Positions 1-46,335 of a stretch of 46,335 nucleotides of DNA are shown here, piece by piece. The stretch comes from Rhodocyclaceae bacterium (GTDB taxonomy: Bacteria; Pseudomonadota; Gammaproteobacteria; Burkholderiales; Rhodocyclaceae), in NCBI GenBank assembly GCA_020445665.1, contig JAGRGD010000339.1, positions 1 to 46,335 of the forward strand, written 5' to 3'. The position numbers and the translations under genes were made by a program. Numbering within the stretch: the stretch's first letter is position 1; each line of letters opens with the position of its first letter. The notes beneath the pieces were generated by a model that had not been told where the DNA came from, did not search any database, and saw only the letters and a program-made list of their open reading frames with translations.

Positions 1-368
<368 letters not shown>

Positions 369-390
369 GCGCCCGCTGCGCGCCGCGCAG

Positions 391-422
391 AAAAGGCCCC
401 GTCGTGAGGCGGGGCCTTTTTT
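391..422 (+). terminator. Intrinsic terminator of groEL
   Basis: A perfect 11-bp stem (AAAAGGCCCCG at 391-401 with CGGGGCCTTTT at 410-420) closes an 8-nt loop and runs into a T tract. It lies 22 bases past the groEL stop. The flanking A and T runs make it potentially bidirectional. The following 239 bases up to the response regulator contain no gene that I can support, only a possible weak -10-like GATAAT near 509-514. Confidence 0.9.
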
Positions 423-661
423 CGTCGACCAGAGCGGCTCGACCCGTCCGGCGTGAACGAAACGCGTGCGGGCACACGCGGAATGCGGGCCGTGCGTGGG
501 ATAATGCGGGAAGAAAAAAGGCGGCGGGGAGTCGCCCGCTGCGGGGCTGGGCGCTCCCCGGAACCTGGCAGCCAGGCCAGATTCCCAAGACCGAGTAAAA
601 GGAGAACAGCGGGTCAGACAGTACGGGCCGGCGCTTACGCAAAACTTACAACGGATGGCAT

Positions 662-1333
662 ATGCGGATCCTACTCGCCGAAGATGACCCCGTAATCGCA
701 GATGGGCTGGCGCGGGCCCTGCGCCGCAATGGCTACGCGGTCGATCACGTGGCGACCGGCACCGAGGCCGATGCGGCCGTCGCGTCGCAGCCCTACGACC
801 TGTTGATACTGGATCTCGGCCTGCCCAAGCTATCCGGTATCGACGTCCTGAAGCGCCTGCGGGCGCGCAAGTCGGCCCTGCCGGTACTGATCCTGACGGC
901 GCAGGACGGTGTCGAAGACCGCGTGCGGGGCCTCGATGCCGGTGCCGACGACTATCTCACCAAGCCGTTCGCCCTGCCCGAGCTCGAGGCCCGGGTGCGG
1001 GCCCTGACCCGCCGTGGCACGGGCCAGCCCCGCTGCATCGAGCTGGGCGGGCTGTCGTATGACCAGGCCGACCGGGTGGTCAAGATCCAGGGTCAGATCG
1101 TCGAGATGTCGGCGCGAGAGATCGGCCTGCTGGAGGTGCTCCTGCTGCGCGCCGGACGCCTGGTCAGCAAGGACCAGTTGGTCGACCACCTGTGCGGCTG
1201 GGGCGAGGAAGTCTCCAACAACGCGATCGAGGTCTATGTGCACCGGCTACGCAAGAAACTCGAGGCCAGCGGCGTGCGTGTCGTGACCGTTCGTGGACTG
1301 GGCTACTGCCTGGAAAAACCGGATGTGGCCTAG
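662..1333 (+). CDS. OmpR-family response regulator (TctD/QseB-like)
   Basis: This 223-residue DNA-binding response regulator is the output half of a two-component system with the following histidine kinase. The receiver domain (about 1-115) shows the acidic pair E7/D8/D9, the phospho-acceptor D51 (ILDLGLP), T79 and K101 (TKPF). A linker leads to a winged-helix Trans_reg_C domain (about 125-220) ending in the usual VRGLGYCLE wing. Length is normal for the family. The ATG at 662 is preceded by only a weak Shine-Dalgarno (GGA). The kinase start overlaps its 3' end, which implies co-translation. The sequence is closest to the QseB/TctD subgroup, and with the 2CSK-type kinase next door a carboxylate-transport regulator (TctD) is possible. 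No tct transporter genes are in the window, so the signal and targets are unknown. Confidence 0.93.
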   Translation: MRILLAEDDPVIADGLARALRRNGYAVDHVATGTEADAAVASQPYDLLILDLGLPKLSGIDVLKRLRARKSALPVLILTAQDGVEDRVRGLDAGADDYLTKPFALPELEARVRALTRRGTGQPRCIELGGLSYDQADRVVKIQGQIVEMSAREIGLLEVLLLRAGRLVSKDQLVDHLCGWGEEVSNNAIEVYVHRLRKKLEASGVRVVTVRGLGYCLEKPDVA

Positions 1334-2804
1334 GCGCCGACGGCTCGCGGAAGCGGGCAGGGGCGGCGACGGTGCCACCCACTACAATTCCCTGTTTGGC
1401 GAGATCCTCGACTGGATGCTTGCGCCCTTGCTGTTCCTGTGGCCGATCTCGATCATCATCACCCACAACGTCGCCGCCAGCATTGCCAATACACCGTACG
1501 ATCGCAGCATGGCGGACAGCCTGCGCGCGCTGTCGCAGATGATCGGCGTCGAGGCCGGCGTCGTGTCGGTCAACTTTCCCGCCCCCGCGCGGGCCCTGTT
1601 CCGTTCCGATCAGGACGACGTGGTCTATTTTCAGGTCACGGACCTGCAGGGCGACGTCATCTCCGGTGACCGGGAGATCCCCTGGGTGGCGGCGCCCGAG
1701 GATGTCGTGCCGGGCGAGGTCCGGTTTCGGGACGGCGTCATACAGGGTGAGGAGGTGCGCATCGCCTACCTTTTCCTGAAGGCCTATCCCGAACCGGAAA
1801 GCCCGCTGGTCCTGGTCCAGCTCGGCGAGACCCGCAACAAGCGCAGCGACCTCGCGTCACGCGTCGTGACCGGTGTGCTCCTGCCCCAGTTCGCGATCAT
1901 TCCGCTGGCGGTGATTCTGGTCTGGCTCGGCCTCACCCGTGGCATCGCGCCCCTCAACCGCCTTCAGCGCATTCTGCGCCGGCGGCGGCCGTCGGACCTG
2001 TCGCCAATCTCGACCATCGGGGTGCCGGAGGAGGTGCGACCGCTGATTGTCGCCTTCAACGAGATGATGGAGCGGCTCGAAGAGAACCTGCACGCTCAGC
2101 AGCGCTTCATTGCGGATGCTGCGCACCAGATGCGCACCCCGCTCACCGGGCTGCGCATGCAGACCGAACTGGCGCTGCTCGAGGCCGAACCCGATGCCCA
2201 GCGCAGCTCCCTGCAGCAGATCGCCGGCAGCGCCGAGCGGGCCAGTCACCTGATCAACCAGTTGCTGTCGCTGGCCCGGGCCGAGTCCAGTTCCGAGAAG
2301 ATCTATGCCGTCGAGCGGGTCGACCTGTCTGCGCTGGTGCGAGAAGTCGTCGAGGAGCTGTTCCCCCGCGCGCTGGCCAAGGACATCGATCTGGGTGTCG
2401 AGGTCTCGGCCCAGGAACTCGGCATCGACGGCAACCCGGTGTTGCTTCGCGAACTGGTCAAGAACCTGATCGACAATGCGATCAAGTACACGCCGGTCGA
2501 AGGGCTGGTGACGGTGCGGACGACTGCCACGGAATTCGCGATCCTCGAGGTCGAGGACTCCGGGATCGGCATACCCGAGGGCGACCGGGAGCGGGTCTTC
2601 GAACGCTTCTACCGCGTTCTTGGCAGTGGTGAGGACGGGTCCGGCCTGGGATTGCCGATCGTCCGGGAGATCGCCGAACTGCACCGTGCCCGGGTCACCC
2701 TGAATCCCAATCCCGCGGGGAGGGGGACCCTCGCCCAGGCGGTCTTTCCGCGCAGCTACGAGCGCCGTAGTGATGAAGTGGAGCGCCTCTCGTTCGGACC
2801 GTGA
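1323..2804 (+). CDS. Sensor histidine kinase, 2CSK_N/TctE-like
   Basis: This inner-membrane sensor kinase of about 493 residues pairs with the preceding regulator. The first membrane helix is at about 32-50 (LAPLLFLWPISI). A periplasmic sensor of ~130 residues resembles the 2CSK_N domain. The second helix is at about 183-204, followed by a HAMP-like linker. The H-box has phospho-His at about H268 (DAAHQMRTPLTG). The N-box (LVKNLIDNAIKYTP), G1 (VEDSGIGIP) and G2 (GSGLGLPIV) follow, so the enzyme looks catalytically intact. I chose ATG 1323, which overlaps the regulator's stop by 11 bases. An upstream in-frame GTG at 1293 would add ten residues from deeper inside the upstream gene. The ligand cannot be read from sequence; TctE and related kinases often sense citrate or other carboxylates, so that is only a suggestion. 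Confidence 0.92.
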   Translation: MWPRRRRLAEAGRGGDGATHYNSLFGEILDWMLAPLLFLWPISIIITHNVAASIANTPYDRSMADSLRALSQMIGVEAGVVSVNFPAPARALFRSDQDDVVYFQVTDLQGDVISGDREIPWVAAPEDVVPGEVRFRDGVIQGEEVRIAYLFLKAYPEPESPLVLVQLGETRNKRSDLASRVVTGVLLPQFAIIPLAVILVWLGLTRGIAPLNRLQRILRRRRPSDLSPISTIGVPEEVRPLIVAFNEMMERLEENLHAQQRFIADAAHQMRTPLTGLRMQTELALLEAEPDAQRSSLQQIAGSAERASHLINQLLSLARAESSSEKIYAVERVDLSALVREVVEELFPRALAKDIDLGVEVSAQELGIDGNPVLLRELVKNLIDNAIKYTPVEGLVTVRTTATEFAILEVEDSGIGIPEGDRERVFERFYRVLGSGEDGSGLGLPIVREIAELHRARVTLNPNPAGRGTLAQAVFPRSYERRSDEVERLSFGP

Positions 2805-2847
2805 GCAGCGTGGAGGCGTGCGCGGGCAATACGCAAGCCGCCATCCG

Positions 2848-2875
2848 TTGACGAACGCCTCCGTTGGGCTATAAT
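2848..2875 (+). promoter_or_regulatory. Sigma-70 promoter of tRNA-Phe with GC-rich discriminator
   Basis: A TTGACG -35 (2848-2853) and a perfect TATAAT -10 (2870-2875) are separated by 16 bp. The -10 is followed by GCGCGC, a GC-rich discriminator of the kind found at stringently controlled stable-RNA promoters. The predicted start of transcription is near 2882, a few bases before the mature tRNA 5' end. Confidence 0.85.
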
Positions 2876-2888
2876 GCGCGCTCTTTGC

Positions 2889-2964
2889 GGCCAGGTAGCT
2901 CAGTTGGTAGAGCAGCGGATTGAAAATCCGCGTGTCGGCGGTTCGATTCCGTCCCTGGCCACCA
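2889..2964 (+). tRNA. tRNA-Phe (GAA anticodon)
   Basis: This is a 76-nt cloverleaf with encoded CCA. The acceptor stem GGCCAGG (2889-2895) pairs with CCTGGCC (2954-2960). The D-stem is GCTC/GAGC. The anticodon stem GCGGA/TCCGC encloses the loop TTGAAAA, which places the GAA anticodon at 2922-2924. The variable loop is GTGTC. The T-arm is GGCGG-TTCGATT-CCGTC. All arms pair, allowing one G-T. It has its own promoter upstream and terminator downstream, so it is a single-gene transcription unit. Confidence 0.97.
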
Positions 2965-2970
2965 GATTCG

Positions 2971-3006
2971 GGCCCGGTCACGTCAGTGGCCGGGCCTTTG
3001 CTTTTT
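2971..3006 (+). terminator. Intrinsic terminator of the tRNA-Phe unit
   Basis: An 11-bp stem (GGCCCGGTCAC at 2971-2981 with GTGGCCGGGCC at 2986-2996, one G-U pair) has a 4-nt loop (GTCA) and is followed by TTTGCTTTTT. It starts 6 bases after the tRNA CCA and ends well before hemA, so the tRNA and hemA are probably transcribed separately. Confidence 0.9.
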
Positions 3007-3044
3007 GGTGCCAGCCCACTGAACGCGGGCGTGACCCCGAATGC

Positions 3045-3050
3045 TATAAT
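3045..3050 (+). promoter_or_regulatory. Probable -10 element of the hemA promoter
   Basis: A perfect TATAAT lies between the tRNA terminator and hemA. No good -35 is visible at the right spacing. Transcription would start near 3057, which gives a very short leader: about 6 nt to the ATG at 3063 or about 24 nt to the ATG at 3081. Confidence 0.55.
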
Positions 3051-3080
3051 TCCGGGGCTACCATGGCGCTCACTATACCC

Positions 3081-4331
3081 ATGCAGGTTTACGCCCTCGG
3101 ACTGAATCATCATTCGGCACCGCTCGAGATCCGCGAGCGCGTGTCGTTTCAGCCCGAGCGCCTGTCCCTCGCGCTCCAGAATCTGACCCAGGCTCGCCCG
3201 GTCCGCGAAGCAGCGATCCTGAGCACCTGCAACCGCACCGAGCTCTACTACGCCTGCGACAATCAGCAGGCTGCAGCGGACTGGCTGGCGGACTTCCACC
3301 GGGTCAGCCTGCGCGACATCGCCCCGTATCTGTATGCCTACCCTCAGCGGGAAGCCGTGCGGCACGTCTTCCGCGTGGCGAGCGGCCTCGACTCGATGGT
3401 GCTCGGTGAGCCTCAGATCCTGGGGCAGGTGAAGGAGGCGGCGCGCCATGCCGAAGAGGCGGGCACGCTGGGGACGCTGCTGCACAAGCTGTTCCAGCGG
3501 ACCTTTGCCGTTGCCAAGGAAGTGCGCTCGACAACCGCGATCGGGGCCAACATCGTCTCGATGGCTGCTGCGGCGGTGCACCTGACCGAGCGCATCTTCG
3601 AGCGCGTGGCCGACCAGAAGGTGCTGTTCATCGGCGCCGGCGAGATGATCGAGCTGTGCGCAGCGCATTTCGCCGGTGAGCGGCCCAAGCGCATCACGGT
3701 CGTCAATCGCACGGCGGCGCGGGCGGAGGGGCTGGCCGAGCGCTTCGGCGGCGATGTGGCCCGACTGGATGAAGTTGCAGAGATTCTCCATCACTATGAT
3801 GTGGTCGTGTCCTGTACGGGAAGTCCGTTGCCGATCGTTGGCCTGGGCATGGTCGAGAGTGCCATCAAGGCGCGCCGCCACCGCCCGGTCGTGATGGTGG
3901 ATCTGGCTGTGCCACGGGACATCGAGCGCGAGGTCGGTGATCTCGACGACGTCTTCCTCTACACCGTCGATGACCTGGCCCAGGTGGTCGAGTCGGGCGT
4001 CGAGTCACGTCAGGCTGCCGTCGTCGAGGCGGAGGGCATCATCGACCGCCAGGTCGACGGCTTCCTGAACTGGGTCGAGGCCCGCGATACGGTGCCGACG
4101 ATCCGCGCGTTGCGCGCCCATGCCGATCACCTGCGCCGCGCGGAACTTGAGCGGGCGACAAGGCTGCTGGCCAAGGGCGAGTCCCCCGAGAAGGTGCTGG
4201 AGGTCCTGAGCCAGGGACTCACCAACAAGCTCATGCATGCGCCGACGCAGTATCTCAACAAGGCGGGCTCCGATGTGTCGGAGGCCAGTAGCTGCATCCA
4301 GCGCATGTTCAATCTGGACGGCCGTCGCTAG
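3081..4331 (+). CDS. hemA: Glutamyl-tRNA reductase
   Basis: This enzyme performs the first committed step of C5-pathway tetrapyrrole synthesis: NADPH-dependent reduction of Glu-tRNA(Glu) to glutamate-1-semialdehyde. From ATG 3081 it is 416 residues, the usual length. The N-terminal catalytic domain begins [20 protein letters not shown] and carries the nucleophile Cys at residue 50 ([11 protein letters not shown]). The NADP-binding domain has VLFIGAGEM at about 183-191. The C-terminal dimerisation helix includes [10 protein letters not shown]. An in-frame ATG at 3063 would add MALTIP. Family N-termini and the short distance to the -10 leave both possible, but 3081 fits homologs better. The gene heads hemA-prfA-prmC, a conserved linkage in many proteobacteria. 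Confidence 0.96.
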
Positions 4332-4370
4332 TCCTCTCTCCGGGCCAGGTCCCGCCTCAACCGATCCGCA

Positions 4371-5453
4371 ATGAAATCCAGCATCAGAGAGAAGCTTGAA
4401 CAGCTTGGCCTGCGTCTGGCCGAGCTGGATCGCTGGCTCGCGTCGAGCGAGGCCACCGCAGACATGGACGTGTTTCGTCGTCAGTCGCGCGAACACGCAG
4501 AGATCGAACCCGTGGTTGCGCTGTTTCGCGACTTCTGCCAGGCCGAGTCGGACGTCGAGACCGCCCAGGCCATGCTCGACGATCCGGAGATGCGGGAGCT
4601 GGCAGAAAGCGAGATCGAATCCGGCGCCAGTCGCTGCGAAGCCCTGGCGCTCGAGTTGCAGAAGGCGCTGCTGCCACGGGACCCCGACGACGACCGGAAC
4701 CTGTTTCTCGAAATCCGCGCGGGTACCGGCGGCGACGAGGCGGCCCTGTTTGCGGCGGACCTGCTGCGTATGTATACGCGGTATGCCGAGGTCCGGCGCT
4801 GGAAGGTCGATATCGTCAGCGCGGCCGAGTCCACCCTGGGTGGCTACAAGGAGGTCATCGCCCGGGTGACGGGGAGCGGCGCGTACGCCAGGCTCAAGTT
4901 CGAGTCGGGCGGGCACCGGGTGCAGCGGGTCCCGGTCACCGAAACCCAGGGGCGCATCCACACCTCGGCGTGCACGGTGGCGGTCATGCCGGAGGCGGAC
5001 GAGGTGGCCGAGGTGGCGATCAATCCAGCCGAGCTTCGCATCGACACCTACCGCGCCAGCGGGGCCGGCGGGCAGCACATCAACAAGACCGATTCGGCAG
5101 TGCGCATCACGCACCTCCCGACAGGCATCGTCGTCGAATGCCAGGACGACCGCTCGCAGCACCGCAACAAGGCCCAGGCGATGTCGGTGCTGGCCGCGCG
5201 CATCAAGGACGTGCAGGTGCGGGAACAACAGGCAAAGGATGCGGCGACGCGGAAGAGCCTGGTGGGCAGTGGCGACCGCTCGGAACGGATTCGCACCTAC
5301 AACTTCCCCCAGGGGCGCGTGACCGATCACCGCATCAATCTCACGCTCTACAAACTCGATGCGGTCATGCAGGGGGATCTCGACGAACTGGTCGATGCCC
5401 TGATCGCCGAGCATCAGGCAGAGCAGCTCGCTGCGCTGTCGGCCGATGTCTAG
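4371..5453 (+). CDS. prfA: Peptide chain release factor 1
   Basis: This cytoplasmic release factor terminates translation at UAA and UAG. It has 360 residues, identical in length to the E. coli protein. The stop-codon-reading tripeptide PxT is PVT at 188-190. The peptidyl-tRNA hydrolysis motif GGQ is at 233-235 ([11 protein letters not shown]). The C-terminal region ([16 protein letters not shown], then [14 protein letters not shown]) is strongly conserved. An RF1 rather than RF2 assignment rests on PxT instead of SPF. It starts 39 bases after hemA, and its last 8 bases overlap prmC, whose product methylates the GGQ glutamine (Q235). Confidence 0.97.
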
Positions 5454-6309
5454 TCCGAGGCTGTTGGGTGCGGCACTGGAGTGGGCGCGAAGTCACATTG
5501 ATGCTGTCGACGCAAGGGCCCTGCTGTGCCATGTGGCCGCGTGTTCCCGGGCAACCCTCAGCGGCTTCCCTGAGCGGTCGCTAACGGACGAGCAATCGGC
5601 GCGTTTCGCATCGCTGGTAGAGCGCCGCCGGGTCGGCGAGCCGGTGGCCTACCTGGTGGGCGAGCGGGAGTTCCTGTCCAGGCGCTTTCGCGTCGGGCCC
5701 GGCGTCCTGATCCCACGCCCCGAGACCGAATTGCTGGTCGAGGAAGCCCTCCGCCGGGTCGTGGGGCGAGACCGGCTGCGGGTGCTCGATCTGGGGACGG
5801 GCAGCGGCGTACTGGCGATTTCGCTGGCCCTTGAACTGGGCGCGATGGTGGAATCCGTTGTCGCGGTCGACCGGTCCAGCGAGGCGCTCGGCTACGCCGT
5901 GTGGAATGCGGGTGCGCTCGGTGCCCGGGTGGACTTCCGTCAGGGGGACTGGCTGGCCGGGCTGGAGGGCTATCAGTTCGACCTGGTCGTTGCCAACCCG
6001 CCCTATGTGGCAGACGGCGACCCCCATCTGGCGCAGGGCGACCTGCGCTTCGAGCCGATGTCGGCTCTGGCATCGGGGCCTGCCGGGCTCGACGACATTC
6101 GCCTGATCGTGCGAGCGCTGGACTCCCACCTGGCCGATGGGGCCTGGGTGTTGCTGGAGCATGGCTACGATCAGGCCGTCGATGTCCGCGCGCTTCTTTC
6201 GCGAGCCGGTCTCACCGAGGTGGCCTCGGTGAAGGATCTGGCGGGCATCGAGCGGATCAGCGTCGGTCGGCACCGTATTGACGTCGCCTCGGGCAAGGCC
6301 GTAGACTAA
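5446..6309 (+). CDS. prmC: Release factor glutamine N5-methyltransferase
   Basis: This SAM-dependent enzyme methylates the glutamine of the GGQ motif in RF1 and RF2, which is needed for efficient termination. It has 287 residues: an N-terminal helical recognition domain (about 1-85), then a Rossmann-fold methyltransferase with the SAM loop [12 protein letters not shown] (113-124) and the catalytic NPPY at 184-187. The sequence [13 protein letters not shown] (88-100) is a family hallmark. The ATG overlaps the end of prfA by 8 bases in another frame, so the two are very likely translationally coupled. Confidence 0.96.
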
Positions 6310-6363
6310 TCCCGACAAAATAAATCAGGTATTAACCCCAACTCTCCCGATAGGAAGGTAGCC

Positions 6364-6687
6364 ATGGATCCCTTGGACATCATCAAGGAGCAGGTCAGCT
6401 CCAACGCGGTCGTGCTGTACATGAAGGGCTCGCCCCAGATTCCGCAGTGCGGCTTCTCGGCCACCGCGGTTCAAATCCTCAATCTGTGCGGCGTCAAGGA
6501 GTACTACTCGGTCAACGTGCTGGCGGACAATGGCATCCGGCAGGGCATCAAGGAGTTTTCGGACTGGCCGACGATTCCCCAGCTGTACGTCAATGGCGAG
6601 TTCGTCGGAGGCTGCGACATCATGCGCGAGATGTACGAAAACGGCGAATTGCAGCAGGTCCTCGGGACCGCTCGAGCCGATAGCTGA
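6364..6687 (+). CDS. grxD: Monothiol glutaredoxin, Grx4 family
   Basis: This 107-residue CGFS-type glutaredoxin binds and transfers [2Fe-2S] clusters with glutathione and takes part in iron-sulfur trafficking. The active site is CGFS at 29-32 ([10 protein letters not shown]). The glutathione-binding WPTIPQLYV and GGCDIM motifs follow. ATG 6364 has a good ribosome site (GGAAGG about 6 bases upstream). It lies 54 bases after prmC and is probably part of the hemA-prfA-prmC transcript. The 3' end faces the minus-strand cassette gene at 6710 with only 22 bases between. Confidence 0.95.
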
Positions 6688-6709
6688 CGATCGGAGATCG
6701 CGCGCCTCG

Positions 6710-7804
6710 TCAGTTTCGCACGGTTTCCGTGGAAGGCTCTCTTGAGAAGAGTTGCTTGAGGGCCTTCCTTGTCAGATGTCGCGCGAGCAGGGCTACCGGC
6801 ATTCTGAGCCAGTGGCCCCGGCAGTTGAGGACAAATTCGGTGGCCTTTCCCAGGCTTGGATTGCCGGTTTCCGCGCGTTCGCACCCGATGACGAAAACCC
6901 GATCATAGAGCACATCCAGACGTTGTGCGCCATGGGCCCAGCGGCCAGCCGCGTCTGCAAGCTTGCTGACACTCGGGTCGGGGAAGTTGCGCTCAATATG
7001 GCGCAGCGCCAGCGCCAGGGGGCTTTGAAGGCGGAGTTCTTCCGCCCGATCCCGCAGCACGGCCAGATCATCAATGTGCCTCAGCAGCGCCCTCAGATCG
7101 AACAGGTCCCGCAGCGCGTTTCCGGCTTCGCCCTCTGAAAAAAGGTGGGCGGCGCCGTGCAGGAACTGATCCTCGGTCGATAGCACCGAGAGCGAAGCAT
7201 GGCTCGTGGCTTGACGTGCCTGCGCAAACAGTTTTTCCGGATACGTAGCGTAGCGGGACGTTCTGGGCGTGATGGTGTGGTGCAAGTCCAGATGGGTGCC
7301 GCGTTTGATGTGACGCAATGGAGGCAGCTCGTGCATCCACGTGCGGTAGTAGTACTGGTCGTAGGGGTCCCGGTTGGACATTGCCCAGCCGGCCGTCAGA
7401 AGCCGTTTTTCCACCGCGGCCAAAACCTCTGGCGGCACAAGGACGTCAATGTCTCCGAAGTGCCGGAAGTGCGCATGCGGCATGCCCTCGGCGATGTATG
7501 CACCGCCCTTGATCAGAACCGGTTCGACGCCCAGCGGCGCAAGCGTGCGCCGCAGTTCATCCGCTTCCCACAGCAAAGCGCGTTTCCGGTGATCCGCAAG
7601 GTGTCGTTCCGCTGACAGGAGTCGTTTGACGGCGTCGGGCGCGGTGTCGAGGTTCCGGCATTCCGCGAGCAGATTCAGCACTTGGCCCAATAGGCCGTTG
7701 GTCCGTGCCTGACGGACAAGCCGGCTCCAATCTGCTCCGTCAAGGTCGCGGGCACTGTCGGGCTGGGAAAGCACCCTGTGGAGCAGAGGAAGACGCCGGG
7801 CCAT
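6710..7804 (-). CDS. Nucleotidyltransferase family protein of the HprK-related cassette
   Basis: This 364-residue protein resembles the NTP_transf_5 family. It shows the nucleotidyltransferase core: LIKGGAY (98-103) and the metal-binding pair D118/D120 (HFGDIDVLV). A long helical C-terminal half includes HGAAHLFSEGE. It starts at ATG 7804, 4 bases after the stop of the HprK-related kinase gene. The upstream in-frame extension to 7894 would run inside that gene and is rejected. Proteins of this family occur beside HprK-like kinases and PqqD-like chaperones, including in some lasso-peptide tailoring clusters. Substrate is unknown; nucleotidylation of a peptide, glycan or small molecule are all open. 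Codon GC is visibly lower than in the flanking housekeeping genes. Confidence 0.85.
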   Translation of the reverse strand: MARRLPLLHRVLSQPDSARDLDGADWSRLVRQARTNGLLGQVLNLLAECRNLDTAPDAVKRLLSAERHLADHRKRALLWEADELRRTLAPLGVEPVLIKGGAYIAEGMPHAHFRHFGDIDVLVPPEVLAAVEKRLLTAGWAMSNRDPYDQYYYRTWMHELPPLRHIKRGTHLDLHHTITPRTSRYATYPEKLFAQARQATSHASLSVLSTEDQFLHGAAHLFSEGEAGNALRDLFDLRALLRHIDDLAVLRDRAEELRLQSPLALALRHIERNFPDPSVSKLADAAGRWAHGAQRLDVLYDRVFVIGCERAETGNPSLGKATEFVLNCRGHWLRMPVALLARHLTRKALKQLFSREPSTETVRN

Positions 7805-7808
7805 CAGA

Positions 7809-8714
7809 CTATTGCTCGCTGAGACGGTTGATCGCAAGGAGCGCGTCGTCCAGGCTCCCGAATCGCAGCCGATACCCTTTTGCGCGGTCTGCAAGGTGAC
7901 ATAGCGCTCGGAAAGCGGGTTCGCCGACGCCGCTCAGATTGAAGCAGTTGCCTGCGAGTTCGGCGACGAGCTCTGCATCCGTAATGGGCGTCATCTCAAC
8001 CGGTGCACCTGCTGCGAACTGGGGGATCACGACCCAGGCCGGCGTGGCGCCTCGTGTGTCCCGAACTGCATCACCGGGTGGACGCAGATGAGCCACTGTG
8101 CCCTTCACGGTATCGCGAATCGGAGGGGTGAACACGGCTTCAGGAAAGCGCTCGCCGATCAAGCCGATGGACGCGTTCTTCAGGCTGACCGGACGGCAAA
8201 TACACTCTACAGACGCCCCGTCCAGGTCAATCCTCGATATCTCGTCAGACATCAGCCGCCAGCCCGTCATTGCCAAGGCAGCCGTCAGCGTGCTTTTTCC
8301 AGAGCCCGGTGGCGCCGGGAGGAGGAGCGCGTTGCCGTGGCGCTCAAGCACTGCGCTGTGGCAGTTGACGGCGTCGTGCGCGGTGGACGTCACGCACCAG
8401 TTCATTCCCCATTCCAGCAGGGCAAAGGCCTGATCCGCCGGCAAGGGTTCGAACGGACTCGCGCCGTCCACTGCCAATCCCACTTCGGGCTTGAGCAGTG
8501 CGCGCGGCCCGGCGCTGGGCTCAATCCTGATGTCGAAGTCGAACCAGTCGGACGACGATCCGAGTTCAAAATCCGCGTAGGCGATGGCCAGGGCGGGCGC
8601 GATCGTGGCGGCAGAGGAGCGAATCCGGTATCGGAAACGTCCCGTGCAGAGAACGATCCCCTCTGAACTCAGCGTGGAGGTGAGGCCGGGCAATCCCAGC
8701 GAAGCCAGCTTCAA
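7809..8714 (-). CDS. HprK-related kinase (HprK-rel-A type)
   Basis: This 301-residue P-loop kinase is related to the HPr Ser kinase/phosphorylase. It has an N-terminal ~110 residues with the family signature LPADQAFALLEWGMNW (91-106). H119 (CHSAVLERHG) sits where HprK enzymes carry a catalytic-region histidine. The Walker A is PPGSGKST at 135-142, an acidic strand MSDEI follows at about 155-159, and SLKNASIGLI and DTVKGTVAHLRPPGD follow. HPr itself is not encoded nearby. The start appears to be TTG at 8714, overlapping the stop of the PqqD-like gene (TTGA), which implies translational coupling. The true target is unknown; the cassette suggests a peptide or protein bound by the PqqD-like partner. 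The phosphorylase activity of true HprK cannot be judged. Confidence 0.88.
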   Translation of the reverse strand: MKLASLGLPGLTSTLSSEGIVLCTGRFRYRIRSSAATIAPALAIAYADFELGSSSDWFDFDIRIEPSAGPRALLKPEVGLAVDGASPFEPLPADQAFALLEWGMNWCVTSTAHDAVNCHSAVLERHGNALLLPAPPGSGKSTLTAALAMTGWRLMSDEISRIDLDGASVECICRPVSLKNASIGLIGERFPEAVFTPPIRDTVKGTVAHLRPPGDAVRDTRGATPAWVVIPQFAAGAPVEMTPITDAELVAELAGNCFNLSGVGEPAFRALCHLADRAKGYRLRFGSLDDALLAINRLSEQ

Positions 8715-8944
8715 AGGGCTGGGAGACGCTGCAGGATGCCGATCGCCAGCAACTCGTGGACAAGCTCGACGTCGAATGCGCTGTCACCGCGCATCGGCGC
8801 ATCCTCTGGCTGGGCATTGATGCCGTCGATCAGGCGCGCGGCCTCCGGACTCAAGGCGACCACCGACCCGGAGTAAGGATCGAAGGTCGCCAGGCTTCCG
8901 TCACGCATCTGTCGAAACAACCACCGTGGCGATTTCTGCAGCAC
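8711..8944 (-). CDS. PqqD-like peptide chaperone of the HprK-related cassette
   Basis: This small protein of about 77 residues resembles PqqD/RRE peptide-recognition proteins. The pattern is an aromatic patch followed by PYSGSVVALSPEAARLIDGI and a helical end with VHELLAIGILQRL. PqqD-like domains bind the leader of a modified peptide and present it to an enzyme. I chose GTG 8944; the open frame extends further 5' but only into the upstream gene, and no ATG fits except an internal one that would remove the first strand. The Shine-Dalgarno is poor. It lies between a secreted orphan and the HprK-related kinase, and its stop overlaps the kinase TTG. Confidence in the family is moderate because the protein is short. 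Confidence 0.75.
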   Translation of the reverse strand: MLQKSPRWLFRQMRDGSLATFDPYSGSVVALSPEAARLIDGINAQPEDAPMRGDSAFDVELVHELLAIGILQRLPAL

Positions 8945-8991
8945 TTTCAGTCGATTGCGAGCAGTCCGGGTACGGGCGACGGACTGCGAAC

Positions 8992-9603
8992 CTATGGTTG
9001 CGGCGTGACGGTGATGTCGAGGTAGTCCCGCACGTCGCCTGGTGTCCAGGTCGAGAACTGGCTTTGGAGCGGCGTTCCACCGAAGGCGATCGCCCACAGG
9101 TCTGCGACGTCTTCCACTGAGATGAAGCCCTGAGACTTTCCGGTCACCACATCCAGGTAAAGAGTGACAAGGTCGGGCGCAACATCGCTTGCGCTGCCAG
9201 AGCGGAGGACGTCAAGCAGCTTCGACGATGCAGTGTAGCCGCCGGGGATAGGGGCGAACGGCGACGGAGAGTGCCCCGGTGAGCCCAGGGTCGCCGTATT
9301 GAAGTCGATGGGCGACCAGCGAGCGGTTCGCACATCGTCGGCGATGCCACTGTTGCCGTAATAACCGCGAGAACTACAGCGCGGATACTGGGTGATGGGC
9401 TTTTGGCTGGCGTGCGTAAAGGCCTGGATCGAACTGAAAGCCGATGGGGAAACGCAATAGCCTCCCGCCAGCGCACTGCCCGACTTGACGGCCAGGACGA
9501 CGGCGGCGGAACCGCCGGCTAGCAGGCGGCGCCGCGTTGCATCCTGCGCACCGTCCTGAGGTCGGCATTCCGTCGGTTCGTTGTTCTGGTTGTCATGCAG
9601 CAT
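8992..9603 (-). CDS. Tat-signal secreted protein of unknown function heading the HprK-related cassette
   Basis: I do not recognise a domain in this 203-residue protein. It opens with a polar N-region, then a twin-arginine-like motif TRRRLLAGG (23-31), a hydrophobic stretch SAAVVLAVKSGSALA and a likely cleavage site after ALA at about residue 46. This implies export in folded form, perhaps with a cofactor. The mature part has two cysteines (C50, C75), is rich in Ser, Gly, Pro and aromatic residues, and ends with an acidic region (SVEDVADLWAIAF, GDVRDYLDI). It is first in the run secreted protein - PqqD-like - HprK-like kinase - nucleotidyltransferase, and its stop is about 50 bases before the chaperone start. 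It is therefore the best candidate for the protein on which the cassette acts (inference). Confidence 0.75.
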   Translation of the reverse strand: MLHDNQNNEPTECRPQDGAQDATRRRLLAGGSAAVVLAVKSGSALAGGYCVSPSAFSSIQAFTHASQKPITQYPRCSSRGYYGNSGIADDVRTARWSPIDFNTATLGSPGHSPSPFAPIPGGYTASSKLLDVLRSGSASDVAPDLVTLYLDVVTGKSQGFISVEDVADLWAIAFGGTPLQSQFSTWTPGDVRDYLDITVTPQP

Positions 9604-9713
9604 GGTGAAGACCCCAATCTTTAAGCAGCCTAGAAACTCGATGTCAGTCTACGCGCTGAGCGGCTTGCCAGGCAGGTCCAATCAGCGGTGAGCCGTGATG
9701 TAGTTAGCAAAGC

Positions 9714-9734
9714 GAAAACCGCGCCAATCGGCGC
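9714..9734 (-). terminator. Possible terminator of the fructosamine-kinase-like gene
   Basis: Read on the minus strand, GCGCC-gatt-GGCGC forms a 5-bp GC stem with a 4-nt loop, followed by GGTTTTCGC, about 79 bases past the stop at 9813. The stem is short, so this is tentative. The rest of the 209-base gap (9604-9812) shows no gene or clear promoter. Confidence 0.4.
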
Positions 9735-9812
9735 AAGGGTCGATGAAACCTGGGGTTTGATCCCGCTCGCTGGAGCGACAGGCCGTGATGTGTAAGAAAT
9801 GTCGACGAAGCG

Positions 9813-10709
9813 CTACAGGTGTGACTGCAATTGCGCTGCCGACCTGACGGCTGCGCCCAGGTAGCTGCGGCCAAACAGGTTCAGATGATTGAGCAGATGA
9901 TAGAGCGCGTATGCGATCTTGCGCGTCTCGTAGTCCGCTGTGAGCGGGGCCTGCTGTCGATAGTGTGCGTAGAACGCACCGGGCAGTCCGCCGAAGAGTT
10001 CGCTCATCGCCAGATCGCATGCCCTGTCTCCGAAATGGCAGGCCGGGTCGAAGAGGACCGGTGCGCCATCGGTCAGAGCGGCGAGGTTGCCGTGCCAGAG
10101 ATCACCATGCAGCAGGCTTGCGCAAGGGCGAGCGTCGAGAAACAGCGCCGGGAGGCGATCCACGATGCGTGCCCCCATCTCGCTCAGTTCCTTTCCAAAC
10201 CCGCTTTTCGCTGCCAGCGCGAACTGCGGCGCCAGACGCTGGAGGGCGAAGAAGCGCGACCAGTTGTCGCCTGGCGTGTTGTCTTGCGGCGTCGCTCCGA
10301 TGTAGTTGTCCCGGTGCCAGCCATATTGCCGCCCTGCGTGCTTCTGGCTGTGCATTTCGGCCAGTAGCTCGGCGGCGCGCTGGGCACTGCCCTTCTCGGA
10401 CAGGGGCCGCAGATCGAGCCACTCGAGCACCAGCCAGGCGAAATCAGCAGCTTCGCCCCGGGCGATGACGGCAGGGCTGTGAAACGTGTCCGTGGCCGCA
10501 ATGGCTGCGAGTCCGTCAGCCTCGGCGTCAAGCCGGTCGGATTCTGATGTACTGACCAGCTTGCAGAACACCTGCGCCTGTCCCGAAGAGAGCTTCCCGG
10601 TGCCGCCGGCGCGAAGGGCCTGGACCTCCCGGGGATCCGCGCAGAACCGGCTCCCGACGGCACCGCGGATGTCGGCTTCGATCGCCTGTCCCAGCTCCGA
10701 GCTGTCCAT
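9813..10709 (-). CDS. Fructosamine kinase family protein
   Basis: This 298-residue protein belongs to the FN3K/ribulosamine-kinase family, which phosphorylates ketoamine adducts on glycated lysines and so triggers deglycation. Visible features are the probable ATP lysine K50 (VFCKLV), the family segment GWHRDNYIGATPQ (130-142) with NWSRFFALQRL, the catalytic loop HGDLWHGN (201-208, base D203) and the metal-binding DPACHFGDRACDLAM (221-235, D221). Length is typical. Its ATG is 2 bases after the stop of the Ser/Thr kinase-cNMP gene, so the two kinases are almost certainly co-translated. Bacterial members may also act on small amines, so the substrate is not certain. Confidence 0.9.
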   Translation of the reverse strand: MDSSELGQAIEADIRGAVGSRFCADPREVQALRAGGTGKLSSGQAQVFCKLVSTSESDRLDAEADGLAAIAATDTFHSPAVIARGEAADFAWLVLEWLDLRPLSEKGSAQRAAELLAEMHSQKHAGRQYGWHRDNYIGATPQDNTPGDNWSRFFALQRLAPQFALAAKSGFGKELSEMGARIVDRLPALFLDARPCASLLHGDLWHGNLAALTDGAPVLFDPACHFGDRACDLAMSELFGGLPGAFYAHYRQQAPLTADYETRKIAYALYHLLNHLNLFGRSYLGAAVRSAAQLQSHL

Positions 10710-10711
10710 CG

Positions 10712-12001
10712 TCACAGGTTGGCGATCCGCGAGTTGGCCAGGGACAGCCGGGTCGCGAGCACTTCGAGGAAGGCCTTGTAGAAGTGCATCCGGCAGGCGT
10801 CGCTGGCCCGGTTGAGGGCGTGGGCCCGGATCGTCAGCAGTTCGATGTCGGTGGTGGCCTCGACGCTGGCGCCCCGGGTGCCGCTGCCGGCGGAGAACAG
10901 GGCCATCTCGCCGAAGCACTCGCCGGCGGTCAGGACGCCGAGCAGCTTGTCGCCCTTGCGCACCAGCGCCTCGCCCGATGCCAGGAAGCTGAAGGAGTCG
11001 CCGGGTTCGCCTTCGCGCACCAGGTAGGTCTCCGGCCGGACCGATGACCACTGGGCGATCCGCAGCACCTCCCACAACTCCACGTCGCTGAACTCGCGAA
11101 AGAAGACCATGCCCCGCAGCAGTTCGAACTTTTCCGGGATCGGCAGGCCCTGTCGTTCGTGGGCGTGGCTCTGGTTGCGGAAGGCCTGGGCGAGGTCGTG
11201 GGCGAACTCCGTCCAGCTCTGGTAGCGCTGCTCGAGCGCCTTTCGCATCGCGCGGGCGACGATGCTGTCCAGGGCCGGCGGAACGTCCGGATTGAAGTGG
11301 GAGGGGGGCGGCGCGTCCTCGTGGGTGATGCGGTAGAGGAGGCTGTAGTTGTTGCTTGATTCGAAGGGCAGCCGTCCGGAGAGCATCTGGTACATCACCA
11401 CCCCGAGCGAATAGATGTCGGTCTGGTGATTGAGCGGGACCTCGCGGATCTGCTGGGGCGACATGTAGGCGGGAGAGCCCACACCAGAGACCTGGGTCGC
11501 CTCGCTGGACTGGAACGCGGCCGAGCCGAAGTCCGACAGCTTCACATCCTGCCGGTCCGGTGATACGAGCAGGATGTTGGCGGGCTTGATGTCGCGATGG
11601 GTGATGCCCTGGTGGTAGGCGTAGTCGAGCGCACGGGTGCACTTGAAGATGATCTCGAGGACGCGCTCCTGGGGCAACAGGCTGTCGGGCGCGCAGAAGC
11701 GCTCGAGGGTGCCGCCGGGCACGTATTCCATGACGACGTAGGCCTCGTCTTCGGTGACGAGCGCGTCGTAGATCCGCGCGATGTGCGGATGGTCGAGGCG
11801 TCCGGCCAGGGACGCCTCGCTGCGAAGGATCTGGCGATACAGTCGGCCCTGGCGCGGATCCTTGAGGATCGCCGGATCGATGTACTTGATCGCCACGTCC
11901 CGGTCGCTGAACGGGTCGTGGGCCAGAAAGACGCGGGCAGTCGTGCCCTCGCCGACCTGGGCGATGATGTCGAACTTGCCGATCCGCTCGATGGCCGCCA
12001 T
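10712..12001 (-). CDS. Ser/Thr protein kinase fused to a cyclic-nucleotide-binding domain
   Basis: This soluble Hanks-type kinase has 429 residues. The kinase domain (about 8-275) has the glycine loop GEGTTARVFLA, K39 in VAIK, HRDIKPAN with D137, the DFG motif at 157-159 and APE-equivalent SPAYMSP. The C-terminal domain (about 295-425) is a cNMP-binding fold whose phosphate-binding cassette keeps FGEMALFS and the arginine followed by small residues (TRGASVEA, about 375-382), so nucleotide binding is plausible. There is no membrane helix, unlike PknB. Kinase activity may be gated by cAMP or c-di-nucleotide (inference). It lies 34 bases after argH and is coupled to the fructosamine-kinase-like gene downstream. 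Confidence 0.93.
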   Translation of the reverse strand: MAAIERIGKFDIIAQVGEGTTARVFLAHDPFSDRDVAIKYIDPAILKDPRQGRLYRQILRSEASLAGRLDHPHIARIYDALVTEDEAYVVMEYVPGGTLERFCAPDSLLPQERVLEIIFKCTRALDYAYHQGITHRDIKPANILLVSPDRQDVKLSDFGSAAFQSSEATQVSGVGSPAYMSPQQIREVPLNHQTDIYSLGVVMYQMLSGRLPFESSNNYSLLYRITHEDAPPPSHFNPDVPPALDSIVARAMRKALEQRYQSWTEFAHDLAQAFRNQSHAHERQGLPIPEKFELLRGMVFFREFSDVELWEVLRIAQWSSVRPETYLVREGEPGDSFSFLASGEALVRKGDKLLGVLTAGECFGEMALFSAGSGTRGASVEATTDIELLTIRAHALNRASDACRMHFYKAFLEVLATRLSLANSRIANL

Positions 12002-12035
12002 GGCTGGGTCGCTGGATGCCGGATCGCGCGCGGGC

Positions 12036-13472
12036 CTAACTGATCCTGGCGCGGGCGCGCTCGATTGCGGCCCGAACCTGCTCCGGCGCAGTGCCGCCGA
12101 TGTGCTTGCGCGCCGCGAGGGCGCCTTCCACCGTCAGGGCTGCATCCACGTCCGCACCCAGCCGTTCGGCCGCGCCCGGCACCGCCCGCATCGCGTCGGC
12201 GAGGCCATCGCGGCCGAGGTCGGGCAGGTCGCATCCCTTGCCCTCGGCGGCACGGACGGCCAGCGCAACGGCCTCGTGGGCGTCGCGAAACGGCAGCCCC
12301 TGGCGGACCAGATAGTCGGCCAGGTCCGTTGCGGTCGCGAAGCCCTGGGTCAGCGCTGCGCGCATGTTCGCCGCACGAACCCGGATGCCCGGGATCATGT
12401 CGGCGTAGATGCGCAGGGTGTCCACCAGGGTGTCCGCGGCGTCGTAGAGTGGCTCCTTGTCTTCCTGATTGTCCTTGTTGTACGCCAGCGGCTGTCCCTT
12501 CATCAGGGTCAGCAGCGCGACCAGGTGACCATTGACCCGGCCCGTCTTGCCGCGGACGAGCTCAGGCACGTCGGGGTTCTTCTTCTGGGGCATGATCGAG
12601 CTGCCGGTGCAGAAGCGGTCGGCCAGGTCGATGAAGCCGACCCGCGGGCTCATCCACAGGATCAGCTCCTCGGACAGCCGGGACAGGTGGGTCATGGTCA
12701 GCGCGCAGGCGGCCGTGAACTCGATTGCGAAGTCCCGGTCGGAGACCGCGTCGAGGGAGTTTTCGCAGACCGCCTCGAAGCCCAGTTCTGCGGCCACCGA
12801 CTCCCGGTCTATCGGGTAGCTCGTGCCGGCCAGGGCGGCCGCGCCAAGAGGAAGCCGGTTGGTCCGGCGGCGGCAATCGAGGAAACGCTCCGCATCGCGC
12901 TGGGTCATCTCGAAGTAGGCCATCAGGTGGTGCCCGAAGGTCACCGGCTGGGCCACCTGAAGGTGGGTGAAGCCAGGCAGGGGCGTGTCGGCGTGAGTCT
13001 CGGCCAGCGCCAGCACGTTGTGCTGAAAGTCCCGCAGCAGGGCGACGATCTGGTCGATGGCGTCGCGCAGCCACAGGCGGATGTCGGTGGCGACCTGGTC
13101 ATTGCGGGAACGGCCGGTGTGGAGCCGCTTGCCGGCGTCGCCGACCAGTGCAGTCAGCCGCTTCTCGATGTTGAGATGGACGTCTTCGTCGTCGAGGCTC
13201 CACGCGAACTCGCCGCGCTCGATCTCCCCACGGATCTGCTCGAGGCCACGCTCGATATCGGCCAGGTCGGACGCGCCGATGATCCCCTGGCGTGCCAGCA
13301 TGCGGGCATGGGCGAGGGAGCCCTGGATGTCCTGGGCGGCCATGCGCTGGTCGAAGAACACCGATGCGGTGTAACGCTTGACCAACTCGGAGACGGGCTC
13401 GGAGAAGCGGCCGGACCAGGCCTTGTCACCCTCGACGGGCGCGTTCTGCGGGGAAGAAAAACTATCTGCCAT
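12036..13472 (-). CDS. argH: Argininosuccinate lyase
   Basis: This enzyme catalyses the last step of arginine synthesis, cleaving argininosuccinate to arginine and fumarate in the cytoplasm. From ATG 13472 it has 478 residues. Family landmarks are WSGRFSEP near the N-terminus, [12 protein letters not shown] in the middle and the superfamily signature [12 protein letters not shown] with the mobile active-site loop. The in-frame extension to 13589 lacks homologous sequence and is not used. It diverges from algZ across a 175-base intergenic region. The argH-algZ-algR arrangement is shared with Pseudomonas. Confidence 0.97.
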
Positions 13473-13647
13473 AATTCGGGGAAGCCAAAAAAGAGAAGAA
13501 GCCGTGGTACGCCGGGCGACCGGCGCGGCGGAAATCCGCCATTGGTCCGCCCCGTGCCGCCGTCCGGAACCGTCGGCCACCAGGACCACAACGAGCGCCT
13601 ATCGTGACGTTCGCCGCGCGAGGGGAGAGGAGAAAATTATAAAGCAA

Positions 13648-14634
13648 ATGAACGGTGGGGCCCGGCGCCTGCCCGACTTCCGAAACCTCGGGATTGCACT
13701 GCGGCTGATCCTCCTGGTCCATGGTGCGGGCGTCGCGACGGTGCTCCTGCGCGCCGAGGCCCCCGGCGACCTGCCGGACGACCTGCTGCTCCTGGCCGCC
13801 CGGCTGGAGTTACCCCTCTTCCTGACCCTGCTGCTGCTCTATCTTGCGCAGGCGGCCCTGGCCGCGTGCGCCTACCGGGTCGCGGTGGCTTGGAGCGTGG
13901 CCGCCGCCGCCGGCGCGACACTGGTCTCCGAGTGGCTCCTGGCCAGCCCGTCGTTCTCGGCCCTCGGTGCCGTGCTGTGGGCGATTGGCGTTGCCTGTCT
14001 GGCGTTCGCCTACTTTGATTACCGTGACAAGCTGCTGGCGCCCTCCCTGGCAGAGGCGCGGCTGCAGGCGCTCACCGTCAGGATGCGGCCGCATTTCCTG
14101 TTCAACAGTCTCAATGCGGTGCTCGGCGTGATTCGCAGCGACCCGCGCCGGGCCGAAGCCGCGCTGGAGGAGATGTCGGATGTATTTCGGGCCGTGATGA
14201 AGGAGAATCGCGACCTGATACCGCTGGATGACGAACTCGCCCTTTGCGACCGCTATCTCGGACTGGAACGACTGCGCCTCGGAGACCGCCTTCACGTGGA
14301 TCTGGATATGGAGGATGTGCCGCCCGATGCGATGATTCCACCGCTGATGCTACAGCCGTTGGTGGAGAACGCGGTCTATCATGGGATCGAACCCATGTCG
14401 GAGCCCGGTACGGTCACGGTTCGCGGCGAGCAGCGGGGCAACGAGATCGTCATCGAGGTCAGTAACCCGGTATGTAGGGCCGGGCGGCTTCACCAGGGCA
14501 ACCAGATGGCCATGGCCAACATCCGCGAACGACTGATGCTGTTCTACGACCTTGAGGCGTCGCTGTCGGTCGAAGCCGATGCCTCGCAGTACCGAGTCAG
14601 AATACGATTGCCGTATCGGAGGAAAAGCGCATGA
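13648..14634 (+). CDS. algZ: LytS/AlgZ-type sensor histidine kinase
   Basis: This 328-residue membrane sensor kinase belongs to the His_kinase (LytS/AlgZ) class. Four hydrophobic segments lie in the first ~125 residues. The His_kinase domain follows with the phospho-His in RMRPHFLFNSLNAV (H149). The ATPase part has PLVENAVYHGIEP as N-box, then a MAMANIRERL region; the glycine-rich loops are reduced, as in P. aeruginosa AlgZ/FimS. ATG 13648 is preceded by GGAGAGGAG at a longish 14-18 base distance. Its stop overlaps the regulator's start (ATGA). In Pseudomonas this pair controls alginate, twitching and c-di-GMP genes; here targets are unknown, so the symbol is by analogy. Confidence 0.88.
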   Translation: MNGGARRLPDFRNLGIALRLILLVHGAGVATVLLRAEAPGDLPDDLLLLAARLELPLFLTLLLLYLAQAALAACAYRVAVAWSVAAAAGATLVSEWLLASPSFSALGAVLWAIGVACLAFAYFDYRDKLLAPSLAEARLQALTVRMRPHFLFNSLNAVLGVIRSDPRRAEAALEEMSDVFRAVMKENRDLIPLDDELALCDRYLGLERLRLGDRLHVDLDMEDVPPDAMIPPLMLQPLVENAVYHGIEPMSEPGTVTVRGEQRGNEIVIEVSNPVCRAGRLHQGNQMAMANIRERLMLFYDLEASLSVEADASQYRVRIRLPYRRKSA

Positions 14635-15383
14635 CCGAACCCCTGAAGGTTCTGATCGTCGATGATGAGGCTCCGGCGCGCGCCCGCTTGAGGGATCTCC
14701 TGAACGACATCGCGGCCGACGAGCCGACCCAGGTCGTTGCGATGGTGGCCAATGGCGAGGAGGCCCTTCGGCTGCTGGATACAGAGGCGGTCGATCTGGT
14801 TTTTGCGGACGTCAGGATGCCGGTGATGGACGGTGTCGAGTTCGCCCGCCGCGTGATCGAGCGCGAGGCGCCGCCGGGCATCATCTTCACGACCGCCTAC
14901 GACGAGTACGCGGTTACCGCGTTCGATGTGGCGGCCGTCGACTATCTCCTCAAGCCGGTGCGTGCGACGCGCCTTGCCGAAGCGCTCGGCAAGATCCGGC
15001 GGGCCCGCCACAACGGCCCGGCGCTGGAGGAGGAGTCGACCGCCCGACAGAACTTCAGTGTCACCGAGCGCGGGCGCATCCTGCTCGTCCCGGTGGATGA
15101 TGTTCGCTATCTCAAGGCCGAGCTGAAATACGTGACGGCCCATACGGTCGAGCGGGACTACGTGCTCGATGAGTCGCTGGTCCAGCTCGAAGAGGAGTTC
15201 GGCGAGCGCTTCTTGCGCATTCACCGGAACTGCCTGGTTGCCCGCGCGGCGGTGCAGGGCGTCGAGCGCCAGGGTGGCAGCGAGGGGGATCCCCACTGGG
15301 CGGTGCTGCTCGAAGGGGTGTCCGAACCCCTGTCGATCAGCCGCCGGCAGTGGCCTTCGGTCAAGGCCACCCTGAAGCTCTGA
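14631..15383 (+). CDS. algR: LytTR-family response regulator, AlgR-like
   Basis: This 250-residue regulator has an N-terminal receiver with acidic D11/D12, phospho-acceptor D60 (VFADVRMPVMDG) and K in LLKPVR. A C-terminal LytTR DNA-binding domain (about 142-245) carries YLKAELKYVTAHT, FLRIHRNCLVAR and ISRRQWPSVKATL. The order argH-algZ-algR-hemC-hemD as known from Pseudomonas supports an AlgR assignment, with ppc placed between here. It begins within the algZ stop codon (ATGA), so it is translationally coupled. It converges on ppc with 10 bases between stops and no terminator visible. Confidence 0.9.
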   Translation: MTEPLKVLIVDDEAPARARLRDLLNDIAADEPTQVVAMVANGEEALRLLDTEAVDLVFADVRMPVMDGVEFARRVIEREAPPGIIFTTAYDEYAVTAFDVAAVDYLLKPVRATRLAEALGKIRRARHNGPALEEESTARQNFSVTERGRILLVPVDDVRYLKAELKYVTAHTVERDYVLDESLVQLEEEFGERFLRIHRNCLVARAAVQGVERQGGSEGDPHWAVLLEGVSEPLSISRRQWPSVKATLKL

Positions 15384-15393
15384 CGGCCGAGGC

Positions 15394-18132
15394 TCAGCCG
15401 CTGTTGCGCAGGCCGGCTGCGATGCCGTTGATCGACATGTGGATGCCGCGCTTGATGCGTTCGTCTCCGTGACCTTCCCGGTGCCGGTGGAGCAGCTCCA
15501 CCTGGACGTGGTTGAGGGGATCGAGATACGGAAAGCGATTGCGGATCGATCGCTTGAGCAGCGGATTTCCGTCAAGCAGTTCAGCCTGGCCCGTGATCTT
15601 GCCGAGGGCCTCGATGCTCTCCTCGTGCTCCTCCCGGATTCGCCCGAAGATGCGCTCCCGCAGCGCCGGGTCGCGCACCAGCCCGGCGTAGCGGCTCGCA
15701 ATCGCGATGTCTGTCTTGGCCAGCACCATGTCCATGTTCGACAACAGGCTGGCGAAGAAGTCCCACGAGCGGTACAAGGCCTTCAGTCGCGCCATGCCCT
15801 CGGCGCCGTGGCGTGCCTCGAAGGCGCGGACAGCCGAGCCGAAGCCATACCAGCCGGGCAGCATCAGGCGACACTGGGACCAGCTGAAGACCCACGGGAT
15901 CGCGCGCAGGTCCTCGATGCGCTGGGTCTTCTTGCGGGATGCGGGGCGCGAGCCGATATTCAGGTGCGCGATCTCGGCGATGACCGTGGACTCCCAGAAG
16001 TAGGTCTCGAAGCCCTCGGTCTCGTAGACGAGCGCGCGATAGGCCGCGAATGCGTCGGCCGAGAGCTCGTCCATCGCCTGCAAGTCCTCGTGGGTGGGGC
16101 CCGGGGCCTCGCGGGACAGCAGGGTGGCTTCCAGCGTCGCCGATACGAGCACCTCCAGATTGCGCCGGCCCACCTCCGCGTTGGCGTATTTGGCGGCGAT
16201 CACCTCCCCCTGCTCGGTCAGGCGGATCTGCCCCTGCACGGCGCCCCCCGGCTGGGCCAGGATCGCCTGGTAACTCGGGCCGCCGCCCCGGCCGACCGAG
16301 CCGCCCCGGCCGTGGAACAGGCGCAGGCGCACCCCGTGCCGGTCGAAGACCTTCACCAGCGCGATCTCGGCCTTGTAGAGGGACCAGCCCGAACTCAGGA
16401 AGCCGCCGTCCTTGTTGGAATCCGAATAGCCAAGCATCACCTCCTGGGCGAGACCGCGCGAATCGAGCAGGCGCCGGTAAGCCGGTAGCGCGAACAGGCG
16501 ATCCATGGTTTCCGCCGCGGCTTCGAGATCCCCGATCGTCTCGAACAGGGGGATGACGTTCACGGCGAGGGTTCCGGCCACCGGGTCGAGCAGGCCGGTC
16601 TCCTTCAGGATCACCGCCAGTTCGAGGAGGTCGGAGACGCCATCGGTCTTGGAGATGATGCAATTGGGCACCGAAGCGGCGCCGTAGCGCAGGTGTGCCC
16701 GCCTGGCTGCGTCGAAGATGGCCAGCTCCTTCTCGGTCTCTTCGGAGTAGCGGCGGAAGGGAGAGTGGAGCGGCCTGGCCTCGGCGAGCTCGCGGCTCAG
16801 CAGGTCGATTCGCGCGGTCTCGTCGAGGTCCTGGTAGCCGGTGCCCGGATGGGCGACCTCCAGCATCTCGGCAACCACCCGCTCGAACACGTCCGAGTTC
16901 TGCCGCAGGTCGATCGGCGCCAGATGGAAGCCGAACACCGACACCGCCCGCCGCAGGCGGCGCAGGCGGCCCTGGGCAAGCGCCTCCGAGCCATTCAGGC
17001 GCAGGGAGTCGCGCACCGTGTCGAGGTCGGCGAGCAGCGCGTCGGCGCTGTCGTAGGGTCGGCCATGACCGTCCGGATGACTGCCGACCGGCTTGCCCGA
17101 CAGGGCCTCGATGGTCGCCGCGACCCGGGCGCTGAGTCCGGTCAGGGCCTGGCGGTAGGGTTCGTCCTCCCGATGCGGGCTGTCGTCGGGAGACGCGTCG
17201 GCGAGGGCCATCAGCCGCTCGGTGGCGGGCACCAGGAGGTGTGCCAGCGACAACTGGGAGGCCAGCGTGTGCATTTCGCGCAGGTAGTGGGCCAGGGCCC
17301 GTTCGCTTTGCATGGCCAGCGCCCGCTCCAGCACCTCGGCCGTGACGAACGGGTTGCCGTCCCGGTCACCCCCGATCCAGCTGCCGATGCGCAGGAACGG
17401 GGGTAGTTCGGCCTCCTGGCCGTGCTGGGCGAGCTGGTCCTCGATCGCACCATACAGGCGGGGCAACTGGGTCAGGAAGGTGTAGTCGTAGTAGGACAGC
17501 CCGTTGGCGATCTCGTCGAGCACCGAGAGCTTCGCCGGACGCAGCATGCGCGTCTGCCACAGGGTGAGCACGCCGCGCCGCAGGGCGGCATCGTTCTCTT
17601 CCGCCTCTTCCGGGGTGAGCTGCATGCGGTCCCGCTCGTCGAGCAGGCGCGCGATCGCCATGTGGCAGTTGAGAATGCTCTTGCGCTGCACCTCGGTCGG
17701 ATGGGCGGTCAGCACCGGCACCACCTGCGCACTGCCGAAGAAGCCAGCCAGCGTTTCGGCGTCGATGCCGTGCGCGTCTGCCAGCGCCAGGGCGTGCGCC
17801 AGGCTGCCCTCGCGTGCTGGCGAGCCGGCTACCAGATGCGCCCGGGAGCGGCGGATGTGGTGCTGGTCCTCGGCCAGATTGGCGAGGTGCGAGAAGTAGC
17901 TGAAGGCGCGCACGACGTGAATCGTGTCGTCCCGGGACAGGTCGTCGAGCAGGCCTTCGAGCTCGCGGCGGGCGGCCAGGTCATCGTCGCGGCGGAAGCG
18001 GATCGAGCATTGGCGTACGCGTTCGATCAGGTCGAAGACGTCGTCGCCGGCCTGGGTCTTCACCGTGTCGCCGAGCAGGCGGCCGAGCAGGCGGATGTCC
18101 TCGCGCAGCGGCGAGTCCTTGTCAGTTGTCAT
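15394..18132 (-). CDS. ppc: Phosphoenolpyruvate carboxylase
   Basis: This 912-residue anaplerotic enzyme converts PEP and bicarbonate to oxaloacetate and phosphate. Signature one, with the catalytic histidine H144, is [13 protein letters not shown]. The second hallmark, the mobile glycine loop [14 protein letters not shown], is near residue 605. The C-terminus ends in NSG, the equivalent of the conserved QNTG end; the final Gly carboxylate is important for catalysis. Length matches the bacterial family. The gene is inserted in opposite orientation between algR and hemC, relative to the Pseudomonas order. Confidence 0.97.
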
Positions 18133-18297
18133 GTCGGTCGGGGGTCCGTGTCAGAGTCAAGCTTTCAGTCTGCGCCGGTCCGGGCGCTTTTTCGCCCATG
18201 CTAGAATCGCTGCCGCTTTGCGCGCCATAGGTGCGTACCCTGACGCCACGCGGAGCGAGGCGATCATCCTGCCATCGATTCACAGCGAGTGCCGATC

Positions 18298-19236
18298 GTG
18301 ACCGAGCCCACCACCCCGCCCAGCCGAATTGTCATCGCCACGCGTGAGAGTCGCCTTGCCCTGTGGCAGGCCGAGCACGTCAAGGCGCGCCTCGAGGGCC
18401 TGTACCCCGACTGCTCCGTCGAGCTGCTCGGCATGACGACCCGGGGCGACCAGATCCTCGACAGGCCGCTCGCCAAGGTCGGCGGCAAGGGCCTCTTTGT
18501 CAAGGAACTCGAAACCGCGCTGCTCGACCGCCGGGCCGACATTGCGGTGCACTCGATGAAAGACGTGCCGATGCAGCTGGCCGGCGAGTTCGCGCTGGTG
18601 TGCGTGTCAGAGCGGGAGGTGCCCCTCGATGCCTTTGTCTCCAACCGCTATGCCTCGCTCGACGACATGCCGCCCGGGGCCGTGGTCGGCACCTCGAGTC
18701 TGCGCCGCGAGGCGCAGCTCCACGCCCAGTACCCGATGCTGGCCGTGACCAGCCTGCGGGGCAATCTCGATACCCGGCTGCGCAAGCTCGATGAGGGACA
18801 GTACGATGCCATCATCCTCGCGGCGGCCGGTCTCAAGCGGCTCGGCCTCGGCGACCGGATCCGCTCCGAGCTGCCGTCGGAGGTTTCGCTACCCGCGGCC
18901 GGGCAGGGTGCGCTGGGCATCGAGGCGCTGGCCGACCGGCCTGAGGTGGCGGCCTGGATGGCGCCCCTCAACGACCCGATGACCGCGGCTTGTGTGGCGG
19001 CCGAACGCGCGGTCTCCCGCGCGCTTGCCGGCAGCTGCGAAGTCCCGCTCGGGGCGTTTGCCGTGCCTCGCGATGGCGCACTCTGGCTGCGTGGCTTCGT
19101 GGCATTGCCGGACGGCACCCGCTTCGCCCGCAGTGAACGCCAGGGCGCGCCGGAAGATGCCGAGTCCCTCGGACTGGCCCTGGCGGAAGACCTGCGCGCG
19201 CAGGGCGCGGAGGCCATCCTCTCCGCGCTTGGCTGA
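18298..19236 (+). CDS. hemC: Porphobilinogen deaminase (hydroxymethylbilane synthase)
   Basis: This enzyme condenses four porphobilinogens to hydroxymethylbilane in heme and siroheme synthesis. It has 312 residues from GTG 18298. Landmarks are [46 protein letters not shown] and the dipyrromethane-cofactor cysteine in [16 protein letters not shown] at 18289 would add three residues. I prefer 18298 because a GCGAG sequence lies 9 bases upstream of it and homologs begin MTEP. It diverges from ppc over 165 bases; a TAGAAT at 18202-18207 may be its -10, but no -35 is clear. It heads hemC-hemD-hemX-hemY. Confidence 0.96.
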
Positions 19237-20023
19237 GGCGCCCCCAGGCATCACGCTGGCCGGGCGGCTGATCGCCGTCACACGGCCGGCTGCCCAGTGC
19301 GGCTCACTGGCCGACGCCATCCTCGCGCGGGGCGGGGAAGCCCTCGTCTTTCCCCTGATACGGATCGAACCGGTCACAGACTCTGCCGAGCTGCGCGCGG
19401 TCCGAGCCCAGCTGCCTGGCTTCGACCTCGTCTTCTTCGTCAGCCCCAACGCGATCCGCCTCGGCATCGCGGCGCTGGGTGGCAGAGAAGGGTGGCCGGC
19501 GGGCCTGCCGGTGTCGACGGTCGGGGCCGGCAGCCGCGCGGCCCTCGAGACGTTGGGTTTTGACCGCGTGATCGCTCCCCGGGAAGGAGCAGACAGCGAG
19601 GCCGTGCTCGCCCTGCCCGAATTCTCGGCGGCATCCCTCGCAGGCAAGCGACTGCTGATCGTCCGTGGCGACGGGGGGCGCGACCTCCTCGGCCAGGAAG
19701 CCGCCGGCCGGGGTGCCGAGGTGCACTACCTGAGCTGCTACCGTCGCCTGGCGCCCGACGGCGGTGCGGACGCCTTGCTGACGCCGGCGCGCAATGGCAC
19801 TCTGTCGGCGCTGACCGCCACCAGCAGCGAGGCGCTCGGCAACCTGTCCGGTCTGCTCGGGCCCGACGGCCTCGCCACGCTGTGCGATGTCCCGGTATTC
19901 GTCCCGCACTGGCGCATCGCCGAACGCGCCCGGAGTCTCGGCTTTTCGACGGTCATCGAAACCGGCGCTGGTGATCGTGGATTGTTGTCCGGACTGGATG
20001 CCCATTTTGGAAGCGTCGGTTAA
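19229..20023 (+). CDS. hemD: Uroporphyrinogen-III synthase
   Basis: This protein of about 264 residues cyclises hydroxymethylbilane to uroporphyrinogen III with inversion of ring D. The family is poorly conserved in sequence. Visible features are the bilobed HEM4 pattern with [10 protein letters not shown] at the start, [34 protein letters not shown], and [11 protein letters not shown] near the C-terminus. Context (hemC directly upstream, hemX downstream) makes the call firm. The probable start is TTG 19229, overlapping hemC by 8 bases, with GGAGG about 15 bases upstream. No ATG fits, so the exact start is uncertain. Confidence 0.92.
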
Positions 20024-20032
20024 GATTGCCGA

Positions 20033-21403
20033 ATGACTGAAGAAACCGCCGCCCTGACGTCACCGCCTCCCACCACTAGGTCCGAGGGGTCCGCTCCCGA
20101 GCCGGAGTCGATGGAGCCGGAAACGACCCAAGCGCCTGCCGAGCCGCAAGGCCGGAAGTCCTCGCCCCTCGTGGTGGTCCTGCTGATTGGCCTGTTGATC
20201 GCCTTCGGCGCGATCGGCTGGCTGTGGCAGCAGGGGCGCACACAGAACGCGTCACTCCGCCAGGATCTGGCGAGTCGACTGGACAGCAGTGACGGCATCG
20301 CGCGCGATGCCCGTGCTGCAGCACGCCAGGGACAGGATGCGGTCGCCGACCTGCAGCGTCGCCTGTCCGCCACCGAGGCCGCGCTGGCCGAGACCCGCGG
20401 CCAGCAGTCCGCGATCGAGGCCCTCTACCAGTCGCTCGCCCGCAGTCGCGAGGATCAGTTGCTGGTCGAGGTCGAGCAGGCCGTCGGCCTGGCGATGCAG
20501 CAACTGCAACTCGCCGGCAATGTCGAGGCGGCGCTGGCCGCCCTGAGGGCCGCCGAGGCCCGGCTTGGCAAATCCGACGCGGCGCCGCTGGTGCACCTGC
20601 GCAAGGCCCTCCTGACCGACATCGAGATGCTCGCCGGCTCGCCGAGGCTGGATGTGAGCGGCACCGCGGCCCGGATCGAGGTGCTCGTCTCCGCGATCGA
20701 CCGGATGCCGCTGGCCTTCATGGCGCCACCACCCGAGATGCATGCCGCGGCACCGGACATGCCGGCCAGCTTCCCGGACAAGGTCAAGCGGGTGTTCCGC
20801 GACCTGTGGTCCGAGTTGCGTACGCTGGTGCGCGTCGAGCGCCTGGATCGCCCGGATCCGGCCTTCCTGTCGCCGTCCCAGGAAGTGTTCCTGCGCGAAA
20901 ACCTGCGTCTTCGTCTGCTGTCCGCCCGCCTGTCGGTACTCGCGCAGGACGACCGGACCTATCAGACCGACCTGCGCCTGGCCTCCGAGTGGCTGCGGAT
21001 GTATTTCGACAGCGAGTCCGAGGTGGTTCGCAACGCCCTGGAGCAACTCGCAGCGCTGGCGAAGCTGCGCCTCGCGCCGGACGAGGCCCCTGTCCTGCAG
21101 GAGACCTACAAGCGGCTGCGCGCCCTGCAGGATCGCAAGCCGGTTGCGGTGGCCCCCACGGTCGAAGCGGCGCCGGCGGCATCGGCAGCGCCGGCCGTTG
21201 CAGCGGACGATCAGCCCGCCAGGCCCCCGGCAGCATCAGCCCCCGAAAAAGCTTCTGCGGCGCCAGCCCATGCCGCGCCCAGCGCGGGGCCGCTCGCCGA
21301 CCCGCCCGCCGCGCACGATGCACCTGCCCACGCCGCGCCTGCACCGGCCGCCACGGAAGCACATCCCGCACCGACGCACGACGCGCCGGCAGCGGCGCAC
21401 TGA
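20033..21403 (+). CDS. hemX: HemX-family membrane protein
   Basis: This 456-residue protein belongs to the HemX family, annotated in many genomes as uroporphyrinogen-III C-methyltransferase, although it lacks a methyltransferase fold. It has a low-complexity cytoplasmic N-terminus, one membrane helix at about 45-66 (VVVLLIGLLIAFGAIGWLW), then a long helical coiled region and an all-alpha domain. The final ~90 residues are an Ala/Pro/His-rich tail that looks disordered and is longer than usual. It starts 9 bases after hemD. The precise role is unsettled; a scaffold for heme-pathway proteins at the membrane is the usual suggestion. Confidence 0.92.
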   Translation: MTEETAALTSPPPTTRSEGSAPEPESMEPETTQAPAEPQGRKSSPLVVVLLIGLLIAFGAIGWLWQQGRTQNASLRQDLASRLDSSDGIARDARAAARQGQDAVADLQRRLSATEAALAETRGQQSAIEALYQSLARSREDQLLVEVEQAVGLAMQQLQLAGNVEAALAALRAAEARLGKSDAAPLVHLRKALLTDIEMLAGSPRLDVSGTAARIEVLVSAIDRMPLAFMAPPPEMHAAAPDMPASFPDKVKRVFRDLWSELRTLVRVERLDRPDPAFLSPSQEVFLRENLRLRLLSARLSVLAQDDRTYQTDLRLASEWLRMYFDSESEVVRNALEQLAALAKLRLAPDEAPVLQETYKRLRALQDRKPVAVAPTVEAAPAASAAPAVAADDQPARPPAASAPEKASAAPAHAAPSAGPLADPPAAHDAPAHAAPAPAATEAHPAPTHDAPAAAH

Positions 21404-21415
21404 GGGAGGTCGGCC

Positions 21416-22594
21416 ATGCGGGCATTGCTCTGGCTGATCGGCCTCTTCGCGCTGGCGGCGGTGGCGTCGCTTCTGGCGACCCACAACAGCGGCTACGTCC
21501 TGATCGTGTCGTCGCCGTACCGGATCCAGCTGTCCCTGAACCTGGTGATCTGCCTGCTCGTACTGGGCTTCCTGGCCGCATACCTGCTGGTGCGGCTGGT
21601 ACGTCGCACCCTGAGGCTGCCGGGCGCAGTGGGCCGCTTTCGTGCCCATCGTCGCCACGAGGGCGCTCAGCGCAAACTGCGCGACAGCCTCCGCTTCTTC
21701 ATGGAGGGGCGCTACGCCCAGGCCCTGAAGCACGCCTCCGAGTCCCATCGCAAGGATGCCGAGAACGGCATCGCTGCGCTGGTGGCAGCCCGGGCCGCCC
21801 ACGAGATCCGCGACGAGGAACGGTACCGGGAGTGGATCAGCGAGGCCGGCAAGCACGACAAGCTACGCACGGCGCGGCTGATGACAGAGGCAGAGCTGGC
21901 CGTGGACGGCCGCCGTTTCGATGAGGCTGTGAGCTGCCTGGGCACTCTGCGGGAGCGCGGCGAGCGCCACATCGCGGCCCAGCGCCTCGCGCTGAAGGCG
22001 GCGCAGGGAGCGCGCAAGTGGGAGGAGACGGCGCGTCTCGCCCGGCAGCTGCACAAGCACAAGGGCATGAGCGAGGACGCCGCCCAGGCGATTATTCGCA
22101 AGGCCCACGTGGAGTGCCTGCGCGAGCGGGCGGGTGACGAAGAGCAGCTGGCGGCCTACTGGGCGGCCATCCCGCCGCGAGAGGCCGGCGACCATCTGCT
22201 GCTCGAACGGGCGGTGCCGATCCTCGTGGCGGCAGGGCAGGGTTCGCTGGCCCGCAAGGCGGTCGAGGAGATGCTGTCGGAGCACTGGGAGCCTCTGCTG
22301 GCCCGCTGCTATGCCGACTGCTGCGTCGAGGACGAGGTCCTGTCGCAGGGTCTGGCGAGGGCCGAGGGCTGGCTGAGGGAGCACCCGCAGGACGCCGGCC
22401 TGCTGCTGAGCCTGGGGCGCCTGTGCATGCGGATGAAGCTGTGGGGCAAGGCCCAGAGCTATCTCGAAGCCGCGCTCAGCATCGATGCGGACCGGGATAC
22501 CCATCTGGCGCTGGCGCGTCTGTCCGAGGCGCTGGAGCGGCCCGGCGACGCTCAGAAACACTACCGCCGCGCAGCGGAGCTGGCGGCGGCCTGA
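21416..22594 (+). CDS. hemY: HemY-family heme biosynthesis-associated TPR protein
   Basis: This 392-residue inner-membrane protein has two N-terminal helices (about 1-20 and 40-62) forming the HemY_N domain, and a C-terminal TPR-like helical domain. The last repeats (LLLSLGRLCMRMKLWGKAQSYLEAAL) are clear. A strong ribosome site (GGGAGG) lies just after the hemX stop, 12 bases away. It is distinct from the Gram-positive protoporphyrinogen oxidase that shares the name. Its proposed role is to organise late tetrapyrrole synthesis. It is the last gene of hemCDXY. Confidence 0.93.
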   Translation: MRALLWLIGLFALAAVASLLATHNSGYVLIVSSPYRIQLSLNLVICLLVLGFLAAYLLVRLVRRTLRLPGAVGRFRAHRRHEGAQRKLRDSLRFFMEGRYAQALKHASESHRKDAENGIAALVAARAAHEIRDEERYREWISEAGKHDKLRTARLMTEAELAVDGRRFDEAVSCLGTLRERGERHIAAQRLALKAAQGARKWEETARLARQLHKHKGMSEDAAQAIIRKAHVECLRERAGDEEQLAAYWAAIPPREAGDHLLLERAVPILVAAGQGSLARKAVEEMLSEHWEPLLARCYADCCVEDEVLSQGLARAEGWLREHPQDAGLLLSLGRLCMRMKLWGKAQSYLEAALSIDADRDTHLALARLSEALERPGDAQKHYRRAAELAAA

Positions 22595-22604
22595 GTCCGG
22601 GGCT

Positions 22605-22622
22605 GGCCCCGCCTGCGGGGCC
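22605..22622. terminator. GC hairpin between convergent hemY and hemF
   Basis: GGCCCCG (22605-22611) and CGGGGCC (22616-22622) form a 7-bp stem with loop CCTG between the two convergent stops. It lacks a T tract on either strand, so it may be a weak bidirectional terminator or simply a 3'-end hairpin. Confidence 0.4.
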
Positions 22623-22624
22623 GG

Positions 22625-23530
22625 TCAGGCCCAGTCGCGCGGGCGCAGGTAATCGGTGTAGAGGGTGGCTTCCGGGCTGCCCGCTTCCGGTTGCCAGTCG
22701 TAGCGCCACTTCACGATCGGCGGCATCGACATCAGGATCGACTCGGTCCGGCCGCCCGACTGCAGGCCAAACAGCGTGCCCCGGTCGAAGACCAGGTTGA
22801 ATTCCACGTAGCGTCCACGGCGGTAGGCCTGGAAGTCGCGCTCGCGCTCGCCGTAGGGGGTGTCCCTGCGGCGTTCGGCGATCGGCAGATAGGCGCCGAC
22901 GAAGGCGTCACCGACTGAACGGGTCAGGGCAAACGCGTCCTCGAAGGGCGTCTCGCCATCCGCGCCATGGTCGTCGAAGAACAGGCCGCCGACACCGCGG
23001 GGCTCATTGCGGTGCTTGAGGAAGAAATAGCGGTCGCACCAGTCCTTGAGGCGCTGGTACTCGGCCTCACCCCAGGGCAGGATCGCCTGCCTGCAGGTCT
23101 GGTGGAAATGCCGGACGTCTTCCTCGAACGGGTAGTAGGGCGTCAGGTCCATGCCGCCGCCGAACCACCACACCGGATTCGCGTCGGGTGCCTCGGCAAT
23201 GAAGAAGCGCACGTTCATGTGCACGGTCGGGCAGTAGGGGTTGCGCGGGTGCAGGACCAGCGAGACGCCCATGGCCTCGAAGCTGCGCCCGGCCAGCTCG
23301 GGGCGGTTGGCCGTCGCTGAGGGCGGCAGGGTGCCGCCCATCACGTGGGAGAAGTTGCAGCCACCGCGCTCGAAGAAAGCGCCCTCCTCGATGACCCGCG
23401 TGACGCCGCCACCCCCGAGGGGGCGCTCCCAGGCGTCCCGCGCGAAGGGCTTGCCGTCAAAGGCCTCAAGGGCCTCGACGATGCGGACCTGGAGGTCCTC
23501 GAGATAGGTCTTGACGGTGGCTGCGTGCAC
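22625..23530 (-). CDS. hemF: Oxygen-dependent coproporphyrinogen-III oxidase
   Basis: This enzyme oxidatively decarboxylates coproporphyrinogen III to protoporphyrinogen IX using O2. It has 301 residues from GTG 23530, the usual length. Landmarks are [65 protein letters not shown] and the C-terminal [19 protein letters not shown]. No ATG suits; the longer open frame to 23614 runs into the upstream yegP-like gene. It begins 7 bases after that gene's stop and is likely co-transcribed with it. The presence of HemF implies aerobic heme synthesis. Confidence 0.95.
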
Positions 23531-23537
23531 GTCGGCC

Positions 23538-23870
23538 TCAGGATTTGTCGTTGAGTTTGGCGCCGCCGGCACCCTTCTTGACATCCGCGATCGCGGCATC
23601 GCGCGCGGCGGCATCCTTGAACATCGGGCTGGTGCCGATCACCTGGCCGTTGGAGGCCTTCAGGTTGAAGAATTCACGGCCGTCCGAGGCCGTCTTCAGC
23701 TCGTAGCGGCCGTCTTCGGTCGAGTTCTTGCGGACAGACTCGATACCGTTGGTGGCGCTGGCCTTGGCGTTGTAGCCCTCGCTGCGGACCAGGGTGCCGC
23801 CATCGGCGTTCAGCAGCTTGAAATAGAACTCGCCCTTCTCGCTCTTGGTCAGTTCGAAACTCAGTGCCAT
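23538..23870 (-). CDS. YegP/DUF1508 family protein
   Basis: This 110-residue cytoplasmic protein of the UPF0339/DUF1508 family is built of two similar ~50-residue units: [21 protein letters not shown] with a following alternating helix, and [20 protein letters not shown]. The function of the family is unknown. ATG 23870 has a strong ribosome site (GGAGGAGA, 6 bases upstream). The longer open frame to 23948 has no matching ribosome site and is not used. It precedes hemF with only 7 bases between; whether this has meaning for heme synthesis is unclear. Confidence 0.9.
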
Positions 23871-24012
23871 GGGTGTCTCCTCCTCGATTGCGGGTGCGGG
23901 TTTTCCCGTCGGCCGGAGGGCCGACGTCACCGCAGCGGAGCATAACACTGCCGGCTAAGCGGCCGCCTGAAGCGGGCGGCGGGGGTTCGGCAACACCGTT
24001 AAATACTGTGGC

Positions 24013-25284
24013 TCAGCGCTTCAGAGCGCGGTGGCCGATGTCGCGGCGCATCTGCTTACCGTCGAACATGATGTGGTCGGCCACGTCGTAGGCATTCCGT
24101 TGGGCCGTCTTGACGTTCTCGCCGAGGGCGGTGACACACAACACGCGTCCGCCTGCGGTGACCACCTGATCGTCCCGGTTCGCGGTGCCGGCATGAAAGA
24201 CGTGCGCTTCCGGCCGGCCCGCCTCGGGCAGGCCGCTGATCACATCGCCCTTGCGCGGCGATTCCGGATAGCCATGGGCGGCAAGGACGACGCCCAGCGC
24301 GAAGCGGCGATCCCACTCGGCCTCGGCGGTGTCGAGCTTGCCGTCGATGGCGGCCTCGACGAGGTCAACCAGGTCGGTCTTGAGCCGCATCATGATCGGT
24401 TGCGTCTCCGGGTCGCCCATGCGGCAGTTGAACTCGACCACGCGCGGCTTGCCCTCGTCGTCGATCATCAGGCCGGCATAGAGGAAGCCGGTGTAGGGGT
24501 GCCCATCGGCGATCATGCCGTTCAGGGTCGGCATGATGACCTCGCGCATCACCCGTGCATGGACCTCGGGCGTGACGACGGGCGCCGGCGAGTAGGCACC
24601 CATGCCGCCGGTGTTTGGGCCCTGGTCGCCATCCTTGAGGCGCTTGTGGTCCTGGCTGGTGGCCAGTGCCATGGCGTGGCGGCCGTCGGCCATGACGATG
24701 AAGCTGGCTTCCTCGCCGGTCATGAACTCCTCGATGACGACGCGGGCGCCGGCGCCCCCCATCTTGTTGTCCACCAGCATCATGTCGATTGCGGCGTGGG
24801 CTTCGTCGGCAGTCATCGCGACCACCACGCCTTTACCAGCGGCAAGGCCGTCGGCCTTGATGACGATCGGTGCGCCCTGCCGCTTCACGTAGGCGTGGGC
24901 TTCGGCGGCATCGGTGAAGGTCGCGTAGGCCGCGGTGGGGATCTTGTGGCGCGCCATGAACTGCTTGGCGAAGTCCTTCGAGGCCTCGAGCTGGGCCGCG
25001 GCGCGGATCGGGCCGAAGATCTTCTGGCCGGCGGCGCGGAAGGCGTCCACGACACCGTCTGCCAGGGGCGCCTCGGGTCCGACGACGGTCAGCACCACGT
25101 CCTCGCGCTTGGCAAACTCGATCAGCACCTTGGTGTCGGTGATCGGCACGTTCTCGACGCCCTGCTCGAGCGCCGTGCCGGCGTTGCCGGGCGCGACATA
25201 GACCTTGTGCACCTTGGGCGACTGGACAAGTTTCCAGGCCAGGGCGTGTTCTCGACCACCTGAGCCAATGACAAGGACTTTCAT
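24013..25284 (-). CDS. purD: Phosphoribosylamine-glycine ligase
   Basis: This enzyme is the second step of purine synthesis, joining glycine to phosphoribosylamine with ATP. It has 423 residues with the N-terminal Rossmann-like start VLVIGSGGREHALAWKL, an ATP-grasp core (IVIKADGLAAGKGVVVA, EEFMTGEEASFI, QGPNTGGMGAYSP) and the metal-binding signature EFNCRMGDPETQ. ATG 25284 lies 64 bases after purH, in the same operon as dusB-fis-purH. Length is normal and nothing is missing. Confidence 0.97.
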   Translation of the reverse strand: MKVLVIGSGGREHALAWKLVQSPKVHKVYVAPGNAGTALEQGVENVPITDTKVLIEFAKREDVVLTVVGPEAPLADGVVDAFRAAGQKIFGPIRAAAQLEASKDFAKQFMARHKIPTAAYATFTDAAEAHAYVKRQGAPIVIKADGLAAGKGVVVAMTADEAHAAIDMMLVDNKMGGAGARVVIEEFMTGEEASFIVMADGRHAMALATSQDHKRLKDGDQGPNTGGMGAYSPAPVVTPEVHARVMREVIMPTLNGMIADGHPYTGFLYAGLMIDDEGKPRVVEFNCRMGDPETQPIMMRLKTDLVDLVEAAIDGKLDTAEAEWDRRFALGVVLAAHGYPESPRKGDVISGLPEAGRPEAHVFHAGTANRDDQVVTAGGRVLCVTALGENVKTAQRNAYDVADHIMFDGKQMRRDIGHRALKR

Positions 25285-25348
25285 GATGGGGGCGGACTCT
25301 CTGTTGGTTGCATCTCGGCGGGGCCGGCCCGCCGCATGTTCTGTTTGA

Positions 25349-26917
25349 TCAGTGGCGGAAGTGGCGGAAGCCGGTGAAGACCATCGCCAGACCGTGCTCG
25401 TCGGCAGCCGCAATCACCTCCGCGTCGCGCATCGAGCCGCCCGGCTGAATCACCGCCGTAGCGCCCGCTTCGGCGAGCACGTCGAGGCCGTCGCGGAACG
25501 GGAAGAAGGCGTCGGAGGCGACGACACAGCCGGTGATCGCGAGGCCGGCGTTCTCCGCCTTGATCTTCGCGATCCGGGCCGAGTCGACTCGGCTCATCTG
25601 GCCGGCCCCGACCCCGATCGTCATCCCGTCCTTGCAGTAGACGATGGCGTTCGACTTGACGTACTTGGCGACCCGCCAGGCGAACAGCAGGTCCTGCTGC
25701 TCCTGCGCGCTCGGTGCCCGCTGGGTGACCACCTTGAGATCGGTCAGCGCCAGGGGAGCATGGTCGGCGCTCTGCACGAGGAGGCCACCGCCGACCCGCT
25801 TGACGTCGATCTGGCGCACGTCGCCGGTCGGCATGGTCAGGACGCGGACGTTCTGCTTGGCGCGCAGCACGTCGAGGGCGGCGGCCGTATAGGACGGGGC
25901 GATCAGGACTTCCATGAACTGCTTGGAGACGGCCTCGGCCGTCGCCTGGTCCACTTCGTCGTTGAAGGCGATGATGCCGCCGAAGGCCGACGTGGGATCC
26001 GTCTGGAAGGCGCGTGCGTAGGCCTCCTGGGGGCTCGCCCCGATGGCCACGCCACAGGGGTTGGCGTGCTTGACGATCACACAGGCGGTTGTGTCGAAGG
26101 CCTTGACGCACTCCCAGGCCGCGTCGGCATCCGCGATGTTGTTGTACGACAGTTCCTTGCCCTGCAATTGCGTGTAGGCGGCGATGCCACCCGCCGCGGC
26201 GCCGGGCTCGCGGTAGAAGGCAGCGCTCTGGTGGGGGTTCTCGCCGTAGCGCAGGTCCTGGACCTTGTCGAAGGCCAGTTGCAGGCGGTCCGGGTAGCTG
26301 CGGATCCGGCCTTCCGCGTCGAGCGCGGTGAGGTAGTTGGAGATCGCGCTGTCGTAGCGGGCGGTGTGGGTGAAGGCCTTGACCGCCAGCGAGAAGCGGG
26401 TGGTGGCGGAGATGCTGCCGTCGCGTGCGCCGAGCTCGTCGAGCACCAGGGCGTAGTCGGCCGGGTCGGTCACGACCGCGACGCCGCCCGCCTCGTTGCC
26501 ATGATTCTTGGCTGCTGCGCGGACCATCGCCGGGCCACCGATGTCGATGTTCTCGATCGCCTCCTCGAGCGTGCAGTCGGACTTGGCGATGGTCTGCTGG
26601 AACGGGTACAGATTGACCACCAGCAGGTCGATGCGCTCGATGCCGTGGGACGCGATGGTCTCCATGTGCTCGGCGAGGTCGCGCCGCGCCAGCAGGCCAC
26701 CATGGACCTTCGGGTGCAGGGTCTTGACCCGTCCGTCGAGAATCTCGGGGGAGCCGGTGTGCTCGGAGACGTCGGTGACGGTGAGACCCGCTTCGCGCAG
26801 CAGGCGCGCGGTGCCGCCGGTGGAGAGCAGGGCCACGCCGGCGGCAGCCAGCGACTGGGCGAATTCGACGATTCCGGTCTTGTCCGAAACGCTGATCAGG
26901 GCACGGGAAACTTTCAT
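25349..26917 (-). CDS. purH: Bifunctional AICAR formyltransferase/IMP cyclohydrolase
   Basis: This enzyme performs the last two steps of IMP synthesis. It has 522 residues. The N-terminal cyclohydrolase domain has [24 protein letters not shown] and [12 protein letters not shown]. The C-terminal formyltransferase domain carries the catalytic K283/H284 ([10 protein letters not shown]) and [12 protein letters not shown]. The end GFRHFRH is typical (family RHF-H end). The gene starts 31 bases after fis and precedes purD. Confidence 0.97.
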
Positions 26918-26948
26918 TCTGGGTCAGTGTAGAGCGCGGTGCGCAGAT

Positions 26949-27188
26949 TCAAAGGAGGTCGTATTCGGTCAGCTTGCGGCGCAGCGTGTTGCGGTTGATA
27001 CCGAGCAGTTCGGCCGCTGCGGTCTGGTTGCCGTTGGCGTGGCGCAGGACAAACTCGAGCATCGGGCGTTCGGCGTTCTTCATGACCATGTCGTAGAGCG
27101 CGGCGGGCTTCTCGCCGTCCAGGTCGCGGAAGTAGCGATCGAGGGTGCGGAACACCGAATCGGCGATCTCGTTGTTGTTACAGGTCAT
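26949..27188 (-). CDS. fis: Fis-family nucleoid-associated DNA-binding protein
   Basis: This 79-residue protein is a short, betaproteobacterial-type Fis. The C-terminal helix-turn-helix NQTAAAELLGINRNTLRRKL is nearly invariant. The N-terminal part is shorter than in E. coli (98 residues), so the flexible beta-hairpin arm that contacts Hin recombinase is largely absent. Its ATG overlaps the dusB stop (ATGA). This reproduces the dusB-fis pair of enterobacteria and suggests growth-phase control of the downstream pur genes in one transcript. Confidence 0.94.
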   Translation of the reverse strand: MTCNNNEIADSVFRTLDRYFRDLDGEKPAALYDMVMKNAERPMLEFVLRHANGNQTAAAELLGINRNTLRRKLTEYDLL

Positions 27189-28204
27189 GCTGCCAGTTCC
27201 TCGGCAAAATCGCGTGGCGCATCCGCTGCCAGCCAGGCCGACGGATCGCGGAAAAAGCGGTCCACCGCGACAAGCTGCGCGTGCCTGCCTTCGAGGCGGA
27301 CCATGTGTTGTCGGAAGGCGTGGGCGCCCGGGATGCCCTGGACGTACCAGCCGATGTGCTTGCGCGCGATCCGCACGCCCTTGTCGTCGCCGTAGAAGGC
27401 GTGGATGTCGAGCACGTGGCCGTGGCACACCCGGCGTCGCGCCTCGAGGGTCGGCGGTGCGAGCTCCTCGCCCGTCGCCAGGAAGTGGGCGATCTCGGCG
27501 AAGATCCAGGGGTGACCCTGGGCGGCCCGGCCGACCATCACGGCATCGGCGCCGGTGTGAGCCAGGACGGCCTTCGCCTTGTGGGCCGAGTCGATGTCAC
27601 CATTCGCGATCAGTGGCATCCGGATGTGCTGGCGGACCTCGGCGATGGTGTCGTACTCGGCCTCGCCCATGTAGCGGTCGGCGCGGGTGCGGCCGTGGAT
27701 GGTCAGCGCCTGGATGCCGGCTTCCTCGGCGATGCGGGCGATGCGCAACACGTTCCGGGAGTCCCGGTCCCAGCCGGTCCGGCATTTCAGCGTGACCGGC
27801 GTGTCCGGCACGGCAGCCACGACGGCTTCGAGGATCCGGCCGACGAGGGCCTCGTCCCGCATCAGGGCCGAGCCGGCGGCGACATTGCACACCTTCTTGG
27901 CCGGACAGCCCATGTTGATGTCGATGATGTCGGCGCCACCGTCGCGGTTGTGGCGTGCCGCCTTGGCCATCATCGCCGGGTCGGACCCGGCGATCTGCAC
28001 GCTCACCGGGCCCGTCTCGCCCCGGTGGTCGGTGCGCAGCCGCGTCTTGTCGGTGGCATACAGCAGGGCGTTGGAGGTGACCATCTCGGACACCGCCAGG
28101 CCGGCGCCCATGCGCTTCGCGAGCTGCCGGAACGGACGGTCCGTGACGCCGGCCATGGGCGCCAGAAAGACGTTGTTCCGCAGGTGAAAACCGGCGAGTT
28201 GCAT
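27185..28204 (-). CDS. dusB: tRNA dihydrouridine synthase B
   Basis: This FMN-dependent enzyme reduces uridine to dihydrouridine in tRNA D-loops. It has 339 residues: a TIM barrel with LAPMAGVTDRPFR at the FMN site, DINMGCPAKKV with the catalytic cysteine region, LTIHGRTRADRY, and IANGDIDSAHKA and MVGRAAQGHPWIF for phosphate binding. It is the first gene of dusB-fis-purH-purD. A TAGAAT hexamer on the minus strand, about 24 bases before the ATG, may be part of its promoter; the ribosome site is not obvious. A 138-base gap separates it from ubiH upstream. Confidence 0.96.
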   Translation of the reverse strand: MQLAGFHLRNNVFLAPMAGVTDRPFRQLAKRMGAGLAVSEMVTSNALLYATDKTRLRTDHRGETGPVSVQIAGSDPAMMAKAARHNRDGGADIIDINMGCPAKKVCNVAAGSALMRDEALVGRILEAVVAAVPDTPVTLKCRTGWDRDSRNVLRIARIAEEAGIQALTIHGRTRADRYMGEAEYDTIAEVRQHIRMPLIANGDIDSAHKAKAVLAHTGADAVMVGRAAQGHPWIFAEIAHFLATGEELAPPTLEARRRVCHGHVLDIHAFYGDDKGVRIARKHIGWYVQGIPGAHAFRQHMVRLEGRHAQLVAVDRFFRDPSAWLAADAPRDFAEELAA

Positions 28205-28342
28205 GGGAAGGGAGGCAAACGGGAAAGCCGGAATTCTACCCGATGGCAGGGCCCCCGTCGGCGAAAATGCGTGGCCGGCGGGACGAGCGTCGTGACGGGC
28301 GCAACAGGGGCGGGTCGGCAGTGTGTCCGGGCGCGGCGATGC

Positions 28343-29494
28343 TCAGGGCCAGGCGCGGGCGCCGAACATCATCCGTCGGGCGAGCGCACCGCGCAGCGGC
28401 GGGCAGGCGTCGAGCAGCAGCAGGCCGGCGCCCCGCAACGCATTGAGCGGCCCGATGTCGTTGCTGAACAGGCGCACCAGCGAGTCGGTCGCGCCGATCG
28501 TCGCGCGGCGATCGAGGCGGCGGGCCCGGCGGTATCGGTCGAGCAGGGTGGCGCTGCCCGGATCCTCGCCGGTCGCGCGCTCGCGCAGGGTGGTCGCCAG
28601 GGCCCAGACGTCGCGCAGGGCGAGGTTGAAGCCCTGGCCGGCGACCGGATGCAGGGTCTGGGCGGCGTTGCCGAGCCAGGCGACCCGCTCGCCGACCGGG
28701 TCGCGCCGGTAGCGCAGGGCGAGGGGGAAGCGCAGGCGGGGCTCGACACGGACCAGGCGGACGCGGCCCGCCATCCGCTGCTCGACTTCATCCATGTACT
28801 CGCGTTCGTCGAGGGCCAGCAGGCGGTCGGCGCGCCGCGGCGAGGCGGTATGGACGATCGCGTAGTCCTCCCGGCAGGGGAGCAGCGCGAGGGGACCGTC
28901 CGGCGTGAATCGCTCGAAGGCCAGGTGGTGGTGCGGGTCGGCCGGCCTGGCCAGGGTGATGACCGCGTGCTGACCATAGTCGCGGCCGTCGATGTCGGCC
29001 GCGCCGCCCTGTACGCCGCCCTCCGCACAGGCCACCAGACGAGCCCGGACGGCCTGTCCGCCGTCGCCTTCGAGGCTGACCGTCACGTCGTCCTCACCGG
29101 CCGCGAGATGGGCCACCTTGCGCCCCTCGATGACCGGGATGCCGGCGTCGCGCAGGCGCTCGTCCAGGGCGGTGGCCAGGTCGCCGGCCCGCACCACATA
29201 GCCCAGCGCGTCGAGGTGGTGCTCGGCGGCCTCGATCCGGGTGCGGCCGAAGCCGCTGGCCTGGGAAACGTGAATGCTTCGGATCGGTGTGACCGGCAGG
29301 CCATCCCAGGCGCCGAGGCGCTGCAGGGTCAGGCGGGTGCCGTGGGCCAGCGCGAGCACCCGCGGATCACTGCGGGCCGCGCCACGCGGCCGCGCATCCA
29401 CCAGGGCGATGTCGAGGCCGCTGCCGCGCAGGGCCAGCGCGAGGGCCATGCCGACCGGGCCGGCGCCGACGATGAGCAGGTCATGGGGTATCAC
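28343..29494 (-). CDS. ubiH: UbiH/VisC-type FAD-dependent ubiquinone hydroxylase
   Basis: This 383-residue flavin monooxygenase of the UbiH/COQ6 family hydroxylates a polyprenyl-benzoquinone intermediate in ubiquinone synthesis. It has the FAD-binding start LLIVGAGPVGMALALAL, a DG-motif region near 150-175, and the C-terminal family signature GNAAQTLHPVAGQGFNLALRD. The choice among UbiH, UbiF and UbiI cannot be settled by eye; NAAQTLHPVAGQGFN and linkage to pepP favour UbiH. Its 5' end overlaps pepP by 14 bases, as in the enterobacterial pepP-ubiH pair. Confidence 0.9.
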   Translation of the reverse strand: MIPHDLLIVGAGPVGMALALALRGSGLDIALVDARPRGAARSDPRVLALAHGTRLTLQRLGAWDGLPVTPIRSIHVSQASGFGRTRIEAAEHHLDALGYVVRAGDLATALDERLRDAGIPVIEGRKVAHLAAGEDDVTVSLEGDGGQAVRARLVACAEGGVQGGAADIDGRDYGQHAVITLARPADPHHHLAFERFTPDGPLALLPCREDYAIVHTASPRRADRLLALDEREYMDEVEQRMAGRVRLVRVEPRLRFPLALRYRRDPVGERVAWLGNAAQTLHPVAGQGFNLALRDVWALATTLRERATGEDPGSATLLDRYRRARRLDRRATIGATDSLVRLFSNDIGPLNALRGAGLLLLDACPPLRGALARRMMFGARAWP

Positions 29495-30809
29495 GCATCT
29501 GCTCCATCAGCGTTTCAATCTCGTCCACCGTCTTGGGTGCGTCGGCGGTGATCAGCTCGCAGCCGTCGGCTGTCACCAGGGCGTCGTCCTCGATGCGCAC
29601 GCCGATGTGCCAGAAGGCCTCCGGGATATCGTCGGCAGGGCGGATGTAGCAGCCCGGTTCGATCGTCAGTGTCATCCCCGGTACCAGCGGCCGCCAGTCG
29701 CCGCCGAGCTTGTACTCGCCCGCGTCGTGCACGTCGAGGCCCAGCCAGTGGCCGGTGCGGTGCATGTAGAAGCGGCGGTAATCCTGGTTTTCGAGGACGC
29801 CGTCGAGGCTCCCCTCGAGGAGGTCGAGGTCGATCAGCCCCTGGGCCAGTACCTGTACCGCGGCGTCGTGAGGCGCGTTCCAGGTGGCGCCGGGGCGGGT
29901 CGCGTCGATCGCCGCGGCCTGGGCCGCCAGCACCAGCGCGTAGATGTCGCGCTGGGGGCCGGAGAAGCGGCCATTGACCGGGAAGCTGCGGGTGATGTCC
30001 GAGGCGTAGCCGTCCAGTTCGCAGCCGGCGTCGATCAGCAGCAGGTCCCCGTCGGCCATCTTGCGGTCGTTCTCGATGTAGTGCAGCACGCAGGCATTGG
30101 GGCCGCTGGCAACGATCGACGGGTAGGCCGGCGCCTGGGCGCCGGCGCGGCGGAAGCACTGGCCGATCACCGCCTCGATCTCGTACTCGAACATGCCCGG
30201 ACGCGATTCGCGCATCGCGAGCCGGTGTGCCTCGGCGGAAATCGCCGCTGCGCGGCGCATCAGGGCGATCTCGCTGGCGTCCTTGACGAGGCGCATCTCG
30301 TCCACCAGCGCGCGCACGTCCGCGACCGAGGCCGGCGCCGTGACGCCGCTGCGGGTGTTGGCGCGGGCAGCGTTCAGCCCCTCGGTGATCCGCTTGTCCC
30401 AGGCGGCGTCATGGCCCAGGGCGTAGAACAGGGCGGGCTGGTCGGCGAGCAGATCAGGCAGCATCCTCGCCAGATCGTCGATGACGTGGGCGGCGTCCAT
30501 CGCGAAGGCCTCCCGCGCCGCATCGGGGCCGAAGCGGTAGCCGTCCCAGATCTCCCGCTCCACGTCCTTGTCGCGGCAGAACAGGATCGAGCGCGGCGTG
30601 TCGCCGGCGACCAGCACCAGCGCCGCCTCCGGCTCGCGGAAGCCGGTCAGGTAGTAGAAATAGCTGTCGAAGCGATAGGGGTAATGGGTGTCCCGGTTGC
30701 GCAGCGCCTCCGGCGCCGTCGGGATCAGCGCGACGCCGCCGCCGCGGGCCTGCATCTCCTGCAGAAGTCGCTGGCGGCGGGCCTGGAACGGGGAGGGGTC
30801 GATCATCAT
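29481..30809 (-). CDS. pepP: Xaa-Pro aminopeptidase
   Basis: This cytoplasmic metallopeptidase removes N-terminal residues that precede proline. It has 442 residues: an N-terminal AMP_N domain (FQARRQRLLQEM to about 170) and a pita-bread catalytic domain. Metal ligands are visible as the two Asp in LLIDAGCELDGYASDITRSF, the His in HRTGHWLGLDVHD, and the two Glu in TIEPGCYI and GVRIEDDAL. Start ATG 30809 is directly followed by a second ATG codon. It is coupled to ubiH by a 14-base overlap. Confidence 0.95.
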   Translation of the reverse strand: MMIDPSPFQARRQRLLQEMQARGGGVALIPTAPEALRNRDTHYPYRFDSYFYYLTGFREPEAALVLVAGDTPRSILFCRDKDVEREIWDGYRFGPDAAREAFAMDAAHVIDDLARMLPDLLADQPALFYALGHDAAWDKRITEGLNAARANTRSGVTAPASVADVRALVDEMRLVKDASEIALMRRAAAISAEAHRLAMRESRPGMFEYEIEAVIGQCFRRAGAQAPAYPSIVASGPNACVLHYIENDRKMADGDLLLIDAGCELDGYASDITRSFPVNGRFSGPQRDIYALVLAAQAAAIDATRPGATWNAPHDAAVQVLAQGLIDLDLLEGSLDGVLENQDYRRFYMHRTGHWLGLDVHDAGEYKLGGDWRPLVPGMTLTIEPGCYIRPADDIPEAFWHIGVRIEDDALVTADGCELITADAPKTVDEIETLMEQMRDTP

Positions 30810-30868
30810 TGGTCTGCCTGTAGGGTGCTGGGATTATGGCATGGGGTGGCCAGGCTCCTGGGACACCG

Positions 30869-31645
30869 CTACGCCAGGCCCGTTCCGCTCCGGTCGGCCC
30901 AGACGAGTTCCCGGTAACGGGCCGCCGTGGCAGTGCCCGGCTTGATGATCGCGAAGTAGGGCGAGACGTCGAAGTCCCGCGGCGCGAACAGGCTGTAGTG
31001 GCGCAACCGAAGGGCCTCCTCGACGCAGTCCGGGCAGTCGGCGGCGCCGCCCGGCCGGACGATCCGCTCGGGCAGGATCGGGTAGCGCACGGACTGGAAG
31101 GCCTGGGCGATCAGGGTCGAACAGATGGCCCGGGTCGGGTCGCCGCTGCCCAGCGTCAGCATGCGGCGGCGGAATCGCTGGGGGACCGGCGGGGTCGGGA
31201 ACAGGTAGCGCCCGAGATCGATGATGTTGCGCAGGTCGTACTGGTGACCCAGGCGCTCGATGGCGAAGCGCAGCACAGCCTGCAGGTCTTCCTGGTTGAT
31301 GCCGGAAGGGCGGCAGATGCGGCTCGGCAGGCCGGCGAACTCGTCGATGGAGACGGCCCGCACCCCTTCCACGATGTCGGCCTCGATGAAGGCCTGCGAG
31401 GGCGTATCGGCCCGGTCGGCCAGCGCATTGCCCACGTAGAGGGCGGCATGAGACCACGTCGACTGCGTCAGGTACTTGATGATGCCGCTGATGCGCGTGT
31501 TGCCCTCGACCAGCAATACATCGCCGGGCAGGAGCGTGCGCAGCAGGACCTCGGGCGGCGTCGGCGGCGTGAGGAAGTCGTTCGCCACCGGTCGCGACAG
31601 GTAGCGGCCGATCCGGTGCCCGACGCGATCCAGCACGGTACCCAC
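30869..31645 (-). CDS. YiiX-like permuted papain-fold amidase
   Basis: This 258-residue protein resembles the permuted NlpC/P60 (YiiX/YebB-like) cysteine hydrolases. The candidate catalytic histidine precedes the cysteine, as in the permuted order: H66 in STWSHAALYVG and C175 in AICSTLIAQAF. An acidic FIEADIVEG (86-94) between them may supply the third residue. No signal peptide or lipobox is visible, so a cytoplasmic or membrane-attached location is likely. The substrate could be an amide or a lipid-linked ester. It is the last gene of the sigma/anti-sigma operon, 10 bases after the anti-sigma stop, so it is probably regulated with that system. Confidence 0.8.
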   Translation of the reverse strand: MGTVLDRVGHRIGRYLSRPVANDFLTPPTPPEVLLRTLLPGDVLLVEGNTRISGIIKYLTQSTWSHAALYVGNALADRADTPSQAFIEADIVEGVRAVSIDEFAGLPSRICRPSGINQEDLQAVLRFAIERLGHQYDLRNIIDLGRYLFPTPPVPQRFRRRMLTLGSGDPTRAICSTLIAQAFQSVRYPILPERIVRPGGAADCPDCVEEALRLRHYSLFAPRDFDVSPYFAIIKPGTATAARYRELVWADRSGTGLA

Positions 31646-31655
31646 GGGCCGGGCC

Positions 31656-31850
31656 TCAGTCTTCGTCGGGGGTCTTCCGGCCCTCGCGGTAGCGCTGGGT
31701 GGCCGCCCTGAGGAAGAACAGCTGCTGGCGGAAGTTGGTGCACGCCTTGCAGATCGCCAGGTGCATGCGCAGGTTGAGGCGCTCGGTGAGGCTCAGGGGG
31801 CGGTCCTGCTCCTGGGAGCACAGGCGCGTGACGTCCTTGCAGCTCAGCAT
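31656..31850 (-). CDS. Zinc-finger anti-sigma factor (ZAS type)
   Basis: This very small protein (64 residues) carries the H-x3-C-x2-C zinc pattern of ZAS anti-sigma factors (MHLAICKACTNF, about 29-40), with an upstream Cys (LSCKDV) that can serve as fourth ligand. There is no transmembrane segment, so it is a soluble sensor, likely of redox or zinc state. Its start overlaps the sigma gene by 7 bases, a stoichiometry-setting arrangement typical of sigma/anti-sigma pairs. An alternative reading is a zf-HC2 protein without anti-sigma function, but the neighbour makes that unlikely. Confidence 0.85.
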   Translation of the reverse strand: MLSCKDVTRLCSQEQDRPLSLTERLNLRMHLAICKACTNFRQQLFFLRAATQRYREGRKTPDED

Positions 31851-32452
31851 GCCGCCTCCCCGTTGTCGAACCAGTTGCTGTCGAGACACAGCCGCAGTCC
31901 ACTGCGCGCCCGGTGCAGGATGACCCAGCAGTTGCTGGTGCTGATGCCCAGCTCCGAGCAGATTTCGTCGGTGTCGAGGTCGAGGAACTCGCGCATCATG
32001 AAGACCCGCGAGGTCTTGGGCGGGAGTTTCTCGAGGCAGGCATCGAAGACGTCCCAGAACTGCTGCTGCGACATCGAGGCTTCCGGGTCGGCCCAGGTGG
32101 GGGGTTTGTCCTCCGGGTTCCAGTGGCCCCGCTCGTTGAACAGGGCGTCGAAGTCGTCGCCATCCTCGGCGCTGCCCGAGACCAGGTCGGCACCGGCGAT
32201 CTCGCGCGAGCTCTTGCGGATGTGGTCGACGATCTTGTTGCGCAGGATCGAGAACATCCAGGTCTTCAGGGCCGAACGGCCGGCGAAGCTCGACTCGTAC
32301 TTCATCGCCGAGAACAAGGCCTCCTGCACCATATCCTCGGCGGCGCCCGCGTCGCGCAACTGCAGTTGCGCAAAGCGCACCATGTCCCGGCGGATCTTTT
32401 CGATGGACGGATCGTTCCAGTCGATTCCGGTCCCGACGTCGGCTGTGCTCAT
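31844..32452 (-). CDS. ECF (sigma-70 family, group 4) sigma factor
   Basis: This 202-residue RNA polymerase sigma factor has only regions 2 and 4. Region 2 (about 15-75) contains LRDAGAAEDMVQEALFSAM and KTWMFSILRNKIVDHIRK. A long acidic linker rich in W/P/D (HWNPEDKPPTWADPEAS) follows. Region 4 (about 140-195) has LPPKTSRVFMMREFLDLDTDEI and the helix-turn-helix ELGISTSNCWVILHRAR. The start overlaps the stop of the NrtS-like gene (ATGA) and its own stop overlaps the anti-sigma gene. The target regulon is unknown; autoregulation is likely. Confidence 0.93.
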   Translation of the reverse strand: MSTADVGTGIDWNDPSIEKIRRDMVRFAQLQLRDAGAAEDMVQEALFSAMKYESSFAGRSALKTWMFSILRNKIVDHIRKSSREIAGADLVSGSAEDGDDFDALFNERGHWNPEDKPPTWADPEASMSQQQFWDVFDACLEKLPPKTSRVFMMREFLDLDTDEICSELGISTSNCWVILHRARSGLRLCLDSNWFDNGEAAC

Positions 32453-32676
32453 CCCTCTTTTCCTTTCGCGGCCCTGCCGTTGAGCGCCGCGCTGATGCTG
32501 GCGACACAGAACGGTACAAGAAAATTGAGCAGGACGCGCCCCCAGTCGAGTGGCATGCCCGCCAGTACGCGGTCGCCCTGATTGATCCCGTTCAGGATCG
32601 TGCCCACGACGAGGGCGATCAGGGCCGACGTGCGCAGGGTGCGCGGCCGGCAGGCGAGTCGGATGAGTTCCAGCAT
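32449..32676 (-). CDS. NrtS-like small membrane protein
   Basis: This 75-residue protein has two hydrophobic helices (about 15-34 and 48-66) joined by a GDRVLAG turn. The pattern ALIALVVGTILNGINQGD and FLVPFCVASISA matches the NrtS family of small nitrate/nitrite transport proteins as I recall it; a database search should confirm. ATG 32676 is preceded by GGGAGAG; a GTG/ATG further upstream (to 32709) would add eleven residues. It starts the operon nrtS-like - sigma - anti-sigma - amidase with coupled ATGA junctions, so the membrane protein may itself be a target or sensor element of the sigma system. Confidence 0.72.
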   Translation of the reverse strand: MLELIRLACRPRTLRTSALIALVVGTILNGINQGDRVLAGMPLDWGRVLLNFLVPFCVASISAALNGRAAKGKEG

Positions 32677-32777
32677 GCAAGGGTCTCTCTCCCGGAGGAC
32701 GCGGACCATGTTCGGTAACGATGGCCCGCCACAGCAGTGGGACAGGCCGCCGGGTCGAAACCTTACGCCGCGGACGG

Positions 32778-34094
32778 TCAGTCGTGTCCGCCGTCCGCCG
32801 CGGCGAGGGCCTTGCGCATGCGGTGCAGGCTGTAGGCGACGGCGGCGCCGATGACGGGGATCGAGACGGCGGTCACGATCTCGGGCGTCAGCGGTGCGAT
32901 GATCCCCTTGGCGCCCTTGGCGAGGTACTGCACCAGTTGCGAGGCGTAGTAGGTGATCGCGACCACCGACAGGCCCTCCACGGTCTCCTGCAGGCGCAAC
33001 TGCAGCTTGGCGCGCCGGTTCATCTGGGCCAGCAGCTCCTGGTTCTGGCGCTCCAGTTCGATGTCGACCCGGGTGCGCAGCAGCTGCGAGTTGCGCGCGA
33101 TCCGGCCGGAGAGGTCATCCTGGCGGCGAGCGTTGGCGGCGCAGGTGTTGATCGCCGGCGCGAGCCGCCGGTCCATGAATTCCCGGATCGTCGTGAAGCC
33201 GGAGACGCGCACCTCGCGCAGTTCCTCGATGCGGTGCTCCACCAGCCGGGAATAGGCCGCGGCCGCGCCGAAGCGGAAGGTCGAGCGGGCCACCGAACGC
33301 TCCACGTCGGCGGCGAGACGCGTCAGCCGGCTGAGCACCTGGCGTTCGTCTTCCGGCGTCGCGGCGGCGACGATCCGGTCCATCAGGTCGGCCAACTCGC
33401 CTTCGGCGCGGTTGAGGAGTCGCCCCACCTCCTTGGCCACCGGGAAGGCCAGCAGGGCGGTCATCCGGTAGGTCTCGATCTCGAGCAGGCGCTGGACCAT
33501 GCGGCCCGTCTGGCGTGGCGTGAGCTTCTCGTCCAGCACCAGGAAACGGGTCCAGCCGTCGGTGAGCAGGAAGTCGGTGAACACCCAGGCCCCGCCCTCG
33601 GCCACGCGGGTGGCGATCATCTGCGAGCCGTCGCGAGTGGCGGTGGCGATGACCGACTCGGGCGTCACCGCGCCGGCATCGCGCAGGTCCACGTGGGTGC
33701 CGACCAGCAGCTTGCCGGGGATGGCTTCGAGCCAGCGCGGCGGCAGCACCTCGACGGCGGTGGGCTGATCGCCCTCGTCGCCGTTCAGGTCGCGAAAGAC
33801 CGTGTAGCAGGAGAATTCGGTGTGGCGCTCCCACTTGAGGCGGAAGCGGGGGGTGACGAGCAACAGGTGGTCGCCGTCCACCTCGGGCAGCGGCACCGCA
33901 AACGCCTCGGCCAGGTGCCGCAGGTGGGCGACCTCGTCGTCGGCCGTCGCGCCGTCATGGACCAGCGCCACGTAGGACACCGCCTGGGGGCAGCGCAGGG
34001 CCACCGGCGGGCGGGCGTGCAGTTCGTTATTGAGCTTGTAGCGGAGCGGGTGCTCAGTGTGGGCGCCGCTGGTGGCAGATCGGGGGTCGTTCAT
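32778..34094 (-). CDS. DUF3422 family membrane protein
   Basis: This 438-residue protein of the DUF3422 family has no known function. It begins HPLRYKLNNELHARPP, a family hallmark. A mixed alpha/beta N-terminal half is followed by a long helical region with coiled-coil character (about 250-385). Two hydrophobic helices near the C-terminus lie at about 372-390 and 405-425 (VTAVSIPVIGAAVAYSL). The topology suggests a large cytoplasmic domain anchored at the C-terminus. It sits between the sqr gene and the ECF operon; functional association with either is unproven. Confidence 0.9.
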   Translation of the reverse strand: MNDPRSATSGAHTEHPLRYKLNNELHARPPVALRCPQAVSYVALVHDGATADDEVAHLRHLAEAFAVPLPEVDGDHLLLVTPRFRLKWERHTEFSCYTVFRDLNGDEGDQPTAVEVLPPRWLEAIPGKLLVGTHVDLRDAGAVTPESVIATATRDGSQMIATRVAEGGAWVFTDFLLTDGWTRFLVLDEKLTPRQTGRMVQRLLEIETYRMTALLAFPVAKEVGRLLNRAEGELADLMDRIVAAATPEDERQVLSRLTRLAADVERSVARSTFRFGAAAAYSRLVEHRIEELREVRVSGFTTIREFMDRRLAPAINTCAANARRQDDLSGRIARNSQLLRTRVDIELERQNQELLAQMNRRAKLQLRLQETVEGLSVVAITYYASQLVQYLAKGAKGIIAPLTPEIVTAVSIPVIGAAVAYSLHRMRKALAAADGGHD

Positions 34095-34234
34095 CGTGCA
34101 GGCTTCAGGGGCAGGCTCGCGCAGCGGTCAACAGGGTCGCGCGCCAGCGGCGCCGACAGGCAGTGTCGGCTTCGGCTCCCTCCCGGGCCGTTTTTTGCGT
34201 TCGATCATGCCCGCCGTGGGCCCGGATGGCAAGT

Positions 34235-34271
34235 GGCCCGCCGGGCCGGCGGGAGGCGCCGGCGGCGGGCC
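34235..34271 (-). terminator. Strong GC hairpin downstream of the sqr gene
   Basis: GGCCCGCCG (34235-34243) and CGGCGGGCC (34263-34271) form a 9-bp stem about 24 bases past the sqr stop. Further pairing is possible within the 19-base interior. There is no T tract, so a classical intrinsic terminator is uncertain. The rest of the 200-base gap (34095-34294) shows nothing else I can name. Confidence 0.35.
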
Positions 34272-34294
34272 AGGGGGCCAGTGCCGCAGGTTGC

Positions 34295-35572
34295 CTAGCC
34301 TTCCTTGCGTAGCTTGGCGATGCCGACGGCCTTCATCACCACCTTTTCATAGACCGGCTCGGTGGTCCCCTTGCGCATCTTGCGCAGGAAGTACTTTTCG
34401 AAGGCGATCTTCGCGAGGTGTACCCACTTGCCCTGGGAGAACCAGTTCACATTGCGGGGCGGGATCTGGGGCAGGGCCACGAAGGCTGCGCCGGTGTCGC
34501 CGAAGTCGGCGAGGCAGACCGCGTTCCAGGTGGCCTTCTCGGTCGGCTCGCGGCCATCGATCAGGGCCCGGATATTGTGGGCCGTGGCGGTCACCATCGA
34601 CTCGATCATGTAGCCGGTCTTGGGCGTGCCGGTGGGCACCGGGGTCGCCTCGACTGGCGGAATCGCGACGCACACGCCGACCGCGAAGACGTTGCGGTAG
34701 GTCGGGTTGCGCTGGTGCTGGTCGATCAGGATGAAGCCCCGCGGGTTGGTCAGGCCCTCGATGCCGATCACGGCGTCGACCCCCTTGAAGGCCGGCAGCA
34801 TCATCGAGAACTTGAAGGGCACCGCGTGGCGGCGTTTTTCCTGGCCGTCCTCGTCGTGCTCGACGACGTGCATCAGGCCTTCCTCGATGCGCTCGACCTT
34901 GGCGTTGCAGATCCACTTGATATGGCGGTCGCGGAAGGCCGATTCCATGATGCCCTTCGAATCGCCGACCCCGCCCAGGCCCAGGTGGCCGATGTAGGGC
35001 TCCGAGGTGACGAAGGTCATCGGCACCCGGTCGCGGATCCTGCGCTTGCGCAGGTCGGCGTCGACGATCATGCCGAACTCGTAGGCCGGGCCAAAGCACG
35101 AGGCCCCCTGGACGGCCCCGATCACGACCGGGCCGGGGTCGGCCACGAAGGCTTTCCAGCTGGCCTCGGCGGTGACCGCGTGGTCCACGTGGCAGACCGA
35201 CTGGGTGTGGCCCTCGGGTCCAAGGCCCGGCACCTCTTCGAAGGCCAGACGCGGACCGGTGGCGATCACCAGGTAGTCGTAGGGCAGGCTGCGGCCGTCG
35301 AGGAGTTCGACGGTGTTGTCCGCCGGATGCACCCGCGCCACGCCGACCGGGATGAAGTCGATGTCGCGCCTGGCCAGCACCTCGGCCGGATCCACCTCGA
35401 TATCCTCGCGCTTGCGCCAGTTGACCGCGACCCAGGGATTCGACGGCACGAAGTGAAACTTGGGATCCTTCGCGATGACGGTGATGCGGTCTTCCGGGCG
35501 CGCGGTGTCGCGCATTTCATAGGCCATCGGCAGGCCGCCGATGCCGGCGCCGATGATGATGATGTGTGCCAT
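34295..35572 (-). CDS. sqr: Sulfide:quinone oxidoreductase-type flavoprotein
   Basis: This 425-residue FAD protein of the SQR family oxidises sulfide to zero-valent sulfur and reduces quinone at the membrane. It has the FAD motif IIIIGAGIGGLPMAYE and the second motif YDYLVIATGPRL. Three cysteines at about residues 127, 159 and 353 (QSVCHVD, GASCFGP, NAVCLADFG) sit in the spacing known for the SQR redox and FAD-linked cysteines, so sulfide chemistry is plausible. The C-terminal part (FEKYFLRKMR) has an amphipathic membrane-binding character. A flavocytochrome c sulfide dehydrogenase flavin subunit is less likely because no cytochrome gene or Tat signal is present. It diverges from the TraB/GumN gene. 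Confidence 0.88.
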   Translation of the reverse strand: MAHIIIIGAGIGGLPMAYEMRDTARPEDRITVIAKDPKFHFVPSNPWVAVNWRKREDIEVDPAEVLARRDIDFIPVGVARVHPADNTVELLDGRSLPYDYLVIATGPRLAFEEVPGLGPEGHTQSVCHVDHAVTAEASWKAFVADPGPVVIGAVQGASCFGPAYEFGMIVDADLRKRRIRDRVPMTFVTSEPYIGHLGLGGVGDSKGIMESAFRDRHIKWICNAKVERIEEGLMHVVEHDEDGQEKRRHAVPFKFSMMLPAFKGVDAVIGIEGLTNPRGFILIDQHQRNPTYRNVFAVGVCVAIPPVEATPVPTGTPKTGYMIESMVTATAHNIRALIDGREPTEKATWNAVCLADFGDTGAAFVALPQIPPRNVNWFSQGKWVHLAKIAFEKYFLRKMRKGTTEPVYEKVVMKAVGIAKLRKEG

Positions 35573-35633
35573 TCTTGTCTCTCCTCCTCACGGTATCGAC
35601 GTCACGCCGACTCGCCCGGCCGTGCGATACACG

Positions 35634-35655
35634 TTAGTAAGTTAGAGAATGCTAA
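35634..35655. promoter_or_regulatory. Imperfect inverted repeat in the sqr-traB divergent region
   Basis: TTAGTA (35634-35639) and TGCTAA (35650-35655) form an imperfect 6-bp inverted repeat spaced by 10 bases in an AT-rich patch. It sits about 62 bases upstream of sqr and overlaps the proposed ATG of the TraB/GumN gene. This could be an operator for an ArsR/BigR-type sulfide-responsive repressor, which commonly controls sqr genes; that identity is inference. Confidence 0.3.
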
Positions 35656-36620
35656 TAGACATTGCAAGTCGTTTTTTTGCTGCTTTGCGGCAGCAGGTGG
35701 CCACTCCCGCATGGCATGGCCTGCAACGGCGCCGGCCATGGTGGCTGCTGCATTGCACGCTCGTGATCGGAATGGCAAGCCCGGTCGCCGCGCTCGCCCA
35801 GACCTACGATCGGGGCCTGCTGTGGCGCGTCAGCCAGGCGGAAACGCCGGCCAGTTACCTCTACGGCACGATGCACCTGGCCGACCCGCGCCTGCTCGCG
35901 TTGCCGCCGGCGGCCGAGGCTGCCTTCGACCGGGCGCGCATCTTCGTGCTCGAGCTCTACCCGGACCGGGCGGTTGCGGCCCGATTTGCCGAGGCCAGCC
36001 TGCTCGATGGGGACATGCGCCTCGACGCGATGCTGCCCGAGCCGGTGTTCGTGCGCCTGCGCGCGGTGATGGGCGCCAAGGGCGCGACGACCGAGCGCCT
36101 GCGGCAGCTCAAGCCGTGGGCGGCGCTGCTGCTGGCCACCGCCGCGCCGGGCGGGGGCGGGCAAAGCCCGGACATCGCGCTCTACGCCCGCGCCCGCATG
36201 CAGAACAAGCGCATCGAGGAACTGGATTCGGTCGAGGAACAGATTGCGGTCTTCGACGGCATCCCCCTCGATGCCCAGCTCGGCCTGCTCGAGATCGCCC
36301 TGAAGCGCCACGACGCGCTGGCGGGCGAAATGGAGGAACACATCGCCACCTACCTGGCCGGTGACCTGGCCGGCCTGGCGCGGATCGCCCGCCGCAACGG
36401 CGGCGATTCCGAGGCTGGGCGGCGCCACCAGGAGAAGCTCGAGAAGGCGATCATCCACGACCGCAGCGTCGTCATGGCCTACCGGCTTCAGGCCTACCTG
36501 CGTCGGGGTGGCGCCTTTGCCGCGGTGGGCGCGCTGCATCTCTATGGGCCGAAGGGCATGCTCGCCCTGCTGGCGGAAGACGGCTGGACGGTCGAGCCCG
36601 TGACCACCGGCCAACCGTGA
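35649..36620 (+). CDS. TraB/GumN family protein
   Basis: This 323-residue protein has an extended N-terminus then a signal-peptide-like segment (WLLHCTLVIGMASPVAALAQ, about 32-51) with likely cleavage after ALA. The mature region has the TraB/GumN hallmarks: ASYLYGTMHLADPR with the GTMH motif, an FVLELY segment, and the C-terminal AVGALHLYGPKGMLALLAEDGW with a second conserved His. The family is thought to be metal-dependent erythromycin-esterase/Tiki-like hydrolases; the function is not established here. The start is uncertain because ATG 35649 has no visible ribosome site. Confidence 0.87.
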   Translation: MLIDIASRFFAALRQQVATPAWHGLQRRRPWWLLHCTLVIGMASPVAALAQTYDRGLLWRVSQAETPASYLYGTMHLADPRLLALPPAAEAAFDRARIFVLELYPDRAVAARFAEASLLDGDMRLDAMLPEPVFVRLRAVMGAKGATTERLRQLKPWAALLLATAAPGGGGQSPDIALYARARMQNKRIEELDSVEEQIAVFDGIPLDAQLGLLEIALKRHDALAGEMEEHIATYLAGDLAGLARIARRNGGDSEAGRRHQEKLEKAIIHDRSVVMAYRLQAYLRRGGAFAAVGALHLYGPKGMLALLAEDGWTVEPVTTGQP

Positions 36621-36735
36621 GTGCCCCCTCCCGGCGCGCCCGCGACTTCGGTCACAGGGCGCCCTCCGTCGTCGCCGCAAGCGTTGGGGGCGGTGATAGC
36701 GTCATGCTCGACCCACAGACGAAGGAGACACACAC

Positions 36736-37287
36736 ATGGGCGTGGCACGGTTCTACCAGTTCGAGGACGTCAAGGCGGCGATGGACCGCTCCGAGGGGCA
36801 ATACCTGCATCTTTTCCGGCAGGTCTGGGGCGCAACGGACTACGACTGGGAAAAGCGCGAATTTCGCAACAAGGCGGGTGAAGTCGTCAGGACAATCGAT
36901 GTGTACAAGGGCCCGAAAGAGCCCACGTCGAAAGCCGAGCCCGGTCACGCCTACGAAAAGCACATCGGCCTCGATCGCGACCCGAAGTACATGAGCGGGC
37001 CGGAAGGCCGGTCCTTCTATGCCGATCCCTTCACGGCCATCAAGGTGACCCAGGCGCTGCTCAATGGCAGCAAGGGCCAGCAGGCCCTGGCCGACCTCGA
37101 CGCGGGCACCGCCACCGATCGCAAGATCGTCGATGCCGTTCCGCCCCTGTATTACGGTGGCGGTTCCGGCGACAACGCCTTCTCACTGAAGAAGATCGAG
37201 ACCGCGGTCTGCTGCATCATGAAGCTGGGCGACAGCACCCTGTGGATTCATACGACCTACCCGAAGCACTTTCACGCCACGGTCTGA
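36736..37287 (+). CDS. Free-standing RNase A-like (CdiA-CT type) domain protein
   Basis: This 183-residue protein is not a recognised housekeeping gene. From residue 70 it follows the pattern I associate with the bacterial RNase A-fold toxin domain of CdiA C-termini: GHAYEKHIG (70-78), RSFYADPFTAIKVTQALL (92-109) and a C-terminal strand ending HTTYPKHFHATV. H71/H76, R92 and the T/Y pair (T173/T174, Y175) are candidate active-site residues. The first ~68 residues carry no signal peptide or known export or delivery domain. The ribosome site is good (GAAGGAGA). A small membrane protein follows at 37400 and could be a partner. The domain assignment is from pattern memory and needs a profile search. 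Confidence 0.6.
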   Translation: MGVARFYQFEDVKAAMDRSEGQYLHLFRQVWGATDYDWEKREFRNKAGEVVRTIDVYKGPKEPTSKAEPGHAYEKHIGLDRDPKYMSGPEGRSFYADPFTAIKVTQALLNGSKGQQALADLDAGTATDRKIVDAVPPLYYGGGSGDNAFSLKKIETAVCCIMKLGDSTLWIHTTYPKHFHATV

Positions 37288-37399
37288 GCACAGCCCCGGC
37301 GAGCGGCAAGTCCGGTGCCGGGGGCGCGCGCGCGGGCGGGCGTCGCCCGCGAGGGGTGAACCCGACCGTTCCCGCAAGCCGGAACGTCCGGAGACGCTC

Positions 37400-37648
37400 A
37401 TGACCGACCCCGCTCTGCTGGTGCCTTTCCTGGGCTGGTGCAGCCTGCTCAACCTTGGCCTCTACGCGCTGTCGGCCGTCGCCGTCACCACGTTCCGGCC
37501 GCTGACCTGTCGCCTCCATGCTCGCCTCTTCGGTCTCGATGAGGCGAGCCTGCCGGCGGAGTACCTCCGCTTCCTCGGCAACTACAAGATCCTGATCCTC
37601 GTCTTCAACCTGGTGCCCTATGCGGCGCTCCGGCTGATGGGGGTCTGA
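37400..37648 (+). CDS. Small two-helix membrane protein (DUF6868-like)
   Basis: This 82-residue protein has two hydrophobic segments (about 7-31 and 61-80) and the central LHARLFGLDEASLPAEYLRFLGNYKI. The pattern FFGWC-like start, HxxxFGL and GNYKILILVFNLVPY matches a widespread family of uncharacterised small membrane proteins (DUF6868, from memory). The ribosome site CGGAGA precedes ATG 37400. It lies 112 bases after the RNase A-like gene on the same strand. Since the family also occurs elsewhere, an immunity role is only a possibility. Confidence 0.75.
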   Translation: MTDPALLVPFLGWCSLLNLGLYALSAVAVTTFRPLTCRLHARLFGLDEASLPAEYLRFLGNYKILILVFNLVPYAALRLMGV

Positions 37649-37865
37649 AGCGGGAAAATGGGCGGCGGCGGGCCCTATGGCCCAAGGGCTTGCGCCAAAT
37701 GCCCCGATTGCCAGACAAGGTCGGCGAAAGTTGACCCATCTGCCCCCAATTTAAGGATTTAAGTTTCCGATCTCCCTAGGATGGGGCGAGCGGCTCGCGC
37801 CACGCGCCGAGCTGCCCTGGCTTCCTGGTGCCAGCCACAAAATAAGAGAGATCACGGAGACCGAC

Positions 37866-40800
37866 ATGATCCGAATGCCATTGACCTGGCTCGCAGCGCT
37901 TTTGGCCCTGCTGCTGAGCTGCCTTTCCCACGCAGCGCTTCCGGGATTGACCACGCCCTGGCCCGCGGACGGCAGCGTCTCGCTGGCGGCGGGGGATCAG
38001 ACTGCGCCGTCGATCGCGGCGGGCAATGGCGTCCGGCTGGTGCTATGGACCGATCAGCGCGCCAACCCCTATGTCTACAACGAGTACGAGACCTCGGGCG
38101 ACATCTACGGCGTTCGCCTGGCGGACGACGGCACGCCGCTCGATGCGGTGCCGTTTGCCATCCACGCCGGCCGCGGTGCGCAAGGGGCCCCGATGGCCGC
38201 CTGGAACGGCAGCGAGTGGCTGGTGTTGTTCCGCACCCTGGGCCTGTCGGGCACCGGCTTCTTCTACCAGAACGGGCTGGCGGCGGTGCGCGTGGCGGCC
38301 GACGGCAGCGTCGTCGATGCTGATCCGATCCCGCTGCACGGCCTCGGCGATGGGGCCTTTGCCGTCGCTTCCGACGGCGTGGGCTGGGTGGTCGCGACGA
38401 TCGGCAACGACATCAGCCGGGACATCTTCGCCGTGCGCATCTCGGCGCTGGGCGAGATCCTCGATCCGCCGACCCGCAGCCTCGTCTCCGAGGATGTCAT
38501 CTCCGGCTCCGGCCTGCGGCTCGCCTACGCGGGCGGCACGTACCTGCTCGCGTTCGGGGCGGCCAATGGCACCGGCGCGGTGCTGTTCGACGCGCAGCTC
38601 AATTCGGTCAGTGCACCGTTCCTGCTGGTGGATGGCCACGTCATCGCCACCCTCGCGTCGTCGGGGCAGGGATTCTATGTGGCCTGGAACGCCCAGCGGG
38701 CGGACTTCACCTCGACCGTGATGGGTGCGCGCGTGGGCCTGAACGGCGTCCTGATCGATGCAGCAGGCGTCGACCTCGCCGGCGCCAACGCCCCTTACGG
38801 CAATGTGATCACTGCGGCGTGGGATGGTGGCGCCTGGCGTGTCGCGTGGGAAGGCCTGGCCGCCCGCGACCTGTATCTGGCGCGGATCGACGGCGGCACC
38901 GGCCAGGTGATGAATCCGGGCGGTACCGTGGTCGCCGGCGCCAAGCCGGGCCCGATGGCGGGCACCGGCACGGGCGCTGTCCAGTTGGTCTGGAGCGCGT
39001 TCTCGAACAATGAATACGATGTGCTCGGTGCGACCGTCGGCGCGGACGGGGGGGCGATCGCTCTGGATGGCATCGGCACCGCCCTGCCACGGCAGTACCG
39101 CACCCACATCGCGGCGGGCGCCAGCGGTTTTCTGATGAGCTACCTGGAGGCGGTCGCGGGAGAGTTTGCCGTCAAGGTCCGTGCGCTGGACGCCGCTGGC
39201 GGCGCCCTGACCCTCGCCGAGCTGGATCGCGGGCCCACCCTGTCCGGTCCGGGCTCGCCCGCGGTGGCCTGGAACGGCAGTCACTACCTGGTCAGCTGGG
39301 GGCGTGACAACGGCGTTTGGGCGATGCGTGTGGGCGCCAATGGCGTGCCGATCGACGCCGCACCGACCCAGATCATGACCGGCGCCTTCGGCGAGGTGGA
39401 CGTGGCGGCTGTGGGCGACGACTTTCTCGTCGTCGGCCGGCATTTCGGACAGACGATCCAGATCATCCTGCCGATCGCCGTGCGGGTCAGCGGCGCGACC
39501 GGCCAGGCCCTCGATGCGGTGCCCATCGAACTGAGCGCTGGCGCAGCCGGCAGCCCGTTCACGGTCTATACCCGGGACGTTGTCGTGGCGCCGGTGGACG
39601 GCCGCTGGCTGGTTGCCTGGCAGTCCAACATCACCCACGACGAGTCCGTCGCCAGCGCGATCGCGGCCTTCGTCAATCCGGACGGCAGCAAGGGCGACCC
39701 CTTCCTGATCGGCCCGATGGTCACCAACGGCGGCAACTTCATCCACCGCATCGCCCTGGGGTCGAGCGGCGGCAATGCGCTCTATGCCCAGTCGCGGGAG
39801 CTGACGTCCGGGGTCGAGACCGACCTCGAACTATTCCTGATCCAGACCGATCAGACCGTGGTGCCGCTGGGCAACGCCACGCCCTGGTCCGGCAACCAGT
39901 ACCGGCCGTTCATCAGCTTCGACGGGCGGGACTACATCGTCGTCTTCCAGGACCAGAAGAATCGCCTCGCGCCCTTCGCCATCGAGGCGCTCGATGCCCG
40001 CAGCGACCTGTATGGCATGCGGGTCGGCGTCGACGGCAGCATCCTCGATCCGGAAGGCTTTCTCATCGATGACCGCGCCGAGGCCGAGACCGATCCGGTC
40101 GTCGCCAGCCGCGGCAGCGACACCCTGATCGCGGCCTCGCAGCTGGCGAACGACGGCATCGCCGCCAACTACCGCATCGCTCACAGCGGCGTGCTCGACG
40201 GGACCGACCGCTTCCCGGTGGCGCTGGCCTCGGCCTCCGTCCGGCAGGGCGACGCGCCGCTCGCCGTGAGCTTCGACGCGGTCGGCTCCTTCGACCCCGA
40301 AGGCGGGCCGGTGAGCGTGCGCTGGGATTTTGCCGACGGGGGCGTATCGACCCTGAGCAACCCGAGCCACACCTTCGCCGTCCCGGGAGAGTATCCGGTG
40401 CTGATGACGGTGACCGACGCGACCGGGCGCAGCGCCTCCCAGGCCATCATGGTCCAGGTGCTGGCGCCGAACATCGTGCCTGTCGCGGTGGCCTCGTCGC
40501 CACGCCTGAGCGGCCCGGCGCCGCTCAGCGTGACCCTCTACGCCGACGGCTCCTATGACCCCGACGGCCCGCTCGGCAACATCGAGTGGCTGGTCAGCGA
40601 TGGCCGCAACAGCTTCGGCAGCCCGGCCTTCCTGACCTTCAACACCGAGGGCGAATACACCGTGACGCTGCGCCTGCGCGACAGCCGAGGCGGCATCGGC
40701 GAGGACACGCTGACCGTCACGGTGGGCGGCGCCAACCAGCCGCCGGTGGCGGTCGCCAGCGCAACGCCGACCGCCGGGCAGGCGCCGCTGGGCGTGAACC

Positions 40801-41948
40801 TGATCGGCAGTGGCTCGAGCGATGTCGATGGCTCGATCGTCTCGTATGCGTGGGACTTCGGTGACGGCACCAGCGGCAGCGGCGCCAACCCCTTCCACAC
40901 CTACGCCTCGGTCGGCACCTTCGTCGCGACCCTGACCGTCACCGACAACAGTGGCGACCAGTCGAGCGACAGCGTGAGCATCGTCGTGGACGGGCACTCG
41001 GCCCGCTCGCTGCTGACCCAGATCACGATGTCGTCTGGCAAGCAGCGCGGCACACCGATCGTCGAAGGCACGGTGCAGGTCACCAACGGCGTCGGCGAGC
41101 CGCTGGCCACCGCCATCGTGACGGGCCACTGGACCCTGCCCGACGGCAGCCGGGTGAGCCGTTCCCAGTATGCCGATCGCCGCGGCAATGCGACCTTCAG
41201 TACCGCCCAGATCGGTGACGGCACCTATGTCCTGACCATCGACAACGCCACGTACTCGGGCGCGATCTTCGATCCGCAGGGCAGCGAGACCGAGGACAGC
41301 CTCGTCATCGGCAATGGCGGTGTGCCCGACACGACGCCGCCGGCGACGCCGACCGGCCTGGTCGCGACGGCGGGCGATGGTTCGGTCAGCCTCGACTGGG
41401 CCGACAACGGCGAAGCCGATCTTGCCGGCTACCACGTCGAGCGGTCGCTGGATCCGGCCGGGCCCTTCACCCGGCTGACGAGCGGCAGCGGCGTCACCCC
41501 GTCCCAGTACGTGGACACCGGTCTGCCCAACGGGGTGACGATCTACTACCGCGTCATCGCGGTGGACACCAGCAGCAACCTGAGCCAGGCCACTGCCGTG
41601 GTGTCGGCCACGCCGCAGAGCGGCGGCGCGACGGCAACCTCGCTGCACGTCGGCGGGATCGTGCTGGGCACCGCCAATGTCGGCAAGGGCAGCAAGGTGG
41701 GTGTCGCCACCGTGACGGTCCTCGACGATCTGGGCAGGCCCGTGTCCGGCGCACTGGTGGGGGGCAGCTTCAGCGGCAGCTACGTTGAAGGGGTGATTGG
41801 CACCACCGGCGCCAATGGCACGGTCGAGTTGCGCACCAGCAGTTCCCAGAAGGGCGGCGTGAGCTTCGGCTTCTGCGTGACCTCCGTGCAGCACGCGTCT
41901 CTGCCCCACGAGGTGGCCGACGACGCCGCGACCTGCGGTCAGTTCTGA
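37866..41948 (+). CDS. Large secreted protein with beta-propeller-like repeats, three PKD domains and fibronectin III
   Basis: This 1360-residue protein begins with a classical Sec signal peptide (MIRMPLTWLAALLALLLSC, cleavage about 24). Residues ~30-780 contain about ten degenerate repeats of ~45-55 residues of the type WNGSEWLV / WDGGAWRVAW / GVWAMRVGANGVPIDA, suggesting one or two beta-propellers. Then follow PKD domains at about 783-868, 870-955 and 957-1043 (WDFGDGTSGS is the clearest), an Ig-like stretch 1050-1150 and fibronectin III at about 1155-1250 (GYHVERSLD, YYRVIAVD). The final ~108 residues are Ser/Gly rich. No PEP-CTERM, LPXTG or transmembrane end is present, so release or binding to the outer surface is likely. 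The catalytic function is not evident; adhesion or substrate binding is inferred. The ribosome site CGGAGA supports the start. Confidence 0.88.
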   Translation: MIRMPLTWLAALLALLLSCLSHAALPGLTTPWPADGSVSLAAGDQTAPSIAAGNGVRLVLWTDQRANPYVYNEYETSGDIYGVRLADDGTPLDAVPFAIHAGRGAQGAPMAAWNGSEWLVLFRTLGLSGTGFFYQNGLAAVRVAADGSVVDADPIPLHGLGDGAFAVASDGVGWVVATIGNDISRDIFAVRISALGEILDPPTRSLVSEDVISGSGLRLAYAGGTYLLAFGAANGTGAVLFDAQLNSVSAPFLLVDGHVIATLASSGQGFYVAWNAQRADFTSTVMGARVGLNGVLIDAAGVDLAGANAPYGNVITAAWDGGAWRVAWEGLAARDLYLARIDGGTGQVMNPGGTVVAGAKPGPMAGTGTGAVQLVWSAFSNNEYDVLGATVGADGGAIALDGIGTALPRQYRTHIAAGASGFLMSYLEAVAGEFAVKVRALDAAGGALTLAELDRGPTLSGPGSPAVAWNGSHYLVSWGRDNGVWAMRVGANGVPIDAAPTQIMTGAFGEVDVAAVGDDFLVVGRHFGQTIQIILPIAVRVSGATGQALDAVPIELSAGAAGSPFTVYTRDVVVAPVDGRWLVAWQSNITHDESVASAIAAFVNPDGSKGDPFLIGPMVTNGGNFIHRIALGSSGGNALYAQSRELTSGVETDLELFLIQTDQTVVPLGNATPWSGNQYRPFISFDGRDYIVVFQDQKNRLAPFAIEALDARSDLYGMRVGVDGSILDPEGFLIDDRAEAETDPVVASRGSDTLIAASQLANDGIAANYRIAHSGVLDGTDRFPVALASASVRQGDAPLAVSFDAVGSFDPEGGPVSVRWDFADGGVSTLSNPSHTFAVPGEYPVLMTVTDATGRSASQAIMVQVLAPNIVPVAVASSPRLSGPAPLSVTLYADGSYDPDGPLGNIEWLVSDGRNSFGSPAFLTFNTEGEYTVTLRLRDSRGGIGEDTLTVTVGGANQPPVAVASATPTAGQAPLGVNLIGSGSSDVDGSIVSYAWDFGDGTSGSGANPFHTYASVGTFVATLTVTDNSGDQSSDSVSIVVDGHSARSLLTQITMSSGKQRGTPIVEGTVQVTNGVGEPLATAIVTGHWTLPDGSRVSRSQYADRRGNATFSTAQIGDGTYVLTIDNATYSGAIFDPQGSETEDSLVIGNGGVPDTTPPATPTGLVATAGDGSVSLDWADNGEADLAGYHVERSLDPAGPFTRLTSGSGVTPSQYVDTGLPNGVTIYYRVIAVDTSSNLSQATAVVSATPQSGGATATSLHVGGIVLGTANVGKGSKVGVATVTVLDDLGRPVSGALVGGSFSGSYVEGVIGTTGANGTVELRTSSSQKGGVSFGFCVTSVQHASLPHEVADDAATCGQF

Positions 41949-41958
41949 CGCTCGACTT

Positions 41959-41987
41959 CCCGGAGGCGGCGCAAGCCGCGCCCCGGG
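41959..41987. terminator. Hairpin between convergent PKD-protein and small Tat-protein genes
   Basis: CCCGG and GGCGGC (41959-41970) pair across a GCAA loop (41971-41974) with GCCGC, CC and CCGGG (41975-41987), with small bulges. It lies between the two stops (41948 and 41992). With no T tract it may act as a bidirectional 3'-end hairpin; certainty is low. Confidence 0.35.
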
Positions 41988-41991
41988 GCTC

Positions 41992-42387
41992 TCAAGCGGC
42001 CCGGCTGAGCGCGGCGAGTGCGCACAGCCGGGCCTCGGTTCGACTGAGCAGCCAGCCGTCCAGGTCGACGCAATCCGCGTCGCGGTAGTCATGCCGGATG
42101 CGCTCGCGCAGCGCGGTGAGGCGCGAGATCCCTTTCGTGCCCGTCGCCCGCTCCTCGCGGATCGCTGCAGCCAGGTAGGCGACCAGTTCGGGCAATCGCG
42201 CCTCGCCGGTGTGCTGGGCGAGGTAGCGGAAACCGAAGCGCGCGGCTGCCTCGGCGTCGATCGCGTCGAGCAGTCCGGCGGCCTGCGCCGTGGCGCCGAC
42301 GTCGGCTCGCGCCGGTACGCCCGCCAGGGCCGCCAGCGCCAGGCCGATCAGCCGCCGCCGCGCGGGCTGGAACGCGTCGCGGGTCAT
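41992..42387 (-). CDS. Small Tat-signal protein, probable partner subunit of the GMC oxidoreductase
   Basis: This 131-residue protein has an N-terminal twin-arginine-like motif (PARRRLIGLALAALAGVPARA, about residues 8-28) followed by an alpha-helical mature part (YLAQHTGEARLPELVAYL, RERIRHDYRDADCVDLDGWLLS). It resembles in size and layout the small Tat-bearing subunits found with periplasmic GMC dehydrogenases (gluconate or sorbitol dehydrogenase type), which carry the flavoprotein across the membrane. It starts within the stop of the flavoprotein gene (ATGA). Assignment as a partner rests on coupling and layout, not on a recognised domain. Confidence 0.72.
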   Translation of the reverse strand: MTRDAFQPARRRLIGLALAALAGVPARADVGATAQAAGLLDAIDAEAAARFGFRYLAQHTGEARLPELVAYLAAAIREERATGTKGISRLTALRERIRHDYRDADCVDLDGWLLSRTEARLCALAALSRAA

Positions 42388-43907
42388 CGGCGCGCCCCCA
42401 GATGGTCGGCCAGCCGCAGGGCCAGCGCCACCAGGGTCAGGGTCGGATTCGCGGCGCCGCCGGTGGGGAACACCGAGCTGCCGGCGATGTAGAGGTTGTC
42501 GATGCCATGGACGCGGCAATCGGCGTCCACCACGCCCTGGTGCGGATCGGCGTGCATCCGGGTGGTGCCCATGTGGTGGTTGCCGCCGGACACCGTGATC
42601 GGCCAGCTGTGCTCGTCCCCCAGGTCGAGCCAGGTCCGGCCGATGCCGAGGGCGCCGAACTCCTGTGCGAGGGCGCGCACGTGGGCGGCGAAGCTCCGCC
42701 GGTCGAGCTCGCCCAGCCGCCAGTCGAGGCGCAGGCGGCGCAGGCCCAGCGCATCGCGTGTGGTGGACAGGGTGACGCGGCTGTCCGGATCGGGCGCCTG
42801 CTCGCAGGCGCAGCCCAGGTTGAAGACGTGGCCGAGCGGCGCGCCCTCGCGCGCCGGTCCGCGCGCCGACATCAGCGGCCCGAGGGCCCGCAGCAGGGCG
42901 CGCTGTTCCTCCGCGAGCGGCGTGTCCGCTGGCGCGTCGGGCGCGAAGGTGGTGCCGATGCCGCCCATGAAGGTCGCGTTGAGCAGCCGCCGCTGGCGCA
43001 GGAAGCTCGCCGACGGATGGAAGGCGGCCTGCCCCCGCCGGCCGTCCACCTGCAGCTGTTCCCGGTACACCCGCGGCAACAGGGCCAGGTCGGCGACGAC
43101 GATCTCGGCAAAGTGGGACAGGTGCGGATGCTCCATGAAGCAGCGGCCCACCCGGTCGTGGTCGTTGCCGAGGCCGTTGGGTGCGACACCGTCCGAAAGC
43201 AGCAACAGGCGCGGGTTCTCGAGGCCGCCCGTTGCAAGCACCACGGTGCGTGCGGCGAGCGACAGGCGTCGACCGTCCAGCGTGCGGATCGCCAGCCCGC
43301 TGACGGCGCGCCCGTCGGCGGTGCTCTCGAGGGCGCAGACGTTGGCGTGCAGGAGCACGCGAATGTACATCGCCTCGGCCAGCACCGCATGGTAGCGGGT
43401 GCCGAAGCGGGTCGGCGGGCTGAACTGGACGAAGGTGGTCGCCACGCGGCCAGAGGCCGGCTCGGGTAGGGTATCGCCGCTGGCCGCCTGCCAGTAGGCC
43501 GCGTCGGTGAAGCGCGCCGGCGCGATCTCGAGGATCTCGCAGGCGCGGGCGTAGTAGGGCGCCAGCGTCGCGAAACCGAAGGGCCAGCCGCTGTGGGGCA
43601 CCCAGTCCCGCGCCTCGAAATCGATCGGGTCCAGCGGTCGGCAGAAGCCGCCCCAGTGGTGGGAGCTGCCGCCGAAAGCGCGCACGCGGCTGGCCTGGAG
43701 CGGGTAGTCGATGCCGGCGCACTCACCGTCGGCGAGGGCCTGGGTGTCCGACTCCGGCGTCAGGCCGCCCGACTCGACCAGGCAGATATCGCGACCCGAC
43801 CCCTGCAGGGCGCGGGCGATCGTGATGCCCGCCGGGCCGGCGCCGACGATGGCGAGGTCGGTCTCGAGGCGGCTGCCGTCGGGCAGGTCGCGGGCGTCGA
43901 TGAACAT
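42384..43907 (-). CDS. GMC-family FAD oxidoreductase
   Basis: This 507-residue flavoprotein of the glucose-methanol-choline family has the FAD motif DLAIVGAGPAGITIARAL (17-34), FGGSSHHWGGFC near 85-95 (flavin-contacting loop), VVLATGGLENPRLLL, and the C-terminal active region GGNHHMGTTRMHADP with the catalytic His and later NPTLTLVALALRLADHL. It lacks its own signal, consistent with hitch-hiker export by the small Tat protein downstream. The substrate is unknown (alcohol or sugar). It diverges from the PEP-CTERM gene with a 151-base intergenic region. Confidence 0.9.
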   Translation of the reverse strand: MFIDARDLPDGSRLETDLAIVGAGPAGITIARALQGSGRDICLVESGGLTPESDTQALADGECAGIDYPLQASRVRAFGGSSHHWGGFCRPLDPIDFEARDWVPHSGWPFGFATLAPYYARACEILEIAPARFTDAAYWQAASGDTLPEPASGRVATTFVQFSPPTRFGTRYHAVLAEAMYIRVLLHANVCALESTADGRAVSGLAIRTLDGRRLSLAARTVVLATGGLENPRLLLLSDGVAPNGLGNDHDRVGRCFMEHPHLSHFAEIVVADLALLPRVYREQLQVDGRRGQAAFHPSASFLRQRRLLNATFMGGIGTTFAPDAPADTPLAEEQRALLRALGPLMSARGPAREGAPLGHVFNLGCACEQAPDPDSRVTLSTTRDALGLRRLRLDWRLGELDRRSFAAHVRALAQEFGALGIGRTWLDLGDEHSWPITVSGGNHHMGTTRMHADPHQGVVDADCRVHGIDNLYIAGSSVFPTGGAANPTLTLVALALRLADHLGARR

Positions 43908-44008
43908 GGGGCGGGTCGTGGCGCACCGGTGGGGGGCAGTCCCGGAGCATATCGCCGCCGCCTCGGCCGGGCGGCCTTCAAGTGTGAGCGATTGTTCGGC
44001 CGCAAGTG

Positions 44009-44022
44009 GGTTTGCGATATGC
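44009..44022 (+). promoter_or_regulatory. Candidate sigma-54 (-24/-12) promoter of the PEP-CTERM gene
   Basis: A GG at 44009-44010 and a GC at 44021-44022 are exactly 10 bases apart, the invariant sigma-54 spacing, in the context GTGGGTTTGCGATATGCTTT. The -24 box is only partly consensus and the -12 is TGCT rather than TTGCT. PEP-CTERM genes in related bacteria are controlled by the PrsK-PrsR-RpoN system, which makes the match worth noting, but it may be chance. Confidence 0.3.
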
Positions 44023-44058
44023 TTTCAGGGTTTTGACCGTGTCATTCCCGGAGAGATC

Positions 44059-44790
44059 ATGCGCAAGCGCCATTACCTGCTGGCCCCGCTGTTCGGACTG
44101 CTGTGTGCCCCCGCCGGCGCGGCGACCACGCAGGCCTTCGCCGAGCTGGACTGGACCACGCTGACGGTCACGCTCAGCGACCTGACGCCTTCCGACGGCC
44201 TGTTGCCAAGCTTCGAGTGGACGTCGATGACCTCCTTCGTCCGCCTGCAGGGCCCCTACGACCTGGCCAATAGCACCAGCGACTGGTTGACGCCGCTGGC
44301 GATCAGCGGTGGTGGCGCCTCCGGCTCGGTCGATGCCGCGACGGTGCGCAGCGCGTACGCCGGCAGCCTGCCCGGACTGGGCGCTGCCGCCGGCGCCGGG
44401 CGGCTAGGGGATTTCGAACTGGGCGGCGGCTCGGCGGTCGAGATCTCGGTCTGGGCAGAATTTGCCGAGGTCCCCTGGGAGGGGCTAACGACCAGTGCCT
44501 ACGCAATCACCTTCAATCCGGTAGACCCGAGCAATCCGGCGTGGGGCAGCTATGACCAGATCAAGGGTCTTGATGCAAGCGGTGCGTTCGAGGTTTCAGG
44601 CGCCGGCTGGATCAGCCTGAGCATCGCCAATCCCACCGCTCAGCCGGTCAGCCTGATTTACTGGGCCGACACCCTGGTCGCTTCGCCGGTGCCGGAGCCG
44701 TCGACGCAAGCGACGATGCTGCTCGGGGCGGCCGTTGTCGGGTTTGCGGCGCTGGCGCGATGTCGGCGCTCGGCGGGTTTCGCCGCTTAA
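44059..44790 (+). CDS. PEP-CTERM sorting domain protein
   Basis: This 243-residue exported protein has an N-terminal Sec signal ([20 protein letters not shown], about 2-21) and the C-terminal exosortase recognition tripartite end: SPVPEPST (about 209-216), a hydrophobic helix ([14 protein letters not shown]) and a basic tail (RCRRS). The mature part is rich in Ser/Gly/Thr and looks all-beta, with no catalytic domain recognised. It is expected to be processed by an exosortase encoded elsewhere and displayed in the exopolysaccharide matrix. The ribosome site GGAGAG precedes ATG 44059. Confidence 0.92.
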
Positions 44791-44831
44791 GGTTTCTTGG
44801 CGAGCGTTATACGCAAGTTGGCTTGTTGTCT

Positions 44832-44862
44832 GGCGGATGACGCTGCGCTCTTCCGCCCTACG
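44832..44862 (-). repeat. REP-like palindrome, variant copy
   Basis: A 31-base element, read on the minus strand, starts CGTAGGGCGGA and ends TCCGCC, so GGCGGA pairs with TCCGCC. It shares the head CGTAGGGCG with the two exact repeats at 45526 and 45712, but the stem sequence differs. It lies in the 196-base gap between the PEP-CTERM gene and the orphan membrane gene; nothing else is seen in that gap. Confidence 0.6.
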
Positions 44863-44986
44863 CCAACTGCGGCCGGTTGTTGACCGGTCATCCGGCCCGG
44901 CGAATAGCGGCCGGCACGAAGACCGATAATTCGCACTTGGCATTCTTCGAAGGCGCCCCCTCTGGGGTTCAAGGTCTCAGCACCAG

Positions 44987-45511
44987 ATGGAGACTATGAC
45001 TGGCTTGAGCATTCTCGAACTGCCGCTCGGGGTTGAATATTTCGCGATCGGCACGGTCTCTCTGCTCGCGGCGGCCGCCCTGCTGGGTTCCTTGCGGTAC
45101 CACGTCTGTGTGCGTTTGACGGGCATCGTCGTTGGCGGATCGATCCTGATACTTTCTGCCGACCAATTCTTTGTCGCGCTGACACGGTGGCATACCGTTT
45201 TGCCCCTGCGGCGATTTTCGGACCGGGCCCCGATTATCCGTGTTTGGGAGAACCCTGGTGTCTTCTGGTTTTCCGTGATGCTCTGGTCGATTCTTGTCGT
45301 CTTTGCGGTTGCCCTTATCTGGTTCACGATTCGTGGCGACCCTGCGCGCGTTGAATCTGTCAGGAGCCGTTTGGTACGAGGCTGGCCGATAACCTTGCTC
45401 GGTGTTCTGTTGTATGGATGGGCCGGACTGGGATTCTTGCCGATGGGTTGGGAACTCTTGCAAAACCCGTGGCTGGAGAATGCGCTCCCCGCCCGACGGC
45501 TGATGCCATGA
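44987..45511 (+). CDS. Orphan inner-membrane protein, four predicted helices
   Basis: I do not recognise this 174-residue protein. Hydrophobic segments lie at about 18-36, 43-64, 92-115 and 132-155. The loops are short and the C-terminus (LLQNPWLENALPARRLMP) is soluble. ATG 44987 has AAGG about 10 bases upstream; ATG 44996 (MTGLSI) is an alternative. Base composition is visibly lower in GC than the flanks and codon choice differs, suggesting acquisition. REP-like elements stand on both sides (44832 and 45526/45712). It may be a small integral protein of unknown role. Confidence 0.7.
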   Translation: METMTGLSILELPLGVEYFAIGTVSLLAAAALLGSLRYHVCVRLTGIVVGGSILILSADQFFVALTRWHTVLPLRRFSDRAPIIRVWENPGVFWFSVMLWSILVVFAVALIWFTIRGDPARVESVRSRLVRGWPITLLGVLLYGWAGLGFLPMGWELLQNPWLENALPARRLMP

Positions 45512-45525
45512 GGATGAACAGCCCG

Positions 45526-45557
45526 CGTAGGGCGCAATAACCGAAGGGCATTGCGCC
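45526..45557 (+). repeat. REP-like palindrome, copy A
   Basis: This 32-base element has head CGTAG, then a near-palindromic GGCGCAAT ... ATTGCGCC stem enclosing AACCGAAGGGC. It matches copy B exactly in inverted orientation. The pattern is a REP (repetitive extragenic palindrome), spread in many proteobacteria by RAYT (REP-associated tyrosine) transposases; no such gene is present in this window. Confidence 0.85.
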
Positions 45558-45711
45558 GGGTTCCGCCGGGTTGTTCAAACCCGATCGATAGCCTCCCAAT
45601 GGCCTGGCGGGTTGGCCAGAACGGGACAGAATTGTTCGCGAATCAATTGAGCGCACGCTGCTTACCAATGCGCTTCTCCTTCGAATCGCAGGTTCGTGCG
45701 TTGGCTGTCGT

Positions 45712-45743
45712 GGCGCAATGCCCTTCGGTTATTGCGCCCTACG
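45712..45743 (-). repeat. REP-like palindrome, copy B (exact inverted copy of A)
   Basis: Over 32 bases the minus strand is identical to copy A. The two are 154 bases apart, a typical BIME-like pair. The enclosed 154 bases (45558-45711) hold no gene that I can support. The whole gene-free stretch 45512-45898 contains this pair, further unremarkable DNA and the fba terminator. Confidence 0.85.
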
Positions 45744-45831
45744 GTATCCGCGGTGGTACCCGACACGCCGCATCCGCATCGCCCGTCCCTTCGCCGCACA
45801 CGCACCTTTTAGCTGCGCTTCGCCGTCAACG

Positions 45832-45858
45832 AAAAAGCCCGCATCGACCGATGCGGGC
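45832..45858 (-). terminator. Intrinsic terminator of fba
   Basis: On the minus strand, GCCCGCATC pairs with GATGCGGGC (9-bp stem, 4-nt loop, 45837-45858) and is followed by TTTTTC. It lies about 40 bases after the fba stop. Confidence 0.9.
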
Positions 45859-45898
45859 AAGGCGCTGAGCGCTGGAGTCGTCAATCGAAGTCGGGGTC

Positions 45899-46335
45899 TC
45901 AGCCGGCGGCGTAGCGTTTTGCGAGGGCCTCGAGGGGCAAGGGCTTGATGCGGGCGGCCTGGCCGGCGGTGCCGAAGGCCTCGAAGCGGGCCTTGCAGAT
46001 GTCGGTGGCGGCGTCGCGGGCGGCTTTGAAGAACTTGCGCGGGTCGAACTCGCTCTTTTTCTCGACGGCCAGTCGGCGCATCGCGCCGGTCATCGCGAGG
46101 CGCAGGTCGGTGTCGATGTTCACCTTGCGCACGCCGCTTTTGATGCCTTCGACGATCGCCTCGACCGGCACGCCGTAGGTCTCGCCGATCTCGCCGCCGT
46201 ACTCGCGGATGATCGCCAGCCACTCCTGCGGCACGCTGGACGAGCCGTGCATGACCAGGTGGGTGTCCGGGATGCGGGCGTGGATGGCGCGGATGCGGTC
46301 GATGGCGAGGATGTCGCCGGTGGGCGGGCGGGTGA
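45899..46335 (-). CDS. fba: Class II fructose-bisphosphate aldolase, C-terminal part (5' end outside window)
   Basis: The visible ~144 residues end a class II (zinc) aldolase that interconverts fructose-1,6-bisphosphate with dihydroxyacetone phosphate and glyceraldehyde-3-phosphate. The zinc-binding and catalytic stretch is [47 protein letters not shown] and [17 protein letters not shown]. The terminal [17 protein letters not shown] matches the Calvin-cycle subtype (CbbA/FbaA-like). The frame enters from the window end at 46335. Its stop is followed by a clear terminator. Confidence 0.96.

Follow-up and report, generated by a model that had tools for sequence, protein, structure and literature searches.

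A four-gene cassette in Rhodocyclaceae that links an HprK-related kinase, a PqqD-like protein, and a nucleotidyltransferase to an exported protein, their candidate substrate

Results

Organization of the locus and assignment of the three proteins encoded beside the exported one

The window analyzed here, a stretch of 46,335 nucleotides from a Rhodocyclaceae bacterium (contig JAGRGD010000339.1 of assembly GCA_020445665.1), harbors at 6710–9603 four minus-strand genes, transcribed in the order exported protein, PqqD-like protein, kinase, and nucleotidyltransferase, all of which lie where a preliminary description of this DNA had placed them. The features are as follows:

6710..7804, minus strand: nucleotidyltransferase NTP_transf_5 (364 aa; PF14907; D117-x-D119)
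7809..8714, minus strand: HprK-related kinase A (301 aa, TTG start; TIGR04352)
8711..8944, minus strand: PqqD-like protein, a putative RRE by its predicted fold (77 aa, GTG start chosen)
8992..9603, minus strand: exported protein, the proposed substrate (203 aa; twin-arginine signal R24-R25; S54 and S58)
9418..9457, minus strand: candidate modification segment YCVSPSAFSSIQAF (approximately residues 49–62 of the exported protein; C50, S54, and S58)

The TTG start of the kinase overlaps the stop codon of the PqqD-like gene as TTGA, and the ATG of the nucleotidyltransferase at 7804 is found 4 bases past the kinase stop, with the listed open reading frame extending to a TTG at 7894. An alternative, longer in-frame reading of the PqqD-like gene to 9097 would overlap the exported-protein gene. 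The upstream neighbors of the cassette are a fructosamine-kinase-family gene and a Ser/Thr kinase gene with a cyclic-nucleotide domain, and the downstream neighbor is the convergent grxD. A scan of the locus for promoter- and terminator-like sites gave none above chance.

Profile searches bear out the enzyme types first read from the sequence: the kinase matches NCBIfam TIGR04352 (HprK_rel_A) with 322.8 bits against a cut-off of 200, and the nucleotidyltransferase matches PF14907 with an E-value of 8.6e-54. Kinase residues H119, the Walker-A residues G137, G139, K140, and T142, and the acidic pair D157-E158 are invariant in 53 of 53 aligned kinases, and the kinase-family profile aligns the catalytic stretch with HPr kinase 1jb1 (E = 0.0037). 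The His, Walker A, and acidic pair align with those of HPr kinase/phosphorylase, but we rejected an assignment as HprK proper since Hpr_kinase_C scores only 10.9 bits on this kinase, below its cut-off of 33.3. Among the matches listed, the best in named organisms are the kinases of Duganella and Kineobactrum (47%) and Thiobacillus (46%). The nucleotidyltransferase D117-x-D119 motif is invariant in 51 of 51 aligned sequences, and the protein is remotely similar to AbiEii and Rv1045.

The PqqD-like open reading frame of the window is weak when considered alone, with 16.1 bits against TIGR04353 (PqqD_rel_X; cut-off 35) and no match in Pfam, and its assignment therefore rests on its relatives and a predicted fold. 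Equivalents encoded at the same position match TIGR04353 at E ≤ 0.1 in 87 of 95 cases (the window's included), and a family profile of these proteins matches the RREs of lasso peptide systems in the PDB (TfuB1, 2.5e-9; TbiB1, 3.1e-8). The structure predicted for the window protein is confident (mean pLDDT 88.2), and the top PDB match to this fold is leader-bound TbiB1 (E = 0.0029, probability 1.00); no PDB match falls below an E-value of 0.001, and those ranking next include RiPP heterocyclases and sactipeptide-type radical-SAM enzymes. As position, relatives, and predicted fold agree despite the sub-cut-off score, we take this protein as an RRE with a PqqD-like winged-helix fold and describe it as a divergent RRE that accompanies an HprK_rel_A kinase, rather than a member of TIGR04353. 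The preliminary description had made its reading of these genes as a system depend on an RRE or PqqD profile match for this protein, which is provided here by the profile of its relatives together with the predicted fold. A role in PQQ biosynthesis was rejected: no PqqE-type radical-SAM gene stands beside the PqqD-like gene, none of the 23 radical-SAM matches in the genome lies on this contig, and another PqqD of the genome adjoins a radical-SAM gene on contig C213. A lasso-peptide cluster was rejected by the leader-protease test, which returned no match to B2 (PF13471) in the genome (341 contigs, ≈94% complete). The earlier observation that a leader protease, PqqE, and other radical-SAM genes are missing from the window holds on both counts.

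The four genes are conserved together

TIGR04352 kinases above cut-off are present in 41 of 369 genomes of the class and in 128 of 297 genomes of the family. We collected a 133-locus set, comprising 40 of 40 further class matches, 92 of 130 further family matches, and the window, and an 80-locus set, comprising the best 80 of at least 283 kinase relatives from named genomes, fetched by the kinase alone; because the two sets overlap in some genomes and each includes closely related ones, counts from them do not represent independent events. Of these loci, 130 of 133 and 80 of 80 contain a PqqD-like gene, and 130 and 78, respectively, a nucleotidyltransferase gene, with all five nucleotidyltransferase misses on contigs of ≤6.4 kb.

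A first automatic signal test was positive in 97 of the 133 loci, and exclusion of three that were not trusted (L108, L158, and L166) left 94 loci for training a signal-region model. This model places an exported open reading frame directly upstream in 131 of 133 loci, a figure that is partly in-sample because of the 94 training loci, with 37 of the 39 untrained loci recovered; the two loci missed, L047 and L111, are cut by contig ends. The background is low, with two other matches above 10 bits among ≈15,000 open reading frames. For the best 80 of at least 283 kinase relatives, the model detects an upstream exported gene in 71, in 3 more the gene lies on the downstream side of the nucleotidyltransferase, and the remaining 6 encode a comparable RRR-signal protein as judged by eye. 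Clustering of the exported genes grouped only 68 together because the sequences differ so much.

A class-wide search with the exported-protein profile finds matches in 48 of 369 genomes at an E-value of 1e-4. Thirty of the 32 matches above 70 bits adjoin an over-cut-off kinase (those on G015:C37 and G296:C20 do not), and most of the weaker ones either are short peptides encoded close to HprK-like kinases that score under the cut-off or cover just the C-terminal part of larger proteins. The genome of the window itself has one clear copy of the exported protein, with the next match at E = 0.03. Loss of the four-gene association in other genomes had been named beforehand as an outcome that would remove the reading as a system; the neighborhoods of the 133- and 80-locus sets keep the genes together, and on this gene-neighborhood evidence, the exported partner belongs to the kinase/RRE/nucleotidyltransferase system.

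The exported proteins share a twin-arginine signal and near-invariant serines

The exported protein has no informative family or structure in NCBIfam, Pfam, or the PDB. NCBIfam matched no family on 75 exported proteins of the main type and only two weak, unrelated families, in one protein each, on 32 proteins of the second type described below; Pfam gave one weak match only on the 75. Inference of function from the fold was rejected, as the predicted structure averages a pLDDT of 62.9 and its PDB matches all have E-values of 2.4 or higher. Within this model, residues 141–200 are mostly helical (pLDDT about 85–92), and residues 51–70, which contain S54 and S58, are predicted to be disordered (pLDDT < 50).

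An alignment of the 75 main-type proteins, which share a mean identity of only ≈15%, reveals just five invariant positions, M1, R24, R25, S54, and S58 (window numbering). R25, S54, and S58 are likewise invariant in a second alignment (A6) of 69 proteins, that is, the window's and 68 of 70 extracted from the best 80 of at least 283 kinase-relative loci (L179 and L232 were left out, and L228 lacks a start). Alignments A2 and A3 together hold 107 of 131 proteins, picked by eye, with the 24 left out including near-copies and odd sequences (L150, L110, L095, and L100); alignment A7 was built from 66 of 75 together with the window's. After the signal, 149 of 194 distinct exported proteins show the pattern C-x(2,3)-S-x(3,4)-S, compared with a mean of 5.4 and a maximum of 14 in shuffled sequences, and 120 of 131 show the looser C-x(2,3)-S at any position of the mature part, versus a shuffled mean of 63. 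Among the 45 of 194 that lack the N-terminal pattern, ≈30 were recognized by eye as a second, C-terminal type, which is characterized by one near-invariant serine near the C-terminus in a [CA]-x-x-S-[LIV] motif (32 sequences aligned). L150, L110, and a few more exported proteins fit neither serine type.

The twin arginine, positioned ahead of a hydrophobic stretch, is invariant in both types (75 of 75 and 32 of 32), and TatC is found in the genome of the window; by signal and TatC, the exported protein is classed as a predicted Tat substrate, in keeping with its first description as a Tat-signal secreted protein. A lipoprotein reading of C50 was rejected by eye, as this Cys lies a few residues past the AxA site and outside of a lipobox. 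Most exported proteins are ≈120–290 residues long and carry a further domain of ≈100 residues or more. The exported protein of locus L096 consists of 74 residues, just 18 of them past the signal core, and ends in CNASLI. The C-terminal part also recurs in larger proteins that look exported, which suggests from sequence that the exported protein works outside the cell.

Substrate type follows the kinase, and cassettes are exchanged at a fixed site

On a tree of 82 kinases, from those of the 133 loci with all four genes called, the two substrate types, which had been assigned by visual inspection of the exported proteins ahead of tree construction, require a single change, at a branch support of 100/99 with a bootstrap that had not settled. 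Shuffled labels require a mean of 18.9 changes, with 0 of 500 shuffles as low as one. Distances between kinases correlate with those between nucleotidyltransferases, PqqD-like proteins, and exported proteins with Mantel r values of 0.86, 0.68, and 0.76, respectively, where permutation maxima are near 0.1. Concordant kinase and substrate trees would also follow from linked inheritance alone.

More informative is the window's genus: the six genomes examined all harbor a cassette in the interval that separates grxD from the fructosamine-kinase gene, and this one site is occupied by three versions that differ greatly, also in orientation. The window and genome G370 share flanking genes that are 89% (prfA), 85% (grxD), and 81% (Ser/Thr kinase) identical, versus cassette genes that are only 36% (kinase), 38% (nucleotidyltransferase), 25% (RRE), and 29% (exported protein) identical. 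The cassette kinase of the window is likewise at 35% relative to that of G371, and the G370 kinase is at 79% and 76% relative to those of G369 and G373. This combination of similar flanks and divergent cassette genes at one site indicates that whole alleles, substrate included, are exchanged as a single unit.

Transfer had originally been suggested on the basis of the lower GC content of the block. The cassette does have a GC content of 0.629 versus 0.681 in the rest of the window, but values this low recur in 15 of 435 sliding windows, and the low-GC stretch also takes in grxD (0.593); base composition is therefore weak evidence when taken alone and was not accepted as proof, and the exchange within the genus is the better evidence.

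Discussion

The enzymes of this cassette are already named in part. NCBIfam describes an HPr-rel-A system (TIGR04352 and TIGR04353) that resembles the cassette in its over-cut-off kinase and in a PqqD-like neighbor in the same place, and differs in that the window's PqqD-like protein scores under the TIGR04353 cut-off and the exported partner has no NCBIfam model. As the kinase falls within a named system, the cassette is not categorically new, and the earlier label of a novel modification system goes too far for the enzyme set. A paper on this cassette or its chemistry was not found in the open-licence library searched, judging from listings. The closest chemical precedent comes from lasso peptide tailoring (PadeK, PsmK, and PsmN), in which an HPr-kinase homolog, a nucleotidyltransferase, and an RRE are reported to be used together on a ribosomal product. 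According to two reviews (PMC8498205 and PMC9266682), the kinase homolog phosphorylates the C-terminal Ser of the lasso peptide, and PsmN adds one or two hexoses to that phosphate, with nucleotidylation not excluded. The RRE profile of the cassette matches lasso B1 proteins, whereas the proposed substrate, unlike a lasso peptide, is an exported protein of mostly ≈120–290 residues with a Tat-like signal. Bufferins and other MNIO RiPPs offer a parallel: their precursors, some of them very long, carry a Sec signal peptide where a classical leader would be expected, a replacement that the authors of PMC12452194 call rare. The cassette differs in its twin-arginine-type signal and its kinase and nucleotidyltransferase, and NCBIfam and Pfam family scans found no MNIO gene in it.

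We consider it somewhat probable that the four genes modify and export one dedicated protein by RRE-guided serine phosphorylation, capping of the phosphate, and Tat export. In the cytoplasm, the RRE would bind the N-terminal signal region of the newly made exported protein and recruit the kinase, which would phosphorylate S54 and/or S58 in the main type and the serine of the C-terminal C-x-x-S motif in the second type. The nucleotidyltransferase would then probably add a hexose or a nucleotide to that phosphate as a cap, as reported of PsmN on the phosphoserine of pseudomycoidin, and Tat would export the modified protein; after cleavage behind ALA (44–46), S54 and S58 would become residues 8 and 12 of the mature chain. 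Linkage, invariant serines, the predicted RRE fold, and cassette exchange are results of comparison; the binding, phosphorylation, capping, and export steps are drawn by analogy with the lasso and MNIO precedents. That the four genes are kept together in relatives and that the serines are nearly unchanging points to the exported protein as the target of the enzymes. The preliminary description had named either this adjacent protein or an unlinked peptide as substrate, and gene linkage and serine conservation shift the balance to the former. Against this mechanism count the 3 of 133 loci in which the RRE gene went undetected, the sub-cut-off score of the window's RRE and its fold matches above an E-value of 0.001, the ordinary linked inheritance that would equally yield concordant trees, and the 45 of 194 exported proteins that lack the N-terminal pattern, among them those of L150 and L110, which belong to neither type.

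The alternatives differ in what they change. One keeps both substrate and kinase and supposes that the nucleotidyltransferase leaves a nucleotide, as a phosphoserine phosphodiester or on another residue, with no sugar; the members of PF14907 are nucleotidyltransferases, here with a conserved D-x-D motif, and one review (PMC9266682) leaves nucleotidylation by PsmN open, but the product reported for the PsmN pathway carries hexoses (PMC8498205 and PMC9266682), and we regard this version as unlikely. Less likely still is a version in which the true substrate is either a small peptide encoded elsewhere or not a protein at all, with the exported protein an extracellular partner of the product. The related sub-cut-off kinases near short Tat-signal peptides, which imply that kinase–RRE pairs can have small substrates, speak for this, but the exported gene adjoins the RRE gene almost everywhere, and besides M1 and the twin arginine, the only invariant residues of the exported protein are serines.

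The 74-residue L096 protein, akin to a mini-precursor, and allele exchange at a fixed site would both suit a RiPP-like competition product, in which the post-signal segment is bioactive and swapped alleles reflect strain competition; we think this improbable, given that most exported proteins carry the further domain noted above and that the cassette has no recurring gene for immunity or for a protease. The remote similarity of the nucleotidyltransferase to AbiEii and Rv1045 is likewise what would be expected of a defense or toxin-type system related to AbiEii-like nucleotidyltransferases, but PADLOC models match 0 of the 4 cassette proteins, on which grounds that reading was rejected, and such a system accounts poorly for the RRE and for an exported partner whose serines are invariant; we give it hardly any credence.

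Returning to modification of the exported protein, we advance only tentatively the more general proposal that such a pathway is widespread among proteobacteria: the Tat signal would serve the RRE as leader, a serine kinase and an NTP_transf_5 enzyme directed by this RRE would build a phosphoglycosyl or phosphonucleotidyl group on exported proteins, and alleles comprising both enzymes and substrate would be swapped whole at a fixed chromosomal site. NCBIfam names the kinase and its PqqD-like partner, but none of its models matched the target; the analysis presented here proposes a target family, candidate residues, and two target geometries whose distribution tracks the clades of the kinase, and the L096 protein, at 74 residues, would suit mass spectrometry. 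If the proposed mechanism is true, leader-guided modification of the RiPP kind would reach Tat-exported proteins and not just small peptides.

Chromosomal site and gene-order variants of the cassette

A single chromosomal site, between grxD and the fructosamine kinase gene, carries three different versions of the cassette among six same-genus genomes, and the cassettes at this site are found in both orientations.

Window 6688-9812, with loci L116, L124, L128, L148, and L149: shared cassette site

A further low-GC stretch (0.61) with a strong AT skew lies at the end of the window (44501-46000).

Gene order varies. The nucleotidyltransferase gene comes first and the gene for the exported protein then in L199, L209, and L237, the last of which harbors two tandem copies of the exported gene. 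The nucleotidyltransferase gene is instead found upstream on the opposite strand, not downstream, in L096, L098, L105, L107, L108, and L109, and all six of these loci encode the substrate type with the C-terminal serine. A trypsin-like gene and a Sel1/transglycosylase-like gene (assigned by eye) adjoin the cassette in L068, L069, and L070; trypsin-like genes resembling these are found in 25 loci of the set gathered around over-cut-off TIGR04352 kinases.

Related genes outside the cassette

Larger proteins, listed below, end in the same C-terminal region as the exported protein (C-x-P-x-[YF]-W-[KR] ... HAVAALLNA).

L267:2726-4153: larger protein with exported-type C-terminal part
L268:3920-5812: larger protein with exported-type C-terminal part

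Their N-termini are signal-like, and no RR motif was seen in either protein.

A same-genus genome (G371:C287, L273) encodes a second HprK-like kinase, which scores 107.8 bits, below the TIGR04352 cut-off. The window's own genome harbors a separate PqqD gene beside a radical-SAM gene, on a contig other than that of the cassette, a pair that probably functions in PQQ synthesis.

G000:C213:38541-38729 (L001): separate PqqD beside radical-SAM gene

Finally, an SRRxFLK-type signal similar to that of the exported protein is found on short ORFs (≈59-84 residues) in L259, L260, L261, L262, L265, and L266, including the following.

L259:6622-6876: short ORF, SRRxFLK-type signal
L260:6212-6391: short ORF, SRRxFLK-type signal
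L266:5191-5418: short ORF, SRRxFLK-type signal

HprK-like kinases that fall below the TIGR04352 cut-off lie within ≈2 kb of the short ORFs in L259 and L260, and a PqqD-like gene is additionally present at L259, L261, and L262. The short ORFs may represent a related short-peptide system.
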